From Mesorhizobium sp. 1M-11 (GTDB lineage Bacteria > Pseudomonadota > Alphaproteobacteria > Rhizobiales > Rhizobiaceae), in assembly GCF_001303895.1 (NCBI RefSeq), contig NZ_LJSD01000043.1, positions 62,001-126,000 of the forward strand: a stretch of DNA of 64,000 nt, in the 5' to 3' direction. Positions 1 through 64,000 of the stretch are shown here, piece by piece. The notes under the pieces are model-generated. The model ran no database searches and was not told where the DNA came from. It saw only the letters and a program-made list of their open reading frames with translations. Each line of letters opens with the position of its first letter. The stretch's first letter is position 1. The position numbers and the translations under genes are program-made.

Positions 1-1
1 C

Positions 2-421
2 GGCGAGGATGCCGAGTTCCTGCAAACCGTTGCGCCGCTGCTGAGCCAGGCTGTGCTCAAGCACTATCGCGACTTGCGGCCTGAAGTCCTTGAAGATCAA
101 GGATCATTGCTGCAGAGCGTGCTGGCGCAAGCGTTGAGAAATTTCGGGCGCAGTGTGCTGACCCCACGTGAATGCGAAGTCGCCCAATTGATCCTGCGAG
201 GCTTTTCCGTGAAGGGCGCTGCTTCGCGGCTCGGCATTTCGCCAGCGACGGTGAAGCTGCATCGCCGCAATCTCTATGCAAAACTCGATATCGCTTCCCA
301 GACCGCGCTGTTTTCGCTGTTCATCGATGCCGCCGCATCGGCAGGCAATGCGTCGGAAGATCCCCTGATCGCTTATCTCGGCCGGCGCGGCCAACTGACG
401 GGGCAACTGGCGCCTCATTGA
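2..421 (+). CDS. LuxR-type response regulator, C-terminal part (5' end outside window)
   Basis: The reading frame is open from the first bases of the window, so the start lies upstream and only about 139 residues are seen. The C-terminal half is a LuxR/NarL helix-turn-helix: LTPRECEVAQLILRG begins the domain and ISPATVKLHRRNLYAKL is the recognition helix region. The residues before it (about 50) are helical and could be the end of a GAF or similar sensory domain, but too little is visible to decide. It is likely a DNA-binding transcriptional regulator in the cytoplasm. It converges on the exporter gene that follows, so its target cannot be read from context. Confidence 0.8.
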   Translation, partial: GEDAEFLQTVAPLLSQAVLKHYRDLRPEVLEDQGSLLQSVLAQALRNFGRSVLTPRECEVAQLILRGFSVKGAASRLGISPATVKLHRRNLYAKLDIASQTALFSLFIDAAASAGNASEDPLIAYLGRRGQLTGQLAPH

Positions 422-459
422 GGGATCGGCAGGACCGTCCCGATCGCTACGTCACATGT

Positions 460-1359
460 TCACGCCTCTGCCGTTGCCTTGCTGCGGCTGGGTAAGGTCA
501 TCGCAACAACTCCGGCAATGACCGTCACCAATCCGATTGCAGCTGTTGTGGTAACAGTCTCTCCGAGGAAGATGACGCCGATCGCCACGCCGATGGGAAC
601 CCTAAGATAGGCCTGTGCGGTGGCGCCGACCGAGCCCAGCGTTTGCAGCAGCCGGAAGTAGATCGCGAAGGCAAGCGCGGTTGAAAAGACGGAAAGGCCG
701 AGCAGCGCGAGTAAAGAGTGCGTCGAAGGCGCCAGTGACCAGGGGTGATCGACGACCAGGCTGAGCGGTATGAGCATCATCGCTCCCGCAATCAGCGAGC
801 CAGCGGCGGGGATCATCGGGTCCGTCCCCTTGAAGCTTTTGCCCGTAATCGCTGCGGCGCCGTAGCAGATGGTTGCAGCCACCATCGCAAGCTGCGCCCA
901 CAATTGCGTGCCCAGCCTGTCCAGCGCCTGTATCCCGATGATCAGGCATGCGCCGGCAAGCCCGGCAACGACACCGAACAGCTTGCGGCTCGTTACCGGT
1001 TCATGCCTTGTGATGAGTGCGGTGAGCAGGAAGGCGAAGATCGGCGTCAGCGAATTGAGGATGACGGCGAGTCCCGCATCGATCGAGCGTTCGGCCCAGG
1101 CGATCAGCGTGAAGGGCACCGCGCTGTTCAACACCGCCTGCAGCACGAACCGGCCCCACATCGTCGCTTGCGTCGGCAATCGCAGGCCACGCCAGTGCAA
1201 GACCCCAAGCAGGATCAGTCCAGCGATCAGGGTTCGCGCTGCGATCAGCGTCACCGGTGGGATGGTCTCCACGCCGACCTTGATGAAGGTATAGGAGGCG
1301 CCCCACAGCGTCGACAGAAGGACGAGCAAGGCAAGTTCGGGAGCGGTCTTGGCGGGCAT
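460..1359 (-). CDS. DMT-superfamily (EamA) transporter
   Basis: A 299-residue inner-membrane protein with about ten hydrophobic segments and two EamA repeats. The first repeat opens with LVLLSTLWGASYTFIKVGVE, typical of the drug/metabolite transporter family, and the second repeat contains FRLLQTLGSVGATAQAYLRV, the usual end-of-repeat motif. The length is normal for the family (about 300). These proteins export small metabolites or amino acids, but the substrate cannot be deduced. The start ATG at 1359 immediately precedes the first membrane helix. The gene stands alone, convergent with the LuxR-type gene. Confidence 0.88.
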   Translation of the reverse strand: MPAKTAPELALLVLLSTLWGASYTFIKVGVETIPPVTLIAARTLIAGLILLGVLHWRGLRLPTQATMWGRFVLQAVLNSAVPFTLIAWAERSIDAGLAVILNSLTPIFAFLLTALITRHEPVTSRKLFGVVAGLAGACLIIGIQALDRLGTQLWAQLAMVAATICYGAAAITGKSFKGTDPMIPAAGSLIAGAMMLIPLSLVVDHPWSLAPSTHSLLALLGLSVFSTALAFAIYFRLLQTLGSVGATAQAYLRVPIGVAIGVIFLGETVTTTAAIGLVTVIAGVVAMTLPSRSKATAEA

Positions 1360-1494
1360 GGCGGGTCGTGCTGTCCTTGTGACGTTTCATCGTCCTCTAG
1401 CGTGTTGCCGTCATGCAATGTTTCGATTTGGATCGAACTGTTGGGCCACGCTTTTCGCAAGGAGCCGCGATCTGGAGGCAGCAGCCGGTGGTAC

Positions 1495-1592
1495 TTAGAG
1501 CATTTTCCGTTTTTTACGAAAACGCTCTAAGTCTCTGTTTTTACGCAATGTCGAACGGAAAACCGTTGCGCACTTTTCCTGGAATTGCTCTA
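1495..1592. repeat. Rhizobiales-type palindromic intergenic repeat
   Basis: Two modules are visible. A near-palindrome runs 1495-1530, with TTAGAGC and GCTCTAA ends and an interrupted TTTTCCG...CGAAAA core. A second arm at 1531-1592 ends, on the minus strand, with CTAGAGCAATTCCAGG and a GGAAAA..TTTTCC-like core. From memory this wording (GAGCAATTCCAGGAAAAGTG...AACGGTTTTCCG) recurs in intergenic DNA of Mesorhizobium and Rhizobium genomes, in the style of RIME elements. The edge at 1590-1592 supplies the TAG stop of the adjoining VOC gene. Confidence 0.75.
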
Positions 1593-1973
1593 GCCCGCTT
1601 TGCGTTCCACCAGCCCGATGGTGTTGCCGGCAGGATCTTTCAGGAAAGCCATCCACTCACTTTCGCCGGCCGGGCCGAACAGGCCATCGATGTCGTGGTG
1701 CACCATTGCTGGCGCAGCAGTGAACGGTACGCCGGCGGCTTTGGCTTCAGCGTGGAAGGTCTCGATGTCGGTGATGTCGAGGTAAACGGTGCCTGCCGGC
1801 ACGCCGTCGGCGAAATAGAGCCGCACGCCACCTGCCATGATGAAGGCCATGCCGGGTGGATCGAAACGCGAATGCAGGGACAGACCCAGCACCTCGTGCC
1901 AGAAGGCCAGCGTGGTATCGAGATTTCGCCCGGCCGACAGCGCGACCTGACGGACCGCGCCGATCGAAGGCAT
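1590..1973 (-). CDS. VOC (glyoxalase/bleomycin-resistance fold) protein
   Basis: A 127-residue single VOC module: an early beta-alpha unit with FWHEVLGLSLHSRFD, then a second half ending WMAFLKDPAGNTIGLVERK, the classic metal-ligand Glu region (GNxIGLVE) of the superfamily. Such proteins are small metal-dependent isomerases, dioxygenases or binding proteins; the substrate is unknown. I chose the ATG at 1973 (MPSIGAVRQ) over an upstream one because it begins one base after the erpA stop codon, implying an erpA-VOC operon with coupled translation. The stop codon lies inside the flanking palindromic repeat, so the extreme C-terminus has been set by that insertion. Confidence 0.85.
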   Translation of the reverse strand: MPSIGAVRQVALSAGRNLDTTLAFWHEVLGLSLHSRFDPPGMAFIMAGGVRLYFADGVPAGTVYLDITDIETFHAEAKAAGVPFTAAPAMVHHDIDGLFGPAGESEWMAFLKDPAGNTIGLVERKAG

Positions 1974-1974
1974 G

Positions 1975-2322
1975 TTAGATCGAGAAACTGGTCCCGCAGC
2001 CACAGGAGGCAACGGCGTTGGGATTCCTGATCTGGAAGGACTGGCCCATTAGATCGTCGACGAAGTCGATGACCGAGCCGCCCATATAGATCAGTGAGAT
2101 GTCGTCGATGAGGATAGTGGCGCCGTCGCGCTCGATGGCGACGTCGTCGTCATTGCGGGTGTCGACCAGGTCAAATTTGTACGAGAAGCCCGAACAGCCG
2201 CCACCTTCGACGGCAACGCGCAATGCCGTTTTGCCGGGTTCGTCGCCAACGATCTTGGAAATCCGCTTCGCGGCGGATTCCGTCATCTCGACCTTCATGG
2301 CGGTTTTGGCGTCGGCACCCAT
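1975..2322 (-). CDS. erpA: A-type iron-sulfur cluster carrier, ErpA/IscA family
   Basis: A 115-residue HesB/IscA-fold protein. The three cluster-binding cysteines are present: one in [11 protein letters not shown] and two in the C-terminal [11 protein letters not shown]. It receives Fe-S clusters from the SUF/ISC scaffold and hands them to apoproteins in the cytoplasm. The start at 2322 (MGADAKTAM) was preferred because the residues further upstream are not family-like. The gene is divergent from dgt with about 73 bases between the starts and is followed by the VOC gene one base downstream. The erpA|dgt-argS arrangement is common in Rhizobiales. Confidence 0.92.
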
Positions 2323-2395
2323 GGGCGTCACCTTGCGTTCGGTTCTGCATGATAGGTATGAAGCGGGGCGGGGCAAGTCAACAGCGACAGGGGCG

Positions 2396-3610
2396 ATGAC
2401 CAGCGAGCTTGGCGATATCGGCTTCGGCTACCGGCCACGCGCAGCCTATGCGTGCGACCCGGCGCGTTCGCGCGGCCGCCTGTTCGACGAGGCGGAAAGC
2501 CCGACGCGCACGCCTTTCCAGCGCGACCGGGACCGCATCATCCATTCTACTGCGTTTCGCCGGCTGAAGCACAAGACGCAGGTCTTCGTTGCGCATGAGG
2601 GCGATCACTACCGCACCCGACTCACCCACACGATCGAGGTGGCGCAGATCGCGCGGGCGCTGGCCCGTGCTCTCTGCGTCGACGAGGATCTGGCCGAAGC
2701 GGTGGCGCTGGTTCACGATTTCGGCCATACGCCCTTTGGCCATACCGGTGAGGATGCGCTGAACGAGAAGATGACGCTCTGGGGCGGTTTCGACCACAAC
2801 GCGCAGTCGCTGCGTGTCGTGACGCGGCTGGAGCGCCGCTATGCCGAATTCGACGGGCTGAACCTGACCTGGGAGACGCTGGAGGGGCTGGTCAAGCACA
2901 ATGGTCCGTTGACGGATGCCGCGGGCAGAGGGTTGAAAGGGCCGGTACCAAGGGCGATCCTTGACTATTCGGAACTGCACGACCTCGAACTGTCGCGCTA
3001 CGCCAGCATCGAGGCGCAATGCGCGGCCATCGCCGACGACATCGCCTACAACACCCATGACATCGACGACGGTATTCGCTCGGGTCTCATCAGCCTCGAC
3101 ATGCTGGAGGCCGTCGGTCTGCCGGGGTCGATCCTCAAGGGCGTCCGCGAGCGCTATCCGGCGCTTGATGCGGTCCGCACCGGTCACGAACTGATGCGGC
3201 GCCAGATCACCATGATGGTCGAGGATGTCATCGTCACCGCCAAAACCAATCTCGCCCGTCTTTCTCCCGGCAGCCCGGACGCTGTGCGGGGTGCCGGTGA
3301 GACCGTCGTGCGTTTCTCCGACGAGATGGCGCTGGCGGAGAAGGAGTTGAAGACCTTTCTCTATGCGCGGCTTTACCGTCATCCCGAAGTGATGCGCGTT
3401 CGCGCCGATGCCGAGCAGATCGTGAAGGACCTGTTCGACGCCTATTTCGCCGATCCGCGCGCAATGCCGGATGGCTGGCGTGAAGGGCTCGATCGCGCCG
3501 AGGCCCGCATCAAGGCGCGCGACGTGGCGGATTTCATTGCTGGCATGACCGACACCTATGCGTTGAAGGAGCACCGACGTTTGTTTGACCGAACGCCTGA
3601 TTTGAGCTAG
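2396..3610 (+). CDS. dgt: Deoxyguanosinetriphosphate triphosphohydrolase-like protein
   Basis: A 404-residue HD-domain phosphohydrolase of the short (type 2) dGTPase family, which splits dNTPs to deoxynucleoside and triphosphate. The metal-binding HD motifs are visible: [16 protein letters not shown] supplies the first His, [20 protein letters not shown] the HD pair, and [19 protein letters not shown] the distal Asp. The N-terminal [19 protein letters not shown] is characteristic. The start at 2396 (ATG-ACC-AGC) sits behind a purine-rich AGGGG and gives the family length; an in-frame extension upstream would cover the erpA gene. It is probably co-transcribed with argS, 62 bases downstream. 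Confidence 0.93.
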
Positions 3611-3672
3611 GCCGGGCACGATTTTCGCCGGCCAAAGACCGGTTCTTCTCGCATAAACGCAGAGCAGTTTTC

Positions 3673-5430
3673 ATGAATATCTTCGCCGACTTCACAGCGC
3701 GGGTCATCAAGGCCGTGAAAAGCCTTGATCTGAAAGACAAAGATGGTGGTACGCTCGATCTTGGCCGCATCGCTGTCGAGCCACCGCGTGACGCCAGCCA
3801 CGGCGATCTCGCAACCAACGCCGCGATGGTGCTGGCCAAGCCCGCAGGTCAGAATCCGCGCGCATTGGCCGAGCGCATCGTTGAAGCCTTGCGCGGTGAT
3901 GCCGACGTCTCCGGCGCAGAGGTGGCTGGACCGGGTTTCGTCAACCTCAGGCTTACGGACGCGTTCTGGCACCGGCATCTCACCGGTCTGATCGACGAAG
4001 GCCAGGATTATGGCCGCTCGAAGATCGGCGAGGGTCTCGCGGTCAATGTCGAATATGTCTCGGCCAATCCAACCGGGCCGATGCATGTCGGCCATACGCG
4101 CGGTGCCGTCGTCGGCGACACGCTGGCCAACCTGCTCGCCTTCGCCGGCTACAAGGTGACGAAGGAATATGTGATCAACGACGCCGGCGTGCAGATCGAC
4201 GTGCTCGGCCGCTCCGCTTTCCTGCGTTACCGCGAGGCGCTGGGCGACGAGATCGGCGAAATCCCGCCAGGCCTCTACCCCGGCGATTATCTGGTGCCGG
4301 TAGGGCAGGCGCTGGCCAAGGAGTTTGGCCGTAACCTGCTGCAGATGCCGGAAGATGAAGCGCTGGCCATCGTCAAGGATCGCACGATCGATGCCATGAT
4401 GGTGATGATCAAGGAAGACCTCGCGCTGCTCAACGTCCATCACGACGTTTTCTTCTCCGAGCGCACGCTGCATGCCGACAACGCCAAGGCGATCCGCGCG
4501 GCGATCGCCGATCTGACGCTCAAGGGGCACATCTACAAAGGCAAGCTGCCGCCCCCCAAAGGCGAGAAGCCTGACGACTGGGAAGACCGCGAGCAGACGC
4601 TGTTCCGTTCGACGGCGGTCGGCGACGACATGGATCGTGCGCTGGTCAAGTCCGATGGCTCCTTCACCTATTTCGCCGCCGATGTCGCCTATCTGAAGGA
4701 TAAGGTGGAGCGCGGCTTCGACGAACTGATCTATGTGCTCGGCGCCGACCACGGTGGGTACGTCAAGCGGCTGGAGGCGCTCGCCAAGGCGGTTACCGAC
4801 GGTCGCGTGAAGCTCACGGTGCTGCTGTGCCAGCTGGTGAAGCTGTTTCGTGATGGCGAACCCGTGCGCATGTCGAAGCGCTCCGGCGATTTCGTCACGC
4901 TGCGCGAAGTGGTCGAGGAAGTCGGCCGCGATCCGGTGCGTTTCATGATGCTCTATCGCAAAAGCGACGCTCCGCTCGACTTCGACTTCGCCAAGGTCAC
5001 CGAGCAGTCGAAAGACAATCCTGTCTTCTATGTGCAGTATGCATCCGCGCGCTGCCATTCGGTATTCCGGCAGGCGAGGGAGCAGCTCAACATCGTCGAT
5101 CCGTCGCGCAAGCAACTGTCGGCCGGGCTTGATCTGCTGAAAGACGAGGGTGAGCTTGCGCTGATCAGGAAGCTCGCTGAATATCCACGTTTGATCGAGC
5201 AGGCGGCGCAGTCGCAGGAGCCGCACAGATTGGCTTTTTACCTGTATGATCTGGCCAGTGGCTTCCATGCACAGTGGAACCGTGGCAACGATCATGTAGG
5301 CTTACGTTTTGTTAAGGTTAACGACCCACAATTGACCTATGCCAGACTCGGGCTGGTGCAGGCTGTTCTGGACGTATTGTCGTCTGGCCTGGCGTTGATC
5401 GGAGCGGATGCCCCGACCGAAATGCGCTAG
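3673..5430 (+). CDS. argS: Arginyl-tRNA synthetase
   Basis: A 585-residue class Ia aminoacyl-tRNA synthetase that charges tRNA-Arg. Visible parts in order: the N-terminal Add-1 domain (about 1-100), the HIGH-type signature in [20 protein letters not shown] (about 135-155), the Rossmann catalytic core with [15 protein letters not shown], the KMSKS-type [12 protein letters not shown] loop (about 397-408), and an alpha-helical DALR anticodon-binding domain ending in [18 protein letters not shown]. The length is normal. It follows dgt and precedes the SPOR-domain gene, as in other Rhizobiales. Confidence 0.97.
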
Positions 5431-5532
5431 GTTCGACCGAAAAGCCTGTCACCATTTGCCCACATTGCGCTGGTAGGGGCCAACCTTCCGCGACGTCCAT
5501 GGCGTCCGATGAGTGCGAGTTCGGGAACGACA

Positions 5533-8500
5533 ATGGCAGACAGAACCCAGGCGCGTGTAGCCAACCACAACGACATCGCAAGTGACGATCCGTTCGCGGA
5601 ACTGACCCGCATCATGGGCTTTGATCCGCGTGAGCCGGTGCAGCGCCAGGCGGCGCCGCAGCCGACTGCCGGGCAGGCCGAAGATTTCGACATCGACCTC
5701 GAAAAGGAATTGATGGGCGAATTCGAGGCTTACGATGAAGAGCCGGTCGCTGCGGCGCAGCCGCTCGCCGCCCTTCCGCCGCAGGCCACCGAGCCGCATG
5801 CCGATGAAACGGTCGACGACGATTTCGTCGCTTCGATGGAGCAGGAGTTCCGTGCTGCCGAACCTGCGGTTTCAGCCGTAGCTGCTCCGGTCGAGGATGA
5901 TGCTCCAGACTTCGATTTCGCTGCCGCCGCTGAAAGCCTGGACGAACAGGCCTTTGACGAGGCTGTCGCGATCGATGATGAGGTTCAGCCGCAAGCCACG
6001 CCGACCGGACAGCAGTTCGAAGATTACGAAGCCGCGATGAGCGACGTTGATTTCGGCGATCTCGACTTCGCGGACGAAACGGCCGGGGATCCTGTCGCGA
6101 CGGTAGAACCCGTCGTTGCCGAGCAAGTTTCTGCCGAGCCTGTTGCCGAGGAGTCGGCATCATTTGCCGTCGAGCCGAGCGCTGTCGTTGCTGGCGATGA
6201 TTTCGATGCGCATTTCGACACAGCCATGGCCGATGTCGATATGGATTTCAGCGCACACGATGAGGCGCCGGTTGTTGCGGCGGAGGCGACTGAAGTCGAG
6301 GCTGTCGAAGTCGAGCCGGCGCAGTCCGAGCAGACATTCATGCCAACCTTTGGCCATCATGCGCAGCCGGCGGATGTCGTTGCCGAGGATGAGCCTGCTT
6401 TCGACGTCGATCTGGAGGACGCCTTCAACGACGAGAGCGAGGCCGTGGCGATTGCCGCCGCCGAACCCGTTGCCGCAGTGGCCGCTGAAACCCCGTCCCT
6501 CGCTGCGCAGGACCGCAGCCTGGAAGACGAGCTCAACGCGCTGCTTGGACGCATGACCGCACGCCCTGCTGCCGCCCCATCTGCTGAAGCCGAAGCTTGG
6601 CGCCCGCAGTTTGCCGCGGCTCCAGCCACGGTTGAACTGCCGGCTCAGCACGAGGTCGAAGCCGATCTTGACGCTTCGTTGGTCGAGGAATTCGCCGCTG
6701 CCGATATCGAAGCGGTCGACGAGATCCCGCATGCTGAAGACGACATCGATTTCGACACCGACGCCTTTGATGCGGCGATGGCCGGCGGTATGGATACACT
6801 CGACGAGGAACCGGTCGAGCAGGTCGAAGAAGATCCGGTCGAAGCACTGAAATGGGCGGCTCCAGCCGCGGCTGCCGCTACCGCTACCTTCGCGCAGCCC
6901 ATGCGGGCTTGGAGCCGCGGCAATCCGGTGGCGCCTTCGTCGCAGCCATACTCCGCGCCTGCGCAGCAATACTCTGCATCCGTCCAGCAGTTCTCGACGC
7001 CGGCGCAACTGCCCCCGGTTCAGCCGGCCATGCAAGTCGAACCACGCGCGGAGGCCGCGCCGCAGCCGGTTGTTCAACCTGCCGCCGCGTCCTGGCAAAA
7101 GCCCGCACAGCCGGTTCGCGAAGACGTGCCGGATATCGAGACCATGGATGTGCCGGAGCGTGTCGTTGCGCTTGCGGACGATCTTGATATCCCGGAAGTT
7201 CCCTTCGAACAGGACAAGCCCGAAACCTCGAACTTCGACGAACTCGATGCCGAATTCTCGACGCTTCTCAACGAGATGCTACCGGGTGAATCGGCGGCGC
7301 CTGCGAAGACGGCTCAATATGACGACGACGCCAACAACTACAAGCGCGACCGTGTCGAGATGCCGGCTTACGCTGACACGCCGCAGGCCGCTGCCGCGGC
7401 TGCCGCTTACGCTGATCTCGGTTACCAGGGCTACGATTCCCGCAATCCGGGGCATGCCATGCCAGCCGAGGGCGGCCAGATTGCCGACGACGGTTTCGAC
7501 TATGATCCGGACCTTGAAGAGGGCATGACCATCCCGGACGCGGCTGCTGCCGAAGCGAATGAAGCGCCGCGTCGTCGCGGTCTGCTGATCGCCGCTCTGG
7601 TCGGTGCGGTCGCCGTAGTCGGCGGCGTTGGTGCCTTCGCTTTCTCGTTCGGCGGTGGTTCGAGCTCGGATGCGCCGGCTATCGTCAAGGCCGACAGCCA
7701 GCCGATGAAGGTGAAGCCGGAAAATCCGGGCGGAACCGTCATTCCCAACCAGGACAACAAGGTTTATGACGCCGTCGCCAAGGGCGCCCGTCCGGCTACA
7801 CCGACCCAGCCGAAGCTGGTCGCGAACGCCGAGGAGCCGGTGGATGTCGTCGCCAAGGAGCAAGCCGACCGGGCTGAGCGCAATGCCGCCTTCTCGGGCA
7901 CGGACGACAGCGAAGGTGATGCGCAGGGGCAGAATACCGCGCAACAGCCGGTGAAGTCGGAAGACCGCGTTGCTCAGATTGCACAGGAAAACGCCGTCAC
8001 GCCGGAAGGCGCGCTGGTAACGCCGCGCAAGGTTCGCACCATGGTGGTCAAGCCAGACGGTACACTTGCCCCGCGCGAGGAGCCGGCTGCAGCTCCTGTT
8101 GCGGCTTCCGAACCGACCGACCCGACGCCACAGCGTGTCGCGCCGGATCAGACAGGCACCGTTCCGCAGGCCGGCGCCGATCAGCCCGCACTGAAGCCGG
8201 CGAAGCCGAGCACCGTCGCTGCAACCCCGTCCGCTGCCCCGCTGGCGCCGCAGCGCCCGTCTGACCAGCCGGTCGACATAGCCGGCGAGATCAAACCGCA
8301 GGCACAGCAGCAGCAGGTCGCTTCGGCACAGCCCCAGGCTCCGGCGCCTGCAACTGCTGGCTGGTCCATGCAGATCGCCTCGCAGCCGACTGTCGAGGGT
8401 GCTCAGTCGACCTATCAGGATCTGGCTCGCCGCTATTCGAATGTGCTGGCAGGCCGCAGCGCCAACATCGTCAAGGCCGACGTTGCCGGCAAGGGCACCT

Positions 8501-8598
8501 TCTACCGGGTGCGCGTGATGGCGCAGTCCCGCGAAGACGCCATCAAGCTGTGCACCAGCTACAAGGCGGCTGGTGGCAACTGCTTCGTCTCGAAGTAA
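5533..8598 (+). CDS. Large acidic SPOR-domain membrane protein
   Basis: About 1021 residues. Roughly the first 680 are predicted cytoplasmic, acidic and low in complexity (rich in D, E, A, P, V). They carry short recurring acidic modules such as DDPFAELTRIMGFDP, DIDLEKELMGEFEAYDEEP, NFDELDAEFSTLLNEML and DIDFDTDAFDAAMAGG. One membrane helix follows (LLIAALVGAVAVVGGVGAFA, about residues 680-700), then a proline/alanine/glutamine-rich periplasmic linker and a C-terminal SPOR domain (from GWSMQIASQPTVEGAQ to CFVSK) that binds denuded glycan strands at the division septum. ATG 5533 (MADRTQAR) is preferred; an alternative ATG at 5509 adds eight residues. It lies downstream of argS and ends in a clear terminator. 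Its exact role in division is not established by sequence. Confidence 0.9.
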   Translation: MADRTQARVANHNDIASDDPFAELTRIMGFDPREPVQRQAAPQPTAGQAEDFDIDLEKELMGEFEAYDEEPVAAAQPLAALPPQATEPHADETVDDDFVASMEQEFRAAEPAVSAVAAPVEDDAPDFDFAAAAESLDEQAFDEAVAIDDEVQPQATPTGQQFEDYEAAMSDVDFGDLDFADETAGDPVATVEPVVAEQVSAEPVAEESASFAVEPSAVVAGDDFDAHFDTAMADVDMDFSAHDEAPVVAAEATEVEAVEVEPAQSEQTFMPTFGHHAQPADVVAEDEPAFDVDLEDAFNDESEAVAIAAAEPVAAVAAETPSLAAQDRSLEDELNALLGRMTARPAAAPSAEAEAWRPQFAAAPATVELPAQHEVEADLDASLVEEFAAADIEAVDEIPHAEDDIDFDTDAFDAAMAGGMDTLDEEPVEQVEEDPVEALKWAAPAAAAATATFAQPMRAWSRGNPVAPSSQPYSAPAQQYSASVQQFSTPAQLPPVQPAMQVEPRAEAAPQPVVQPAAASWQKPAQPVREDVPDIETMDVPERVVALADDLDIPEVPFEQDKPETSNFDELDAEFSTLLNEMLPGESAAPAKTAQYDDDANNYKRDRVEMPAYADTPQAAAAAAAYADLGYQGYDSRNPGHAMPAEGGQIADDGFDYDPDLEEGMTIPDAAAAEANEAPRRRGLLIAALVGAVAVVGGVGAFAFSFGGGSSSDAPAIVKADSQPMKVKPENPGGTVIPNQDNKVYDAVAKGARPATPTQPKLVANAEEPVDVVAKEQADRAERNAAFSGTDDSEGDAQGQNTAQQPVKSEDRVAQIAQENAVTPEGALVTPRKVRTMVVKPDGTLAPREEPAAAPVAASEPTDPTPQRVAPDQTGTVPQAGADQPALKPAKPSTVAATPSAAPLAPQRPSDQPVDIAGEIKPQAQQQQVASAQPQAPAPATAGWSMQIASQPTVEGAQSTYQDLARRYSNVLAGRSANIVKADVAGKGTFYRVRVMAQSREDAIKLCTSYKAAGGNCFVSK

Positions 8599-8621
8599 AC
8601 CGGACGAAACCTTCCGAACAC

Positions 8622-8655
8622 AAACGGCGCGGCTTTGGCTGCGCCGTTTTCTTTT
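8622..8655 (+). terminator. Rho-independent terminator after the SPOR gene
   Basis: AAACGGCGC (8622-8630) pairs with GCGCCGTTT (8641-8649), the loop region is GGCTTTGGCT, and the downstream arm runs into TTTTCTTTT. The orientation fits the end of the argS-SPOR transcript. Confidence 0.85.
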
Positions 8656-8722
8656 GGGAGCCCGGCTTGTTCGTTTATGCGACATGCCGACAAGCAGACC
8701 GCGTGGCTAACAGTGGCAAGCC

Positions 8723-9430
8723 TCAGTTGCTCTTGAGTGACGTTCCTCTCACTTGCCTTGCGCGGTAGGCGCGGCGCACGCGCTCGCGGTTGCCGCACAG
8801 ATCGCTGGCGCACCAGATGCGCGAGCGGTTGTTGGTGTGGTCGATGAAAATGGCCCGGCAATCCTGCGCGTGACAGGTGCCCAGCTTCCTGAGGTCTTCG
8901 GAGATGAGCAGCGTAGAAAGTGTCCACAAAATCGGCCAGAGCGGTTCTGCCAGGTTCCGGCCGGGGAGGTCGTAGGCAGCGCCTTGGCCGCGCGCCGTTG
9001 GCAGCAAACGGGGCGGGGAGACGAGGCGTGCGAGATGGGCATTTATCCCAGGCAACAATGGAGAAAAATCACCGCCTGTCTGAACTGCCTCGGCAAGCTG
9101 GCGGACAGCGCTGCGCAATTCAAGCGCATCGGCCAGCGCATGGCTGGCATCGGCTGGTGCTGCATTCGCCAACCTCAGGAGTTTTTTTCCTGTCGCCGGC
9201 ATCATCGTGGCTCGCGCCACACTCCAGGCAATCAGCGCGCCGTAATCGGCAACCAGATCGCGTTCTTTCGGTGTGCCCGGCAGATCGATCGTATTGATGA
9301 AGTCGAGGCACAAGCTGCCTGCGATAAAGCGATGCGGCCAGCCTGTCTTGGTGTCGGCAAGCAAATGAGCCTCCTTTGTCAGGATGGTTGCGTCGGTTGG
9401 CGATCTTTCCTTGCTAATGCATGTAGCCAT
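8723..9430 (-). CDS. CGNR zinc-finger / ABATE-domain transcriptional regulator
   Basis: A 235-residue protein with the N-terminal ABATE (stress-induced regulator) domain, HRFIAGSLCLDFINTID, and a C-terminal zinc-finger beginning CHAQDCRAIFIDHTNNRSR and continuing WCASDLCGNRERVRRAYR. The latter contains the eponymous CGNR signature and the Cys ligands. These are small DNA-binding regulators, often next to genes they control. The start ATG at 9430 (MATCISKERS) excludes an improbable 48-residue extension. It is divergent from the ABM-like gene at 9522 with 91 bases between them, making that gene its likely target. Confidence 0.88.
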   Translation of the reverse strand: MATCISKERSPTDATILTKEAHLLADTKTGWPHRFIAGSLCLDFINTIDLPGTPKERDLVADYGALIAWSVARATMMPATGKKLLRLANAAPADASHALADALELRSAVRQLAEAVQTGGDFSPLLPGINAHLARLVSPPRLLPTARGQGAAYDLPGRNLAEPLWPILWTLSTLLISEDLRKLGTCHAQDCRAIFIDHTNNRSRIWCASDLCGNRERVRRAYRARQVRGTSLKSN

Positions 9431-9521
9431 TAGTATCTTGGAAATACAGCTCAGGCAACAGGCCGTTGCGCGCCGGAAAACGCTGGCGCCGGGGCATGGG
9501 GCGCAAGCGACGGAGGAAACG

Positions 9522-9887
9522 ATGACGCAGGAAAACCAGACGGCACGGATCGTACGCGTGTGGCGCGGCAGCACTACAGCCAGCCGGGCCGATGACTATG
9601 AGGCTTATCTTTATGCCGAAGGCCTGCCGGATCTGAAGAAATATGCCGTCGGGGTGCAGATGTTGCGGCAGGATCGTTCAGGCGAAAGCGATTTCGTGGT
9701 CATGTCCTTCTGGAAGGACATCCCGTCCATGTCGAATTTTGCCGGCAGCGATCCAAAGAAAATCCGGCATCTGGAGCGAGACGAGGAGTTTTTGACCGTC
9801 TTGCCCGAAGCTGTCGAGATATTCGACGTGAAGGCCAGTACCTTGCCCGCGCCGTTGACACTCGCTTATTCGGCCAAGGCGCACTGA
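9522..9887 (+). CDS. Dimeric alpha-beta barrel (ABM-like) protein
   Basis: A 121-residue protein with a ferredoxin-like pattern (TARIVRVWRGSTTASRADDYEAY, then VGVQMLRQDRSGESDFVVMS and SFWKDIPSMSNFAG), resembling antibiotic-biosynthesis-monooxygenase-type barrels. The function could be a small oxygenase or a stress barrel; no catalytic residue can be assigned. ATG 9522 is preceded by GGAGGAAACG, a good ribosome binding site, while in-frame starts upstream would run into the divergent promoter. Its stop overlaps the next start by one base (TGATGG), indicating an operon with the YdeI-like gene. Confidence 0.75.
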   Translation: MTQENQTARIVRVWRGSTTASRADDYEAYLYAEGLPDLKKYAVGVQMLRQDRSGESDFVVMSFWKDIPSMSNFAGSDPKKIRHLERDEEFLTVLPEAVEIFDVKASTLPAPLTLAYSAKAH

Positions 9888-10486
9888 TGGCACCCGTCGT
9901 GGTCGATCCTGCCAAGGTCAGAGAATTTCCAGATGCTGACAGCTTCTATGGTTGGCTGTCGCTGAACCATGCCAACGAGACGGAAATCTGGATCAAGATC
10001 CACAAGGTCGGCTCGGGATTGCCCTCGATCACGCCGCTTGAAGCCATCGACGCCGTTTTATGCTGGGGCTGGATCGATGCCATCCGCAAGGGGTTGGACA
10101 AGACCAGCTATCTGCAGCGTTACACGCCGCGCGGCAGGAAAAGCATCTGGAGCCAGATCAATGTCGATAATGTCGCCCGACTGATCGAGGAAGGCCGCAT
10201 GACTGAGCACGGGTTGCGGCAAGTGGATGCCGCCAAGGCCGACGGACGATGGGCCAAGGCTTACAAGGGCAGCAAGGATATGACGGTTCCGGATGACCTC
10301 CGGGCTGCCATCGATGCCGAGCCGGCGGCGCGCGCGATGTTCGCCAGGCTGAGTTCGCAGAACCGCTTCGCACTTGTCCTCCGCACTCACAATATGAAGA
10401 CGGAAGCCGGCCGAACGAAAAAGATCGCGGATTTCGTCGCGATGCTGAAGCGCGGCGAAACGATCTATCCGCAAGGCAGGAAATGA
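9887..10486 (+). CDS. YdeI/OmpD-associated family protein
   Basis: A 199-residue protein matching the YdeI (YdeI/OmpD-associated, bacteriocin-protection-like) family. It carries the hallmark core EAIDAVLCWGWIDAIRKGLD followed by YLQRYTPRGRKSIWSQINVD, and a helical C-terminal region. Members are often annotated as conferring protection or stress tolerance, but the biochemistry is unclear. It is translationally coupled to the upstream ABM-like gene and therefore probably under the CGNR regulator. It ends at a strong symmetrical stem shared with the convergent MFS gene. Confidence 0.85.
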   Translation: MAPVVVDPAKVREFPDADSFYGWLSLNHANETEIWIKIHKVGSGLPSITPLEAIDAVLCWGWIDAIRKGLDKTSYLQRYTPRGRKSIWSQINVDNVARLIEEGRMTEHGLRQVDAAKADGRWAKAYKGSKDMTVPDDLRAAIDAEPAARAMFARLSSQNRFALVLRTHNMKTEAGRTKKIADFVAMLKRGETIYPQGRK

Positions 10487-10489
10487 CAA

Positions 10490-10520
10490 CTCTCCCGCGC
10501 GGCGGCGCCGCGCGGGAGAG
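10490..10520. terminator. Bidirectional stem-loop between convergent genes
   Basis: CTCTCCCGCGCGGC (10490-10503) pairs perfectly with GCCGCGCGGGAGAG (10507-10520) over 14 bases with a 3-base loop. There is no T-run, so it is either a terminator of the GC-stem type or a processing-stable 3' end for both convergent transcripts. Confidence 0.6.
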
Positions 10521-10525
10521 GGCCG

Positions 10526-11716
10526 TCAGCGTGAATGCTGCCGATCCAACGTCAGCGCCGCCAGCACGACGGTCGCCATGACAGCCATGTACGCGACCAA
10601 TGGCCAGGCAGTGTCGCCGTTGAATGCTAACACCGCCAATGTGCCGGCAACGCCGACGATCAGGCTTTCTATGCAGAAATAGAGAGCCACGGCTGTGCCT
10701 GCGCGATCGCCAAAATCGGCCAACGCGCCATTTGCCGTAACCGCGCCGGTGAACACGATACCGGCAGCCGCCACCCACATCGGCAGGATGAAGGTGACGA
10801 AGGACGGTTCTCCGAGTGTTTGCCCGAGGCTAAGGAGCGCCGCCGCCAGCAGCAACAGCACCATGCCACGTTTCGCGCAGCCGCGGATACCCCATCGGGC
10901 CACGAAGCGCTTGGCGAAGCGTGTCGTCACAATCATGACCCCGGCCACGGTACCGAATGCGAGGCTGAAGACCAGTTCCGAATAGCCAGCCTGGCCGATC
11001 AGCGCACGTGGTGCCGTCGAGAAGAACACGAAGAAGCTTCCCATCGCCGCACTGAACGCCAGCGTATAGGTCCAGAATGCTCTGCTGAGCAGTATGGGCA
11101 AGATGGCCGGATGGTTTGCCCTGGCAGCTGCCGGTCGGGTTTCATGCCACCGCATCGAGGCGTTGATGAGTGCCGGCATCGTCAGCAAGCCCAGTGCCGC
11201 GAAGACGGCACGCCAACCGCCCTGGTCGGCGATCAACGCGCCCAGGATCGGCCCAAGTGCCGGCACGAAGGCCAGCATGGCGCTGAACAGGCTGTAGATG
11301 ACGGCGCCCTCTGGCCGCTCTGCATAGACATCGCGCACCGTGGCGAAGGTGGCGACAAGCGCCGCCGATGCCCCCACGGCCTGCAGCAGGCGCAAGCCGA
11401 GGAAAATCGGCCCGTTCGTTGATACGGCGAGGCCGAAGGAGGCGACCGCGAACAGCATGGCGCCACCAAGCAAGATTGGGCGGCGGCCGATGCGGTCGGA
11501 CAGCGGCCCGAATACGATCTGGCCGGCGCCCAGCAGGATCATGTAGAGGCTGAGCGTGAGCTGGATGAGGGCAGGGCTGGTGCCGAGCTTTTCGGGCATC
11601 GCCGGCACAACGGGCAGATAGATGTCCATCGCCAGCGAGGCGAGAAGGTCGAAAGGGGCCATCAGCAGCAATGCCGCCGGCAGGCCTTGGGCCCATACGG
11701 GATTTTTTCTAGACAT
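10526..11716 (-). CDS. Bcr/CflA-family MFS drug exporter, CmlA/FloR-like
   Basis: A 396-residue, 12-helix major facilitator. The N-terminus (LLLMAPFDLLASLAMDIYLP, then LIQLTLSLYMILLGAGQIVF, GPLSDRIGRRPILLGG and LVATFATVRDVYA) matches CmlA/FloR chloramphenicol/florfenicol exporters as I remember them far better than generic Bcr proteins. Shared blocks such as MGSFFVFFSTAP and TAVALYFC continue through the C-half. A proton-coupled efflux role for phenicol-like drugs is inferred. ATG 11716 (MSRKNPVW) aligns with the CmlA start. Upstream lies an apparent leader-peptide attenuator. It is divergent from gdx. It appears to be a chromosomal homologue, not an integron cassette. Confidence 0.85.
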   Translation of the reverse strand: MSRKNPVWAQGLPAALLLMAPFDLLASLAMDIYLPVVPAMPEKLGTSPALIQLTLSLYMILLGAGQIVFGPLSDRIGRRPILLGGAMLFAVASFGLAVSTNGPIFLGLRLLQAVGASAALVATFATVRDVYAERPEGAVIYSLFSAMLAFVPALGPILGALIADQGGWRAVFAALGLLTMPALINASMRWHETRPAAARANHPAILPILLSRAFWTYTLAFSAAMGSFFVFFSTAPRALIGQAGYSELVFSLAFGTVAGVMIVTTRFAKRFVARWGIRGCAKRGMVLLLLAAALLSLGQTLGEPSFVTFILPMWVAAAGIVFTGAVTANGALADFGDRAGTAVALYFCIESLIVGVAGTLAVLAFNGDTAWPLVAYMAVMATVVLAALTLDRQHSR

Positions 11717-11724
11717 GACAAAGG

Positions 11725-11820
11725 GTCCACTCAAAAAGAATTCGAGCGGCGTCTGTCGGTCAGTCCAGCCGGTTGGATGGGAGTGGACAGCGCGCCGCAA
11801 CAACGAAAGCGTCGTTGCGG
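11725..11820 (-). promoter_or_regulatory. Putative translational attenuator of the CmlA-like gene
   Basis: Read on the minus strand, a 9-codon leader frame is followed two bases after its stop by a stem (11820-11795: CCGCAAC..GTTGCGG, 10 pairs with one mismatch). Then GTCCACTC (11788-11781) can pair with GAGTGGAC (11732-11725), the purine-bearing segment just ahead of the start codon at 11716. This is the layout of phenicol-inducible translational attenuation, where a stalled ribosome on the leader re-folds the RNA and frees the initiation site. The inference rests on sequence only. Confidence 0.5.
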
Positions 11821-11821
11821 C

Positions 11822-11851
11822 CTATCTGTCTGACTGCGGTAAGGCTCCCAT
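11822..11851 (-). CDS. Putative 9-residue leader peptide (MGALPQSDR)
   Basis: A minute reading frame with ATG at 11851 and TAG at 11824-11822, preceded at a proper distance by TTGGAGC (11864-11858) as ribosome binding site. Its length equals that of the cmlA leader peptide known from integrons, although the residues differ. It lies immediately upstream of a stable stem and within the untranslated leader of the CmlA-like gene. It could be chance; the combination of start, spacing and adjacent stem is what supports it. Confidence 0.4.
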   Translation of the reverse strand: MGALPQSDR

Positions 11852-11923
11852 GCCGATGCTCCAATGGAGGGTCGCGAAGAGCGGCGTTTAACACCCCGTA
11901 CATCCTGGGGCAACACACTTTGG

Positions 11924-11954
11924 CTTGGTGCGCATGGCAGCCATGCGCACCAAG
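11924..11954. repeat. Perfect 15-bp inverted repeat between divergent efflux genes
   Basis: CTTGGTGCGCATGGC (11924-11938) and GCCATGCGCACCAAG (11940-11954) are exact inverted copies around a single A. It lies midway between the CmlA-like leader (11851) and the guanidine riboswitch (from 11987). It could be a dimeric-repressor operator or a stable RNA hairpin; a T-run expected of a terminator is missing on either side. Confidence 0.7.
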
Positions 11955-11986
11955 CCCTTGCTTCCATGCGTAAAAAACCTAAATTG

Positions 11987-12059
11987 CCGGACAGAGGACG
12001 ACCTCCCCATATCGGGAAAGAATGTCCGGGACGGCCCGGCTCTCCAAAGGAGGGTCGTC
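11987..12059 (+). promoter_or_regulatory. Guanidine-II (mini-ykkC) riboswitch
   Basis: Two small hairpins carry the diagnostic ACGR tetraloops: GAGG-ACGA-CCTC (11994-12005) and CCGGG-ACGG-CCCGG (12026-12039), with a 20-base linker. The Shine-Dalgarno AAAGGAGG (12046-12053) of the following gdx gene can instead pair with the first hairpin: GACGACCTCC (11997-12006) complements GGAGG-TCGTC (12049-12059) with one bulged G. CCGGACA (11987-11993) can also pair with TGTCCGG (12023-12029), disrupting hairpin two. In the known class, guanidine binding makes the loops kiss and frees the ribosome site, giving an ON switch. Confidence 0.88.
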
Positions 12060-12380
12060 ATGGCCTGGGTTTATCTCGTTATCGCTGGATTGTTGGAAGT
12101 CGTCTGGGCCTTCTCGATGAAGAAGTCGGAAGGTTTCACTTTGCTCACGCCCACAATCATCACCATCGTCATGATGATCGCCAGCTTCGGGCTGCTGTCG
12201 GTTGCCATGAAGACGTTGCCGCTCGGCACGGCCTATACGATCTGGACCGGCATTGGGGCGGTAGGAGCCTTTGCCGTTGGCGTGATGGTGCTCGGCGAAG
12301 CGATGACGCCGATGCGCGTGCTGGCCGCAGTCCTCATCGTCAGCGGCCTCGTCATGATGAAGCTGTCGAGCAGCCACTAG
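12060..12380 (+). CDS. gdx: Small multidrug resistance family guanidinium exporter (Gdx/SugE)
   Basis: A 106-residue, four-helix SMR protein. MAWVYLVIAGLLEVVWAFSM carries the essential membrane Glu in helix 1, and GTAYTIWTGIGAVGAFAVGV is the signature of the SugE/Gdx branch. As a dual-topology dimer it exchanges guanidinium for protons across the inner membrane. The guanidine-II riboswitch directly upstream supports the Gdx rather than the quaternary-ammonium branch. ATG 12060 lies 6 bases after a strong AAAGGAGG. A short stem (CAGCGG/CCGCTG, 12386-12402) follows the stop and may end the transcript. Confidence 0.93.
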   Translation: MAWVYLVIAGLLEVVWAFSMKKSEGFTLLTPTIITIVMMIASFGLLSVAMKTLPLGTAYTIWTGIGAVGAFAVGVMVLGEAMTPMRVLAAVLIVSGLVMMKLSSSH

Positions 12381-12548
12381 CGCTGCAGCGGGCAATCCGC
12401 TGTCAGGTCATGGCAGTTGTCTTTGCTTTCGAAAAGAAAACCGCATCCAATAATGTCGGTGGCCATCGTCTCGAAACGTCATTTTGATGACGGCGGGCCG
12501 GTGGTCGGCACGCCTTCGGCAGTTTCCTGCTTTGGGAGGCGGACGGAT

Positions 12549-13748
12549 ATGGCTACTTCTTATCGTTGGGTGATCGTCGCTGCGGGTGCGTTGATGACCT
12601 GTGTTGCGCTGGGCGCGATGTTTTCCCTCGCAATTTTCCTCGAACCGATCTCGGCCGACACCAATTGGTCGCGGGCCGGCATTTCCAGCGCGATGACGCT
12701 GAATTTCCTGGTCATGGGCGTGGGCGGCTTCATGTGGGGGGCGGCCACCGACCGCTTCGGCCCGCGCATCGTGGTTCTGATCGGCGCGGTGCTGCTCGGG
12801 CTGGCGCTGGTGTTGGCAAGCCAGGTCCATTCGTTGCTGATCTTCCAGGCTATCTACGGCGTACTGGTCGGATTGGCGGCGAGCGCCTTCTTTGCGCCGA
12901 TGATCGTCGCCACCACGGCCTGGTTCGACAAGCATCGCAGCCTGGCGGTTTCGCTGGTCTCCGCCGGCATGGGCGTGGCGCCGATGACGATTTCGCCCTT
13001 CGCGCGCTGGCTGATAACCGCCTATGATTGGCGCACGGCCATGTTCTATATCGGCGTGATGTCCTGGGTGCTGCTCATCCCGGCGGCCCTTCTGGTACGG
13101 CGCGCGCCGGAAGGCCTTGTCTCCGATGGCGAGGGCGCGAACATCGCTGGCGACGGCATGACCGTTGGCCAGGCCTTCAAGTCCATGCAGTTCCTGGTCT
13201 TGGGGCTGACCTTTTTTGCTTGCTGCATGGCTCACTCCGGCCCGATCTTCCACATGGTCAGCTATGCCATGGCTTGCGGCGTCGCCCCGATGGCAGCCGT
13301 ATCCATCTACAGCGTCGAAGGTTTGGCCGGTCTCGGCGGTCGCGTCGTGTTCGGCATCCTTGGCGACCGGCTGGGTGTGAAGCCGGTCCTGATCGCCGGC
13401 TTGCTCATCCAGTCGGTTGTGATCGCTGCTTATCTGATGGTCAGCAAGTTGGGTGAGTTTTACGCCCTTGCGGTGATCTTCGGTGGCACTTACGGCGGCG
13501 TCATGCCGCTTTATGCCGTGCTGGCGCGCGACTATTTCGGCCCGCGTATCCTTGGCACCGTCTTCGGCGCAGCGACCATGCTCTCCTGCATCGGCATGGC
13601 CTTCGGTCCGCTGGCCGGCGGCTGGGTATATGACGCCTATGCGAGTTACACATGGCTGTTCATCGGCTCGGCGATCGTCGGCCTGGGTGCCGTGGCCATT
13701 GCACTGGCATTCCCACCGCAGCCGAGGCAGCAACTGCAGCCGGCATGA
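12549..13748 (+). CDS. MFS transporter (MCT/oxalate-formate-antiporter-like)
   Basis: A 399-residue protein with about twelve membrane helices and the MFS loop motif WGAATDRFGPRIVVLIGAVL between helices 2 and 3. Its general pattern (TNWSRAGISSAMTLNFLVMG, GGTYGGVMPLYAVLARDYFG) is that of the monocarboxylate/oxalate-formate porter-like group. The transported compound is unknown; a small organic acid is plausible. ATG 12549 follows GGGAGGCGGACGG and starts directly before helix 1; the longer reading frame upstream has no membrane-protein character. A DUF1801 protein follows 9 bases later, likely in the same operon. Confidence 0.88.
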   Translation: MATSYRWVIVAAGALMTCVALGAMFSLAIFLEPISADTNWSRAGISSAMTLNFLVMGVGGFMWGAATDRFGPRIVVLIGAVLLGLALVLASQVHSLLIFQAIYGVLVGLAASAFFAPMIVATTAWFDKHRSLAVSLVSAGMGVAPMTISPFARWLITAYDWRTAMFYIGVMSWVLLIPAALLVRRAPEGLVSDGEGANIAGDGMTVGQAFKSMQFLVLGLTFFACCMAHSGPIFHMVSYAMACGVAPMAAVSIYSVEGLAGLGGRVVFGILGDRLGVKPVLIAGLLIQSVVIAAYLMVSKLGEFYALAVIFGGTYGGVMPLYAVLARDYFGPRILGTVFGAATMLSCIGMAFGPLAGGWVYDAYASYTWLFIGSAIVGLGAVAIALAFPPQPRQQLQPA

Positions 13749-13757
13749 GACCGGATC

Positions 13758-14225
13758 ATGTTTCAGGTTCGCGCGGATAGTCTGGACAGCTACTTCGAGT
13801 TCGACCCTCAACGCAGGGACGAACTCGAAGCGATTGATGGCTTGATCCGTCGTGCAGCTCCAGGCCTTCGCCGATATTTTCATGAAGGCACGCCGGCCGG
13901 TCAGGCCGGCATGCGCATGAAGATGATCGGCTACGGCCAGTTCCTCTATGCGATCAGGAGTGGAAAACAGACGCCTTGGCCGGTGATCGGGCTGGCGCTG
14001 CAGAAGAACTACATCAGTCTCTACTGCGCGGTCACCGTCGACGGACACCCGATCACCGCGCTTTATGCCAATAGGCTCGGCGCGTTTCGCGTCGGACGCA
14101 ACAATTTCAGCTTCGAACGGTTTTCAGACCTCAACGCCGACGCGTTGGAGGCACTTGTTTCCGGCAGCGCTGAAATCTTCGAAGCTGAGCCCGATAACCC
14201 TGTTCGCTACAAGCAGGGTGCATGA
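13758..14225 (+). CDS. DUF1801 (YdhG-like) domain protein
   Basis: A 155-residue soluble protein with the DUF1801 pattern: an N-terminal helix with RRDELEAIDGLIRRAAPGLRR, then MRMKMIGYGQFLYAIRSGKQ and NYISLYCAV, the strand that builds the YdhG-type fold. Some family members bind iron or act as frataxin-like proteins, but no ligand residues can be assigned here. It starts 9 bases after the MFS gene and is convergent with the DMT transporter gene that ends at 14238. Confidence 0.75.
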   Translation: MFQVRADSLDSYFEFDPQRRDELEAIDGLIRRAAPGLRRYFHEGTPAGQAGMRMKMIGYGQFLYAIRSGKQTPWPVIGLALQKNYISLYCAVTVDGHPITALYANRLGAFRVGRNNFSFERFSDLNADALEALVSGSAEIFEAEPDNPVRYKQGA

Positions 14226-14237
14226 CAGCGGAAATTG

Positions 14238-15140
14238 TCAGTTTCGGCTCCGTGCCATGGAACCAGACAGCAGTGGCCAGCCGAGATTGATCGCCAATCC
14301 GGCCAGCAGGATGAGGACCAGCCCGGCGCCTTGGGTGAGTGTGATCGAGCGCCCGAACACGACGAGATCCGTGATCAACGCGGCGGCCGGGTTGAAGAAG
14401 GCGCCAGCCGCGATAACCGGGGTCGGTAGCTTCGGATACGAGGAATAGAGCAGAACGTACACGATGCCTGTATGGACGAGGCCGAGGCCTGCTAGCCATC
14501 CCCACATCGGCAGGCCGCCGGTCAGCGTTGCGGTCCCCACAAACGGGGCAAAGGCGACGAGGCCGATCGTGCAATGCAGCGTGCTCAGCACATCCGGCTT
14601 TACCGATTTGACGGCGCGGGTGGTCAAAGTCGTCGCCGCGTAGAACAGGGAAGCGACAACCGCCAGGCCGACGCCAATCAGCCAGTTCCGGTCCGTCTGC
14701 ATGGCACCGATCTTGGGCAGGATGGTCAGCACGAGGCCCGTGAAGGCAACCGCGATCCAGCCAAGCTTGTCGCGCGACAGTCTTTCCCCAAGAAACAGAC
14801 CCGCGATCAGCACGATCCAGAAGGGTTGCAGGTGATAGATGATCGTCGCAAAGCCGATCGAGGTGCGATTGAAGGCTTCAAACAGAGCCAGCCAGTTGAC
14901 GACGAGGCACAATCCGCTGATGAGGATAAGCGGCCATTGGCGCCTGGCGATGCGGAGATAATCGCCGTAACCGCCGCGCAGGCACACCCAGGCAAACAAC
15001 ACGAGCACGCCGAACAGGCAGCGGAAGAAAACGACGTTGAACGTCGGCTGGCCGGACATGATCGAGAACAGCCCTGCCGTGCCGGACAATGCCATGCCGG
15101 CCGACAGCATGATGGTGGGGCGGGCGAGATCGTTTTTCAT
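14238..15140 (-). CDS. DMT-superfamily (EamA) transporter
   Basis: A 300-residue membrane protein with ten helices in two EamA repeats. The second begins LIGVGLAVVASLFYAATTLT and ends GAGLVLILLAGLAINLGWPL. The motif FEAFNRTSIGFATIIYHLQP closes the first repeat. It presumably exports amino acids or other metabolites. It is not closely similar to the transporter at 460-1359. ATG 15140 (MKNDLARP) was chosen because the nine upstream residues are not hydrophobic and lack family character. The ABM-like gene upstream on the same strand ends 98 bases before it. Confidence 0.87.
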   Translation of the reverse strand: MKNDLARPTIMLSAGMALSGTAGLFSIMSGQPTFNVVFFRCLFGVLVLFAWVCLRGGYGDYLRIARRQWPLILISGLCLVVNWLALFEAFNRTSIGFATIIYHLQPFWIVLIAGLFLGERLSRDKLGWIAVAFTGLVLTILPKIGAMQTDRNWLIGVGLAVVASLFYAATTLTTRAVKSVKPDVLSTLHCTIGLVAFAPFVGTATLTGGLPMWGWLAGLGLVHTGIVYVLLYSSYPKLPTPVIAAGAFFNPAAALITDLVVFGRSITLTQGAGLVLILLAGLAINLGWPLLSGSMARSRN

Positions 15141-15238
15141 CGTCGTCTGGTTCTGGACTGGCACCAACTACGTGGCACAAGACCAGTATGCCAATCGGGC
15201 TCGGCGCGTCTTCTATCGGGCCAGACGATCGTCTGTGG

Positions 15239-15538
15239 TTACGTCGCCCGTGCTTCGCCGATCTCGTAGACGCGAAGATCACGGTCGGTGATGCCGAGTT
15301 CCGGCCAGGTAGCGCGCCAGGCCATGATGTGGTCGGAAGCGAAATGCGCGTCGAGCGAGGGCTGGTCGCGCCAGATCTCCTTGACGTGGATACGCCCGGC
15401 GATCAGCACGTCCTCCGCGTAGGAATATTCAAGGCAGCCGGTTTCGACGCGGCTGGCGACGATCATGCGCTCCATTGCCGGGCGCGCTTCGGCCAATTTT
15501 TCAGGCGGCAAGCGAACGGTGCCGATGATCAGAAGCAT
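15239..15538 (-). CDS. Antibiotic-biosynthesis-monooxygenase-type (quinol monooxygenase-like) protein
   Basis: A 99-residue ABM-domain protein: MLLIIGTVRLPPEKLAEARP opens the fold, SRVETGCLEYSYAEDVL is the typical ExGCxxY segment, and IHVKEIWRDQPSLDAHFASD the WxDxxALxxH segment. Relatives such as YgiN oxidise quinols without cofactors, or are dimeric barrels of unknown use. Its neighbour downstream is a DMT exporter on the same strand; whether they form an operon is unclear because 98 bases separate them. Confidence 0.85.
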   Translation of the reverse strand: MLLIIGTVRLPPEKLAEARPAMERMIVASRVETGCLEYSYAEDVLIAGRIHVKEIWRDQPSLDAHFASDHIMAWRATWPELGITDRDLRVYEIGEARAT

Positions 15539-15669
15539 TTTTCAGACCCTGGATGTTGGTGTGGCAGCATCCTATGTCAGACCGAGTATCGCCTGGATTG
15601 CAACCGGAGACGTTCGCCTCTGTTCGCTCCCAGATTCCCTTGAGCTTGCGAAAGCTCTAGACTCGGGCC

Positions 15670-16689
15670 ATGACCGAATCACAGACCCTCATCCTCGGCT
15701 GCGCCGGAACATCGCTCTCTCGCGAGGAGAAAAGCTTCTACCGGGGCGAATGCCCGTGGGGTTTCATCCTCTTTGCCCGCAACATTTCCGAGCCGGAGCA
15801 GATACGCGATCTCGTCGCCGAGATGCGCGATTGCATCGGCCGCCCGGAAGCGCCGGTCTTCATCGACCAGGAAGGCGGGCGTGTGCAGCGGCTGCGGCCT
15901 CCTCTGGCGCCGAACTATCCGGCTGGAGCGGCATTTGGCGCGCTTTACCGCGACGACGAAGAGATCGGCTTGCGCGCCGCCTGGCTGCTCGCCCGTCTGC
16001 ACGCCTTCGACCTGCTGCGCTATGGCATCACCGCCGACTGCCTGCCGGTTCTCGATGTTCCGGTGGAAGGTGCCAATGACGTTATCGGCGCGCGCGCCTA
16101 TGCTAAGGACCCGTCAATCGTCACCGCACTCGGCCGTGCCGCTGCTGAAGGTCTGATGTCAGGCGGCGTCATCCCGGTCATGAAGCACATTCCCGGCCAT
16201 GGCCGGGCCTTCGCCGACACGCATTTCGAGCTGCCGACGGTGACGACGTCGTTGAAAGAACTGCGCAAGCATGATTTTGCCCCATTCCAGGCGCTCAACC
16301 ACCTGCCGATCGCGATGACCGCGCATGTCATCTTCAGCGCAGTCGATCCGGATAATCCGGCGACCACCTCCGGCAAGGTCGTGGAGGAGATTATCCGCGG
16401 CGAGATCGGTTTCGACGGGCTTCTCGTGTCCGACGACACGTCAATGAAGGCACTTTCTGGGGATTTCCAGACAAAGGCGGCCTCGATCCTTGCGGCGGGC
16501 GTCGATCTGGTCCTTCACTGCAATGGCGTCATGGAGGAAATGGTCGCCATTGCCTCGCGGGCAAAACCGCTGGAAGGCAAGGCACTGGAGCGGGCCAACC
16601 GGGCACTCGCTTCGGTCAAGGGGCATGACGACAAGGAAGAGGCTGAACTGCGGGCCGAATTCGCGGATTATTTCGAGGCGGTCGCGTAA
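15670..16689 (+). CDS. nagZ: Beta-N-acetylhexosaminidase (cell-wall recycling)
   Basis: A 339-residue GH3-family cytoplasmic enzyme that removes GlcNAc from anhydromuropeptides. The active-site loop KHIPGHGRAFADTHFELP carries the catalytic His and Asp, FIDQEGGRVQRLRPP binds sugar, and the nucleophile Asp lies in GLLVSDDTSMKALSG. The length is as expected. It heads a tight housekeeping run with scpA 26 bases downstream, an order conserved in Rhizobiales. Its products can feed AmpR-type beta-lactamase induction where such systems exist; none is seen here. Confidence 0.95.
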   Translation: MTESQTLILGCAGTSLSREEKSFYRGECPWGFILFARNISEPEQIRDLVAEMRDCIGRPEAPVFIDQEGGRVQRLRPPLAPNYPAGAAFGALYRDDEEIGLRAAWLLARLHAFDLLRYGITADCLPVLDVPVEGANDVIGARAYAKDPSIVTALGRAAAEGLMSGGVIPVMKHIPGHGRAFADTHFELPTVTTSLKELRKHDFAPFQALNHLPIAMTAHVIFSAVDPDNPATTSGKVVEEIIRGEIGFDGLLVSDDTSMKALSGDFQTKAASILAAGVDLVLHCNGVMEEMVAIASRAKPLEGKALERANRALASVKGHDDKEEAELRAEFADYFEAVA

Positions 16690-16715
16690 CCGCATGGTGT
16701 GAGAGAAGAGGCAAG

Positions 16716-17555
16716 GTGGCGGAATTAGCGGAGAAAAAAGCCGGCAAGGCCGCGCCGATGGACCGCCTCTGGGCCGAGGGTGACGACGATCGTGTCACTG
16801 GCGATCCCGAGCTGGTCGTCGATGTCGCCGGTTTCGAGGGACCGCTCGATCTTCTCCTTCATCTCGCCCGCAACCAGAAGGTCGATCTCGCCCGCATCTC
16901 GATCCTGGCGCTGGCGGAGCAATATCTGGCCTTCGTCGAGAAGGTGAGGGCGCTGCGGCTCGAACTCGCCGCTGACTATCTGGTGATGGCGGCATGGCTG
17001 GCCTTCCTGAAATCCAAGCTGCTCATCCCCAAGCAACCCGGCGAAGAAGGCGAGAGCGGCGAGGAAATGGCGGCGGTGCTGCAATTCCGGCTGCGTCGCC
17101 TGGAAGCCATGCGCGACGCGGCCGCACGCCTGGTCAACCGCAACCGGCTTGGCCGCGACGTTTTCCAACGTGGCTTGCCCGAAATGGTCATCGTTGAGAA
17201 GCGCAACGAATTTTCGGCGACACTCTACGACCTGCTCACCGCCTACGCCGGACAGCGCCAGCGGCAGGCGATCTCCACTGTGCGCATCGCCAAGCGCGGG
17301 GTGTGGTCGCTCAAAGAGGCGCGTACCATTCTTGCCCGGCTGATCGGCGTGTCGGGGGATTGGACTGCATTGGATTCCTTCCTGATCGAATATCTGGCGA
17401 GCCCCGAGGAAAAGCGCACCGCCATGGCGTCCTCCTTCGCGGCGACATTGGAGCTTGTGCGCGAAGGCAGCATGGAAATGCGCCAGGATGAGGTATTCGC
17501 GCCGCTCTACTTGCGAGGGCGTCAACGTGTGAAGGCAGTCGAGGTCGTGCAATGA
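16716..17555 (+). CDS. scpA: Segregation and condensation protein A
   Basis: A 279-residue kleisin of the SMC-ScpAB condensin. VDVAGFEGPLDLLLHLARNQ and KVDLARISILALAEQYLAF form the N-terminal SMC-binding region; the C-terminal winged helix is near FAATLELVREGSMEMRQDEV. It bridges SMC heads and thereby compacts and segregates the chromosome. The start is GTG at 16716, with AGAAGAGGCAAG ahead of it; an ATG at 16758 would trim 14 residues and cannot be excluded. Its last four bases overlap the scpB start (ATGA). Confidence 0.93.
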   Translation: MAELAEKKAGKAAPMDRLWAEGDDDRVTGDPELVVDVAGFEGPLDLLLHLARNQKVDLARISILALAEQYLAFVEKVRALRLELAADYLVMAAWLAFLKSKLLIPKQPGEEGESGEEMAAVLQFRLRRLEAMRDAAARLVNRNRLGRDVFQRGLPEMVIVEKRNEFSATLYDLLTAYAGQRQRQAISTVRIAKRGVWSLKEARTILARLIGVSGDWTALDSFLIEYLASPEEKRTAMASSFAATLELVREGSMEMRQDEVFAPLYLRGRQRVKAVEVVQ

Positions 17556-18292
17556 GCGAAAGCAGCAACGCTTCGGTCATCCCCTTCAAGGTGGAAGACG
17601 AGGACGAGGAAGCCCAGGTCCAGAACCCGGCGGAGCGCCTGCATCAGGCCGAGGCCGTGCGCATGGCCGAGGCAATCGTCTTTGCCAGTGCCGAGCCTGT
17701 GACCGAGAAGCAACTTGCCCAGCGCCTGCCTGACGGCGTCAACGTCGCGGCGGCCATGGCGGAGCTGCAGGACATCTATTCGCGCCGGGGCGTGAACCTT
17801 GTGCGTGTTGGCGATAGTTGGGCCTTCCGGACCGCCGGTGACCTCGCCTTCCTGATGAGCCGGGATTCGGTTCAGCAGAAGAAGCTGTCGCGTGCTGCCC
17901 TCGAAGTGCTAGCCATCATTGCTTACCATCAGCCGGTCACGCGCGCGGAGATCGAGGATATTCGCGGCGTCGAGACCTCGAAAGGCACGCTGGACACGCT
18001 GCTGGAAACCGAGTGGATCAGGATGCGTGGCCGTCGCAAGACACCGGGTCGCCCGGTCACTTACGGCACCACTGACAAGTTCCTCGATCATTTTGCGCTG
18101 GAGGAGATCCGCGATCTGCCCGGTATCGAGGAGCTGAAGGGGGCAGGGCTGCTTTCCACCCGCATGCCGGCCAACTTCTCGGTGCCGCAGCCCCCTGCCG
18201 ATCCGGACGAGTTGACCGAGGACGAGGATCCGTTGACCGACATCGATCTCGAAGAGCTTGGCCTTTTGACGCCGCGCGTCACGGAAGAGTGA
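17552..18292 (+). CDS. scpB: Segregation and condensation protein B
   Basis: A 246-residue ScpB with two winged-helix domains: RMAEAIVFASAEPVTEKQLA begins the first, LSRAALEVLAIIAYHQPVTR and EIEDIRGVETSKGTLDTLLE belong to the second. It dimerises and binds ScpA to regulate SMC ATPase activity. The acidic C-terminal tail (about 40 residues, DPDELTEDEDPLTDIDLEEL) is typical of alphaproteobacterial members. Start and ScpA stop overlap as ATGA, giving stoichiometric coupling. Confidence 0.93.
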   Translation: MSESSNASVIPFKVEDEDEEAQVQNPAERLHQAEAVRMAEAIVFASAEPVTEKQLAQRLPDGVNVAAAMAELQDIYSRRGVNLVRVGDSWAFRTAGDLAFLMSRDSVQQKKLSRAALEVLAIIAYHQPVTRAEIEDIRGVETSKGTLDTLLETEWIRMRGRRKTPGRPVTYGTTDKFLDHFALEEIRDLPGIEELKGAGLLSTRMPANFSVPQPPADPDELTEDEDPLTDIDLEELGLLTPRVTEE

Positions 18293-18470
18293 TTGGCCAG
18301 CTTACCGAAAGCCGTTCATGCGCTGTTTGGTAGCGGCGTATTTTCGGGTGCGCTCAACAAATCCGGCTGACAATTGGCCGCACGTGATAGAAGCTGTCGC
18401 GGTTCCGTTTGAATCCGGATGCGAAAACGCATAGATCAGCGGCAGGGAAACAGTTCAAGAGAGATAAACA

Positions 18471-18689
18471 ATGGGTTCGTTTTCGATTTGGCACTGGCTG
18501 ATCGTGCTGGTCATCGTGCTCCTGGTGTTCGGCCGGGGCAAGATTCCGGAACTGATGGGTGACATGGCCAAGGGCATCAAGAGCTTCAAGAAGGGCATGG
18601 CTGACGACGAAGCCGACGATTCCCGCACTGTCGAGCACCGCTCCGACGAAACCGTCTCGAAGATGAAGGAAAAGGCCGGCAAGAGCTGA
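18471..18689 (+). CDS. tatA: Sec-independent protein translocase TatA
   Basis: A 72-residue protein with a short N-terminal membrane helix ([20 protein letters not shown]), the [20 protein letters not shown] hinge and amphipathic helix, and a charged tail. It oligomerises to form the passage for folded twin-arginine substrates. It opens the tatABC operon; 178 bases precede it after scpB, including AAGAGAGATAAAC as ribosome site and a small ATGCG-AAAA-CGCAT stem. Two likely substrates are encoded in this window (binding proteins at 45528 and 61535). Confidence 0.96.
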
Positions 18690-18739
18690 GCCGCTGCTTT
18701 TCCGGAGACATCGTCAGGCATTAGTCGGAACTCAGAGCC

Positions 18740-19465
18740 ATGTTTGAAGTCGGCTGGACCGAGATGCTGGTGATTGCGATCGTCATGATCGTGGTCGTCG
18801 GCCCTAAGGATTTGCCGAACATGCTGCGTACCTTTGGCCGCACGGTGGCCAAGCTGCGTTCCATGGCCGGTGACTTCCAGAAGCAGTTCAACGATGCGCT
18901 GAAGGAAGCCGAGCTCGACGACGTCAAGAAATCGGTCGACGAATTGCGCGGTCTCAATCCGGCGGCTCAAATCCGCAAGCAGCTCAATCCGTTCGAGCAG
19001 GCCGCCGCCGATGTGCGCGCTGGTGTCGACAACATGATGAAGCCGAAGCCGGCGGAGGATCCGACGGCTCCAGCCGCAGGCGAACCGCAGGCGACGGAGC
19101 CACTGAAGAACGGCGCCACCGTCCTGCCCGGCGTGAACGGCCCGGAAAGCATGCCTGCAGCGCCAGCCGTTCCGGCAGTGGAGCCTGTTGCGTCCGCAGC
19201 GCCGGCAAGGCGCAAGCCAGCCGCCAAAGCGTCTGGTGCTTCGCCGAAAACTGCTTCCAAGCCTGCTGCGGTAAAAGCGGCACCCAAGGCAGCCGACAAA
19301 AAGGTATCGGCCAAGCCGAGTGCGGCCAGGTCCGGTCCCGACGCCAAAACCTCAGCTGCAGCCAAGGTCGTAGCGAAGGCGACGCCAGCTCCGAAGGCGG
19401 CGGCCAAGCCGGCAGCTGCAAAGGCGCCCGCTCCCATAAAGAAGACGGCGAGGACCGCCAAGTGA
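18740..19465 (+). CDS. tatB: Sec-independent protein translocase TatB
   Basis: A 241-residue protein: the N-terminal helix MFEVGWTEMLVIAIVMIVVV with the conserved membrane Glu, then GPKDLPNMLRTFGRTVAKLR as amphipathic helix. The C-terminal half is an unusually long Ala/Lys/Pro-rich tail (from about residue 115 on), low in complexity. TatB with TatC forms the receptor for twin-arginine signal peptides. It overlaps the tatC start by four bases (GTGA). Confidence 0.95.
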   Translation: MFEVGWTEMLVIAIVMIVVVGPKDLPNMLRTFGRTVAKLRSMAGDFQKQFNDALKEAELDDVKKSVDELRGLNPAAQIRKQLNPFEQAAADVRAGVDNMMKPKPAEDPTAPAAGEPQATEPLKNGATVLPGVNGPESMPAAPAVPAVEPVASAAPARRKPAAKASGASPKTASKPAAVKAAPKAADKKVSAKPSAARSGPDAKTSAAAKVVAKATPAPKAAAKPAAAKAPAPIKKTARTAK

Positions 19466-20334
19466 GCCTTTCTGAAAAGGACGAGATCGACAAGTCGTCG
19501 GCCCCGCTCATCGAGCATCTGATCGAGCTGCGCCGTCGACTCATCTGGTCGATCGGCGGTTTCTTTGTTGCGTTCCTGGTCTGCTTCTTCTTTGCCAAGA
19601 AGCTGTTCAACCTGCTGGTCGTCCCATTCAAATGGGCGACGCAATGGGCCGGGCTCGATCCGCACAAGGTCGAGCTGATCTATACCGCACCGCAGGAGTT
19701 TTTCTTCACGCAGGTCAAGCTCGCCATGTTCGGCGGCATGGTCATCGCTTTTCCGCTGATTGCGACGCAGATCTACAAATTCATCGCTCCCGGCCTCTAC
19801 AAGAACGAACGTGCTGCCTTCCTTCCGTTCCTGATCGCTTCGCCGATCTTGTTCCTGATGGGCGCAGCCCTTGTCTATTTCTTCTTCACGCCGATGGTGA
19901 TGTGGTTCTTCCTCGCCATGCAGCAGGCCGGAACGGACAGCGAGGTGCAGATTTCCCTGCTGCCCAAGGTGTCGGAATATCTCAGCCTCATCATGACGCT
20001 GATCTTCTCGTTCGGCCTGGTATTCCAGTTGCCGGTGGTGACCAGCCTGATGACGCGTGTCGGCCTGCTGTCCTCGCAAGCGCTGGTCGACAAGCGGCGC
20101 TGGGCGATCGTCATCGCCTTCGTCGTCGCAGCCGTGCTCACGCCGCCCGATCCGCTCAGCCAGATCGGTTTGGCGCTGCCCACCATCATCCTGTACGAAG
20201 TCGCAATCTGGACCGCGCGTATGATCGAGAAAAGCCAGCAGCGCGAAAAACTGGCACGGGAGAAGCAGGAAGCAGACGACTCCACTGGGGAGCAGTCTTC
20301 CGAGTCTCCTGCGGATCCCGCGCAACAATCCTGA
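19462..20334 (+). CDS. tatC: Sec-independent protein translocase TatC
   Basis: A 290-residue protein with six membrane helices. SAPLIEHLIELRRRLIWSIG is the signal-recognising N-terminal element with its key Glu, followed by TAPQEFFFTQVKLAMFGGMV and FIAPGLYKNERAAFLPFL, all hallmark TatC segments. The C-terminal 45 residues are a hydrophilic, charged tail. The start is GTG 19462, overlapping the tatB stop. It forms the Tat receptor core in the inner membrane. Confidence 0.96.
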   Translation: MSLSEKDEIDKSSAPLIEHLIELRRRLIWSIGGFFVAFLVCFFFAKKLFNLLVVPFKWATQWAGLDPHKVELIYTAPQEFFFTQVKLAMFGGMVIAFPLIATQIYKFIAPGLYKNERAAFLPFLIASPILFLMGAALVYFFFTPMVMWFFLAMQQAGTDSEVQISLLPKVSEYLSLIMTLIFSFGLVFQLPVVTSLMTRVGLLSSQALVDKRRWAIVIAFVVAAVLTPPDPLSQIGLALPTIILYEVAIWTARMIEKSQQREKLAREKQEADDSTGEQSSESPADPAQQS

Positions 20335-20548
20335 TCCAGCTCTCCGGTCGCCACCTTCTTCTGGTTCATGGTCGCGAGTCGTATCTCGTTGGCGAAATTT
20401 CGGCATCCTGCGGCGGACCGAATGATGGTGCCGCCTAGGTCACGAAGTCTCGATTTTGATTTTCCGTTCCGGGCGCCCAGGCCGTCCCACCCTTGCATCC
20501 TGCGCTGAGGAGAGTTACCCCACGGCTCCCTCTTCAGGATGGATGGAC

Positions 20549-21853
20549 ATGCTCGATATCAGATGGATTCGCGAAAACCCGCAGGCCCTTGTTGAAGCGC
20601 TGGTGAAGCGCTCGTGGTCGCAGGCCGATGCGCAGTCCACCGTCGAGGACATCATTGCTAGGGATGAAGCCCGTCGTGCGCATCTCGGGCGGCTGCAGGA
20701 GGCGCAGGAGCGCCGCAATACCGTGTCCAAGGAGATCGGCAAGGCGCTCAGCATGAAGGATGCCGAGCTGGCTGAAAAGCTGAAAGCTGAAGTCGCCGAG
20801 ATCAAAAGCTTCATCCAGGGTGGTGAAGCCGAGGAGCGCCGGCTTGATGAGGCGCTCGAAGGTCTCCTGGCCGTCATACCCAACGTGCCGCTGGATGACG
20901 TTCCGGTCGGCAAGGACGAGCACGACAATGTCGAGGTACACAAGGTCGGCAAGGTCGCCACGCGGCCGAACTGGGTCAAGGAGCACTTCGAGATTGGCGA
21001 GGCGCTGGGCCTGATGGATTTCGAGCGCGCTGCCAAGCTGTCGGGCTCGCGCTTCACCATTCTCCAGGGGCAATTGGCAAGGCTCGAGCGCGCGCTCGGC
21101 CAGTTCATGCTCGACCTGCATACGACCGAGCATGGCTACACGGAAGTGCAGCCGCCGCTTCTGGTGCGCGACGAAGTGCTCTTCGGCACCAACCAGTTGC
21201 CAAAATTCGAAGAGGATCTTTTCTTCACCCCGCATGGCGAGAGCCGGCTGGGCCTGATCCCGACGGCTGAAGTGCCGCTTACCAATCTGGTGCGTGAAGA
21301 GATCGTCGCGCATGACAGGCTACCGTTGCGCCTCACCGCACTCACGCCATGCTTCCGCTCGGAAGCTGGTTCGGCCGGCCGTGACACGCGTGGAATGCTG
21401 CGCCAGCACCAGTTCTACAAGGTCGAACTGGTCTCCATCACCGATCAGGAGGTGTCGGTCACCGAACACCAGCGCATGACGCAGTGCGCCGAGGAGGTGT
21501 TGAAGCGGCTTGAATTGCCGTTCCGCACCGTGGCGCTGTGCACCGGCGACATGGGCTTCGGCGCGCGCAAGACCTACGACATCGAGGTCTGGCTACCCGG
21601 GCAGAACGCCTATCGCGAGATCTCGTCCTGCTCGGTCTGCGGCGATTTCCAGGCCAGGCGCATGAACGCCCGCTACAAGGACCGCGAAGGCAAGGGCAAC
21701 CTCTTCGTGCACACGTTGAACGGGTCGGGTGTTGCCGTCGGGCGCGCGCTCATCGCCGTCATCGAAAATTATCAGAACGAGGATGGCAGCGTAACCATTC
21801 CTGAAGCGCTCAAGCCTTACATGGGCGGCTTGGAAAGAATCGAATCGAAATAA
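20549..21853 (+). CDS. serS: Seryl-tRNA synthetase
   Basis: A 434-residue class II synthetase that charges tRNA-Ser. The N-terminal antiparallel coiled coil spans about residues 30-105 (for example [20 protein letters not shown]). Motif 2 is [20 protein letters not shown], and motif 3 lies in [23 protein letters not shown] 20549 ([10 protein letters not shown]) is the conserved start; upstream in-frame residues are not family-like. The 214 bases before it hold no other gene. Its TAA stop overlaps the surE ATG by one base. Confidence 0.96.
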
Positions 21854-22611
21854 TGCGTATTCTTCTGACCAACGACGACGGCATCCATGCCGAGGGACTG
21901 GCTTCGCTGGAACGCATCGCCCGAACGCTTTCGGACGATGTCTGGGTCGTGGCCCCCGAAACCGATCAGTCCGGCTATGCGCATTCGCTGTCTATCTCCG
22001 AGCCGTTGCGCCTGCGCAAGATCGGTGATCGCCATTATGCGGTGCGCGGCACCCCGACCGACTGCGTCATCATGGGCGCACGCAAGATCCTGCCCGGACT
22101 GCCGGACCTCGTTCTGTCCGGCATCAATTCCGGTGCCAACATTGCCGACGATGTCACCTATTCGGGCACGGTGGCAGGGGCCATGGAGGGCACGCTGCTC
22201 GGTGTGCGTTCCATCGCCATCAGTCAGGCATATTCATATGTCGGCGAGGATCGCGTCGTCCCTTATGAAACGACCGAGGCACTGGCACCGGCATTGTTGA
22301 AGAAGCTGGTTGCTACACCCTTGCCGGAAGGCGTGCTACTCAACGTCAATTTTCCGAACTGCGCGCCCGAGGAAGTCTCCGGCACGGTGGTGACGTCGCA
22401 AGGCAAGCTGGTGCATTCGCTGTGGGTTGATGAACGCCGCGACGGGCGAGGTCTGCCTTATTTCTGGCTGCGCTTCGGCCGTGAGCCGGCGGAAGGCAAG
22501 ACCGGCACCGATCTTCATGCCATGCGCAACAAGCTGGTCTCGGTAACGCCGCTCCACCTTGATCTGACCGCATACGAAATCCGCGACCAACTGACGAAGG
22601 CGCTTGCATGA
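21853..22611 (+). CDS. surE: 5'/3'-nucleotidase SurE
   Basis: A 252-residue SurE-family phosphatase that dephosphorylates nucleoside monophosphates. The metal-binding [20 protein letters not shown] opens the protein with the Asp-Asp pair. [20 protein letters not shown] gives the Asn/Ser ligands, followed by [13 protein letters not shown]. The length is normal. It sits between serS and pcm, overlapping both (TAATG and ATGA), the classic surE-pcm stress-survival pair. Confidence 0.96.
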
Positions 22612-23261
22612 CCGGTGGTTTCGACGAACGCGAGGGGTTTGCCGCCTTTTTGCTTCGCCTGCGCGGCAAGGGTGCCGTTCCGAAACCGCTGATCGCTGCG
22701 TTTGAAGCGACGCCACGCCAGGCTTTCATCTCCGGCCAGTTCCATTCCATCGCCTGGACCGATCGCATGTTGCCGATCGAGTGCGGCGAGGCGATGGAAG
22801 GAGCTGACCTGCAGGCCGCCGTCATTACCGCGCTGAACATCGAGCCCGGCAATCGCGTGCTGGAGATCGGCACCGGTTCAGGCTTTACCGCGGCCGTCAT
22901 GGCGCGGTTGGCTGCGCGTGTTGTCACCGTCGATCGCTACAAGTCGCTTATCGAACTTGCCAAGCAGCGCTTCGAAGCACTCGGCATTACCAATGTGTTC
23001 GCGCGTCATGCCGATGGTTCGAACGGACTCGTCAATGAAGGGCCATTCGATCGAATCATCGTCTGGGCAGCCTTTGACACTTTGCCGCGTTTTCTGCTCG
23101 ACCAACTCTCCAGTGGCGGTACGGTGATCGCTCCGATCGGCCCGGAAGAGGGGGAACAGGTGCTGGCCAAGTTGATCAAGGTGGGCAGCCGTTTCGAACG
23201 CGAGGATATCGGCACGGTGCGTTTCCAGCCGATCTTGCCGGGGGCGGCAGCTTTCATTTGA
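22608..23261 (+). CDS. pcm: Protein-L-isoaspartate O-methyltransferase
   Basis: A 217-residue SAM-dependent enzyme repairing isoaspartyl residues in aged proteins. The signature SAM-binding stretch is [20 protein letters not shown]; downstream [20 protein letters not shown] supplies the acidic SAM-contact strand, and [20 protein letters not shown] the later core. The typical substrate loop is present, although AAF replaces the more usual TAAA wording. It overlaps surE by four bases. Confidence 0.93.
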
Positions 23262-23399
23262 TCTCCGGTGCAACGTACCGCCCCGATCCGGACAAACATT
23301 TTAAGAAAAATTTCGACGGATTCTAACGGCTTAACCGACCAGTAACATTAACGCGCTTTAATCAGGTCAGTGAGTACCGGGTAAGTGCGGGTTGTTGCG

Positions 23400-24998
23400 A
23401 TGCAGTTCAAATCCTTGAAGGCAAACAAACGCAATTTGACGCGTGGCTGCGCCATGTTGCTGGTCATCGGAGCTGTTTCTGGGTGTAGTTCCCAGGTTGC
23501 CCGCTTCGGTGGCGTCGATACGATGGCGACGGCCTCGACCGACAATCAGCGTTCAATCATAACCAAGCCGGCTGCTTCCCAGCCTTATCCGGGCGACGCG
23601 CAGTATCAGGCCTCCAATGTCAATTATTCGCGCTCGTCGGTCACCCGTTCTAGCCTGTCTCCGGTTTCGTCGCAGCCGCTGCCGACGGTAGCGCAAGCGA
23701 CTGCACCGGCTGTCAACAAGGCCCGTTCTGTCGCTGAACCGATCATGGCGCAGGGCGCGGCGAAGGTCGCCAAGGTCGATCAGACCGTAACTGGCGGCGT
23801 CAATCAGCTGCAGGCGCCGGTGAATTCCACGATTGCCAGCACGCAGATCGTGGCAGAGGAAGTGAAGGGCTGGTCGCGGGCCGGCGGTACGCAGATCACC
23901 GCACGTGAAGGCGAAACCGTCTACAACCTCTCGCGCCGCTACGGTGTGCCAGCTGACGTCCTGATGAAGACGAATGGTCTCGCCTCGGCCGACGGACTCA
24001 AGAGCGGTCAGAAGCTGGTCATCCCGACCTATGTCTATACCAACAAGGCGCCGGTTTCCGCGCCGGATAATGATCCGAACGTTGCCGATGCCAAGTCGTC
24101 GCGCGGCACCAAATACGACGTGCCGGCCAACAAGGTGCCTCTGCCGGGCAACGCGCCGGTGGAAAAGGTAGCTGTTCTGCCGCAGCAGCCGAAGGTCAAG
24201 GAAGGCAAGGCTGCAGCTCAGGTCGATACCTCGGCTGCCGCCAGCGATCCGAAGGCGAAGCTGGCCAAGGAGGCCCAGGTCGCTGCCGTGCAGCCGAAGG
24301 GTGGGGCAGGCGGCTACACCGTCCAGCAGGGCGACACACTGTCTTCGATTGCTCGCAAGACCGGTGTTTCGACCACTGCGCTGAAGCAGGCCAACGGCAT
24401 GCAGGACGGCCTGCTGCGCATCGGCCAGACCTTGAAGGTTCCCGCTGCGGGTAGCGCGCCTGCGGCGGCAGTGGCTGCCGCCAAGCCCGCGGCCGCGGTC
24501 GATGCCGTCAATACGGCTTCAATCCCGGCACCGGAGAAGCCGAGTGCCACGCTGGCCACCTATACACCGCCGAAGAAGGACCAGAAGGTCATTCAGCAGG
24601 CAGAGAGCGACGCCGCCGAGGCTCCCGATGCCACCGGTATCGGCAAGATGCGCTGGCCGGTGCGCGGTCGCGTCATTTCCGGCTACAAGTCGGGAACGGG
24701 TGGTATCGACATCGCGGTTCCGGAAGGCACGCCGGTCAAGGCTGCCGAGAATGGCGTCGTCATCTATGCCGGCGACGGGCTGAAGGAATTCGGCAACACC
24801 GTGCTGGTGCGGCATGAAGATGGCCTGGTTACGGTCTACGGTCACGCCTCCTCGCTGGAGGTGCAGCGCGGCCAGAAGGTCAAGCGTGGCCAGGAAATCG
24901 CACGATCGGGCATGAGCGGCACCACCGAGTCGCCGAAGCTGCATTTCGAGGTGCGCAAGAATTCGTCGCCGGTCGATCCGCAAACCTTCCTCGAGTAG
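23400..24998 (+). CDS. NlpD/DipM-type lipoprotein, two LysM plus degenerate M23 domain
   Basis: About 532 residues. A signal with lipobox (LLVIGAVSGCSS) anchors it to a membrane. LysM 1 (ITAREGETVYNLSRRYGVPA) lies near residue 165 and LysM 2 (GYTVQQGDTLSSIARKTGVS) near 305; both bind peptidoglycan. The C-terminal LytM fold (GRVISGYKSGTGGIDIAVPE to KLHFEVRKN) lacks the first zinc His (GGID instead of HxGxD) and the HxH pair reads KLH. It is therefore probably an amidase activator, not a hydrolase, like NlpD or DipM in septum splitting. ATG 23400 is preferred over GTG 23385. A strong terminator follows. Confidence 0.88.
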   Translation: MQFKSLKANKRNLTRGCAMLLVIGAVSGCSSQVARFGGVDTMATASTDNQRSIITKPAASQPYPGDAQYQASNVNYSRSSVTRSSLSPVSSQPLPTVAQATAPAVNKARSVAEPIMAQGAAKVAKVDQTVTGGVNQLQAPVNSTIASTQIVAEEVKGWSRAGGTQITAREGETVYNLSRRYGVPADVLMKTNGLASADGLKSGQKLVIPTYVYTNKAPVSAPDNDPNVADAKSSRGTKYDVPANKVPLPGNAPVEKVAVLPQQPKVKEGKAAAQVDTSAAASDPKAKLAKEAQVAAVQPKGGAGGYTVQQGDTLSSIARKTGVSTTALKQANGMQDGLLRIGQTLKVPAAGSAPAAAVAAAKPAAAVDAVNTASIPAPEKPSATLATYTPPKKDQKVIQQAESDAAEAPDATGIGKMRWPVRGRVISGYKSGTGGIDIAVPEGTPVKAAENGVVIYAGDGLKEFGNTVLVRHEDGLVTVYGHASSLEVQRGQKVKRGQEIARSGMSGTTESPKLHFEVRKNSSPVDPQTFLE

Positions 24999-25065
24999 GC
25001 TGGGCCTCGAATAGAAGAACAAGAAGATCGCGGGTCGTCGACCTCCAGTCCGGCCCGGCAGCTTG

Positions 25066-25092
25066 GCCCGCTCCTCGAGGAGCGGGCTTTTT
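25066..25092 (+). terminator. Rho-independent terminator after the NlpD-like gene
   Basis: A perfect 22-base palindrome (GCCCGCTCCTC / GAGGAGCGGGC, 25066-25087) followed by TTTTT. It closes the nagZ-to-nlpD block and faces the convergent DUF815 gene. Confidence 0.9.
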
Positions 25093-25117
25093 CGGTTTAT
25101 GTCGATGAATCAGCTTG

Positions 25118-25987
25118 TTAGAGCGGCTTGCCGAGGCGGCCGGCCAGATCCTGCGTGAACTGCCAAGCGACACGGCCGGAACGGCTGCCGCGCGTCGTTG
25201 CCCATTCCAGCGCCTCCGCGCGCAGCGTGTCGGCATCGATGTCCAATCCGAAATGGGTGACATAGCCGTTGACCATGTCGAGATAGTCGTCCTGCGAGCA
25301 TTTATGGAAGCCGAGCCACAGGCCGAAACGGTCTGACAGCGACACTTTTTCTTCCACCGCCTCTGACGGATTGATCGCTGTCGAGCGCTCATTGTCGATC
25401 ATGTCGCGCGGCAACAGGTGACGGCGGTTCGAGGTGGCATAGAAGATGACGTTGTGCGGCCTGCCTTCGACGCCACCTTCCAGCGCTGCCTTGAGCGACT
25501 TGTAGGAAGTGTCGTCATGGTCGAAGGAAAGGTCGTCGCAGAACAGGATGAAACGATGGGGGGCGACCTTCAGCATCGCCATCAGCTTCGGCAAGGTGTC
25601 GATGTCCTCGCGATGGATCTCGATCAGCTTGAGCGGGCCGCCTGGTTTGCCGGATACGTTGATCGCAGCATGGACAGCCTTGACCAGCGAAGACTTGCCC
25701 ATGCCGCGCGCGCCCCACAGCAGCACATTGTTTGCAGCATAGCCGGAGGCAAAACGCTCCGTGTTGTCGAACAGGATGTCGCGCACGTGGTCGACGCCAC
25801 GGATAAGGGAGATGTCGACCCTGTTCACCTTGGCGATCGGCTCGAGATAGCCGGGATCGGCCTGCCAGACGAAGCAGTCGGCCGCGGCAATGTCGGTCCT
25901 CGGCGGCGGTGGCGGTGCCAGCCGGGCAACGGCCTCGATCAGGCGATCGAGTTTTTCGGATAGCGCTTCGATGTTTTCCTGGGGCAA
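25118..25987 (-). CDS. DUF815-family AAA ATPase
   Basis: A 289-residue P-loop ATPase. The N-terminus is a short helix with Pro-rich linker; Walker A is LLWGARGMGKSSLVKAVHAA and Walker B FILFCDDLSFDHDD. NVIFYATSNRRHLLPRDMID provides the sensor-1 Asn, and the C-terminal lid includes ALEWATTRGSRSGRVAWQF. Members of this family are common in proteobacteria and are assigned only as predicted ATPases. The divergent gene is yajC, 230 bases away, with two palindromes between. Confidence 0.9.
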   Translation of the reverse strand: MPQENIEALSEKLDRLIEAVARLAPPPPPRTDIAAADCFVWQADPGYLEPIAKVNRVDISLIRGVDHVRDILFDNTERFASGYAANNVLLWGARGMGKSSLVKAVHAAINVSGKPGGPLKLIEIHREDIDTLPKLMAMLKVAPHRFILFCDDLSFDHDDTSYKSLKAALEGGVEGRPHNVIFYATSNRRHLLPRDMIDNERSTAINPSEAVEEKVSLSDRFGLWLGFHKCSQDDYLDMVNGYVTHFGLDIDADTLRAEALEWATTRGSRSGRVAWQFTQDLAGRLGKPL

Positions 25988-26013
25988 GGGACGTCCTCGG
26001 CATCGTTATGATG

Positions 26014-26045
26014 TACGCATCTGCATGCGTACCGTACCGTACGGT
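26014..26045. promoter_or_regulatory. Two adjacent palindromes in the DUF815-yajC divergent promoter
   Basis: TACGCAT-CTGC-ATGCGTA (26014-26031) is followed at once by ACCGT-ACGGT (26036-26045) with an extra ACCGT copy before it. Both are of operator size and lie about 30 to 60 bases upstream of the DUF815 start. No regulator is identifiable. Confidence 0.4.
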
Positions 26046-26217
26046 TCTCTCACGGGCTTCCACTTTTTGCAAGCATTGGTGCGACCAAAGCGACACGCTG
26101 GCACAACAGTGGTGGGAGCAGGGTGGGGAATGGTTGCAATAGTGGCTTTACCGACTATATTCCGCGCAAATTTCGTGGGCCGGATAACGGCTTTCCTCTA
26201 CGTCTCAGGAGTTTTCG

Positions 26218-26556
26218 ATGTTCGTGACACCGGCATACGCCCAGGGCGTTGGCGCTACCCCTGATGTCTTCATCAGCATTTTGCCGTTTGTCCTCATTTT
26301 CGTGATCATGTATTTTCTGATCATCCGCCCGCAGCGTACGCAGATGAAGAAGCGCGGCGAGATGCTGTCCGCGATCCGCCGCGGCGACACGGTCGTCACC
26401 GGCGGCGGTTTTGTCGGCAAGGTCACCAAGGTGGTGGACGACAACGAACTCGAGGTTGATCTCGGCAACGGCCTGAAGGTCACCGCTCTGCGCAGCACCA
26501 TCGCCGATGTTCGGGTCAAGGGCGAGCCGGTTGCCAACCAGAACGCCAAGAACTAA
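26218..26556 (+). CDS. yajC: Preprotein translocase subunit YajC
   Basis: A 112-residue inner-membrane accessory of SecDF. After a short N-terminal region comes one helix (ILPFVLIFVIMYFLIIRPQR), then the diagnostic MKKRGEMLSAIRRGDTVVTG and a cytoplasmic beta-rich tail ending VRVKGEPVANQNAKN. The gene is followed 49 bases later by secDF, the usual operon order. Confidence 0.96.
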   Translation: MFVTPAYAQGVGATPDVFISILPFVLIFVIMYFLIIRPQRTQMKKRGEMLSAIRRGDTVVTGGGFVGKVTKVVDDNELEVDLGNGLKVTALRSTIADVRVKGEPVANQNAKN

Positions 26557-26605
26557 GCGCTGCGGCGTGCCCGGCACGCCGGATCGGCCCACTGGATCGT
26601 AGAAC

Positions 26606-29152
26606 ATGCTCTATTTTTCGCGCTGGAAGGCAATCCTGATCTGGCTGGCTGTTGCCGTCACGTTCGTCCTTGCCGCGCCCAATCTTATTCCGGCCGACAC
26701 TTTGGCCAAGCTGCCGAGTTGGGTGCCGAAGAAGCAGATGACCCTGGGGCTTGACCTGCAGGGCGGTTCTCACATTCTTCTCCAGATCGATCAGAACGAT
26801 CTGATCAAGGATCGGCTCGAAGCCAGCCGTGACGAAATCCGGACGCTGCTGCGCGATGCCAAGATCGGTTACACCGGCCTGTCCGGTTCCGGCCGCGTCG
26901 TACAGGTGCGCATCCGCGATGTGGCCCAGGTGGATGCCGCCAAGAACGCGTTGAAGGGGCTGACGGCACCGATAACGTCAGGCCTGTTCGGCGGTGGCAC
27001 CATCACCGAGTGGACGGACGACCAGCCGGAACCCGGTCTGCTGCGCTTCACCATGACGGATGCGGGCATTAAATACCGTTCTTCGACAGCGCTGACGCAG
27101 TCGATCGAGGTCGTTAACCGCCGTGTCAACGAGCTCGGCACCACCGAACCGATCGTGCAGCGCCAGGGCGACGACCGCATCGTGGTGCAGGTGCCAGGCC
27201 TGCAGGACCCTCAACGGCTGAAGGAAATCCTCGGCCAGACCGCCAAGCTGACCTTCCAGATGGTTGATCAGACGATGCCGGTGCAGGAGGCCATCAATGG
27301 CCGTCCGCCGGCAGGCTCGAGCGTGCTCTATTCGAAGGATGATCCGCCGGTTCCGTATCTGATCGAGAACCGCGTCATCGTCTCCGGCGAAAACCTCGTC
27401 GACGCTCAGGCGACGTTCAACTCGCAGAACAACGAACCGGTCGTCTCGTTCCGTTTCGATTCCAAGGGCGCTACCCGCTTCGGCCAGGCGACCCAGCAGA
27501 ATGTCGGCAAGCTCTTTGCCATCATCCTCGACAACCAGGTAATTTCGGCACCGCAGATTCGAGAGCCGATCCTTGGTGGCACGGGCCAGATTTCCGGCAA
27601 TTTCACCGCCCAGAGCGCCAATGACCTCGCGGTTCTGCTGCGCGCCGGCGCGCTGCCGGCAACGCTGACCGTCGTCGAAGAACGCACCGTCGGTCCAGGC
27701 CTTGGGCAGGACTCGATCCAGGCCGGCAAGATCGCCGGTATCATCGGCTCGATCCTGGTCGTCGGCTTCATGTTCGTGGCCTATGGTTTCCTCGGCTTCC
27801 TCGCCAATATCGCGCTCGTTGTGCATGTCGCCATGATCGTCGGGTTGCTGTCGCTGCTCGGCGCCACGCTGACGATGCCGGGTATCGCCGGTATCGTGCT
27901 CACCATCGGCATGGCGGTCGACTCCAACGTGCTGATTTATGAACGTATCCGCGAAGAGCGTCGGCAAGGGCGTTCGGTCATACAGGCGATCGATACCGGA
28001 TTCGCCAAGGCGTTGGCGACCATCGTCGATTCCAACGTCACCTCTTTCATCGCCACCATCGTGCTGTTCTGGCTCGGTTCTGGGCCGGTGAAGGGCTTCG
28101 CCGTGACCTTCGCGATCGGTATCCTGACGACGGTCTTTACCGCCTTCACCTTTACGCGCCTGCTGGTCTCGATCTGGCTGCGCCGTGCCAAGCCGAAGGA
28201 ACTCCCGCGCGCGCCGGTGACCTTTGTTCCGCCCGGCACCAACATCCCGTTCATGGGCGTCCGCCGCTGGACTTTCGCACTGTCCACGCTGCTGTCGATC
28301 ATGTCTGTGGTGCTGTTCATGACAGTGGACATCAATTACGGCGTCGACTTCAAGGGCGGTTCGACGATCGAAGTGCAGTCGAAGAGCGGGCCGGCGGACA
28401 TCGCCGATATCCGCGGCAAGCTGTCGGAACTCAACATTGGCGACGTACAGGTCCAGCAGTTCGGCAGTCCGACCGATGTCCTGATCCGTGTGGCGGCACA
28501 GGAAGAAGGCGACAATGCCGAACAGAGCGTCATCGACAAGGTGCGCGCGGAGCTGCAGGACAAATATGATTTCCGCCGTGTCGAAGTCGTCGGTCCGACT
28601 GTGTCGAGCGAACTCGCCACGCAGGGCACGATCGGCATGCTGGTCGCGCTGGTTGGTATCCTGATCTATGTCTGGTTCCGCTTTGAATGGCAGTTCGCCG
28701 TCGGTGCCATCGTCGCGACCGTACACGATATCGTCATGACGATCGGATTCTTCTGTGTAACAGGCATTGAGTTCAACCAGTCGTCGATCGCCGCGATTCT
28801 GACCATCATCGGCTATTCACTGAACGATACGATTGTCGTCTATGACCGCGTCCGCGAGGATCTGCGAAAATACAAGAAGACGCCGATGCCGCAGATTCTG
28901 AACACCGCGATCAATGAGACGCTGTCCAGAACGACGTTGACGGCGGTAACCACCATTCTGGCCTTGCTGGCGCTTGTGCTGTTCGGTGGCGAGGTGATCC
29001 GGTCGTTCACGTTGGCAATGCTGTTCGGCGTCGTGTTCGGCACCTATTCGTCGATCTTCATCGCCGCGCCGTTGCTCATCCTCTTCAAGTTGCGTCAGGC
29101 TCCTGATGCTTCCGGAGAGAAGCCGGTGAACGGCAAAGCGATCACGACCTGA
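26606..29152 (+). CDS. secDF: Fused SecD-SecF protein-export membrane protein
   Basis: An 848-residue fusion with twelve membrane helices. The SecD half has LGLDLQGGSHILLQID and the periplasmic P1 domain, then VGPGLGQDSIQAGKIAGIIG. The SecF half begins near residue 550 (GVRRWTFALSTLLSIMSVVL) with INYGVDFKGGSTIEVQ and GYSLNDTIVVYDRVREDLRK. It uses the proton-motive force to pull secreted proteins through SecYEG. Fusion is typical of many Rhizobiales. Two small genes related to complex I assembly factors follow within 15 bases. Confidence 0.96.
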   Translation: MLYFSRWKAILIWLAVAVTFVLAAPNLIPADTLAKLPSWVPKKQMTLGLDLQGGSHILLQIDQNDLIKDRLEASRDEIRTLLRDAKIGYTGLSGSGRVVQVRIRDVAQVDAAKNALKGLTAPITSGLFGGGTITEWTDDQPEPGLLRFTMTDAGIKYRSSTALTQSIEVVNRRVNELGTTEPIVQRQGDDRIVVQVPGLQDPQRLKEILGQTAKLTFQMVDQTMPVQEAINGRPPAGSSVLYSKDDPPVPYLIENRVIVSGENLVDAQATFNSQNNEPVVSFRFDSKGATRFGQATQQNVGKLFAIILDNQVISAPQIREPILGGTGQISGNFTAQSANDLAVLLRAGALPATLTVVEERTVGPGLGQDSIQAGKIAGIIGSILVVGFMFVAYGFLGFLANIALVVHVAMIVGLLSLLGATLTMPGIAGIVLTIGMAVDSNVLIYERIREERRQGRSVIQAIDTGFAKALATIVDSNVTSFIATIVLFWLGSGPVKGFAVTFAIGILTTVFTAFTFTRLLVSIWLRRAKPKELPRAPVTFVPPGTNIPFMGVRRWTFALSTLLSIMSVVLFMTVDINYGVDFKGGSTIEVQSKSGPADIADIRGKLSELNIGDVQVQQFGSPTDVLIRVAAQEEGDNAEQSVIDKVRAELQDKYDFRRVEVVGPTVSSELATQGTIGMLVALVGILIYVWFRFEWQFAVGAIVATVHDIVMTIGFFCVTGIEFNQSSIAAILTIIGYSLNDTIVVYDRVREDLRKYKKTPMPQILNTAINETLSRTTLTAVTTILALLALVLFGGEVIRSFTLAMLFGVVFGTYSSIFIAAPLLILFKLRQAPDASGEKPVNGKAITT

Positions 29153-29165
29153 CGGATTAGGACCT

Positions 29166-29573
29166 GTGGCGAAAGGCCTCTTCGGTGGCAAAGGCATCAT
29201 CATCCGCGAGGCGCATTTTCCGGGCCGCGCGGCGATCGAGGCCTACGGCAATGGCGGTTTCCGCTTCGCCGACATGTCGCATCGCGGCTCGCTGCTTTGT
29301 CTGCCCTCCGGCATCCACGGCTGGCAGCCGGCCAATCCCGCCGCCTTGACGTCGGCGGATTTCGACAAGGTGTTGGCCGAAGCCGCCAATATCGAAATCC
29401 TGTTGGTTGGCATGGGCAAGGATTTGCGGCCGCTGCCGGTGGCGCTGAAAGCTGCGCTCAGGGAGGCCGGTATTTCGGCCGACCCGATGTCAACCGGGGC
29501 CGCCGTCCGCACTTATAATGTGCTGCTTGCCGAAGACCGCGCCGTCGCCGCTGCCTTCATAGCGGTCGACTGA
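29166..29573 (+). CDS. Mth938/DUF498 domain protein (NDUFAF3 homologue)
   Basis: A 135-residue single Mth938-like domain: IREAHFPGRAAIEAYGNGGF, HRGSLLCLPSGIHGW, EILLVGMGKDLRPLPVALKA and STGAAVRTYNVLLAEDRAVA. This is the fold of mitochondrial NDUFAF3, a complex I assembly factor. The bacterial function is not established by sequence. The start is GTG at 29166, 13 bases after the secDF stop. It is followed 2 bases later by the squalene/phytoene-synthase-like gene, so the three are one operon. Confidence 0.85.
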   Translation: MAKGLFGGKGIIIREAHFPGRAAIEAYGNGGFRFADMSHRGSLLCLPSGIHGWQPANPAALTSADFDKVLAEAANIEILLVGMGKDLRPLPVALKAALREAGISADPMSTGAAVRTYNVLLAEDRAVAAAFIAVD

Positions 29574-29575
29574 CC

Positions 29576-30424
29576 GTGACCGACACCCACGGGACCGTCA
29601 TGGACACGGTGCGAGCCGCCGACCATGACCGCTATCTTTCAGCACTCTACGCGCCCGCCGACAAACGCGATGCGCTTCTGGCGCTCTACGCCTTCAACGC
29701 TGAAATCGCCAGCGTGCGCGATCGCATCCGCGAGGCATTGCCGGGCGAGGTCCGCCTGCAATGGTGGCGGGACGTCATTGCCTCGGATGCATCGGATGCG
29801 GGTGCGGGCAATCCACTTGCGGAGGCGCTGACGGCGGCGATCCGGCAATACGACCTGCCCAGGCAAGCCTTCGACAACTATCTCGAAGCACGCATCTTCG
29901 ATCTCTATGACGACCCCATGCCGTCTCGCACCGATCTCGAAGGCTATTGCGGCGAGACGGCGTCAGCATTGATCCAACTGGCCGCTCTCGTGCTCGATCC
30001 GGCGCAGGCGCCGCGCTTTGCCGAACTTGCCGGCCATGCGGGTTGTGCGCAGGCGATCACCGGTTTGCTGCTTCTGCTTCCGCTGCACCGGGCGAGGGGA
30101 CAGTGCTATGTACCCGCAGATATTCTGACTGCGGTGGGTACCTCGCCGTCGGAATTCTTGGCCGGCGACGGTGGTCCGGCGGCCGGACGAGCCGCAACGG
30201 CGATGATTGCCCTGGCGCAGGAACACCTTGCTGTCTTCGAACGTGGGGCAGCGGTATTGCCGGCCTCCTTACGTCCGGCTTTTCTGCCGCTGGCACTGAC
30301 GAAAGCCTATCTGGCTTCGATGAGCCGCCGCGATGCGGCAGCACTGCTTTCCGGGAACGTGCGGCTTTCGGTCCTGAAGCGGCATTGGCTGTTATTGCGT
30401 CGGGCCGGGCGAGGCTGGATCTGA
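29576..30424 (+). CDS. Squalene/phytoene synthase family protein (NDUFAF6-like)
   Basis: A 282-residue trans-isoprenyl-diphosphate-synthase-fold protein. DRYLSALYAPADKRDALLAL and LYAFNAEIASVRDRIREALP are the early helices and LQWWRDVI follows. The two Asp-rich catalytic motifs of true synthases are not preserved as DxxxD in both places (EARIFDLYDDPMPSRTDLEG, then LLLLLPLHRARGQCYVPADI, where the second motif is lost). This matches the NDUFAF6 type, a complex I assembly factor, rather than a carotenoid enzyme. GTG 29576 is the likely start. Confidence 0.8.
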   Translation: MTDTHGTVMDTVRAADHDRYLSALYAPADKRDALLALYAFNAEIASVRDRIREALPGEVRLQWWRDVIASDASDAGAGNPLAEALTAAIRQYDLPRQAFDNYLEARIFDLYDDPMPSRTDLEGYCGETASALIQLAALVLDPAQAPRFAELAGHAGCAQAITGLLLLLPLHRARGQCYVPADILTAVGTSPSEFLAGDGGPAAGRAATAMIALAQEHLAVFERGAAVLPASLRPAFLPLALTKAYLASMSRRDAAALLSGNVRLSVLKRHWLLLRRAGRGWI

Positions 30425-30507
30425 GCGCGCTTTCTCGGGCCCACAGCAGCGAAAGCACATGGTGCTGCCGGTCGCCGCGTTGATTTTCTTTGACGTAAAC
30501 GTCAATC

Positions 30508-31002
30508 ATGATAGTTTTCAAGCCGGGGTCTGGGCGCGGGAGGCGTTCGCCCGGAGGAGCGCCTTTGATCAGCTTGCCGGTTCTCGTGGTGATGGTCGTC
30601 GTTGGCATTTCGATGGCGGTTGCGGCCGTGCATTTCACCGGCGGCAGCCGCACCACGCGGCTGGCTGATGCCAGGCAGGCCCTGGACCGCTTTGCAGTGG
30701 ATTTTCCCGATCTCAGGCCGGGCACGGTTCAGCTCACTGGAAATGGCGATACGGCTTTCATCGAACTCGCCGACGGGCATACGGGTATCGTCCACGCCAT
30801 CGGCGACCGCTTTTTGACGCGTGTTGTCACGCCGGCCGAGATCGAGTTCGTCAAGCTCGACAGCAACAATGTGCTCACGCTGCGCTTCAGGGATTTCACC
30901 TGGCGGGGCGGGCGCTTCGCCTTCACTGACGCCGTTACGGCGCATGCGGTTTTCCAGCCGCTCGATCCAAACAAGCAGTCGGTTAGGCAGGAGGCCGCCT
31001 GA
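30508..31002 (+). CDS. Membrane-anchored protein of unknown function
   Basis: A 164-residue protein with a basic N-terminus, one membrane helix (ISLPVLVVMVVVGISMAVAA, about 21-40) and a roughly 120-residue outward beta-rich domain. That domain includes RTTRLADARQALDRFAVDFP, LTGNGDTAFIELADGHTGIV and LTLRFRDFTWRGGRFAFTDA. I recognise no family. The TGA stop overlaps the ATG of the desaturase-like gene by one base, so the two proteins probably act together. Confidence 0.75.
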   Translation: MIVFKPGSGRGRRSPGGAPLISLPVLVVMVVVGISMAVAAVHFTGGSRTTRLADARQALDRFAVDFPDLRPGTVQLTGNGDTAFIELADGHTGIVHAIGDRFLTRVVTPAEIEFVKLDSNNVLTLRFRDFTWRGGRFAFTDAVTAHAVFQPLDPNKQSVRQEAA

Positions 31003-31952
31003 TGGAGACTTATCAGTTTCCCGATGTCACCAAGCTCGCCATCCCGTTCTTCGTCGTCGCCATTCTGCTGGAAGTCTGGCTGGTGCGCACGGGCCGGGCC
31101 AAAGGGGAATTCGAAACCCGCGATACCCTCACCAGCCTGATGATGGGGACCGGCAATGTCGCAGCCGGAATCCTGCTCGGCATTGTTTCCTTTTCAGCGC
31201 TGATGTGGGTCTGGCAATTCCGTTTCTTCGATCTCGGCGTGTCGGTTTGGACCTGCATCGCCGCTTTCCTGATCGATGATCTGCGCTATTACATCTATCA
31301 CCGCATCGCGCATCGGTGCCGCTGGGTGTGGGCCGAGCACGTCAACCACCATTCCAGCCAGCACTACAATCTCTCGACGGCGCTGAGGCAGAGCTGGACA
31401 GGCCTATTCACCGGCATGTTCGTGCTGCAGGTGCCACTGGTGCTGCTTGGTTTCCATCCGGCCGTCATTGCCTTCGTCTACGGATTCAACCTCGTCTATC
31501 AGTTCTGGATCCACACCGAGACCATCGGCAAAATGTGGAACTGGGTGGAATTCATCTTCAACACGCCGTCGCACCACCGTGTGCATCATGCCACCAATCC
31601 GCGCTATCTCGACGCCAACTATGCCGGCACGCTGATCATCTGGGACCGCATGTTCGGCACCTTCGTCGAGGAACTGGAAGAGGATCGGCCGCGCTACGGC
31701 ATCGTCAAGAACATCGGCACCTTCAATCCATTCAAGGTGGCGTTCCATGAATGGATCGGCATGTTCAAGGACGCGTTTTCTCCTGGTCTGACACCCGGTC
31801 AGCGGCTGCGGTATCTGTTCATGCCGCCTGGCTGGAGCCATGATGGTTCGCGCGACACCTCCGAAACGCTGAAGGCGGCCTATGTCCGCCGCAATCCTGC
31901 CGAAGCAGGCAAGCCAGGACTGCCTGGTCAGAAGATCGGGGCTGCCGAATAG
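31002..31952 (+). CDS. Sterol desaturase / fatty acid hydroxylase family membrane protein
   Basis: A 316-residue integral membrane di-iron protein. The eight-His pattern of the superfamily is visible: YYIYHRIAHRCRWVWAEHV, then HVNHHSSQHYNLST, and later FNTPSHHRVHHATNP. Four or five hydrophobic segments precede and separate these. Members hydroxylate or desaturate lipids; the substrate (fatty acid, ornithine lipid or hopanoid) cannot be read from sequence. It is coupled to the small membrane protein upstream. Confidence 0.9.
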   Translation: METYQFPDVTKLAIPFFVVAILLEVWLVRTGRAKGEFETRDTLTSLMMGTGNVAAGILLGIVSFSALMWVWQFRFFDLGVSVWTCIAAFLIDDLRYYIYHRIAHRCRWVWAEHVNHHSSQHYNLSTALRQSWTGLFTGMFVLQVPLVLLGFHPAVIAFVYGFNLVYQFWIHTETIGKMWNWVEFIFNTPSHHRVHHATNPRYLDANYAGTLIIWDRMFGTFVEELEEDRPRYGIVKNIGTFNPFKVAFHEWIGMFKDAFSPGLTPGQRLRYLFMPPGWSHDGSRDTSETLKAAYVRRNPAEAGKPGLPGQKIGAAE

Positions 31953-31978
31953 GAAGCTCGAGCGCAGAAAGCCGCCAT

Positions 31979-32569
31979 CTAGGGCCGGTTTTTCAGCAGG
32001 TTCTGGTCAGCCGGCTTTGGCTGTTGCGCGCCGGCGATCGGAGTGCCCCATGAAGGCAAAGGCATGTCGCTGGACGTCCGTACCAGCGAATCGTAGACGG
32101 CAAGGCTTTGCAGGCGCTGTGTTTCGCTGCTGCATTGCTGGACGAAACCGCCTGCATACCAGGTGCAGCCCAGCCGCTCGCCTGGTAAGGCGCCTGTCGC
32201 CCAATCCTTGACGACACCGTCGGGACCCACACGGAAATAAGCGAGCCGGTAGCGCGTGCCGACGCTTTCGCGCTGCATCAAGAGCCCTGCGTTCACACCC
32301 GTTCGCGTGGATTCGACATTGTCGATGTGCCGGTAAACCGTATCGCCGTCGACCAGACGGTATTCGCCGATCATCGGCCCGTAGATGGTCGCGCCTGCCA
32401 GGCCTTCGACGGACATTTGGCTTTGCGACGCAATCTGTGCATAGGGCTTGCCCGTCGCATAGCGCATGTAGTTTCGGTCGCCGAGCGACTGCAATGCCTC
32501 GGGTGCTGTGGTGCAGCCGGTGAAAGCCGCCAGAAGGACGGCAGCAAGGACAGTTCTTTTCCGAAGCAT
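31979..32569 (-). CDS. Putative lipoprotein of unknown function
   Basis: A 196-residue protein with a basic start (MLRKRTVLAAVLLAAFTGC) and a lipobox FTGC, hence probably lipid-anchored. The mature part (SLGDRNYMRYATGKPYAQIA, later EYRLVDGDTVYRHIDNVEST and RYRLAYFRVGPDGVVKDWAT) resembles small outer-membrane lipoproteins but I cannot name a family. ATG 32569 was chosen for the signal peptide; an open frame extending further upstream lacks protein-like character. It lies 59 bases after trmFO on the same strand. Confidence 0.75.
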   Translation of the reverse strand: MLRKRTVLAAVLLAAFTGCTTAPEALQSLGDRNYMRYATGKPYAQIASQSQMSVEGLAGATIYGPMIGEYRLVDGDTVYRHIDNVESTRTGVNAGLLMQRESVGTRYRLAYFRVGPDGVVKDWATGALPGERLGCTWYAGGFVQQCSSETQRLQSLAVYDSLVRTSSDMPLPSWGTPIAGAQQPKPADQNLLKNRP

Positions 32570-32628
32570 GATGGTCCCCCGACCACGAGGGACGCAGACT
32601 AGTCTGCCGGGGCCTGAAGGTAAATCCG

Positions 32629-34053
32629 CTACTCTGCCGCCTGCGCCTGCGCTGGCAGGCCGAGCCATGCACGGCAGTCGGCCAGCGCGCGCGCTGTCGT
32701 TGCCTTCTTCTTGGCAATCGATTTGTCTTTTCCCCGGAAACGGCCTTCGAAACCGTCGGGGCGCAGTTTTGTGCCAGCCTCTAGCGCCGGAAACAGGCCG
32801 AAATTGACGTTCATCGGCTGGAAGGAACGCTTGCCGGGTTCGTCGTCGGATGTGATGTGGCCGCCGGTGATGTGGTTGAGCAGCGCGCCGAAGGCCGTGG
32901 TGGCCGGTGGCAGTGAGATCGGCAAGCCGAGCCACTCGGCGGCAGCGAAGCGGCCGGCGAGCAGGCCGATCGCGGCACTTTCGACATAACCTTCGCAGCC
33001 CGTGATCTGGCCGGCAAAACGCAGGCCGGGCCGGCTTTTCAGCTGCAGCGAGTCATCGAGCAAGGTAGGCGAGTTGATGTAGGTGTTGCGATGCAGTCCG
33101 CCGAGCCGTGCGAATTCGGCATTCTCAAGCCCAGGGATGGTCTTGAAGACGCGTACCTGCTCGCCATGTTTCAGCTTGGTCTGGAAGCCGACCATGTTGT
33201 AGAGCGTGCCCAAAGCATTATCCTGCCGCAACTGCACCACGGCATAGGCCTTGACCGTCGGGTTATGCGCGTTGGTCAGGCCCATTGGCTTCATCGGCCC
33301 ATGCCGCAGCGTTTCGGCGCCGCGCTCGGCCATCACCTCGATCGGCAGGCAGCCATCGAAATAGGGAGTGCCTTCCCACTGCTTGAATTCTGTCTTGCCG
33401 CCTTCGATCAGGGCCTGCACGAAAGCGTCGTATTGCGCCTTGTCCATCGGGCAGTTGATGTAGTCCTTGCCGGTGCCGCCAGGGCCGACCTTGTCGTAGC
33501 GAGACTGGAACCACGCAACATCCATGTTGATCGTGTCGAAATGCACGATCGGCGCGATGGCATCGAAGAAGGCCAGCGCATCTGCACCGGTTTCGGCGGC
33601 GATCGCCTCCGCGAGCGATGGTGCCGTCAACGGTCCCGTTGCGACAATGGCCTGACCCCATTCCACTGGCGGCAGGCCGGTCACTTCCTCGCGCTGGATT
33701 GTGATGAGCGGATGCGCCACGAGCCTGGCGGTCACCGCAGCCGAAAAACCATCGCGGTCGACGGCAAGCGCACCGCCGGCCGGAACCTGGTTGGCGTCGC
33801 CCGAAGCCATGATCAGTGAGCCGGCCAGCCGCATTTCGGCATGCAGCAGTCCTACGGCATTGGATTCCGCGTCATCGGATCGGAAGGAGTTCGAACACAC
33901 CAGTTCGGCGAGATCCTGGGTCTTGTGTGCATCGGTGCCGCGTACCGGACGCATTTCGTGCAGGATCACCGGCACGCCTGCCTCGGCAGCCTGCCAGGCG
34001 GCTTCCGAACCGGCGAGACCACCGCCAATGATGTGAATGGGGTTCTTGCTCAT
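32629..34053 (-). CDS. trmFO: Folate/FAD-dependent tRNA (uracil-5)-methyltransferase
   Basis: A 474-residue flavoprotein that forms ribothymidine at tRNA position 54 with methylenetetrahydrofolate as one-carbon donor. The N-terminal dinucleotide-binding motif is [20 protein letters not shown], followed by [20 protein letters not shown] and [20 protein letters not shown], which are family signatures. The C-terminal FAD part contains [20 protein letters not shown]. The enzyme is widespread in alphaproteobacteria. It begins about 110 bases downstream of the end of the hairpin array on the same strand. Confidence 0.96.
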
Positions 34054-34132
34054 GCGGCCCGCAATAATCCTTCAGCCGTGCGAATGCAATTCTCGCAATG
34101 GCGCTTGGGTCTCATAGGCTTTGATGGAGTTT

Positions 34133-34173
34133 AAAAACACAACACCCGCCGGGGGAGGAGGTCCGGCGGGTGT
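34133..34173 (-). terminator. Terminator formed by the last array hairpin
   Basis: Read on the minus strand, the last hairpin (stem ACACCCGCCGG/CCGGCGGGTGT, 34142-34173) is followed by TGTGTTTTT (34141-34133). The hairpin thus doubles as a rho-independent terminator for the DUF1127-hairpin transcript and insulates trmFO. Confidence 0.85.
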
Positions 34174-34283
34174 CGTTTTGGTGACCGACCTCAGGGAGGA
34201 GGAGGAGGCCGGTCGTATTCGTCGTTGCCCGGGAGGAGGTGGGCTTCGACGAAATTCCTTTCGCCAGATTGGAGAGGGCGAAA
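34142..34283 (-). repeat. Hairpin-array unit 3 (distal, four hairpins)
   Basis: Hairpins at 34259-34283 (no motif), 34220-34251, 34183-34214 and 34142-34173. The order and spacing copy unit 2; the last hairpin has acquired a T-run and works as terminator. Confidence 0.85.
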
Positions 34284-34299
34284 CTCTTTTCGGAAACAA

Positions 34300-34442
34300 T
34301 GCCCGCCGCTGGGAGGAGGAGTGCGGCGGGCACCGTTTCGGTGGTCGGCCTCAGGGAGGAGGAGAGGGCCGACCTATTCGTCATCGCCGGGGAGGAGGTC
34401 GGCTCTGACAAAATTCCTTTCGCCAAATTGAAGAGGGCGAAA
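34300..34442 (-). repeat. Hairpin-array unit 2 (four hairpins)
   Basis: Hairpins at 34418-34442 (no motif), 34380-34409, 34343-34374 and 34300-34332. The stretch that includes 34300-34332 (CGCCGCTGGGAGGAGGAGTG core) is nearly identical to that at 34459-34491, and 34252-34345 and 34411-34504 are near-identical direct copies. This shows growth of the array by unit duplication. Confidence 0.85.
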
Positions 34443-34458
34443 CTCTTTTCGGAAACAA

Positions 34459-34567
34459 CGCCCGCCGCTGGGAGGAGGAGTGCGGCGGGCGCCGTTTCGG
34501 TGGTCAACCCTTGGGAGGAGGTAAGGGGTGACCGTATCCGTCAGGGTCTGGGAGGAGGTAGACCCTG
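34459..34567 (-). repeat. Hairpin-array unit 1 (promoter-proximal, three hairpins)
   Basis: The unit contains hairpins 34542-34567, 34502-34533 and 34459-34491, all with the CCTCCTCCC loop. It corresponds position by position to the next unit about 159 bases away, but its fourth, motif-less hairpin is replaced by the 3' end of the DUF1127 gene. Confidence 0.85.
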
Positions 34568-34577
34568 GCGAAATTAC

Positions 34578-34718
34578 TTAGCTCGCCTTGCGAGCAGCCT
34601 GCTTGATCTCCATGCGGAACAGGCCAATGTCTTCCAACTGGCGGTTCGACAGGCGACCCAGCTGTTCAACCGTGTCGCGATAAGCGCGCCAGTTACGGTA
34701 GTTGCGGATCAGGTTCAT
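34578..34718 (-). CDS. DUF1127 mini-protein 1 (array-proximal)
   Basis: A 46-residue basic protein that starts MNLIRNYRNWRAYRDTVEQL and continues GRLSNRQLEDIGLFRMEIKQ, the arginine-rich DUF1127 (YjiS-like) signature. In Rhodobacter the equivalent gene (CcaF1) lies directly ahead of the CcsR small RNAs and the protein binds RNA. ATG 34718 is preceded by GAGAGAC. The stop lies 10 bases from the first array hairpin, so the mRNA and the sRNAs are one primary transcript. It resembles its upstream copy, so the pair arose by duplication. Confidence 0.9.
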   Translation of the reverse strand: MNLIRNYRNWRAYRDTVEQLGRLSNRQLEDIGLFRMEIKQAARKAS

Positions 34719-34763
34719 TGTCTTGTCTCTCAATTCGGTTCGGGCCGGGCTCGGCCCGATTGG

Positions 34764-34904
34764 TTACGCAGCCTTGCGGGCTACGTAGGCGATGTCGCTG
34801 CGGCTGATGCCGATATCGCTCAGCTCACGGTTGCTCAGGCGGCTCAGCTCGGAGACGGTGTCCCGGTAGCGGCGCCAGTTGCGGTAGTTGCGGATCAGGT
34901 TCAT
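34764..34904 (-). CDS. DUF1127 mini-protein 2 (promoter-proximal)
   Basis: A 46-residue protein starting MNLIRNYRNWRRYRDTVSEL and continuing SRLSNRELSDIGISRSDIAY, identical in its first eleven residues to the following paralogue. It is highly basic at the N-terminus and likely to bind RNA. The two genes are 45 bases apart. The upstream 230 bases (to the DUF2157 gene) hold no other gene and should contain the promoter of the whole unit. Confidence 0.9.
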   Translation of the reverse strand: MNLIRNYRNWRRYRDTVSELSRLSNRELSDIGISRSDIAYVARKAA

Positions 34905-34958
34905 GATATTTGCTCGTTTACGTCTTTGTTCGTTCGTTCATCTTTTCTGTACGGTGCT

Positions 34959-34988
34959 AAAATAGGTGGACCCATATCGATTTAAAAG
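34959..34988 (-). promoter_or_regulatory. Candidate heat-shock-sigma-like promoter of the DUF1127-array unit
   Basis: On the minus strand CTTTTAAA (34988-34981) and, 15 bases on, CTATTTT (34965-34959) inside CACCTATTTTA resemble the CTTGAAA / CCTATNT elements of alphaproteobacterial RpoH promoters; the -35 match is imperfect. The position, about 55 bases ahead of the first DUF1127 start, fits, as does the RpoH control known for CcsR in Rhodobacter. Confidence 0.35.
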
Positions 34989-35134
34989 TGCGATTGACGC
35001 ATGGCAGCAATGCGTTTTGTGCAATGCAACATGGCAACCATTTCACACCGTCGTCATAAAGAAACCAGAATCGGAAAATGACGCCCTGCCAATGATTTGC
35101 CCTGGCTGGCTGGTAATCCGACTAAAATAGTGGA

Positions 35135-36262
35135 GTGACACCCTTGGCAAGCTATGCGAGCAAGGTCAGGCAGGATATCGCGCGTTGGGTCGAAAATGGG
35201 CTGATCGATGCCGGAACCGGCGAAAAGCTTAGCCGCGACGTCGATGCGAATGTCCGTCGCTCATTCTCCTTCGGAACGATCCTGGCCATGCTGGCGGCTA
35301 TCCTGCTCGGCGCCGCGATCCTCATTTTCATTGCCGCCAACTGGGAAACCATTCCACGCATAGCGCGGGTGCTGGCCGTCTTCGCGGTCATTGCAGCGGG
35401 CTATGTCGGTGGCGCATGGCTGAAGCTGCGAGAACACCCTGCCTTCGCGGAGGCGGCGTGGGTGGTCGCTGCGGCTGCCTTTGGTGGAGCGATCGCGTTG
35501 ATCGGCCAGATGTATCATTTCTCCGGCGACGAATCCGGTGCGATCCTCACCTGGTGCGCGGGCACCGCGCTTGCCGCCATGGCACTGCGCTCGAATCCGC
35601 TCACTGTCATGGCTGTTGCCATCGCCGACGGTTGGCTGGTTATGAGCCTGCTCAACGGTTTCGATTTCCGGAGCGGATTCGACTTCCCCTATCTTTATGT
35701 CTTGATGGCGATAGCGCTGTTCCTGATCTCTTATTGGACGCGCAGCCAACCCGCGCGCCATCTGATCATTCTGTCGCTTATCATCTATGCGGGCTTCGTC
35801 GCCTTGGACGACGACTGGGATGCGATGGCGATCCAACTGGCGATCGGCTCGGCTGTGGTCTTCGCGGCGGCGGTCTATGCATCCGAGCCACTGGATGGCT
35901 TGCTGCAGCTTGGCGGGCGGCTACCGCTTCATGCCTTTCTTGGTTTCCTAGTCGGCATGGCAATCTTGCAATTCAAATATGACGAGGGCGGCGGCCTGGT
36001 TCTCACCTCGGCGCTGATGCTCGCCGGTATCGTTGCTGCCATCGTGTTGGCCGGGCGCGACAGTCGAGGCTTGCGCTGGCTCGCCTATATCGGTTTCGCC
36101 TATGAACTGGTCTGGATCTATCTCGTCATGATGGGGACAATGCTGGACACCGCCAGCTTCTTTCTGGCGGCGGCTGTGATCCTTGGCCTTCTCGCCTTCG
36201 TCATCATCCGCGTCGAAAAGAGCATGCGTGGGCGCGCCGCGGCGGGAGGGACTGCGCAATGA
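35135..36262 (+). CDS. DUF2157 membrane protein
   Basis: A 375-residue protein. A soluble N-terminus of about 45 residues (ARWVENGLIDAGTGEKLSRD) is the DUF2157 segment, followed by some ten membrane helices beginning FGTILAMLAAILLGAAILIF. The function is unknown in the family. The start is GTG 35135 in AGTGGAGTGACA; a TTG at 35145 is a possible alternative. It overlaps the following GDYXXLXY gene by four bases (ATGA); the two families are regular partners. Confidence 0.85.
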   Translation: MTPLASYASKVRQDIARWVENGLIDAGTGEKLSRDVDANVRRSFSFGTILAMLAAILLGAAILIFIAANWETIPRIARVLAVFAVIAAGYVGGAWLKLREHPAFAEAAWVVAAAAFGGAIALIGQMYHFSGDESGAILTWCAGTALAAMALRSNPLTVMAVAIADGWLVMSLLNGFDFRSGFDFPYLYVLMAIALFLISYWTRSQPARHLIILSLIIYAGFVALDDDWDAMAIQLAIGSAVVFAAAVYASEPLDGLLQLGGRLPLHAFLGFLVGMAILQFKYDEGGGLVLTSALMLAGIVAAIVLAGRDSRGLRWLAYIGFAYELVWIYLVMMGTMLDTASFFLAAAVILGLLAFVIIRVEKSMRGRAAAGGTAQ

Positions 36263-36837
36263 CCGGTAAGAAGCTCATTATCTCTGCTGTCGTCCTGGCG
36301 CTTGTCCAGATCGGCTTTCTGAGCTGGATCATTGCCGGCCGTGCCGCCATCCTGCGCAACGGCACGGAGGTTTTGCTGAAGGTCGAGCCGGTCGATCCGC
36401 GCGACCTGCTGCGTGGCGATTATGTGCGGTTGGGTTACGAGATCTCCACCATTCCGGCAAAGCTGGTTGCCGATCTGGCGCCCGGCCAGACAACGACGCC
36501 CGGTGGCCGCATGCTGGTTCGGCTGAAGAAGGATGCCGATGGCTACTGGCGTCCGGTTTCAGCCTTCTTCGCCACGCCGGCCACTGCGCCAGGTTCGGAT
36601 GAGGCTGATATCGCCGGCACGATTTCCGGCGGCTGGTCGCTCGAGGCCGACGCTACGCTGTCGCCGGATTATGGTATCGAGCGCTTTTATCTGCCGGAAG
36701 GCGAGGGGCGGGCTATCGAGACCGATATGCGGGTTCGCCCGTTTGGCGTGCGCGTTGCGCTGGCCAAGGATGGTACGCCGCAGATCAAGGCGCTGGTCGA
36801 TGGCGACAAGACGCTGTTCGAGGAGCCACTTTATTAG
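36259..36837 (+). CDS. GDYXXLXY-domain membrane-anchored protein
   Basis: A 192-residue protein with an N-terminal helix (LIISAVVLALVQIGFLSWII) and an external domain with LLKVEPVDPRDLLRGDYVRL, the eponymous GDYxxLxY motif (GDYVRLGY). The C-terminus (IERFYLPEGEGRAIETDMR) is also typical. The family commonly follows DUF2157 proteins, and the overlap here indicates a complex. The function is unknown. Confidence 0.88.
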   Translation: MTGKKLIISAVVLALVQIGFLSWIIAGRAAILRNGTEVLLKVEPVDPRDLLRGDYVRLGYEISTIPAKLVADLAPGQTTTPGGRMLVRLKKDADGYWRPVSAFFATPATAPGSDEADIAGTISGGWSLEADATLSPDYGIERFYLPEGEGRAIETDMRVRPFGVRVALAKDGTPQIKALVDGDKTLFEEPLY

Positions 36838-36856
36838 GAGTCTTGTCAGGAAAAAG

Positions 36857-36941
36857 TGGTGCGGATGAAGGGACTCGAACCCCCACGCCTTTCGGCACCG
36901 GAACCTAAATCCGGGGCGTCTACCAGTTCCGCCACATCCGC
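36857..36941 (-). tRNA. tRNA-Leu (anticodon UAG)
   Basis: The minus strand folds as a class II tRNA: acceptor GCGGATG (36941-36935) with CATCCGC (36867-36861), and anticodon arm CCGGA-TTTAGGT-TCCGG with anticodon TAG. There is a long variable arm (TGCCGAAAGGCGT region) and a T-arm with GGTTCGAGTCCC. The discriminator is A and CCA is genomically encoded (36859-36857). It reads CUA/CUN leucine codons. Confidence 0.96.
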
Positions 36942-37279
36942 ATACCGGGCCAAATCCCACGTAGCCATCATTCTGTCAATGTCGCCGGTCAAGACACAGC
37001 TTGTTGCCGGGCGCGAAGATAGTTGAAAATCGGCCTCGCCTGTGACAAAAGGCGTGTCGAATGTGACGGGATGCGACGATCCGCTTCTGCTAAATGTGAT
37101 ATGAAGTAGGAAAAACAAAGACTTAATCACATTTTGGGGCGTCGTTGGGAGAATTGAGCCGCCGAAGCGGTCAAGGGCTCCAGCTTCCGTACCAAAGCCA
37201 CTCCCGGCAAGACTATTCCGGCAGGCTGCGAACGGCGTGTCCGTTTGCCAGTCTCATTGGTGAAGATAAAGGTTTGATG

Positions 37280-38746
37280 ATGCAGGTCACCGAAACGCTC
37301 AATTCCGGCCTCAAGCGCGAGATCAAAGTCGTCGTGCCCGCCGGCGACATGGAGGCCAAGCTCCTGGCCCGTCTGTCGGATGCCAAGGACAAGGTCCGCA
37401 TCAATGGCTTCCGCCCGGGCAAGGTGCCGGTCCAGCACCTGCGCAAGGTATACGGCAAGTCCTTCATGGCCGAAGTGGTCAACGAGATCCTGAACGAGTC
37501 GCGCACCATCATCACCGGCCGCGGCGAAAAGGCCGCCATGCAGCCCGAAGTCATCATGACCGAGGACGAGAAGGAAGCTGAAAAGATTCTGGCCGGCGGC
37601 AGTGATTTCGAGTTCAAGCTGAACTACGAAGTCATCCCGGCGATCGAGATCAAGGATTTCACCGACATCAAGGTGACCCGTCCGGTCTATGACGTGCCGG
37701 AATCGGAAATCGACGAGCAGGTCCAGCGTGTCGCTGAATCGTCCCGCTCCTACGAGACCAAGTCGGGCAAGGCTGCCGAAGGCGACCGTGTCACCATCGA
37801 CTATCTCGGCAAGATCGACGGGGAGGCCTTTGCTGGCGGCGCCGGCACCGACCAGCCGCTGGTGCTGGGTTCCAAGGAATTCATCCCGGGCTTCGAGGAT
37901 CAGCTGATCGGCGCCAAGGCTGGCGATGAAAAGCTGGTCACCGTCACCTTCCCGGAAAATTACCAGGCGCCGCACCTGGCCGGCAAGGAAGCCACTTTCG
38001 ACGTTACCGTCAAGGAAGTCGCCGCTCCCGGCAAGCTGGAGGTCAACGACGAGACCGCCAAGAACCTTGGCCTGGAATCGCTCGAGCGCCTGCGTGAAGT
38101 CGTGAAGGGCCAGATCGAGAGCCAGTTCGGTTCGATGACGCGCCAGAAGGTCAAGCGCCAGCTACTCGACCAGCTCGACGCTTCCTACTCCTTCGAAGCG
38201 CCGTCCAAGCTCGTCGAGGCCGAGTTCACCAATATCTGGAACCAGGTCAACCGCGATCTCGAAGCCGCCGGTCGCACCTTCGCCGACGAAGAGACGACCG
38301 AGGAAGAGGCCCGCGCCGAATACACTCGCCTTGCCGAGCGTCGCGTCCGTCTCGGCCTTGTGCTTGCCGAAATCGGTGAGAAGGCTGGCGTCACAGTCTC
38401 CGATGACGAGCTGCAGCGCGGCCTGTTCGAGCAGATCCGTCGCTTCCCGGGCAACCAGCAGCAGGAAGTCTACGAGTTCTACCGCTCCAATCCGGATGCG
38501 CTGAACACGCTGCGCGCGCCGATGTTCGAGGAGAAGGTCGTCGACCATCTGCTCGGCCAGATCTCTGTCACCGACAAGAAGGTGAGCAAGGAAGAGTTGA
38601 TGGCCGAGGACGAGGAAGCTGAGACCAAGGCCAAGCCCGTCAAGAAGGCCACTGCCAAGAAGGCGGAAAAGGCTGAAGAGGCCGGCGCCGAAGAGCCGAA
38701 GAAAAAGGCTGCTCCGAAGAAGAAAGCCGCCAAGGACGCCGAATAA
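37280..38746 (+). CDS. tig: Trigger factor
   Basis: A 488-residue ribosome-bound chaperone with peptidyl-prolyl isomerase activity. The ribosome-docking signature lies in [20 protein letters not shown]. The FKBP domain spans about residues 160-245 ([40 protein letters not shown]), followed by the helical arms. The last 45 residues form a lysine/alanine-rich tail ([15 protein letters not shown]). Two adjacent ATGs exist (37277, 37280); [10 protein letters not shown] is the family start. Confidence 0.96.
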
Positions 38747-38767
38747 GCGTCAGAGGTTCAAGAATGA

Positions 38768-38795
38768 AGGCCGCCGCGAGGCGGCCTTTTTCTTT
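38768..38795 (+). terminator. Rho-independent terminator after tig
   Basis: AGGCCGCC (38768-38775), loop GCGA and GGCGGCCT (38780-38787) followed by TTTTCTTT. Confidence 0.9.
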
Positions 38796-38923
38796 GAACG
38801 ATTGTGCTCGATACGGTCTGCCGGCATGAGGAATTGCTCTGCGGCTCTTGTTTCCGCGACCGGTATGTACATGCAGACTACTGGCGGTAGTCCGAAGTGC
38901 CACTAAATCACCACTAATCACTT

Positions 38924-38949
38924 GGTAAGCTGCCGTAGCGTAGCTTACC
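38924..38949. repeat. Inverted repeat upstream of the exported protein gene
   Basis: GGTAAGCT (38924-38931) and AGCTTACC (38942-38949) form an 8-base inverted repeat around a 10-base spacer, with CTAAATCACCACTAATCAC just ahead. The site is about 35 bases before the probable start of the next gene and may be an operator or a 5'-UTR hairpin. Confidence 0.35.
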
Positions 38950-38981
38950 GCAGAGTCGCGGCTGTTTTCGCGGAGGGCAAA

Positions 38982-39506
38982 TTGGCAAGGTCGGTCGTCG
39001 GACTTCGTCCGGTGCTGGGTATGGTGTTGCTGGCGTTGGGCGGTGGCGCCGCGCGGGCGGACGATATCGCCGACCGATGGCGGTTTGGCTCTGCTCCCGA
39101 CGGCTCGATCACCGCCTCGGTCTCTGCCGACAGCATTATCGCCATCGGCAGTGGCGCGCTTGGGTACCGTCCGGTCCTGACCATTGCTTGCCGTCCGGAC
39201 GGCGAGCCGCAATGGAGCGAATGGCTGCAGCTGAATGACGGCGTCGCTGCGGGGGACACCATCACTGTTGTCGTGTCGGTCGACGGTGGCCAGAATTTCA
39301 AGGAAGACTGGTCGGTGTCCAACGGGTCGCGAACATTGATGCGGCCTGGCACCGATGCGGTCAGCAGGTTGGCGTCCGCCAAGCACCTCAGGCTTTCATG
39401 GCGTTTCGGCGTGATCACCGGCCGTGCCAAGGCCGATTTCTTCCTGGGCGGCGCAGCCGCCGCCATCGATCGGCTGGCAGCCGAATGCAAGATCGCCACG
39501 CCCTGA
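38982..39506 (+). CDS. Exported protein of unknown function, VasI/IalB-like architecture
   Basis: About 174 residues. The N-terminus reads LARSVVGLRPVLGMVLLALG and ends GGAARADD, a good Sec signal with an Ala-x-Ala cleavage site. The mature part is beta-rich (ITASVSADSIIAIGSGALGY, LTIACRPDGEPQWSEWLQLN). It closes with FFLGGAAAAIDRLAAEC, the usual end of VasI- or IalB-like periplasmic proteins in Rhizobiales. TTG 38982 is preferred because CGGAGGGC lies 4-5 bases ahead; an in-frame start at 38922 would add 20 atypical residues. The function is unknown. Confidence 0.65.
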   Translation: MARSVVGLRPVLGMVLLALGGGAARADDIADRWRFGSAPDGSITASVSADSIIAIGSGALGYRPVLTIACRPDGEPQWSEWLQLNDGVAAGDTITVVVSVDGGQNFKEDWSVSNGSRTLMRPGTDAVSRLASAKHLRLSWRFGVITGRAKADFFLGGAAAAIDRLAAECKIATP

Positions 39507-39511
39507 TCGCT

Positions 39512-40264
39512 TTAGATCAGCAGCAGCCCCTTCATCGAGGCATGACCTTTCTTGCCGATGACGATGTGGTCGTGGACTGCAATTCCCAGCCGCTTGCCCG
39601 CCTCGATGATCTCCTTGGTCATTTCGATATCTGCCCGGGACGGGGTAGGATCCCCGGATGGATGGTTGTGGACGAGTATGATCGCAGTGGCTGAAAGCTC
39701 CAGCGCCCGCTTCACGACTTCGCGCGGGTAGACAGGCGTATGATCTACCGTTCCAGTCTGTTGGACTTCGTCGGCGATCAGCATGTTCTTCTTGTCGAGG
39801 AAGAGGATGCGAAACTGCTCGCGGGCCTCGAATGCCATGGCTGCACGGCAATAATCGAGCAGCTGCTGCCAGGAGGACAATGATTCGCGACCGGTAACTT
39901 CGCTGCGCAGCGAACGATGCGTGACGGCGGCGATCACCTTGAGGTCGAGCGCTACTGCGGGGCCGACGCCCTTGACCTCTTGTAGCAGCGCGATCGGCGC
40001 ACCCAGGACCTCGGCCAGGCTGCCAAAGCGGGCGAGCAGCGCTTTGGCCATGGGCTTGGTGTCTGCGCGTGGAATGAGACGAAAGAGCAGAAGTTCCAGC
40101 AGCTCATAGTCGGGCAGAGCACCATGCCCCGCACTGGCAAACCGCTCGCGCAGCCTTTCACGGTGTCCGAGATAATGCGGCTTGTCGTCAGCGGTTTTCC
40201 GCTTCTCAAGCGCCAGCACCGGCTGTTCGGCCAGGAACCGGCGCTCATCGTCCCCGTTGCTCAT
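39512..40264 (-). CDS. radC: RadC-family JAB/MPN domain protein
   Basis: A 250-residue protein with an N-terminal helix-hairpin-helix region ([20 protein letters not shown]) and a C-terminal JAMM domain. The metal motif is complete: [20 protein letters not shown], then [20 protein letters not shown] with the HxH...D ligands. The family was once linked to DNA repair; a metal-dependent peptidase or nuclease role is unproven. ATG 40264 is used; a TTG codon precedes it. It is convergent with the exported protein gene (5 bases apart). Confidence 0.92.
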
Positions 40265-40379
40265 CAAGCCCCCGCTTCGAGCTCATCTGCCTTCGGGCAA
40301 TGTAGAGGGAGTTTTGGGGGCGGTACAGGGGACTACGGTCGGGGAGGGTCTCTTTCAGCGAACGGATCGAGGTTGGCCA

Positions 40380-40411
40380 GAAAGGAGAACCCGTCGTTGC
40401 CGACGGGTTCT
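40380..40411 (-). terminator. Rho-independent terminator of the porin gene
   Basis: On the minus strand AGAACCCGTCG (40411-40401), loop GCAA and CGACGGGTTCT (40396-40386) are followed by CCTTTCT. It lies 17 bases after the porin stop. Confidence 0.85.
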
Positions 40412-40427
40412 GAAGAAAGCGAGGAGA

Positions 40428-41576
40428 CTAGAAGTCGCGCTGGAAGCGAAGCAAGCCACCGAGATTGCTCTTTTTGTTCGCATTGGTCCAACTGCCGGTG
40501 TACTCGGCCGTGCCGAAGTTGCCTTCATTGACATAGTCAACTTCGGCCGTGACGGTGAAACCTTGAACCAGTGCGTGCGCCACATTGACGGCAACGCCGA
40601 GGTTTTTGGCGCCATCATAGGAAACCTGAGCGTTGAACGAGGTCTTTTCGTTGAACTTGTAGGTGCCGCCGCCCCAGATGGCCCAGTTGCCGCCCCACAG
40701 TTTATAGAAGTTGCGGTCTATATTATCGTCCGTGCCGTAGCCGGCCATGACAAAAAGATCGATCTGTTCGGTTGCCTTCACGTCCAGCCGAACCTTGCCG
40801 GCCCACTCCTCGAAATTGCTGTTATAGGCAACAACGCCGGTGATACCGCCCCAGCTCTGGGCATATTTCACACCGCCGACGACATGGGGGACATAGCTGT
40901 CGATCGTGTTGTCATCGCTGGTCCAGGTATCGCCGGCCCGCTTCGATTTCGAAAACTTTCCCGCACCCTGTTCCAGCGAGACGACCGCCGAGAAACCGTC
41001 GCCGGCGTCGAAGGTGTAGCTGATCAGATTGGTATCCAGGGCGCTGTAAGGAACCAGCGTATCGTTGATGACGTTGCCGGCATAGTCGATGAAGCTGGCG
41101 AAAGCCGTCTCCCCCTTGCCGATACGCAGGCCACCGAGCTGGACCCATGCGAAGGTCAGTGCGTAGCCATTGCTTGTTGAGTTCGAACCGTAGTCCTGGG
41201 GGTTGCCGAAGTCGAAGCGGGTCGAGGTATAGGTCTTCAGGGTGCCGAGCTCGGTCTCCTGACCGGTCCAGGTCCTGATGGCGAAGCGGGCAAGTTTCCA
41301 CCAGGTGCCTTGCTCTTTGTTGTCGAGCCGGTCGTTGGCACGAGCGCCGTTATACGATCCGACATCGCCCATACCTATGTCATAGCGGATGTAGCCTCCG
41401 ACGCGCAGACAGGTCTCTGTGCCTGGGATGTAGAAGTAGCCGGCGCCGTAGACGTCGCAGATCTTGACGTATTCGGCGGGTTCCGGCTCGGCGACCACGA
41501 CTGTGTCGGCGGCGCGCGCACCGGAAACTGCGATCAGAGCCGCAGCCGATCCAAGGAAAATACTCCTGGTATTCAT
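40428..41576 (-). CDS. Outer-membrane porin, Rhizobiales Omp2b/RopA type
   Basis: A 382-residue beta-barrel. The Sec signal is MNTRSIFLGSAAALIAVSGA with cleavage after ARA; the mature start reads DTVVVAEPEPAEYVKICDVY. The characteristic motif YFYIPGTETCLRVGGYIRYD follows, as in the Brucella Omp2 and rhizobial porins, and the protein ends in aromatic residues (LRFQRDF), the barrel-assembly signal. It forms trimeric channels for small solutes. ATG 41576 is preceded by TTGGAGGAGAC. It is monocistronic. Confidence 0.93.
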   Translation of the reverse strand: MNTRSIFLGSAAALIAVSGARAADTVVVAEPEPAEYVKICDVYGAGYFYIPGTETCLRVGGYIRYDIGMGDVGSYNGARANDRLDNKEQGTWWKLARFAIRTWTGQETELGTLKTYTSTRFDFGNPQDYGSNSTSNGYALTFAWVQLGGLRIGKGETAFASFIDYAGNVINDTLVPYSALDTNLISYTFDAGDGFSAVVSLEQGAGKFSKSKRAGDTWTSDDNTIDSYVPHVVGGVKYAQSWGGITGVVAYNSNFEEWAGKVRLDVKATEQIDLFVMAGYGTDDNIDRNFYKLWGGNWAIWGGGTYKFNEKTSFNAQVSYDGAKNLGVAVNVAHALVQGFTVTAEVDYVNEGNFGTAEYTGSWTNANKKSNLGGLLRFQRDF

Positions 41577-41679
41577 TGTCTCCTCCAATGAAAGGTTTGA
41601 AAAATGGGCGCGTTTTTCCCGAGGACGGCGTTCCCAGCGCTGTCCCCCTCCTGAAAAAGATGCGCTTAGCGCTGCTTCT

Positions 41680-42678
41680 TCAGATTTCTCCCACGCGATG
41701 GCAGGCTATTAGTGCGCCGGACCCCGATGGCCGCAGGGCCGGGACGATTGTGCGGCATGGTTCGCGGGCATGCGGACACCGGCTGGCATAGGCGCAGCCG
41801 GTTTCGGAAACCGCGGCACTGGATGGGGCAGACGCCTCGCAACGCTGGCCCGATCCTGGAATCGCGGCCAGAAGCGCGCGGGTATAGGGGTGGCCTGGCG
41901 CATGAAACAGGCTTCGCGTCCCCGCCAGTTCCACGAGACGCCCGCGATAGAGCACGCCGACCCGGTCGCACAAATAAGCCACGACCGACAGATCATGCGA
42001 AATGAACAGCATCGACAGTCGACCTCGAGCCTTGATGTCCTGCAGCAAGGCCAGGATTTGTGCCTGGACAGAGACGTCGAGGGCGGACACCGGCTCATCC
42101 GCTACCAGAAGGTCTGGTTCCAGCGCGATGGCTCGGGCGATCCCGATGCGTTGACGTTGGCCACCCGAAAACTGGTGTGGATGCCGGTCGGCTACAGACG
42201 GGTCCAGGCCGACCGCCTGCAGCAAGCCGGCCACTCGATCACGCAGTTCCGCCGCCGGCAGGCTCTGATGCGTGCGCAAGGGTTCAGCCACGATGTCGGC
42301 AATGCGCCAACGCGGATCCAGCGAGGCGTAAGGGCTCTGGAACACCATCTGTACCCGTCGCCGGGCTCGCCGAAATTCCTCGCCGGAGGAGGCAAGCCAA
42401 TCCTGCCCGTCGAAGAGGATATTGCCGGCAGTCGGACGTATCAGCCGCATAATCATACGGCCTATGGTGGATTTCCCGCTGCCGCTTTCGCCGACGAGGC
42501 CAAGGGTCTCCCGCGACCCGATGCTGAAGCTGACGTCGTCGACCGCAGGTATTACCCCTGCACGTCCGAACCAGCGGCCGGGCAGCGCGTAGTGCTTCAC
42601 GAGGCCCTTGACCGAGAGAAGGTCGGGAGGCGACTCGGTTCGAGCCTGGTCAGGCAGCGAGGGGACAGGCGACAGCAT
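41680..42678 (-). CDS. Oligopeptide/dipeptide ABC transporter ATPase (DppF-like)
   Basis: A 332-residue ATPase. Walker A is LVGESGSGKSTIGRMIMRLI, the signature FSGGQRQRIGIARAIALEPD, and Walker B LLVADEPVSALDVSVQ. The C-terminal oligopeptide-transporter extension contains CAYASRCPHAREPCRT, typical of DppF/OppF and probably Fe-S binding. ATG 42678 (MLSPVPSLP) overlaps the preceding ATPase gene by 29 bases. It is the last gene of a seven-gene operon. Confidence 0.93.
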   Translation of the reverse strand: MLSPVPSLPDQARTESPPDLLSVKGLVKHYALPGRWFGRAGVIPAVDDVSFSIGSRETLGLVGESGSGKSTIGRMIMRLIRPTAGNILFDGQDWLASSGEEFRRARRRVQMVFQSPYASLDPRWRIADIVAEPLRTHQSLPAAELRDRVAGLLQAVGLDPSVADRHPHQFSGGQRQRIGIARAIALEPDLLVADEPVSALDVSVQAQILALLQDIKARGRLSMLFISHDLSVVAYLCDRVGVLYRGRLVELAGTRSLFHAPGHPYTRALLAAIPGSGQRCEASAPSSAAVSETGCAYASRCPHAREPCRTIVPALRPSGSGALIACHRVGEI

Positions 42679-43624
42679 GGCGCGGTTCCTCACGAGTTGG
42701 GGAAAGAGCAGGGATGCCCTCACGGCAGCCCGCGACTGCTCGGACGCAGCGCGGATGGAACGGACAGCCGACTGGCGGATTGGCCAGATCGGGCACGGTG
42801 CCTGGGATCGGCCGCACCACCTGGTCCGGCGCGGTGATCGACGGGCGCGACGCGATCAGGCCGGCAGTGTAGGGGTGCCGCGGCCGGGCCAGCACCTCGG
42901 CTGTCGGGCCGCTCTCCACGATCCGCCCGGCATACATCACGGCAACGTCGTCGCAGGTCTCGGCAATGACGCCCAGGTCGTGGCTGACGAGAATAACCGC
43001 GGTGCCATGCTCGGCCTGCAAGCCGCGGATCAGGTCGAGGATCTGGGCCTGGACGGTGACGTCCAGGGCTGTCGTTGGTTCGTCGGCTACGATCAGTGCT
43101 GGGTCCAGCGCCAGGGCGCAGGCAATGACGACGCGTTGACGCATGCCGCCCGACAACTCGTGCGGATAGGCTCGGCTCCGCCGATCTGCATCAACGATGC
43201 CGACGCGCTCGAGAAGCTCCGTGACGCGGGTCTGCACCTCTTTCCGCCGCATCCTTGGTCGATGCCAGCGGAACAACTCGGCGATCTGGTCGCCGATAGT
43301 CATGACCGGGTTCAGGGTGGCGGTCGGATCCTGGAAGATCATCGACAGTCGGTTACCGCGCAACCGACGCATCTCGCGTTCAGGCAGGCCGACGAGGCTT
43401 CTGTTCTCGAACCGGATGTCCCCGCCCGCTATCCGGCCCGGTGGCTGGATCAGTCCCAGCAGGGCTTGGCCAACAGTCGACTTGCCGCAGCCGCTCTCAC
43501 CCACGAGGCCTAGGATGCGGTTGCGGTCGAGCGATAGCGATACTCCGGCCACGGCCCGAACCAGACCCCGAGGCGAGGCGTATTCTACGCGCAGGTCGTG
43601 GACCTGCAGCAGCGGCGTGCTCAT
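42650..43624 (-). CDS. Oligopeptide/dipeptide ABC transporter ATPase (DppD-like)
   Basis: A 324-residue ATPase with Walker A LVGESGCGKSTVGQALLGLI, signature LSGGMRQRVVIACALALDPA and Walker B LIVADEPTTALDVT. The C-terminal cysteine segment GCPFHPRCVRAVAGC is complete. It pairs with the DppF-like protein as a heterodimer. The start at 43624 (MSTPLLQVHD) overlaps the stop of the permease gene by four bases (ATGA). Confidence 0.93.
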   Translation of the reverse strand: MSTPLLQVHDLRVEYASPRGLVRAVAGVSLSLDRNRILGLVGESGCGKSTVGQALLGLIQPPGRIAGGDIRFENRSLVGLPEREMRRLRGNRLSMIFQDPTATLNPVMTIGDQIAELFRWHRPRMRRKEVQTRVTELLERVGIVDADRRSRAYPHELSGGMRQRVVIACALALDPALIVADEPTTALDVTVQAQILDLIRGLQAEHGTAVILVSHDLGVIAETCDDVAVMYAGRIVESGPTAEVLARPRHPYTAGLIASRPSITAPDQVVRPIPGTVPDLANPPVGCPFHPRCVRAVAGCREGIPALSPTREEPRHAVACPLAA

Positions 43625-44535
43625 CGCTCGGCCCTCGGATCGACGAAGTCGCGCAGGAAATCGCCGAACAGGTTGATACCCACCGACGTCATCAGGATCA
43701 CCAGCCCGGGCCCCAGCACCATCCATGGCGCGTCATACAGGAAGTCGCGACCCTCGCTGATCATCTTGCCCCAGGAGGGGGTCGGCGGCTGGACGCCGAG
43801 GCCGAGGAAGCTGAGCGCCGCTTCGGCAATGATCACCAGCGCTACTTCCAAAGTGGCGAGGACCAGAACCGATGGGATCACATTTGGCAGCACGTGTCCC
43901 AGCACGATGCGCCAGCCGGGCACTCCTATCGATCGCGCCGCCTCTACGAATTCCATCTGTTCGATGCGCAGCGCTTCGCCTCTCACGACACGGGCGTAAT
44001 TGACCCATAGTGCGATCGACAGCGCCAGCACCATGGTCCAGAAGCCGGGTCCCAGGATCGCCATGATCATCAGGGCCAGAAGCAGGAAGGGGAACGCCAG
44101 AAGGAAGTCGACCAATCGCATGATGAGATTGTCGACGATACCGCCGGCATAGCCGGCCACCGCGCCGAGAAGGGAGCCGATGGTGGCGGCCAGCGCGACG
44201 ACGATGATTGCGACCGCCAGCGAGGTCCGGGCGCCGACGACGATCCGGCTGAAGATGTCCCGGCCCAGATTGTCACCGCCCAGAATATGATCCCAGCCGC
44301 CACCTGTTGCCCAGACGGGCGGCAGGAAACGCCATCCCAACACCTGCTGGGCGGGATCGTACGGCGCCAGGGCGGGCGCTGCAGCGGCGCCGATCAGGAT
44401 CATGCCGATCAGAAGCAGCCCGGCCAGCCCTTTTGGGCTGCGGCGAAGCGCCTTGAGGAACTGGTTCCTCGCCACGTTGTGCACAGACTCTGTCGGTGCG
44501 GTTGCCGCGATTTGAGACAGTGTGCTGTCAGCCAT
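43621..44535 (-). CDS. Dipeptide-type ABC permease (DppC-like)
   Basis: A 304-residue membrane protein with six helices. A long hydrophilic start precedes LAGLLLIGMILIGAAAAPAL, the loop GTDxxGRD appears as LGGDNLGRDIFSRIVVGART, and the EAA segment reads VRGEALRIEQMEFVEAARSI. It forms the channel with the DppB-like subunit, whose gene overlaps its start by 8 bases. Confidence 0.93.
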   Translation of the reverse strand: MADSTLSQIAATAPTESVHNVARNQFLKALRRSPKGLAGLLLIGMILIGAAAAPALAPYDPAQQVLGWRFLPPVWATGGGWDHILGGDNLGRDIFSRIVVGARTSLAVAIIVVALAATIGSLLGAVAGYAGGIVDNLIMRLVDFLLAFPFLLLALMIMAILGPGFWTMVLALSIALWVNYARVVRGEALRIEQMEFVEAARSIGVPGWRIVLGHVLPNVIPSVLVLATLEVALVIIAEAALSFLGLGVQPPTPSWGKMISEGRDFLYDAPWMVLGPGLVILMTSVGINLFGDFLRDFVDPRAER

Positions 44536-45517
44536 GACGCATCCGCGGATCTATGATCTGGTAGAGCAGATCGATGATCAGGTTCATTCCCACGAACAGC
44601 ACCGCGGTGATGAGCACCGTGGCCTGCACGAGGGGGTAATCGCGGGTAGTGATGGCTTGTACCGACAGCCGACCGATACCGGGCCAGGCGAACACGGTTT
44701 CGGCAACGATGGCGCCAGACAGAAGGTTACCCAGCTGCAGCCCAACCATCGTGATGACCGGAATGATGGCATTGCGAAAAGCGTGCTTTAGCACGACCGT
44801 GCGAGGAGGCACTCCTTTGGCCCGGGCGAACTGGACGTAGTCCTGCCGGATCGTTTCGATCATCGCCGACCGGATCAGTCGGGCATTGACCGCCATCAGA
44901 CCGAAGGCCAGCGATACCGAGGGTAAAAGGAAGTAACGAACCTTCTGCCACAGGAGATCGAAGCGACCGTCGACAATCGCCTTCGGTATCGCAGCGATCA
45001 CCGATCCCTTGTAGCCCGAGGCCGGCAGCCAGCCGAGTTGCACGGAAAACAGAAGGATCAACAGGACACCGAGCAGGAAGGAGGGGGTGGAGACTCCGAC
45101 GACTGCGACCACGGTGCCCGCTGTGTCGATCGGGCTATCCCGGCGCAGCGCCGTCACGATGCCGATCGGGGTTGCTACCGATAGCGCCAGCACCATTGAC
45201 CACAGCGTTAGTTCCGCCGTCGCCGGCAGTCGTTCCAGGATGAGCTGCGCGGCTGGGACGCGCTGGCGCAGCGAAGTGCCGAGATCACCCCGTAACGCAT
45301 TGCCGAGATAGGAAACGTATTGATCCAGCATCGGACGATCGAGGCCGAGCTGAGTGCGTAGCCGAGCCTTGTCGGCCTCCGTCATGCCGGGGTTACCCGC
45401 GGCCATGACATCCACCGGATCACCGGGAACCAGCTTGGTCATCGCCGACACCACGAAGGCGATGCCGGCGATGATGACAAGCGCATAGGCGATCCGCTTG
45501 ATGATCAAGGGCAGCAT
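44528..45517 (-). CDS. Dipeptide-type ABC permease (DppB-like)
   Basis: A 329-residue protein with the DppB opening MLPLIIKRIAYALVIIAGIA, the large periplasmic loop after VPGDPVDVMAAGNPGMTEAD, and the EAA loop SAMIETIRQDYVQFARAKGV. ATG 45517 is preceded by GAGGAGCGGCCG and lies 10 bases after the binding-protein stop; the frame further upstream has no membrane-protein character. Confidence 0.93.
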   Translation of the reverse strand: MLPLIIKRIAYALVIIAGIAFVVSAMTKLVPGDPVDVMAAGNPGMTEADKARLRTQLGLDRPMLDQYVSYLGNALRGDLGTSLRQRVPAAQLILERLPATAELTLWSMVLALSVATPIGIVTALRRDSPIDTAGTVVAVVGVSTPSFLLGVLLILLFSVQLGWLPASGYKGSVIAAIPKAIVDGRFDLLWQKVRYFLLPSVSLAFGLMAVNARLIRSAMIETIRQDYVQFARAKGVPPRTVVLKHAFRNAIIPVITMVGLQLGNLLSGAIVAETVFAWPGIGRLSVQAITTRDYPLVQATVLITAVLFVGMNLIIDLLYQIIDPRMRHG

Positions 45518-45527
45518 CGGCCGCTCC

Positions 45528-47126
45528 TCAATTCTCGATCCAGGCGCTGTCGACGGAAATATCGCCGTCGGTGCGCAGGGCCGCATCCCGGACCGAGGAC
45601 GACAGCGCCGCAAAGTTCAGTGGCTCAAACAGCGGAGCCCAATAAGCCTGGCGCATGATGAGTGCCTGCGCGTCATCCAAAAGGGACTGCCGCGCCGCCG
45701 GATCGAACGCAACCCGTTGCGCCTCGAGCATCTTGTCCAGCGCCGCGTCCTTGCGGAAGCTGCGGTTGTAGGAACCCTGGCTGTGCAGAGCGGCGTACAG
45801 GATGTCGGCATCGTTGTATTCATATGCCATGAAGAAGATGTGGTGCTCGCCCTTGCTGGATAGCGACGCCCATTCCCCCACCGGCAGCGACTGGATTTCA
45901 AGTTCGATCCCGATGCCGCGCAACTCGGTCTGCACGATTTCGGCTGTCCGTCGGATCGGCGGCATGTCCGAGGTGATCATGCTTAGTTTCAGCCCTGCCG
46001 ACTGGCCGGCTTCAGCCAAGAGTGCCTTGGCCTTGGCCGGATCGTAGGCGTAGTCCAGCGCCTCCACCGCCTTCGAATAGCCAGGGATGGTCGTGGGCAG
46101 GGGACCGTGCGCGATTTGGCCGTTGCCGTCGAGGGCGAAAGCCAGGACCTTCTCGCGATCGATGGCGTGGCAAACGGCCTGACGGACGCGAATGTCGTCG
46201 AACGGTGCCTTGTTCAAATTGAAGACAAGGGCCCGCAACCCCTGTCTTGCCCGGGACAGAAGCTGGATATCGCTGTTCTGGCGCAACCGGCGAACAGCGT
46301 CGACCGGCACTGCCTGCCCGGTAGCGAGCACGTCGATCTCGTCCGTCTCCAGTGCCGCGATCCGCGTCGAATCCTCGGGGAAGTACAAGAACTGCACTTC
46401 GTCCGCTGCCGCCACCGGGCCGCATTTATAATCGTCGAACCGCACCAGCTTGATGCCTGTGTCGGGTGCCCAGCCTGCGAAGCGAAAGGGTCCGCAGCCG
46501 ACTGGATTGCGGCCGAACTGGTCACCCAGCGCTTCAACCGACTTGCGGGGCAAGATGGCTGTCGAGGGACTGGATAGGCCGATCCATAGCGGTACGAAGG
46601 GTTCCTTGAACCGATAGATGACAGTCAGCCGGTCCACGACCTCGGCCTTGTCGAACGGACCCAGCAGATAGGAGGATGGCGATGCCGTGGCCGGATCCAT
46701 GATCCGTTGCGTGGTCCATACGCAGGCTTCGGCATCGGCCGGGCTGCCGTCGTGGAAGGTCACGCCGTCGCGCAGGTGGAACACGATGGTCTTGTTATTG
46801 TCTGTGGCCTCCCACCGTTCAGCCAGGCCCGGCACAACCTTGCCATCGACGTCGAGACGCACCAGCGGCTCATAAATCCAGTTGTTGGTTTGATCGGAGA
46901 CCGCGATAAGGGTCTTCTGAGGGTCCAGACTGTCAGGTTCCTGGTCGCGGCCGATGCGCAAGGTTCCACCGCGTCCCTCGGCAAAGGCAGCACGACCCGG
47001 CAGGGCCATTGCGCCTGCGAGGGCTACGAAGCCACCAAGGACGCTTCGGCGGCTCAGAACGTTCTGCCGCGCATGGGCATAGGTCAGGGCCAGGAATTCC
47101 TGTGGGTCCATACGATCGAGCGACAT
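45528..47126 (-). CDS. Extracellular solute-binding protein, family 5 (DppA/OppA type)
   Basis: A 532-residue periplasmic binding protein with a twin-arginine-like leader (RQNVLSRRSVLGGFVALAGA) cut near AAFA. The mature family-5 signatures include LRIGRDQEPDSLDPQKTLIA and WEATDNNKTIVFHLRDGVTF. It presents peptides or related N-acyl compounds to the permease. ATG 47126 follows AGAGGGGAATAAACT. The neighbouring peptidase genes upstream suggest that its ligands are peptides or amides degraded after import. Confidence 0.92.
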   Translation of the reverse strand: MSLDRMDPQEFLALTYAHARQNVLSRRSVLGGFVALAGAMALPGRAAFAEGRGGTLRIGRDQEPDSLDPQKTLIAVSDQTNNWIYEPLVRLDVDGKVVPGLAERWEATDNNKTIVFHLRDGVTFHDGSPADAEACVWTTQRIMDPATASPSSYLLGPFDKAEVVDRLTVIYRFKEPFVPLWIGLSSPSTAILPRKSVEALGDQFGRNPVGCGPFRFAGWAPDTGIKLVRFDDYKCGPVAAADEVQFLYFPEDSTRIAALETDEIDVLATGQAVPVDAVRRLRQNSDIQLLSRARQGLRALVFNLNKAPFDDIRVRQAVCHAIDREKVLAFALDGNGQIAHGPLPTTIPGYSKAVEALDYAYDPAKAKALLAEAGQSAGLKLSMITSDMPPIRRTAEIVQTELRGIGIELEIQSLPVGEWASLSSKGEHHIFFMAYEYNDADILYAALHSQGSYNRSFRKDAALDKMLEAQRVAFDPAARQSLLDDAQALIMRQAYWAPLFEPLNFAALSSSVRDAALRTDGDISVDSAWIEN

Positions 47127-47211
47127 AGTTTATTCCCCTCTTTTTCTATGGCCTTGTCTGGAACCTGCGATGCCTCGCAGGCTTGTCTCCACTCGGCTGG
47201 GTCATCAGTGG

Positions 47212-49251
47212 TCACGGCAGTTCGCCGGCATCCGCGTGTCGCGTGAACCACTCTCCGATGCGTTCGGAGAAATCGAGAAACTGGCTGGGATGACGTTCCA
47301 ATCCATGATTGTTGTCGGGGTAGCTGACCAGGGCTGCTTCGACACCGCACATCTTCAAAGCGGTGAAGTACATCTCCGATTGCGTGACCGGCGTTCGCCA
47401 ATCGCGCTCGCCGCACAAGACAATCGTCGGTGTCTGGACGTTGCCGACCAAGGCGAGCGGAGAATGGCGCCAGTAGACTTCATGTTTGCCGGCTTCCCAG
47501 GGAGGGCCGGACCGCCACCGGTAGGCAAAGTAGTCCGGCCTGTCTTGAAGCAACGTCTGACTGATCCAGTCGACGACGCCATAGACGACGGCAGCCGCCG
47601 CGAAGCGACGCGTGTGTCCGATGAGCCAGGCCGTCAGCACCCCGCCGGCGGATTCTCCCGCGATATAGACACGGTCAGGGTCGATGCCGCCGCGCTTGAC
47701 CACAAGATCGACCGCGTCGGCGATCATCAGGTCGTCGGCTCCTGGGAAATCGTGCTCCAGATAGTCGGTGAAGGCTTCACCATAACCGAGTGATCCGCGA
47801 GGGTTCATCATCAGCACCGCATAGCCGCGTGCCGCCCAGAGCTGTGGGACGACGGCAAAATGTGGACCCCAGCACAGATAGGGGCCGCCATGGAGCCATA
47901 GGATCAGCGGCAGCGGCTTGTCGGCGGGAGCATCAGCGGGCCGGATCAGCCAGGCCTGCATGGGCAGCTTGGTCGCCAGCCACATCGGCTCGATCGGTGC
48001 AACCGTTATGTTCGACATCCAGTCGCTTTCATGCGTCACCTGCTGGCAGTGAGTGCCGTCGACTGACAGGATTGCGACTTCGTCGGTTCGCGTCGAGCTG
48101 CCGTGCAGTATGGCGATTTCGCCATCGCGCGAGACCGAAACGAACTTGCTCCACAGCACATAACCGGAAACGGCCGAGCCGCCGACCTCTCGCGACAACA
48201 CCGTCCATCGCCCTTCGAGGTCGACCTTTTGCAAACATCCGGCACCTTCATGCGGAACGAGTGCGAGCAATCCCGAGCTGTCGGGCAGCCAGAGCAGTTC
48301 CTGATGGACTTCGAGTCCATCGGGGTGCGTCAACGTGCGAAGATTCCCTCCCGATCGGCTCATGACGTGGACGACATTCGTACGGAAGCTCTTCTGCGAA
48401 CCACGGGAGCCCACAAATGCGATCCATTCGCCATCGGGGGAGACTGTGGCATGGGCAATTGTTCCGCCGAAGCGGGTGAGACGGGTGACAGCCCCGTCTG
48501 CAATCGAAAAACTGTATACGTCTGCCGCGACGACATTGGCCGGGTTCACGGGCCCCGGCGGCGTCGGATCGCGCAGCATCGACATGATCACATTGCGGCT
48601 GTCGGAGGACCAGGAGATGTGTCCTGCGAGCTTCAGTTTTGTCACCAGTGCGAGCGGGCCACCATGTTCGAACGGATCGACGGTGAGCTGCCGGATGGTT
48701 GCGCTCTCGACATCCAACAGGAATATCTGATGATGTCCCTCGGGCAGGAGCTCGGCATCCACACCTTCTATCCGCCGCAGAAGACGCTCCGTGTACTGAC
48801 CCGGCCGTGCCCATCGTTCCGTCCGCAAGCCATGCCAGGCCGGAGCGGTCCGCTTGTCCGTTTGAGCTGGCTGTGCCTGCGGCGCACGCATGACGAATGC
48901 GATTGTTCGACCATCTGGAGACCAGGCCAGACCTTCCGGTGTCGACGGCAGGTTGGCGATTGCCTTGGTTTCGCCGGTTGCGACAGACCACAGGCGGATT
49001 TCATTCGTGTCATCCTCTCCACCCACAAAGGCGAGCTGGTCTGAATTCGGCGACCAGCGTGGCTGGAAGCCTTGGCCCAGGTCCTGCGCCTTTCCGGACT
49101 TGCGCTCGAAGATCTGCACGTCCGAGCACCAGACGTCGCGGATGACGTCGGGCCGGTCGCGTACGTAAGCGACGTATCGCCCGTCCGGCGAAATCTGCGG
49201 ATCTGACGGCAGACGCAGCCGGAAATAGTCCTGTGGCTCAAGAACCGACAC
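47212..49251 (-). CDS. Prolyl-oligopeptidase-family (S9) peptidase
   Basis: About 679 residues: an N-terminal beta-propeller with repeated strands such as DPQISPDGRYVAYVRDRPD and WSPDGRTIAFVMR, then an alpha/beta-hydrolase catalytic domain. There, nucleophile Ser lies in YIAGESAGGVLTAWLIGHTR, Asp near GERDWRTPVTQSEMY and His in YPDNNHGLERHPSQF. No signal peptide is seen, so it acts on imported peptides in the cytoplasm. GTG 49251 has GGAGG nine bases ahead and matches the family start; an ATG at 49329 overlapping the upstream stop would add 26 atypical residues. Confidence 0.9.
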   Translation of the reverse strand: MSVLEPQDYFRLRLPSDPQISPDGRYVAYVRDRPDVIRDVWCSDVQIFERKSGKAQDLGQGFQPRWSPNSDQLAFVGGEDDTNEIRLWSVATGETKAIANLPSTPEGLAWSPDGRTIAFVMRAPQAQPAQTDKRTAPAWHGLRTERWARPGQYTERLLRRIEGVDAELLPEGHHQIFLLDVESATIRQLTVDPFEHGGPLALVTKLKLAGHISWSSDSRNVIMSMLRDPTPPGPVNPANVVAADVYSFSIADGAVTRLTRFGGTIAHATVSPDGEWIAFVGSRGSQKSFRTNVVHVMSRSGGNLRTLTHPDGLEVHQELLWLPDSSGLLALVPHEGAGCLQKVDLEGRWTVLSREVGGSAVSGYVLWSKFVSVSRDGEIAILHGSSTRTDEVAILSVDGTHCQQVTHESDWMSNITVAPIEPMWLATKLPMQAWLIRPADAPADKPLPLILWLHGGPYLCWGPHFAVVPQLWAARGYAVLMMNPRGSLGYGEAFTDYLEHDFPGADDLMIADAVDLVVKRGGIDPDRVYIAGESAGGVLTAWLIGHTRRFAAAAVVYGVVDWISQTLLQDRPDYFAYRWRSGPPWEAGKHEVYWRHSPLALVGNVQTPTIVLCGERDWRTPVTQSEMYFTALKMCGVEAALVSYPDNNHGLERHPSQFLDFSERIGEWFTRHADAGELP

Positions 49252-49325
49252 GTGAGAGATCCTCCATTGGATTGGCTGGTGCTGCCGCGAAGGGAGCATT
49301 GCTGACCCGCTGCACGAAGGTGCCG

Positions 49326-50588
49326 TCATCCACCCCGGGGAAGGGCGCCGATGCCGAGGCGCCGATGCGCAATTCCTGCAAACATGCCCGCTGCGACCGG
49401 CAGTACGTCGTCGTTGAAATCGTAGAGGGGGTGGTGGAGATAGGCGCTGTCTTCACCATTGCCGACGAAGAAAAAGCAACCGGGGACCTTCTCGAGGTAG
49501 AAGGCGAAGTCCTCGGCGCCCATGGTGGGAAGCTGATGGACATATCCGGCGTTGTCGGGCCCGACGACCTCGACGGCGACGGCCACCGTGAAATCGGTTT
49601 CCGTAGCGTGGTTCACGACGGGCGGAATGCGCAGGATACGCGTCAACTCCACACCTGCCCCATGGGCGTGGCAGATGCTTTTGACCAGCCGGCCGAGTTC
49701 GCGATCAATCATTGCTCCGGTTTCTGGACTGGCATCCCGTGTGTTGATCGTCATCGAAGCGCGGCCGGGAATGACGTTATGGGCGTTGCCGCCATGAAAT
49801 TGCGTGACGCTGACCACTCCCGCCTCCAGGGGCGAAAGGCGTCGCGACACCACGCTTTGCATGGAATGGATGAGACTCGCGCCTACAAATATCGGATCGA
49901 CTGCCAGGTCGGGCCGCGAGGAGTGACCGCCGTTGCCGATGATGGTGACCTCATACACCGAAGTGCCGCCCATGGCCGGACCTGTCTTGGCGAAAACCCG
50001 GCCCAGCCTGTAACCAGGGCGGTTGTGAAAGCCATAGATGGCATCGACTTCGGCGAGCACACCTTCCTCGATCATGCGAACGGCACCGGTGCCGCCTTCC
50101 TCGGCAGGCTGAAACAGCAGCTTGAGGCGTCCATTCAACTGTGCATTGTCGGAAGCAAGCTTTGCGGCTGCGAGCAGCAACGAGGCGGTATGCCCGTCAT
50201 GGCCGCATGCATGCATCTTGCCTGGCATGGTCGAAGCATAATCCAGGCCTGTCTCTTCCTGTATCGGCAGGGCGTCCATATCGGCGCGAAAGCAGATGGT
50301 TGGCCCCGGCCGCCCGGTATCCAGCATGCCGATCACGCCGGTGCCTGCAATGCCCTGTCTGGTCTCGTAGCCGTGCCGGACAAGGAAATTTGCGACAAGG
50401 TCGGCGGTTTCCCGCTCTTCGAATTTCAATTCGGGCCTGCTGTGCAGATGACGGCGAATGGAGATTGCTTCTTCCACTGCCGGCGACGGGAATTTGGTCA
50501 AAGGTCCTGGCATCATTCCCCGATCGTGCTTTCGCATCTCAAGAGCCTGCTCAAGAAACGAAAGTTCCCTCCCAGCGTCGTTCGACAT
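49326..50588 (-). CDS. M20-family amidohydrolase/peptidase
   Basis: A 420-residue metal-dependent hydrolase. IRRHLHSRPELKFEERETAD, FRADMDALPIQEETGL, KMHACGHDGHTASLLLAAAK and LLFQPAEEGGTGAVRMIEEG are the signatures of the hippurate hydrolase/aminoacylase branch. It cleaves N-acylated amino acids or amides. It is the first gene of the operon that continues with the S9 peptidase and the dipeptide-type transporter, so the operon seems made for uptake and breakdown of peptides or acylated amino acids. It is divergent from leuC, sharing a 225-base promoter region. Confidence 0.92.
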   Translation of the reverse strand: MSNDAGRELSFLEQALEMRKHDRGMMPGPLTKFPSPAVEEAISIRRHLHSRPELKFEERETADLVANFLVRHGYETRQGIAGTGVIGMLDTGRPGPTICFRADMDALPIQEETGLDYASTMPGKMHACGHDGHTASLLLAAAKLASDNAQLNGRLKLLFQPAEEGGTGAVRMIEEGVLAEVDAIYGFHNRPGYRLGRVFAKTGPAMGGTSVYEVTIIGNGGHSSRPDLAVDPIFVGASLIHSMQSVVSRRLSPLEAGVVSVTQFHGGNAHNVIPGRASMTINTRDASPETGAMIDRELGRLVKSICHAHGAGVELTRILRIPPVVNHATETDFTVAVAVEVVGPDNAGYVHQLPTMGAEDFAFYLEKVPGCFFFVGNGEDSAYLHHPLYDFNDDVLPVAAGMFAGIAHRRLGIGALPRGG

Positions 50589-50741
50589 CCCGGCTTTGAA
50601 ATCTGGCAGAACGCCGCCGATGTGCTGTCGAAACGAAAGCTTGTTTTCCTACCCATTTGCTCGACAAGCCATTGGCTGATCGGCAGCGCCACCCTAGTGA
50701 TTTGGCAGGCTCGGCGGCCAACAGGATTTACCGATCAATCG

Positions 50742-50756
50742 ATGCAAGTTTTGCAT
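50742..50756. promoter_or_regulatory. LysR-type T-N11-A palindrome in the divergent promoter
   Basis: ATGCAA-GTT-TTGCAT is a perfect 6-base inverted repeat; it reads T-N11-A from 50743 to 50755, the core of LysR-regulator sites. It lies about 58 bases before leuC and about 150 bases before the M20 gene. A LysR gene lies at the far end of the leuC cluster. Confidence 0.5.
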
Positions 50757-50813
50757 GAGACCGTTCGCATTCGCCGACGCTAACCTCGCCGTTACAGGCC
50801 GGAGGTTGAGGCA

Positions 50814-52232
50814 GTGCATAGAGCGCGGACACTTTACGACAAACTCGTTGACCGCCACACGGTACGAAAACTCGACGAGCATGCCCAACAGGTTCTTCTC
50901 TACGTCGATCGTACCGTGCTGAATGAATATACGTCACCTCAGGCGTTCACTGCCCTGCGCATTGCGGAACGTCCCGTCTGGCGTCCCGCCGCGGCGCTCG
51001 GTGTGGTTGATCACGTCAATCCGACCGTCGTCGGCCGGATCGCCATACCGGAGGATGCAGCGAAACAGACAAGCTATTTCGCCGAGAATTGCCGGGATTT
51101 CGGCATCGAGATTTTCGACATGAAGCATGCGATGCAAGGCATCGAGCATGTGGTGATGCCGGAAATCGGCCTGGTGCTGCCAGGGATGGTGATTGCGGCG
51201 GGCGACAGCCACACCACCACCTATGGTGCCTTTGGTGCGCTCGGCTTCGGCATCGGCACCTCCGATATCGAGCACTACCTCGCAACTCAGACACTGATCT
51301 ACAAACGACTTGGATCAATGCGCGTGACACTGGATGGAGATCTGCCCCCGGGCGTGCGCTCGAAGGATGTCGTCATGGCATTGATCGAGAGCATCGGCGC
51401 TTCGGGTGCAACCGGTTATGCAATCGAATTTCAGGGGGGTGGTATCCGTGCGCTCAGCATCGAGGCACGCATGACCCTTTGCAACATGGCCGTCGAGTGC
51501 GGCGCGCGCGGCGCTCTCATTGCCCCAGACGAAAAGGTCATGACCTATCTTTCCAAAACAGTTCGGGCTCCCAGGGACGAACTTTGGCGCCTGGCGTCCG
51601 AGAGATGGCTGTCGTTACAAAGTGACTGCGACGCGATCTTCGACAGAGAAGTCATCTTGGCGGCCAAGGAAATTGCCCCCATGGTGACGTGGGGTACAAG
51701 CCCGGATCAAGCGGTCAAGATCACGGAATGCGTGCCGGACCCTCGCATGCAGGCAGATCCCGTTCGCCGGCACGCCATCGAGCGCGCGCTGGCCTATATG
51801 GATCTCAGGCCCGGCCAGCCGGTGAATACGATCCAGATCCAGGCTGCCTTTATCGGTTCCTGCACCAACTCTCGCATCGAAGACCTTCGCGATGCGGCCC
51901 GGGTTCTTGATGGCCGACATATTGCGTCCGGTGTAAGGGCTATAGTGGTTCCCGGTTCCATGTCGGTAAGGCGTCAGGCTGAAGCCGAGGGCCTCGATCG
52001 CATTTTCACGTCGGCCGGATTTGAATGGCGGCAGTCGGGCTGCTCGATGTGCCTGGCGATGAACGATGATGTTCTGGCCCGGGCGGAACGTTGCGCCTCC
52101 AGTACCAACCGCAATTTCGAAGACCGTCAAGGGGCCGGCGGGCGCACACATCTGATGAGCCCGGCCATGGTTGCCGCTTCTGCCGTTGCTGGCCGCCTTG
52201 CCGATGTTCGTCAACTCGTGGGTGAGCGCTAG
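50814..52232 (+). CDS. LeuC-family hydro-lyase large subunit (isopropylmalate isomerase paralogue)
   Basis: A 472-residue aconitase-superfamily protein. LYDKLVDRHTVRKLDEHAQQ and NEYTSPQAFTALRIAERPVW match LeuC. The three cluster cysteines are in FIGSCTNSRIEDLRDAARVL and WRQSGCSMCLAMNDDVLARA. The motif usually written DHNVPT reads DHVNPTV here, a departure near the active site. AGDSHTTTYGAFGALGFGIG is normal. Leucine synthesis is possible, but the setting (peptide operon, hydrolase, LysR, no leuB) points to a dedicated catabolic isomerisation. GTG 50814 follows GGAGG. Confidence 0.88.
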   Translation: MHRARTLYDKLVDRHTVRKLDEHAQQVLLYVDRTVLNEYTSPQAFTALRIAERPVWRPAAALGVVDHVNPTVVGRIAIPEDAAKQTSYFAENCRDFGIEIFDMKHAMQGIEHVVMPEIGLVLPGMVIAAGDSHTTTYGAFGALGFGIGTSDIEHYLATQTLIYKRLGSMRVTLDGDLPPGVRSKDVVMALIESIGASGATGYAIEFQGGGIRALSIEARMTLCNMAVECGARGALIAPDEKVMTYLSKTVRAPRDELWRLASERWLSLQSDCDAIFDREVILAAKEIAPMVTWGTSPDQAVKITECVPDPRMQADPVRRHAIERALAYMDLRPGQPVNTIQIQAAFIGSCTNSRIEDLRDAARVLDGRHIASGVRAIVVPGSMSVRRQAEAEGLDRIFTSAGFEWRQSGCSMCLAMNDDVLARAERCASSTNRNFEDRQGAGGRTHLMSPAMVAASAVAGRLADVRQLVGER

Positions 52233-52234
52233 AT

Positions 52235-52846
52235 ATGCAGGCCTTTGTCAAGGTGAGGGGTATTGCGGTACCACTCGCGGCAAGCAACATCGATACCGAT
52301 GTCATCATGCCCAAGCAGTTCCTGAAAGGGATAGATCGCAGCGGCCTTGATCGAGGATTGTTCTATCATCTGCGTTTCGATGAACAGGGCAGCCCCCGGC
52401 CTGGATTCATCCTCAACCAGGCAGAGTGGCGGGATGCCGCTTTCCTGATCGCGGGTCCGAATTTCGGCTGCGGATCCAGTCGCGAACACGCCGTATGGGG
52501 ACTGATGCAATACGGCATCCGCTGCATCATCGCGCAGAGTTTCGCGGGCATTTTCTTCGACAATTGTGCCCGCAACGGCCTGCTCGCCATAGAACTCGGT
52601 GAGGAAGAGGTCAGGCGTCTGCTGGACCTTGTCAGTTCCCCCGCCGACAATGTCCTTACCATTGATTTGAACAATGAAACCATCTGCGGTCGAGGGCTGG
52701 AGATTGATTTCGAGATCGATCCGATCCGTAAGGATTCCCTCCTCAAGGGGCTGGATGCCGTGGGCCAGACGCTGGAGTTCAGAGATGAGATCCGCACATT
52801 TGAGCGCAACTACTTGCGAGAAAATCCATGGCTGGAACAGAAGTGA
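52235..52846 (+). CDS. LeuD-family hydro-lyase small subunit
   Basis: A 203-residue swivel-domain protein. VPLAASNIDTDVIMPKQFLK is the LeuD opening motif, and GPNFGCGSSREHAVWGLMQY the conserved catalytic loop. IIAQSFAGIFFDNCARNGLL follows. It forms the active heterodimer with the LeuC-like subunit encoded 2 bases upstream. Its last 19 bases overlap the start of the alpha/beta hydrolase gene, so the three genes form one operon. Confidence 0.9.
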   Translation: MQAFVKVRGIAVPLAASNIDTDVIMPKQFLKGIDRSGLDRGLFYHLRFDEQGSPRPGFILNQAEWRDAAFLIAGPNFGCGSSREHAVWGLMQYGIRCIIAQSFAGIFFDNCARNGLLAIELGEEEVRRLLDLVSSPADNVLTIDLNNETICGRGLEIDFEIDPIRKDSLLKGLDAVGQTLEFRDEIRTFERNYLRENPWLEQK

Positions 52847-53757
52847 TCGCGAACTCACTGACGCCTGTTGGCCCGTCGCCGTTCCTGAAAGGCTTTGATC
52901 TTTTCGATTTTACGACCAGAGCGAAAACGACGCTGCGATTTGCGATCGCCGGCGAAGGGCCGCCGCTTCTCCTTCTGCACGGACATCCCCAGACGCATGT
53001 GACCTGGCGCAAGGTTGCTCCCACGCTTGCCAGGCATTTTACGGTGATTGCGGCGGACCTGCGTGGATATGGCGACAGCAGCAAGCCGTCAGGCGGGGAC
53101 GACCATATCAACTACTCCAAGCGGGTGATGGCGCGGGATCAGGTCGAGCTAATGCAGGCATTGGGCTTCGAGCGCTTTTTCGTGGCGGGGCACGATCGAG
53201 GCGCTCGCGTTGCTCATCGCATGGCGCTCGATCATCCCGATGCTGTCGCCAGGGTGGCCCTACTGGACATTGCGCCAACCGCAACGATGTATGCGCGCAC
53301 CGATCGGGTATTCGCCACGCGTTACTTCTGGTGGTTCTTCTTCATCCAGCCTTATCCACTGCCGGAGCGTCTGATCGGTAACGATCCCGAATTCTTTCTT
53401 CGAGCACATCTCGGTCGGCAGAACGGTCCCGCTGATGCCACGGAGCCGGAGATCTTTTCGGAATATCTGCGCTGCTATCGTGACCCGATGACACAACATG
53501 CTGTTTGCGAGGATTACCGGGCTTCGGCTGGAATCGATCTCGTGCATGATGCCGCAGATGACCACAAACGAATCGCAGCGCCTTTGCTCGCCATGTGGGG
53601 AGCGCGCAGCACCGTGGGAGCTCTTTATGATGTCGAGCAAACCTGGCTGGAGAAGGCGCTGGACGTGAAGGGTAGGGCGCTCGATTGCGGCCACAACCTT
53701 CAGGAGGAATGTCCGGCCCTGGTGGCGGAAGAGCTCTTTTCGTTCTTCATGAGCTGA
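52828..53757 (+). CDS. Alpha/beta hydrolase, haloacetate-dehalogenase-like
   Basis: A 309-residue hydrolase. LLLLHGHPQTHVTWRKVAPT is the oxyanion-hole region and FVAGHDRGARVAHRMALDHP carries the Asp nucleophile with the two flanking Arg of the haloacetate dehalogenase group. The acid is near LLDIAPTA and the His in CGHNLQEE. The residues before the conserved Trp read YFWWFFF, whereas fluoroacetate dehalogenases from memory have His-Trp there, so defluorination is doubtful and the substrate is open. It overlaps leuD by 19 bases. Its 3' end overlaps the convergent LysR gene by 58 bases. Confidence 0.85.
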   Translation: MAGTEVIANSLTPVGPSPFLKGFDLFDFTTRAKTTLRFAIAGEGPPLLLLHGHPQTHVTWRKVAPTLARHFTVIAADLRGYGDSSKPSGGDDHINYSKRVMARDQVELMQALGFERFFVAGHDRGARVAHRMALDHPDAVARVALLDIAPTATMYARTDRVFATRYFWWFFFIQPYPLPERLIGNDPEFFLRAHLGRQNGPADATEPEIFSEYLRCYRDPMTQHAVCEDYRASAGIDLVHDAADDHKRIAAPLLAMWGARSTVGALYDVEQTWLEKALDVKGRALDCGHNLQEECPALVAEELFSFFMS

Positions 53758-54641
53758 TCGCTCTGGCGGCTCACACGCTGCCAAAAGCGTTCCGCCGTCT
53801 GCGTCTGCCGCGACTTGGCGCGAAAGAGATGGATTTCGATGGAAACCTCGTCCTCGGGGACGCCAATTTTCATCAGTCGACCGGAAGCGATGTCGTCAGC
53901 CACAAGGCTGAGAGGTGACCACGCCAGCCCGCGTCCGTCGCGGGCCATTGTCACCAGCATTGTGGCAAGATGTGAGGAAAAGACAGGATCCGGTGGCAGG
54001 CGCCTGCCGTTTTGCTCCCAGGCGGCATTGAGAATGCGGCCCATGCCAGATTCCGTCGAATAGGCCAGAAAAGGCCCATTTTCCATGATTTGGGTCGAGG
54101 CGAGCGATGGTGCAGCAACCGGCACCAATATGTCCGTTCCCAGCGGTACGGATCGAAATCGATCGCCTGTCAGCCTGTTGAAGGCGGCGGGATGGTGATG
54201 GCAGAGCAGGAACTGGCTCCGGCCTTCGATCATGAACTGCTCGCAGCGGACCATCGAATCCGCGATCAGCTGCACGGAAGTCAGCAGTGGCTCGTCAGAT
54301 TCCAACTGGCGCAGCCATGGCGGGAAGAAAGTCAAAGACAAGGCGTGCGTGGATGCGAATACCAGCGTTTCCGTGGCCGTTTGTGCGGCGCTCATTGCGT
54401 CACGACGCGCAGTCTCAAGCTGCCGGAGAATCTCTTCGGCGAATGGCCTGAGGCGTTCTCCAGCGTTGGTTAGTTCGATCGAGTGTGAGCTTCTGTCGAA
54501 AAGAGGGGCGCCGACCCATTCCTCAAGGCACTTGATTCTCCTGCTGAAGGCAGGTTGGCTGATGGCTCGCCGCTCGGCTGCCCGAGAAAATCCACCCTCG
54601 CGTATTACCGCGAGAAAATCCAACAGCCAGACTGTATCCAC
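53700..54641 (-). CDS. LysR-family transcriptional regulator
   Basis: A 313-residue regulator: the N-terminal winged helix-turn-helix is VWLLDFLAVIREGGFSRAAE, RRAISQPAFSRRIKCLEEWV, and the effector domain follows. It is convergent with the hydrolase gene with a 58-base overlap at the 3' ends, which means the transcripts are mutually antisense there. The likely target is the leuC/M20 divergent promoter with its T-N11-A palindrome. The start lies 14 bases after the map stop, so it may be co-transcribed with map. Confidence 0.9.
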   Translation of the reverse strand: MDTVWLLDFLAVIREGGFSRAAERRAISQPAFSRRIKCLEEWVGAPLFDRSSHSIELTNAGERLRPFAEEILRQLETARRDAMSAAQTATETLVFASTHALSLTFFPPWLRQLESDEPLLTSVQLIADSMVRCEQFMIEGRSQFLLCHHHPAAFNRLTGDRFRSVPLGTDILVPVAAPSLASTQIMENGPFLAYSTESGMGRILNAAWEQNGRRLPPDPVFSSHLATMLVTMARDGRGLAWSPLSLVADDIASGRLMKIGVPEDEVSIEIHLFRAKSRQTQTAERFWQRVSRQSDQLMKNEKSSSATRAGHSS

Positions 54642-54655
54642 GCCGGACCCCGGGA

Positions 54656-55486
54656 CTAGAGTGGCGGAAGACCCGGCCTGTCGAGCCCCTTCGGCGACAG
54701 CGTGAAAATCTCGCAGCCGGTCGAGGTCACGCCGATCGTGTGCTCATACTGTGCCGACAGCGAACGGTCGCGGGTGACCGCCGTCCAGCCGTCGGAAAGA
54801 ACCTTCACATGCGGCCGACCGAGATTGATCATCGGCTCCACCGTGAAGATCATGCCGGGGCGCATTTCCACACCTTCGTTGGCATGGCCGTAGTGCAGGA
54901 TGTTCGGCGCGTCGTGGAACAGCCGGCCGACGCCATGGCCGCAAAAATCACGGACCACGGAACAGCGTTCGCCTTCGGCATAGACTTGGATCGCCTGGCC
55001 GATGGCGCCCGTGCGCACGCCGGGACGGATCGCGGCAATGCCGCGCATCAGGCACTCATGCGTCACTTCCATCAGCCGCTCGGCGGCGCGCTTGACGGTA
55101 CCGACCGGATACATGCGACTGGAATCGCCATGCCAGCCGTCCAGGATGTAGGTGACGTCGATATTGACGATATCGCCGTCACGCAGCGGCTTGTCATCGG
55201 GGATGCCATGACAAACGACATGATTGATCGACGTGCAGGACGACTTCGTGTAGCCACGATAGTTGAGCGTGGCCGGCAGCGCGCCATGGTCCATGCCGAA
55301 CTCGAAGACGAAACGGTCGATGGTATTCGTGGTGACGCCAGGCTTCACGATGTCGACCAATTCATCCAGGCATTGCGCGGTCAGCAGGCAAGCCTTGCGC
55401 ATGCCGGCAAAGCTCTCCTCATTGTAGAGCCTGATCTGGCCGGTGTTGCGCAGTGGGGCTGTTTCTGCGTCGAGATAGGTGACCAT
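54656..55486 (-). CDS. map: Methionine aminopeptidase, type I
   Basis: A 276-residue enzyme that removes the initiator Met. The metal ligands are in DGDIVNIDVTYILDGWHGDS (two Asp), FCGHGVGRLFHDAPNILHYG (His), FTVEPMINLGRPHVKV (Glu) and SAQYEHTIGVT (Glu). The substrate His is in SINHVVCHGIPDDKPLRDGD. A short N-terminal extension precedes NEESFAGMRKACLLTAQCLD. It is a housekeeping gene between the accessory island and the glycosyltransferase. Confidence 0.95.
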   Translation of the reverse strand: MVTYLDAETAPLRNTGQIRLYNEESFAGMRKACLLTAQCLDELVDIVKPGVTTNTIDRFVFEFGMDHGALPATLNYRGYTKSSCTSINHVVCHGIPDDKPLRDGDIVNIDVTYILDGWHGDSSRMYPVGTVKRAAERLMEVTHECLMRGIAAIRPGVRTGAIGQAIQVYAEGERCSVVRDFCGHGVGRLFHDAPNILHYGHANEGVEMRPGMIFTVEPMINLGRPHVKVLSDGWTAVTRDRSLSAQYEHTIGVTSTGCEIFTLSPKGLDRPGLPPL

Positions 55487-55644
55487 GGTATCCGGAAGCG
55501 TTTGTTTTCGGGCAGATTATCATGTGACACCGATGGCGTCGTTCTTCAACCTTTTGCATTGCATTGGCAGCGAGACAGGCGGCATTGACCGTGTTAGATG
55601 CCGATGGTTGGGGGAGATAGGGCATCTAGACGGGACGGTATTCC

Positions 55645-57159
55645 GTGTCGAGTATCTTCAGGCAGCTGCTCGGCTGGCCGGGCTGGCGCGCATCTCCCGC
55701 GCAATGGCAGATCAACATGCTGGAAGGGTGGGCCAGATGCTGGCTCCCGTTCGTGCTTGGCGCGGGACTCCTCCTCTATTTTCCCTATCTGGGGCTGCGC
55801 CCGCTTCGTTTCGAAGAAGGTCGGCGCGCCCTGCAGGTTTTGGAGATGCTGGACGGCGACGCCTGGTGGCATCTCAAGTTTATCGGCACGCCCTACGTCA
55901 ACAAACCGCCCTTCACGCCCTGGCTGATGGCAGCGGTGGCCGCGCTACGCGGCATTCTGGATGAGGTGTCGATCCGCTTGCCGGGCGTGATTGCCGCGTT
56001 GGCCGGCGCGCTTTCGGCCGGCGCTGCTGCTCTTGTCCTTGCACCGCGAGACCGGAAGGTAGCGGCCCTGACGGCGGGACTGGCCTTTCTCTGCTCGGTG
56101 CAGATTCTACTGAGGGCACGCATCGGCGAGACCGATGTCACCGTCACCGCTCTGTGCGGCATGGCGCTGGCGCTCTGGTTGTTTGGCCGTGCGCGACGGT
56201 ACTTCACCCTCGTGCTCTGGCTCGGCATTGCCGCACTTCTCGCATGTGCGGCGATGACCAAAGGCCCGATCCCGGTTGCCTTTTCAGCTCTGCCGATGAT
56301 TGTCATCCCGCTTGTTGAACGGAAGCCGCGTGATGCTCTTGCTGCCATCGCCGTGGTCGTGCTCGCGCATCTGCCGATGCTGGCTTGGGCCTGGTCGAAC
56401 CACCCCGATGCAGGCGCCGCGCATTGGATCAGCGAAATGCGGCTGGGCGGCGAGGTGGGTGGTGACAATCGACTAACGCGGTTGCTGCATCTCAGCGATC
56501 TGCCCCTGGCGATACTCTACCAACTGCCATTCCTGCCGGTTGCGGTTGCCATGGTCTTTGCACGCTCCGATTTGCCGCAGGAGCGGCGCTGGGTCGTCGA
56601 CGCATTGCTTTTGGCTGCCGTCCCGATGGGCGTGCTGACCACAATCCTGCCGATCGGCCGGACACGCTATTCGATGCCTGCAACATGGCCGCTGGCCGTC
56701 ATGGCAGGGCTGTGGGTGTCGATGAACTGGCGCCGGCTCTATTTCGCGCATTTCGTCATCGGCGCCGGCCTGACCGTCGCGGTTTTCGTGCAACTGGTGC
56801 AGATCGTCCTTATGGATGGGCGCACCGGCGGTCAGCGTCAGCTGCGTGCCGATGTCGAAGCTTTTTCAACGGTGATGAAAGACCTGCCGCCGGGATCGAT
56901 GCCCGTAGTTTGGGATCGTGACCATATGAACGAGAACATTCTGGTTTACGGCCATCGCAAGATGTTCGAGCTGGGGCACGATGAGCTCGATTGCCAGGTG
57001 ACAAGCGGCTATCTGGTTGCTGGTGCTTCCGATCTCGCTGTGTTGGATGCTTCGCCCAACTGGACAAAAGTGGAATCGTTGTCGGATTGGGGAGCGCTTT
57101 ACAAACGGGTTCCTGATACGCCGACGCGAAACTGCAAACCGCGCTTCGCTCCTGCTTGA
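55645..57159 (+). CDS. ArnT-like membrane glycosyltransferase (GT-C, family 39/83 type)
   Basis: A 504-residue protein with about ten to twelve membrane helices. The early motif RFEEGRRALQVLEMLDGDAW, with its acidic pair, and IGTPYVNKPPFTPWLMAAV correspond to the dE-R...KPPL signature of ArnT-like lipid-linked sugar transferases. It likely transfers a sugar from a polyprenyl carrier onto lipid A, another glycolipid or protein at the periplasmic face. The start is GTG at 55645. It is divergent from map and stands alone. Confidence 0.85.
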   Translation: MSSIFRQLLGWPGWRASPAQWQINMLEGWARCWLPFVLGAGLLLYFPYLGLRPLRFEEGRRALQVLEMLDGDAWWHLKFIGTPYVNKPPFTPWLMAAVAALRGILDEVSIRLPGVIAALAGALSAGAAALVLAPRDRKVAALTAGLAFLCSVQILLRARIGETDVTVTALCGMALALWLFGRARRYFTLVLWLGIAALLACAAMTKGPIPVAFSALPMIVIPLVERKPRDALAAIAVVVLAHLPMLAWAWSNHPDAGAAHWISEMRLGGEVGGDNRLTRLLHLSDLPLAILYQLPFLPVAVAMVFARSDLPQERRWVVDALLLAAVPMGVLTTILPIGRTRYSMPATWPLAVMAGLWVSMNWRRLYFAHFVIGAGLTVAVFVQLVQIVLMDGRTGGQRQLRADVEAFSTVMKDLPPGSMPVVWDRDHMNENILVYGHRKMFELGHDELDCQVTSGYLVAGASDLAVLDASPNWTKVESLSDWGALYKRVPDTPTRNCKPRFAPA

Positions 57160-57354
57160 TCGACGCTGCAACCAGGCGCTTGTTTCTATTCGAGCGGAAA
57201 ACGACCTCGGCGGGGCTGCATCGGATATGTCTGTTGCAGAGATACAACCAGTGGTCGCGCTCTTGCCACAATTCACCATAAAAGCCTCTGGCAAGGAACT
57301 TCCACTCAGAAAAGACGTTCACGCCCGGGTGGAGGCAGTTCAAGAGGCGTCGTC

Positions 57355-57651
57355 ATGCGCGAATTGCAGTTTGCCATACCCGTTCGCATTGTTCCGGTCC
57401 CCGACCAGCCGGTCGAGGAGATCTATGGCGTGGAACAGGCGATGGACTTCCTGTCCGAATGGCCGACTGGCAAGCAGGGCAAACTCTATCAGACGGCCTT
57501 CAATGCCTGTTTTGGGGCCAGTGTCGGCGTCGCGACGTCGGAAGATGCCTGCCGTGCCTTTGCGGCTTTCTGCCGTGCCAGCGGCATCATGGCCAAGGAC
57601 ATGATGCGCCCGCGCAAGCGTGGCGACGGATCGGAAATGCTGCCGATCTGA
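57355..57651 (+). CDS. DUF982 protein
   Basis: A 98-residue small protein: IVPVPDQPVEEIYGVEQAMD, FLSEWPTGKQGKLYQTAFNA and TSEDACRAFAAFCRASGIMA match the DUF982 family, which is expanded in Rhizobium and Mesorhizobium and of unknown role. ATG 57355 follows AAGAGGCGTCGTC. It lies between the glycosyltransferase and the convergent RidA gene, without an operon partner. Confidence 0.85.
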   Translation: MRELQFAIPVRIVPVPDQPVEEIYGVEQAMDFLSEWPTGKQGKLYQTAFNACFGASVGVATSEDACRAFAAFCRASGIMAKDMMRPRKRGDGSEMLPI

Positions 57652-57784
57652 TCGGTTCCGCGAAGCTCCGGATACGACGTCTCCGAGAAACTTCGCTATA
57701 CGACGCGGATTTCCCCCGCCAGATCCGTTCTCCCATCGTACCCTTGAAGCCTGCCAGGTCATCGTTGCGCGTGGGGCGGTGTTC

Positions 57785-58129
57785 TCAACAAGCTGCAGTG
57801 AACAGAATTTCGACCAGCAGTGTGGGGCGGGCAAGCTTGCACTCCGCAGTCGCCCTGGCTGGCGGATTTGAGGGATCAATCCAGGATTCCCACATGGTAT
57901 TCATTTCGGCAAAGTAAGCCATGTCGCTCAGCCAGATCGTTGCGGTCAGAAGGCGCGACCTGTCGGTTCCAGCCAGTTTCAGGCTTTCGTCGGCCTTGGC
58001 GAGAACCTGCCGCATCTGGTCCTCAAATCCTTGCGAGGCGTCCTCCGCCGTCATTCCCGCCAGATAGGCTATCCCGGCATGTTTGACGACGCGGCTCATA
58101 CGGGGGCCGCACTCTATGCGCTCTATCAT
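57785..58129 (-). CDS. RidA-family protein (YjgF/YER057c/UK114)
   Basis: A 114-residue trimeric-fold protein: GIAYLAGMTAEDASQGFEDQ, LTATIWLSDMAYFAEMNTMW and PSNPPARATAECKLARP, the last containing the conserved Arg of enamine/imine deaminases. RidA proteins destroy reactive enamines produced by amino-acid-degrading enzymes. It is the last gene of the liv-type operon (47 bases after the permease stop), which suggests that the imported compound is deaminated. Confidence 0.9.
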   Translation of the reverse strand: MIERIECGPRMSRVVKHAGIAYLAGMTAEDASQGFEDQMRQVLAKADESLKLAGTDRSRLLTATIWLSDMAYFAEMNTMWESWIDPSNPPARATAECKLARPTLLVEILFTAAC

Positions 58130-58176
58130 ATGTATGTCTTTCCAGCGGTTGGCGAAATGAAACGGCTTTCCGGAAG

Positions 58177-59136
58177 TCAGCTTGCTTTCGCGCTAGCCCA
58201 GCGTCGTTGCTGCACCGACCTGTCCAGTCGCTTGCCGACGGCGGCAATAATGCCTTCGCGGAAGAAGAGCACGACAAGAAGAGCGACGGCGGTGATGATA
58301 ACCAGCGTATACTCGGCGCCGAAGCCGCGCACGAAATGCTCCAGGGAACGGATGACGATCACTCCGACGAGCGCGCCATAGCGATGGCCGAGCCCCCCGA
58401 TCACGGCCATCGCCACAACCATGCCCATTTCGCTCATGGACAGCATGGAAGGCGCAAGCACGCCGACATAGTTGGCGTAGAAGGCGCCGGCCAACCCCGC
58501 CAGTCCGGCGGTGATCATGAAGGCGTAGACCTTGATCCGGAAGATATCGACACCGATCCCCCGGGCTACCTCTTCCTCGTCGCGTACCGACTGCATGAGC
58601 AGGCCGATGCGACCGTCGAGCACGAGGTTCTGTATGACGAAGAACGCCGCCACCAGGAGCCCAGAGAGGATGAGATAGGGCGAACGGTCGAACCCGGCGA
58701 CGAGCTTGGGAAGTTGCATTCCCATCGAACCGCCGGTGATGTCCGAGGCTGCAGCCAGGAAGACTGCGAAGGCTCCCGCGAAAGCGAAGGTGATGAGAGG
58801 GAGCTGCACGCCCCGCACGCGTAGGGCGACGAGACCGAGCAGCCCGCCGATCGCGGCTGTGAATACGGGGATAATCAGGAAGGCCAGCCAACCCGAAACC
58901 CCGAAAGCGTTGACTATCGCTGCGGTGCCGTAGGCGCCCGCTGCCGCCAACCCGACATGTGCGAATGAATACTGGCCCGCGAACCCTGCCAGCAAGTTCC
59001 AGGATCCGGCAAGAAGGAGGTAATAAGCTGAAAGGATGAGGAGATCTGCGAAGATGGGCTTCACGCCGATGGAAGCGATCGCAACGCCCGACACGGCGAA
59101 GATCGCCGCGATTGCGTAATGCATGGACTTCGTCAC
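58177..59136 (-). CDS. Branched-chain-amino-acid-type ABC permease, LivM-like
   Basis: A 319-residue protein with about nine membrane helices. LILSAYYLLLAGSWNLLAGF and AGQYSFAHVGLAAAGAYGTA are the LivM signatures, and the EAA-type loop is GIGVDIFRIKVYAFMITAGL. Its start overlaps the ATPase stop by four bases (ATGA). It forms the heterodimeric channel with the LivH-like protein. Confidence 0.93.
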   Translation of the reverse strand: MTKSMHYAIAAIFAVSGVAIASIGVKPIFADLLILSAYYLLLAGSWNLLAGFAGQYSFAHVGLAAAGAYGTAAIVNAFGVSGWLAFLIIPVFTAAIGGLLGLVALRVRGVQLPLITFAFAGAFAVFLAAASDITGGSMGMQLPKLVAGFDRSPYLILSGLLVAAFFVIQNLVLDGRIGLLMQSVRDEEEVARGIGVDIFRIKVYAFMITAGLAGLAGAFYANYVGVLAPSMLSMSEMGMVVAMAVIGGLGHRYGALVGVIVIRSLEHFVRGFGAEYTLVIITAVALLVVLFFREGIIAAVGKRLDRSVQQRRWASAKAS

Positions 59137-59879
59137 GATACCACTCCCGAACCTTCGCGGCTCATCCAGTTCCGGACGATGCTTTCCAGCCGCTCGCTGA
59201 CGTCTTCCGCCGTTCCTTCGGTATCGTTCTGGCCCATCGCCAGGACATAGACACGGTCGGCCACTTCCAGGGCCTCTCGCACGTTTTGTTCGACCAGAAG
59301 CACTGTGACGGACCTGCGTTCCTTGAGGCGCGCCAACTCCCGATAGACCTCGCGCACCATCACGGGACTGAGGCCTGCGGTCGGCTCGTCAAGGAGAAGG
59401 AGACTGGGTTCTCCCACGAGACCTCGCGCGATCTCGACGAGTTTCTGCTGTCCACCGGACAGGTCGCCTGCCTTGCGCTCGAGGTAAGGGCGTATGGACT
59501 CGAACAACGCCCCGCATGCCTGCACCCGTTGGTTTAGCCAGTCCCGTTCGGATCGCCTGTGCCACCCGCCGAGACGGAGATTCTCCGCTACGGTCATCTG
59601 GCCGAACACAGACGATTCCTGGGGAACGAAGGAGATACCTGCCTTCACCAAGTCCACAGTTGGCAGCCCTTCCACGCGGCGTTCGCCGAGTTTGACCTCG
59701 CCGCGCGTGACTGGCGCAACGCCTGCAACCCCTTTCAGCAACGTGGATTTCCCCGCTCCGTTCGGACCGATGATCGCAGTCATCGTATTGGCAGCCGCAC
59801 ACAAGTTCACGCCACGCAAGATCTCCACATCGCTTTCATAGGCGACACGAAGGTCTGTGATTTCAATGGGTACACTCAT
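59133..59879 (-). CDS. ABC transporter ATPase, LivF-like
   Basis: A 248-residue ATPase. Walker A is AIIGPNGAGKSTLLKGVAGV, signature LSGGQQKLVEIARGLVGEPS, Walker B LLLLDEPTAGLSPVMV. The start at 59879 (MSVPIEITDL) overlaps the preceding stop by four bases (ATGA); the longer frame upstream is not family-like. Confidence 0.93.
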   Translation of the reverse strand: MSVPIEITDLRVAYESDVEILRGVNLCAAANTMTAIIGPNGAGKSTLLKGVAGVAPVTRGEVKLGERRVEGLPTVDLVKAGISFVPQESSVFGQMTVAENLRLGGWHRRSERDWLNQRVQACGALFESIRPYLERKAGDLSGGQQKLVEIARGLVGEPSLLLLDEPTAGLSPVMVREVYRELARLKERRSVTVLLVEQNVREALEVADRVYVLAMGQNDTEGTAEDVSERLESIVRNWMSREGSGVVS

Positions 59880-60589
59880 GCCAGGTAAGCCTCCCGAACC
59901 CTGGAATCGGCGGATATTTCGTCGGGGGTTCCCATCGTCAGGACTTTCCCGGCCGCCAGAACCACGACGCGCTGGCACAATCCGAAGACCCATGGAAGGT
60001 CGTGACTGATGACGATGAAGCCTGTGCCGGCATCGCGCATTTCGGCAATGATCGAACGCATCACCTCCATGATTACAGGGTTTACCCCAGCCGTCGGTTC
60101 GTCGAGAAGTGCCACGGCGGGGCGCGCGAGGAGGAGCCTGGCGAAATCGATAAGCTTGCGCTGTCCGCCGGAAAGGCGTTCTGCGGGCCAGTCGGCGACG
60201 GGGCCCAGCCCGACGCGTCTGAGGGCCTCCGCTGCCCTGGTTTCCGCCGTCTTCCTGTCCATGTCACGCACCAGGCCCGTCATCGCGATGTTCTCGACCG
60301 CCGTGAGTTTCCCGAAAGTGCCGCCGTTCTGGTAACTTCTGAAAAGGGGGCGTCGCTTCGCCGCCTTGGGTTCCAGCCCCGTCACGTCATGGCCATCGAG
60401 CACGATAGTCCCCGCGTTCGGTCTGAACTGCCCTGAGATCAGATTCAGGAAGGAGGTCTTTCCCGCCCCGTTGGGACCTACGAGGGCCACCAGTTCGCCA
60501 GCCGTGAGACGAAAGTCCACGCCGTCGATGACGCGGTTGCCCCCGAAAGCCTTCTGCAGGCCAGCAGCTTCGAGAACGATCGCTTTCAT
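59876..60589 (-). CDS. ABC transporter ATPase, LivG-like
   Basis: A 237-residue ATPase. Walker A is ALVGPNGAGKTSFLNLISGQ, signature LSGGQRKLIDFARLLLARPA, Walker B VALLDEPTAGVNPVIM. It overlaps the LivH-like gene by four bases. It pairs with the LivF-like ATPase. Confidence 0.93.
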   Translation of the reverse strand: MKAIVLEAAGLQKAFGGNRVIDGVDFRLTAGELVALVGPNGAGKTSFLNLISGQFRPNAGTIVLDGHDVTGLEPKAAKRRPLFRSYQNGGTFGKLTAVENIAMTGLVRDMDRKTAETRAAEALRRVGLGPVADWPAERLSGGQRKLIDFARLLLARPAVALLDEPTAGVNPVIMEVMRSIIAEMRDAGTGFIVISHDLPWVFGLCQRVVVLAAGKVLTMGTPDEISADSRVREAYLA

Positions 60590-61476
60590 ATCGCACGCCC
60601 CATCTTCCCGAACAGGCCCGCAGGACGCAGCAGGAGAACCGCGATCATCAGCGCGAACCCATATGCGTCGGTATAGCCGCTGGCGACGAATATGGTCCCC
60701 ATCACTTCGACCACGCCGAGCAGGAGGCCCGCCGCCAATGCACCGCCGATGGATCCCATGCCGCCGATGATCACGACGATGAAGGCTTTGACCAGCGCGA
60801 CGACCCCCGAAGAGGGAAACACGAACATCAGAGGGGCAAGCAGTCCTGCCGCGAGCCCGGCAAATGCGCCCGAGACAAGGAAGGCATAGTTCGCATATTT
60901 GTGGATATCGATACCGACGACCGAGGCGCCAAGGGGACTCTGAGTGAGCGCTCGCCAGGCTCGGCCGGTATCTGTCCGGTAGACGATCCAGAAAAGCGTT
61001 CCGATCATCACGATCGCCGCGCTGAAGGCAACGAGACGGTTACCCGACAGGTAGACATAATCGAAGAAGTTCAGGTTGCTCTCCCACAAGCCTGGAAGGT
61101 TGCGGTACGTGGTGCCGAACAGAACGGTCGTCGCCGCGATCAGGAACTGGCTGAGCATGAAGGTGGCGATGATCGTGTACTCGCCTTTCTGACGCATCCG
61201 GGAGAGATAGATCGGCCGAAGAACAACGACGTTTGTGATCAAGGCGACGAGGGCGCCTGCTGCCGCGGCAGCGATCAAGGCAGCCCACGCGGGCATTCCA
61301 AAGCTCGTTACCGCGAAAACCGCAGCGAAACTTCCAAGCATCGCGAACTCGCCGTGGGCGAAATTCACGACCCGCAGAATGCCGAACACGAGCGACAGTC
61401 CGACGGCCAGCAAGGCATACAGTCCACCCTGCAGCAGGCCGAGGATTAGAGATTGGACGATGAGCTGATCCATCAT
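60586..61476 (-). CDS. Branched-chain-amino-acid-type ABC permease, LivH-like
   Basis: A 296-residue permease starting MMDQLIVQSLILGLLQGGLY and continuing ALLAVGLSLVFGILRVVNFA, the LivH signature. The loop SPLGASVVGIDIHKYANYAF corresponds to the coupling loop. Two adjacent ATGs (61476, 61473) are possible; an in-frame ATG at 61530 would add 18 unlikely residues. It lies about 60 bases after the binding protein gene. Confidence 0.92.
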   Translation of the reverse strand: MMDQLIVQSLILGLLQGGLYALLAVGLSLVFGILRVVNFAHGEFAMLGSFAAVFAVTSFGMPAWAALIAAAAAGALVALITNVVVLRPIYLSRMRQKGEYTIIATFMLSQFLIAATTVLFGTTYRNLPGLWESNLNFFDYVYLSGNRLVAFSAAIVMIGTLFWIVYRTDTGRAWRALTQSPLGASVVGIDIHKYANYAFLVSGAFAGLAAGLLAPLMFVFPSSGVVALVKAFIVVIIGGMGSIGGALAAGLLLGVVEVMGTIFVASGYTDAYGFALMIAVLLLRPAGLFGKMGRAI

Positions 61477-61534
61477 CGGTTTTGTCCCATGGTCGGCCCC
61501 GGCCGACATCGCGCCGGGGCTCTGCTTCAATCGG

Positions 61535-62722
61535 TCACTTCACGACGTAGACCAGTTCGGCCTGTGCCTCGCCGTCGCCGACCTTGTTCAGCTTCTTGAA
61601 GAACATCGCGAACTTGTCCCATTGGTGGAAGTTCACGGTGCCTGCCTCGTTGCGGAAGAATACGGGACCGATCGTCCCCTCGAACTTCGTATCCGGCAGG
61701 GCTTTGACCAGGTCAGCGGGTGCAGAAGACTTGGTCGTCTCGATGGCTGCTTTCACCGCGTTGAAGTTGTCCCAGAGGTAGTATTGGAAGATCGCGGGAT
61801 CGGAGCCGTAGGCGGCTTTGTAGCTGTCTATGAAGTCCTGGCCCACCTTGGTCACGGTCATCGAAGGGTCGGAGAAGGTCGGATAGATGACGCCGACACC
61901 CGCGTCGCCGACGGTTGACCAGAAATCGGGCAGCAACGGCCAGTCCCATCCAGTGATGATTTCAGCCTTCAGGCCAACTTCGCGTCCTTGCTTGATGGAG
62001 AGGTTGGTCGCCGCGAATACGGTCTGCACGATGACCGCGTCAGGCTGAGAGGCGGCTATCTTCGACATATGAGCGGTCAGGTCCTGGGTCTGAGCCTGGA
62101 ACTGGACCACTTCCAGCGAGACCTCAGGCAATGATTTCGCAGCCTCTTCGAAGGCCTTGGCGAAGCCCAGCCCGTAGGCGGTGTCCTCCGCCAGCACGAC
62201 GACCTTCTTGTATCCGCGCTCCTTGACGAAGGGGACCATCTGCGCGGCGATCTGGCTGTTGTAGGGGCCGATACGGAAAACCTGCGGGTAGTTCTTGGAA
62301 GTGACCTCGTCCGACCAGGAATAGAAGGCCAGGAGTGGAACGTCGTATCCTTTCGCCACTTCCATCTGGCCGATGGTCACCGACGACGACCACACGCCAA
62401 GGATGGCGGAGGCGTTGGCTTCAGTCACCGCGCGCTCCATCGCGGAAACACCGACTTCGACTTTTCCCTGGTCATCGTAGACGGCAAGCTTCACTTTCCG
62501 GCCGATGATGCCGCCCGCTTCGTTGATCTTCTTTATCCAGAGATCGGCGGTCTTCTTGATCGCCTCGCCGGAGCGCACGTCGCCCGGCTCGGAGAGTGGC
62601 GACACAAGTCCCAGTACAATGTCGTCTTCTGCGAAACTGACGGTTGGCAGGATTGTGACTGCGGCAGCTCCCGCCAGTGTCGCGAGCATGGCGCGACGTG
62701 ATAAGGGTAAAAATCCATTCAT
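61535..62722 (-). CDS. ABC transporter substrate-binding protein, LivK/amide-binding type
   Basis: A 395-residue periplasmic type I binding protein with a twin-arginine-like leader (LPLSRRAMLATLAGAAAV) and cleavage near SFA-EDD. IVLGLVSPLSEPGDVRSGEA opens the mature fold. It resembles the branched-chain amino acid/amide/urea-binding group, but the ligand is not readable. ATG 62722 is preceded by GGGAGGAACAGCCGAA. It is the second gene of the operon, 63 bases after the DUF3726 gene. Confidence 0.92.
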   Translation of the reverse strand: MNGFLPLSRRAMLATLAGAAAVTILPTVSFAEDDIVLGLVSPLSEPGDVRSGEAIKKTADLWIKKINEAGGIIGRKVKLAVYDDQGKVEVGVSAMERAVTEANASAILGVWSSSVTIGQMEVAKGYDVPLLAFYSWSDEVTSKNYPQVFRIGPYNSQIAAQMVPFVKERGYKKVVVLAEDTAYGLGFAKAFEEAAKSLPEVSLEVVQFQAQTQDLTAHMSKIAASQPDAVIVQTVFAATNLSIKQGREVGLKAEIITGWDWPLLPDFWSTVGDAGVGVIYPTFSDPSMTVTKVGQDFIDSYKAAYGSDPAIFQYYLWDNFNAVKAAIETTKSSAPADLVKALPDTKFEGTIGPVFFRNEAGTVNFHQWDKFAMFFKKLNKVGDGEAQAELVYVVK

Positions 62723-62785
62723 TTCGGCTGTTCCTCCCATTTCTTCTTGGATTTGCGCCGGGTTTGACGGCGGCTTGGCTTTGCA

Positions 62786-64000
62786 TCAGTCGTTGTCGTT
62801 AAGTCCGGCCCCCGCTCCGGTAGCGCGGGATCGCTCGCTGGAGGGCACGTAAGTGAGAGCCGCCAGTGCCTCGAAACGCTGCCGCACCTCCTGCGGGAGC
62901 ATGACAGCTTGAATGGGGGCATGCGCCGGAACGGCGCCAACCGGGTTTTCGGATATCGAAAGCCGGAGCGATGCGACGTCCTCGGAAAGCGCGGCGGGAG
63001 CCGTATCGGCGTTGGCGCACCCCGTGATCATCAGGCTTCCGAGATTGGTCGAAACCACCAAGGGCCGTGCGGCCTCCAAAGCCATCTTCCTGAGGTACGG
63101 CAGGAGGAGAATTGGGGCACGGATGCTCCCCTCGATCGATAGAGTTCCTGCATCGAGGAGGAATTCGTGGTCGACGAGCGACGGGCCGATCACCAGGGGA
63201 TCCAGCGGCTTGTCGCATGCAGCGCGGAACGACGCACCATGCCTGATCACTTTGCGCGACAGCTCTCCGGCGCGGCCTGCTTCGAGAACGTCGGCCAAGG
63301 TGGACAGGCAATGCTCGCATGTGATCGCCAGTGTCCTCGCTGCCTTCCCGGTTTCCTCGGCAAGTCCCCACGAGAGGCCCGCGCCGCGGGCAGCCTTCCG
63401 AACGAGGGCGTCGGTCTCGTTCAATGACCATCGATCCTCACCGGCAACAGCGGAGCCAACGGCTTGCGCGTTGGTCTGGGCCGCTTCTTGAGCTACGGCA
63501 ATCGTCTTGACAGCTTCGAGCGGAGGGATGGCCCAGTCGTCAGGGTCAGACGACAGGAGCTCGTCCGGGAGCGGGGCGTGCCGGAAAAGCGCGATCCGTA
63601 CCCAGCGGTCCGACCGTGGATCGAAGTTCGAAGCACCGAAGAAGGACAGCTTGCAGCGTAGCAGGTCCACGGGCCGCATTGCTGCGTCGATGAGGTTGTC
63701 CCTGATCTCTGCATACGGGAACTGGACTGCGATCTGGACACGCCGGACGACATGGCGGAACTCGGGGTGATCGAGGAGGAACGCCGCGAGGCGCATGTCG
63801 GCCGGCAGCTTCCGTAGGGTCTCTCCCAACGCTTTGGCGTCGCGCGCGACAGCCAATGGTTGCTCCAGGTCTTCGCCGTCGTCGACCGCACGCTCTCCAA
63901 GTCGGGGCTCGAGTTTCTCTTCCGAGACGTACCAGAACCGCGCTGTGGCTCCGGCAGCATCAAAATCGGTGTTCACCGCGAACCCGTAGGAAGCATCGAT
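62786..64000 (-). CDS. DUF3726-containing protein with N-terminal extension (5' end outside window)
   Basis: The frame stays open to the window edge, so at least 404 residues are visible and the real start is outside; a GTG at 63976 is possible. The C-terminal part carries the DUF3726 pattern (SLNETDALVRKAARGAGLSW, WGLAEETGKAARTLAITCEH). About 190 residues precede it (PYAEIRDNLIDAAMRPVDLL, FGASNFDPRSDRWVRIALFR), which I cannot assign and which look like a second module. It heads the liv-type operon, so it may work on the imported compound. Confidence 0.75.
   Translation of the reverse strand: MDASYGFAVNTDFDAAGATARFWYVSEEKLEPRLGERAVDDGEDLEQPLAVARDAKALGETLRKLPADMRLAAFLLDHPEFRHVVRRVQIAVQFPYAEIRDNLIDAAMRPVDLLRCKLSFFGASNFDPRSDRWVRIALFRHAPLPDELLSSDPDDWAIPPLEAVKTIAVAQEAAQTNAQAVGSAVAGEDRWSLNETDALVRKAARGAGLSWGLAEETGKAARTLAITCEHCLSTLADVLEAGRAGELSRKVIRHGASFRAACDKPLDPLVIGPSLVDHEFLLDAGTLSIEGSIRAPILLLPYLRKMALEAARPLVVSTNLGSLMITGCANADTAPAALSEDVASLRLSISENPVGAVPAHAPIQAVMLPQEVRQRFEALAALTYVPSSERSRATGAGAGLNDND

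Follow-up and report, generated by a model that had tools for sequence, protein, structure and literature searches.

Tandem ar14 (NfeR1-like) small RNA units behind two DUF1127 genes in Mesorhizobium sp. 1M-11

Small RNAs built of hairpin modules with CCUCCUCCC in their loops were grouped in 2011 into one stress-related family (PMC3927594). In the available parts of that paper, the hairpin sets of SmelA075, SmelA099, and SmelC201 comprise three and four hairpins, two in the case of SmelC201, and the Rhodobacter RNA RS0680a has two. The nearest characterised member is NfeR1 (Smr14C2) of Sinorhizobium meliloti, which belongs to the ar14 family (alpha-r14, RF02344; 'cuckoo' RNAs). According to the available text of PMC10746234, NfeR1 has its own sigma-70 promoter and an LsrB box, TGCA-N6-GCAT at -72 to -60 (or to -57, as the discussion gives it), which was bound by LsrB and required for transcription as indicated by gel shift and mutation. 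This RNA has been shown to act as an antisense RNA that blocks ribosome-binding sites; the three loops are redundant in this, an mRNA was silenced in a reporter assay, and the predicted targets are mostly ABC transport systems (PMC10746234). A second system is the ccaF1-CcsR1-4 operon of Rhodobacter sphaeroides, in which a DUF1127 gene is followed by tandem homologous anti-Shine-Dalgarno (anti-SD) RNAs and one 3' terminator. As far as it is described in PMC10253847, this linkage of DUF1127 to anti-SD RNAs constitutes CIN1, and the DUF1127 protein CcaF1 binds RNA.

The window analysed in this study is a stretch of 64,000 nucleotides of Mesorhizobium sp. 1M-11 (contig NZ_LJSD01000043.1, positions 62,001 to 126,000), and all coordinates refer to its first letter. 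On the minus strand at 34137-34577, we found nine hairpin loops with CCTCCTCCC and two spacer hairpins without the motif. The motif occurs in nine exact copies, all on the minus strand, from 34153 to 34558; for the whole 64-kb window a mean of 0.71 was expected, and the maximum in 100 shuffles was four. The minimum-energy fold of 34125-34577 placed all nine motifs in hairpin loops and had an energy of -214.8 kcal/mol, compared with -142.2 +/- 6.4 kcal/mol for 100 shuffles (z -11.3). Both the motif count and the fold energy are far beyond chance. The first-pass annotation had described eleven minus-strand hairpins with nine motif loops, which is confirmed, with the coordinates of the array correct within a few bases; the remaining two hairpins are the motif-free spacers at 34418-34442 and 34259-34283. 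Plus-strand open reading frames overlapping the array (e.g. 34239-34985) were rejected as genes, as they presumably only mirror the array and the DUF1127 genes on the opposite strand.

An Rfam search assigned the nine loops to three tandem full-length copies of RF02344 (ar14) with three loops each, and the scores of 79.7-97.6 bits put all three over the curated gathering score of 58.8. The array is thus three copies of one known RNA rather than nine independent loops, a three-by-three arrangement that the first-pass annotation had not recognised. In the direction of transcription, unit 1 (34453..34577, minus strand, 90.3 bits) carries its anti-SD loops at 34550-34558, 34513-34521, and 34470-34478; unit 2 (34294..34416, minus strand, 79.7 bits) at 34390-34398, 34354-34362, and 34311-34319; and unit 3 (34137..34258, minus strand, 97.6 bits) at 34231-34239, 34194-34202, and 34153-34161. 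Spacer hairpin 1 lies between units 1 and 2, and spacer hairpin 2 between units 2 and 3, both on the minus strand. Each unit is complete, with a length of 122-125 nt, and the fold and alignment gave three hairpins apiece with CCUCCUCCC in every loop and variable stems. In these respects the window agrees with the ar14 family, whose members likewise have three CCUCCUCCC-loop hairpins in about 123 nt, variable stems, and several copies per genome; it differs in that three copies are arranged head to tail downstream of two DUF1127 genes, only the last copy being followed by a U-run. A fourth ar14 copy of the same genome is solitary and lies on another contig, where a phasin gene (PF09361) precedes it in the same orientation. 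The earlier assignment to the cuckoo/CcsR RNAs therefore holds for the anti-SD family and the DUF1127 link, whereas the closest family is ar14/NfeR1 according to Rfam, CcsR having been compared by description only.

SmelA075, SmelA099, and SmelC201 resemble the window in their CCUCCUCCC-loop hairpins and modular make-up; in the window whole hairpin sets are tandemly repeated, and no such repeat is described for these RNAs in the available part of PMC3927594. The modules and the DUF1127 link were thus already known, and the repetition of triplets is the part for which we found no description in the available sources. This applies to arrays in which whole ar14 triplets, as many as seven, share a single terminator, although earlier authors may have seen tandem triplets. 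The two spacer hairpins of the window, taken alone, were not clearly above shuffled sequence (z -0.7 each, mononucleotide shuffles). The TTTCGCC/GGCGAAA type to which they belong recurs in relatives, and z < -2 was obtained for 33 of the genus spacers out of 56, a total that includes a 10-nt stub with no z value.

Two DUF1127 genes, each encoding 46 aa, precede the array on the minus strand, as had been claimed from the sequence: the first at 34764..34904 (PF06568, E 2.6e-17) and the second at 34578..34718 with its ATG at 34718 (PF06568, E 3.7e-13). The CIN1-type order, a DUF1127 gene directly upstream of the array on the same strand, is therefore present. Two such genes stood ahead of the array in 43 of the 44 parsed loci (a single one in L086), and the first loop of these 44 loci lay 22-40 nt downstream, counted from the first base of the stop codon that ends the last DUF1127 gene. 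Downstream and outside the operon lies the conserved neighbour trmFO (32629..34053, minus strand), which was found within the fetched stretch for 35 of 38 genus arrays; among the matches listed, TrmFO was 85-87% identical in eight Mesorhizobium records. A further DUF1127 protein of 88 aa is encoded elsewhere in the genome of the window (L253, G000:C1 near 523510).

The last anti-SD hairpin and the U-run following it (34133..34176, minus strand, ending GUUGUGUUUUU) form a putative Rho-independent terminator. The U-run is interrupted (UUGUGUUUUU) and stands only at the end of the array, the internal units ending GUUGUUUCC and AUUGUUUCC. We compared 48 arrays, 38 from the genus and 10 others, no two of which were identical. 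A U-run of at least four followed the terminal third hairpin in 39 of them and the internal third hairpin in one of 77 cases; of the nine terminal hairpins with no run of four, one (G054) was cut by a contig end. As the U-run occurs almost only after the last unit, the array and the DUF1127 genes most likely share one transcript. Judged from sequence only, a single 3' terminator as in CIN1 and CcaF1-CcsR is present in the window. A U-run confined to the end would be expected of a single transcript with one terminator, and would parallel the ccaF1-CcsR operon; it would place the array in the 3' part of a DUF1127 transcript, as proposed earlier. An AU-rich, RNase E-like site between the units was considered and dropped, because its UUU is base-paired in the middle and last units, where it lies at the foot of the first stem. 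A generic promoter and terminator scan returned one site each, both on the plus strand; as it allowed loops of no more than 8 nt, the 10-nt loops of the array were outside its range.

Subsequently, the stretch ahead of the operon was aligned for 44 loci (14 displayed), and a strongly conserved block was observed, which in the window is the 31-nt TTGCATTGCACAAAACGCATTGCTGCCATGC (34999..35029, minus strand). It contains an LsrB-type box, TGCA-N6-GCAT (35010-35023, minus strand), and is followed by the core promoter candidate CTTTTA-N17-CTATTT (34960..34988, minus strand), from which transcription is expected to start near 34953. The box would then lie at about -70 to -57, a position like that of the LsrB box of S. 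meliloti nfeR1 (PMC10746234). TGCA-N6-GCAT stood ahead of 48 of 50 operons, three pairs of which have identical promoter letters, and was absent in L086 and L093; the background elsewhere in those loci was 0.034 per kb. Among the solitary arrays examined, only 8 of 30 had such a box within 300 nt, and none was found ahead of the solitary ar14 copy of the window genome, which weighs against the explanation favoured below.

PhaR, the regulator of polyhydroxybutyrate, binds TGC-N3-GCA-like sites. A 13-mer, TTGCANTGCACAA, is present at 35017-35029 on the minus strand, and the whole 6.69-Mb genome has six exact sites: one precedes this operon, two precede phasins (PF09361), one precedes a 3-hydroxyacyl-CoA dehydrogenase, and the remaining two adjoin a LysR gene and an MFS gene. 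This distribution suggests a link to PhaR, and a shared carbon-storage regulator behind the sites is possible. The promoter might accordingly belong to the PhaR regulon, instead of or besides responding to LsrB. The company of phasins and the dehydrogenase fits this idea, as does the 12-mer TGCANTGCACAA (the 13-mer minus its first T), which precedes 50 of 50 operons; on the other hand, the candidate site overlaps the LsrB-type box and the exact 13-mer precedes only 31 of the 50. We regard control by PhaR as a tentative option that is rather doubtful at present. Copies of TTGCANTGCACAA also lie ahead of several solitary cuckoo arrays of Rhizobium and Sinorhizobium.

The same region bears on the view that the locus is CcsR proper, namely a heat and oxidative-stress operon driven by RpoHI/RpoHII as in R. 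sphaeroides. The order of DUF1127, tandem anti-SD RNAs, and one 3' terminator is the same in both (PMC10253847). However, the window has two DUF1127 genes, spacer hairpins, and a candidate promoter resembling that of nfeR1, whereas ccaF1-CcsR is described, in the part of PMC10253847 available, with an RpoHI/RpoHII promoter. The conserved LsrB-type box with CTTTTA-N17-CTATTT is near the nfeR1 arrangement (PMC10746234), and the units have three hairpins and match ar14, compared with two for Rhodobacter RS0680a (PMC3927594), the Rhodobacter RNAs being known here by description. Identity with the Rhodobacter stress operon is thus unlikely.

We infer the co-transcription and cleavage of the array, its targets, and its regulator as follows. 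The best explanation, which we consider probable, is that one precursor is processed into NfeR1-like RNAs, and that these occlude ribosome-binding sites, for the most part those of transport genes. A single transcript would start near 34953, encode the two DUF1127 proteins, and run on through the three tandem ar14 (NfeR1-like) sRNAs to one terminator, with the last anti-SD hairpin in this role. The tail would be cut into three-hairpin RNAs of about 123 nt by ribonucleases, for which CcsR suggests RNase E, and the DUF1127 proteins might assist the cleavage. Since S. meliloti NfeR1 has its own promoter, CcsR is the only analogue for such processing from a DUF1127 transcript. The CCUCCUCCC loops would base-pair with ribosome-binding sites rich in GGAGG, chiefly those of transport and catabolic genes, and so prevent translation; the tandem copies would provide a higher dose and more binding loops per transcription event.

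To look at possible targets, we searched the window genome for GGGAGGAG at 4-11 nt before ATG, and obtained 43 sites compared with five for the reversed pattern. The loops of the array can pair with these ribosome sites. Transport proteins (Pfam) accounted for 15 of the 37 open reading frames of at least 60 aa, and the others included sugar or nucleoside catabolism and formate-tetrahydrofolate ligase. With AAGGAGA, used instead of an earlier control pattern (TAAGGAGA) that had only eight sites, transport proteins numbered 0 of 21 (Fisher p 0.0004), although this is a weak control consisting of the first 30 of 138 sites, many with short open reading frames. Restricted to proteins with Pfam matches, the numbers were 15 of 28 and 0 of 8 (p 0.011). 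The bias agrees with the ABC-transporter bias of NfeR1, as a correlation only, and these strong Shine-Dalgarno sequences may simply be good ones.

An uncut transcript could instead serve as a multi-loop sponge, titrating free Shine-Dalgarno sequences or a protein such as the DUF1127 protein or RNase E. The nine identical loops of the array, a family array of 21 loops that is also behind a DUF1127 gene, and RNA binding by CcaF1 (PMC10253847) would suit such a role. It is nevertheless quite improbable, considering that every unit is a complete ar14 RNA of 122-125 nt and that three-loop NfeR1 already silences an mRNA in the reporter assay (PMC10746234).

Next, we examined how the array varies among relatives. 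An ar14 match was found in all 61 genomes of the genus, in 60 above the family cut-off. The 38 genus arrays parsed are a non-random sample of the window's own array, 26 best-scoring loci, and 11 separately fetched ones; they had one unit in one case, two in 19, three in 17 including the window, and four in one. G054, counted with two units, is cut by the contig end, and six more loops lie on a second contig. The exact triplet occurred in 219 of 297 genomes of the family. Here G251 has 11 consecutive loops and G005 an array of 12; G214 (L083) has 16 strict loops, or six units with a relaxed motif, and G235 (L082) has seven units with 21 strict loops behind a DUF1127 gene. The array is therefore real and conserved, its size is ordinary among relatives, and some arrays are longer. 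The first-pass annotation had called it unusually large, a claim that fails in view of the 17 three-unit genus arrays and those of 12, 16, and 21 loops; a record size is ruled out by four units in the genus and seven in the family. The inner units of G235 and the units of G214 are near-identical within their own arrays, which suggests a recent expansion of the sRNA unit in both.

Left out of these counts were the genus loci L017, L027, and L030, second loci of already counted genomes (in the mixed genome G007, L017 forms a separate array of six loops); L001 and L002, at the same place as L003; and the solitary copies or remnants L038, L040-L042, L045, L047, and L048. Among 80 named TrmFO loci, 43 had a cluster of at least two motifs in the fetched stretch, including nine-loop clusters in Mesorhizobium jarvisii LMG 28313 and Pseudaminobacter arsenicus CB3, and 37 had none. 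In most Rhizobium and Sinorhizobium loci of this set the clusters were upstream of, not behind, the DUF1127 genes adjoining trmFO; this placement and the 37 cluster-free loci argue against a general link. A class-wide pattern search found the exact triplet in none of 288 genomes besides that of the window, only three of them of the same order, with a pattern that may miss Rhodobacter-type spacing. At L072, L095, and L133, related arrays linked to DUF1127 have gaps of 75-140 nt from one exact motif to the next, which might mean that the motif has decayed in some loops.

Furthermore, 91 units from 36 genomes were compared, with L046 (one unit) and L037 (cut) also omitted. The loops were near-fixed and the stems differed. 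In first units, 41 cells with a double (compensatory) change were counted against a shuffled mean of 10.2 and maximum of 18, with 98.4% paired; in last units there were 36 against a mean of 7.0 and maximum of 17, with 99.3% paired; and in middle units 20 against a maximum of 11. All three classes thus exceeded each of the 200 shuffles, which ignore relatedness, and slid pairings were only 30-58% paired. Extra pair types did not exceed the shuffles (e.g. 16 in middle units against a mean of 17.2). The loops and stems are hence conserved in close relatives, as anticipated from the single sequence, with fixed loops and compensatory changes in the stems.

For 35 of 36 first units, the nearest neighbour was a first unit from a different genome, and for all 36 last units it was a last unit from a different genome. 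Mean identity was 0.83 between first units, 0.89 between last units, and 0.72 between the first and last units of one array. These values indicate that first and last units are position-specific paralogues; their grouping by position implies that the first/last split predates these species, with the number of middle units changing. It is very unlikely that repeat slippage produced the tandem copies as nearly neutral extras, with only one unit mattering: unit number does vary from one to four in the genus and up to seven in the family, and the near-identical G235 inner units and G214 units look like recent expansion, but the grouping by position across species and the double-change counts in all three classes stand against it.

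Extending the explanation of a precursor cut into NfeR1-like RNAs, we speculate, with considerable reserve, that the operon is a translational brake tunable by copy number. A gated promoter would yield one to seven NfeR1-like RNAs per precursor, lineages would tune the repression of uptake genes by gain or loss of units, and first and last units would keep old separate roles; the gating would be by nutrients or carbon storage, through the LsrB-type and possibly a PhaR-type site. If the underlying explanation is right, two systems studied separately, NfeR1 in rhizobia and CcaF1-CcsR in Rhodobacter, would be joined in one operon, and arrays of 1, 2, 3, 4, 6, and 7 units would offer a natural series for the dose, processing, and loop redundancy of anti-SD RNAs. 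It would also predict regulators, LsrB first and then PhaR, and target genes, namely transport genes with GGGAGGAG ribosome sites. Elsewhere in the window, a match to the Guanidine-II riboswitch was observed on the plus strand at 11990-12039, with 33.0 bits against a threshold of 32.
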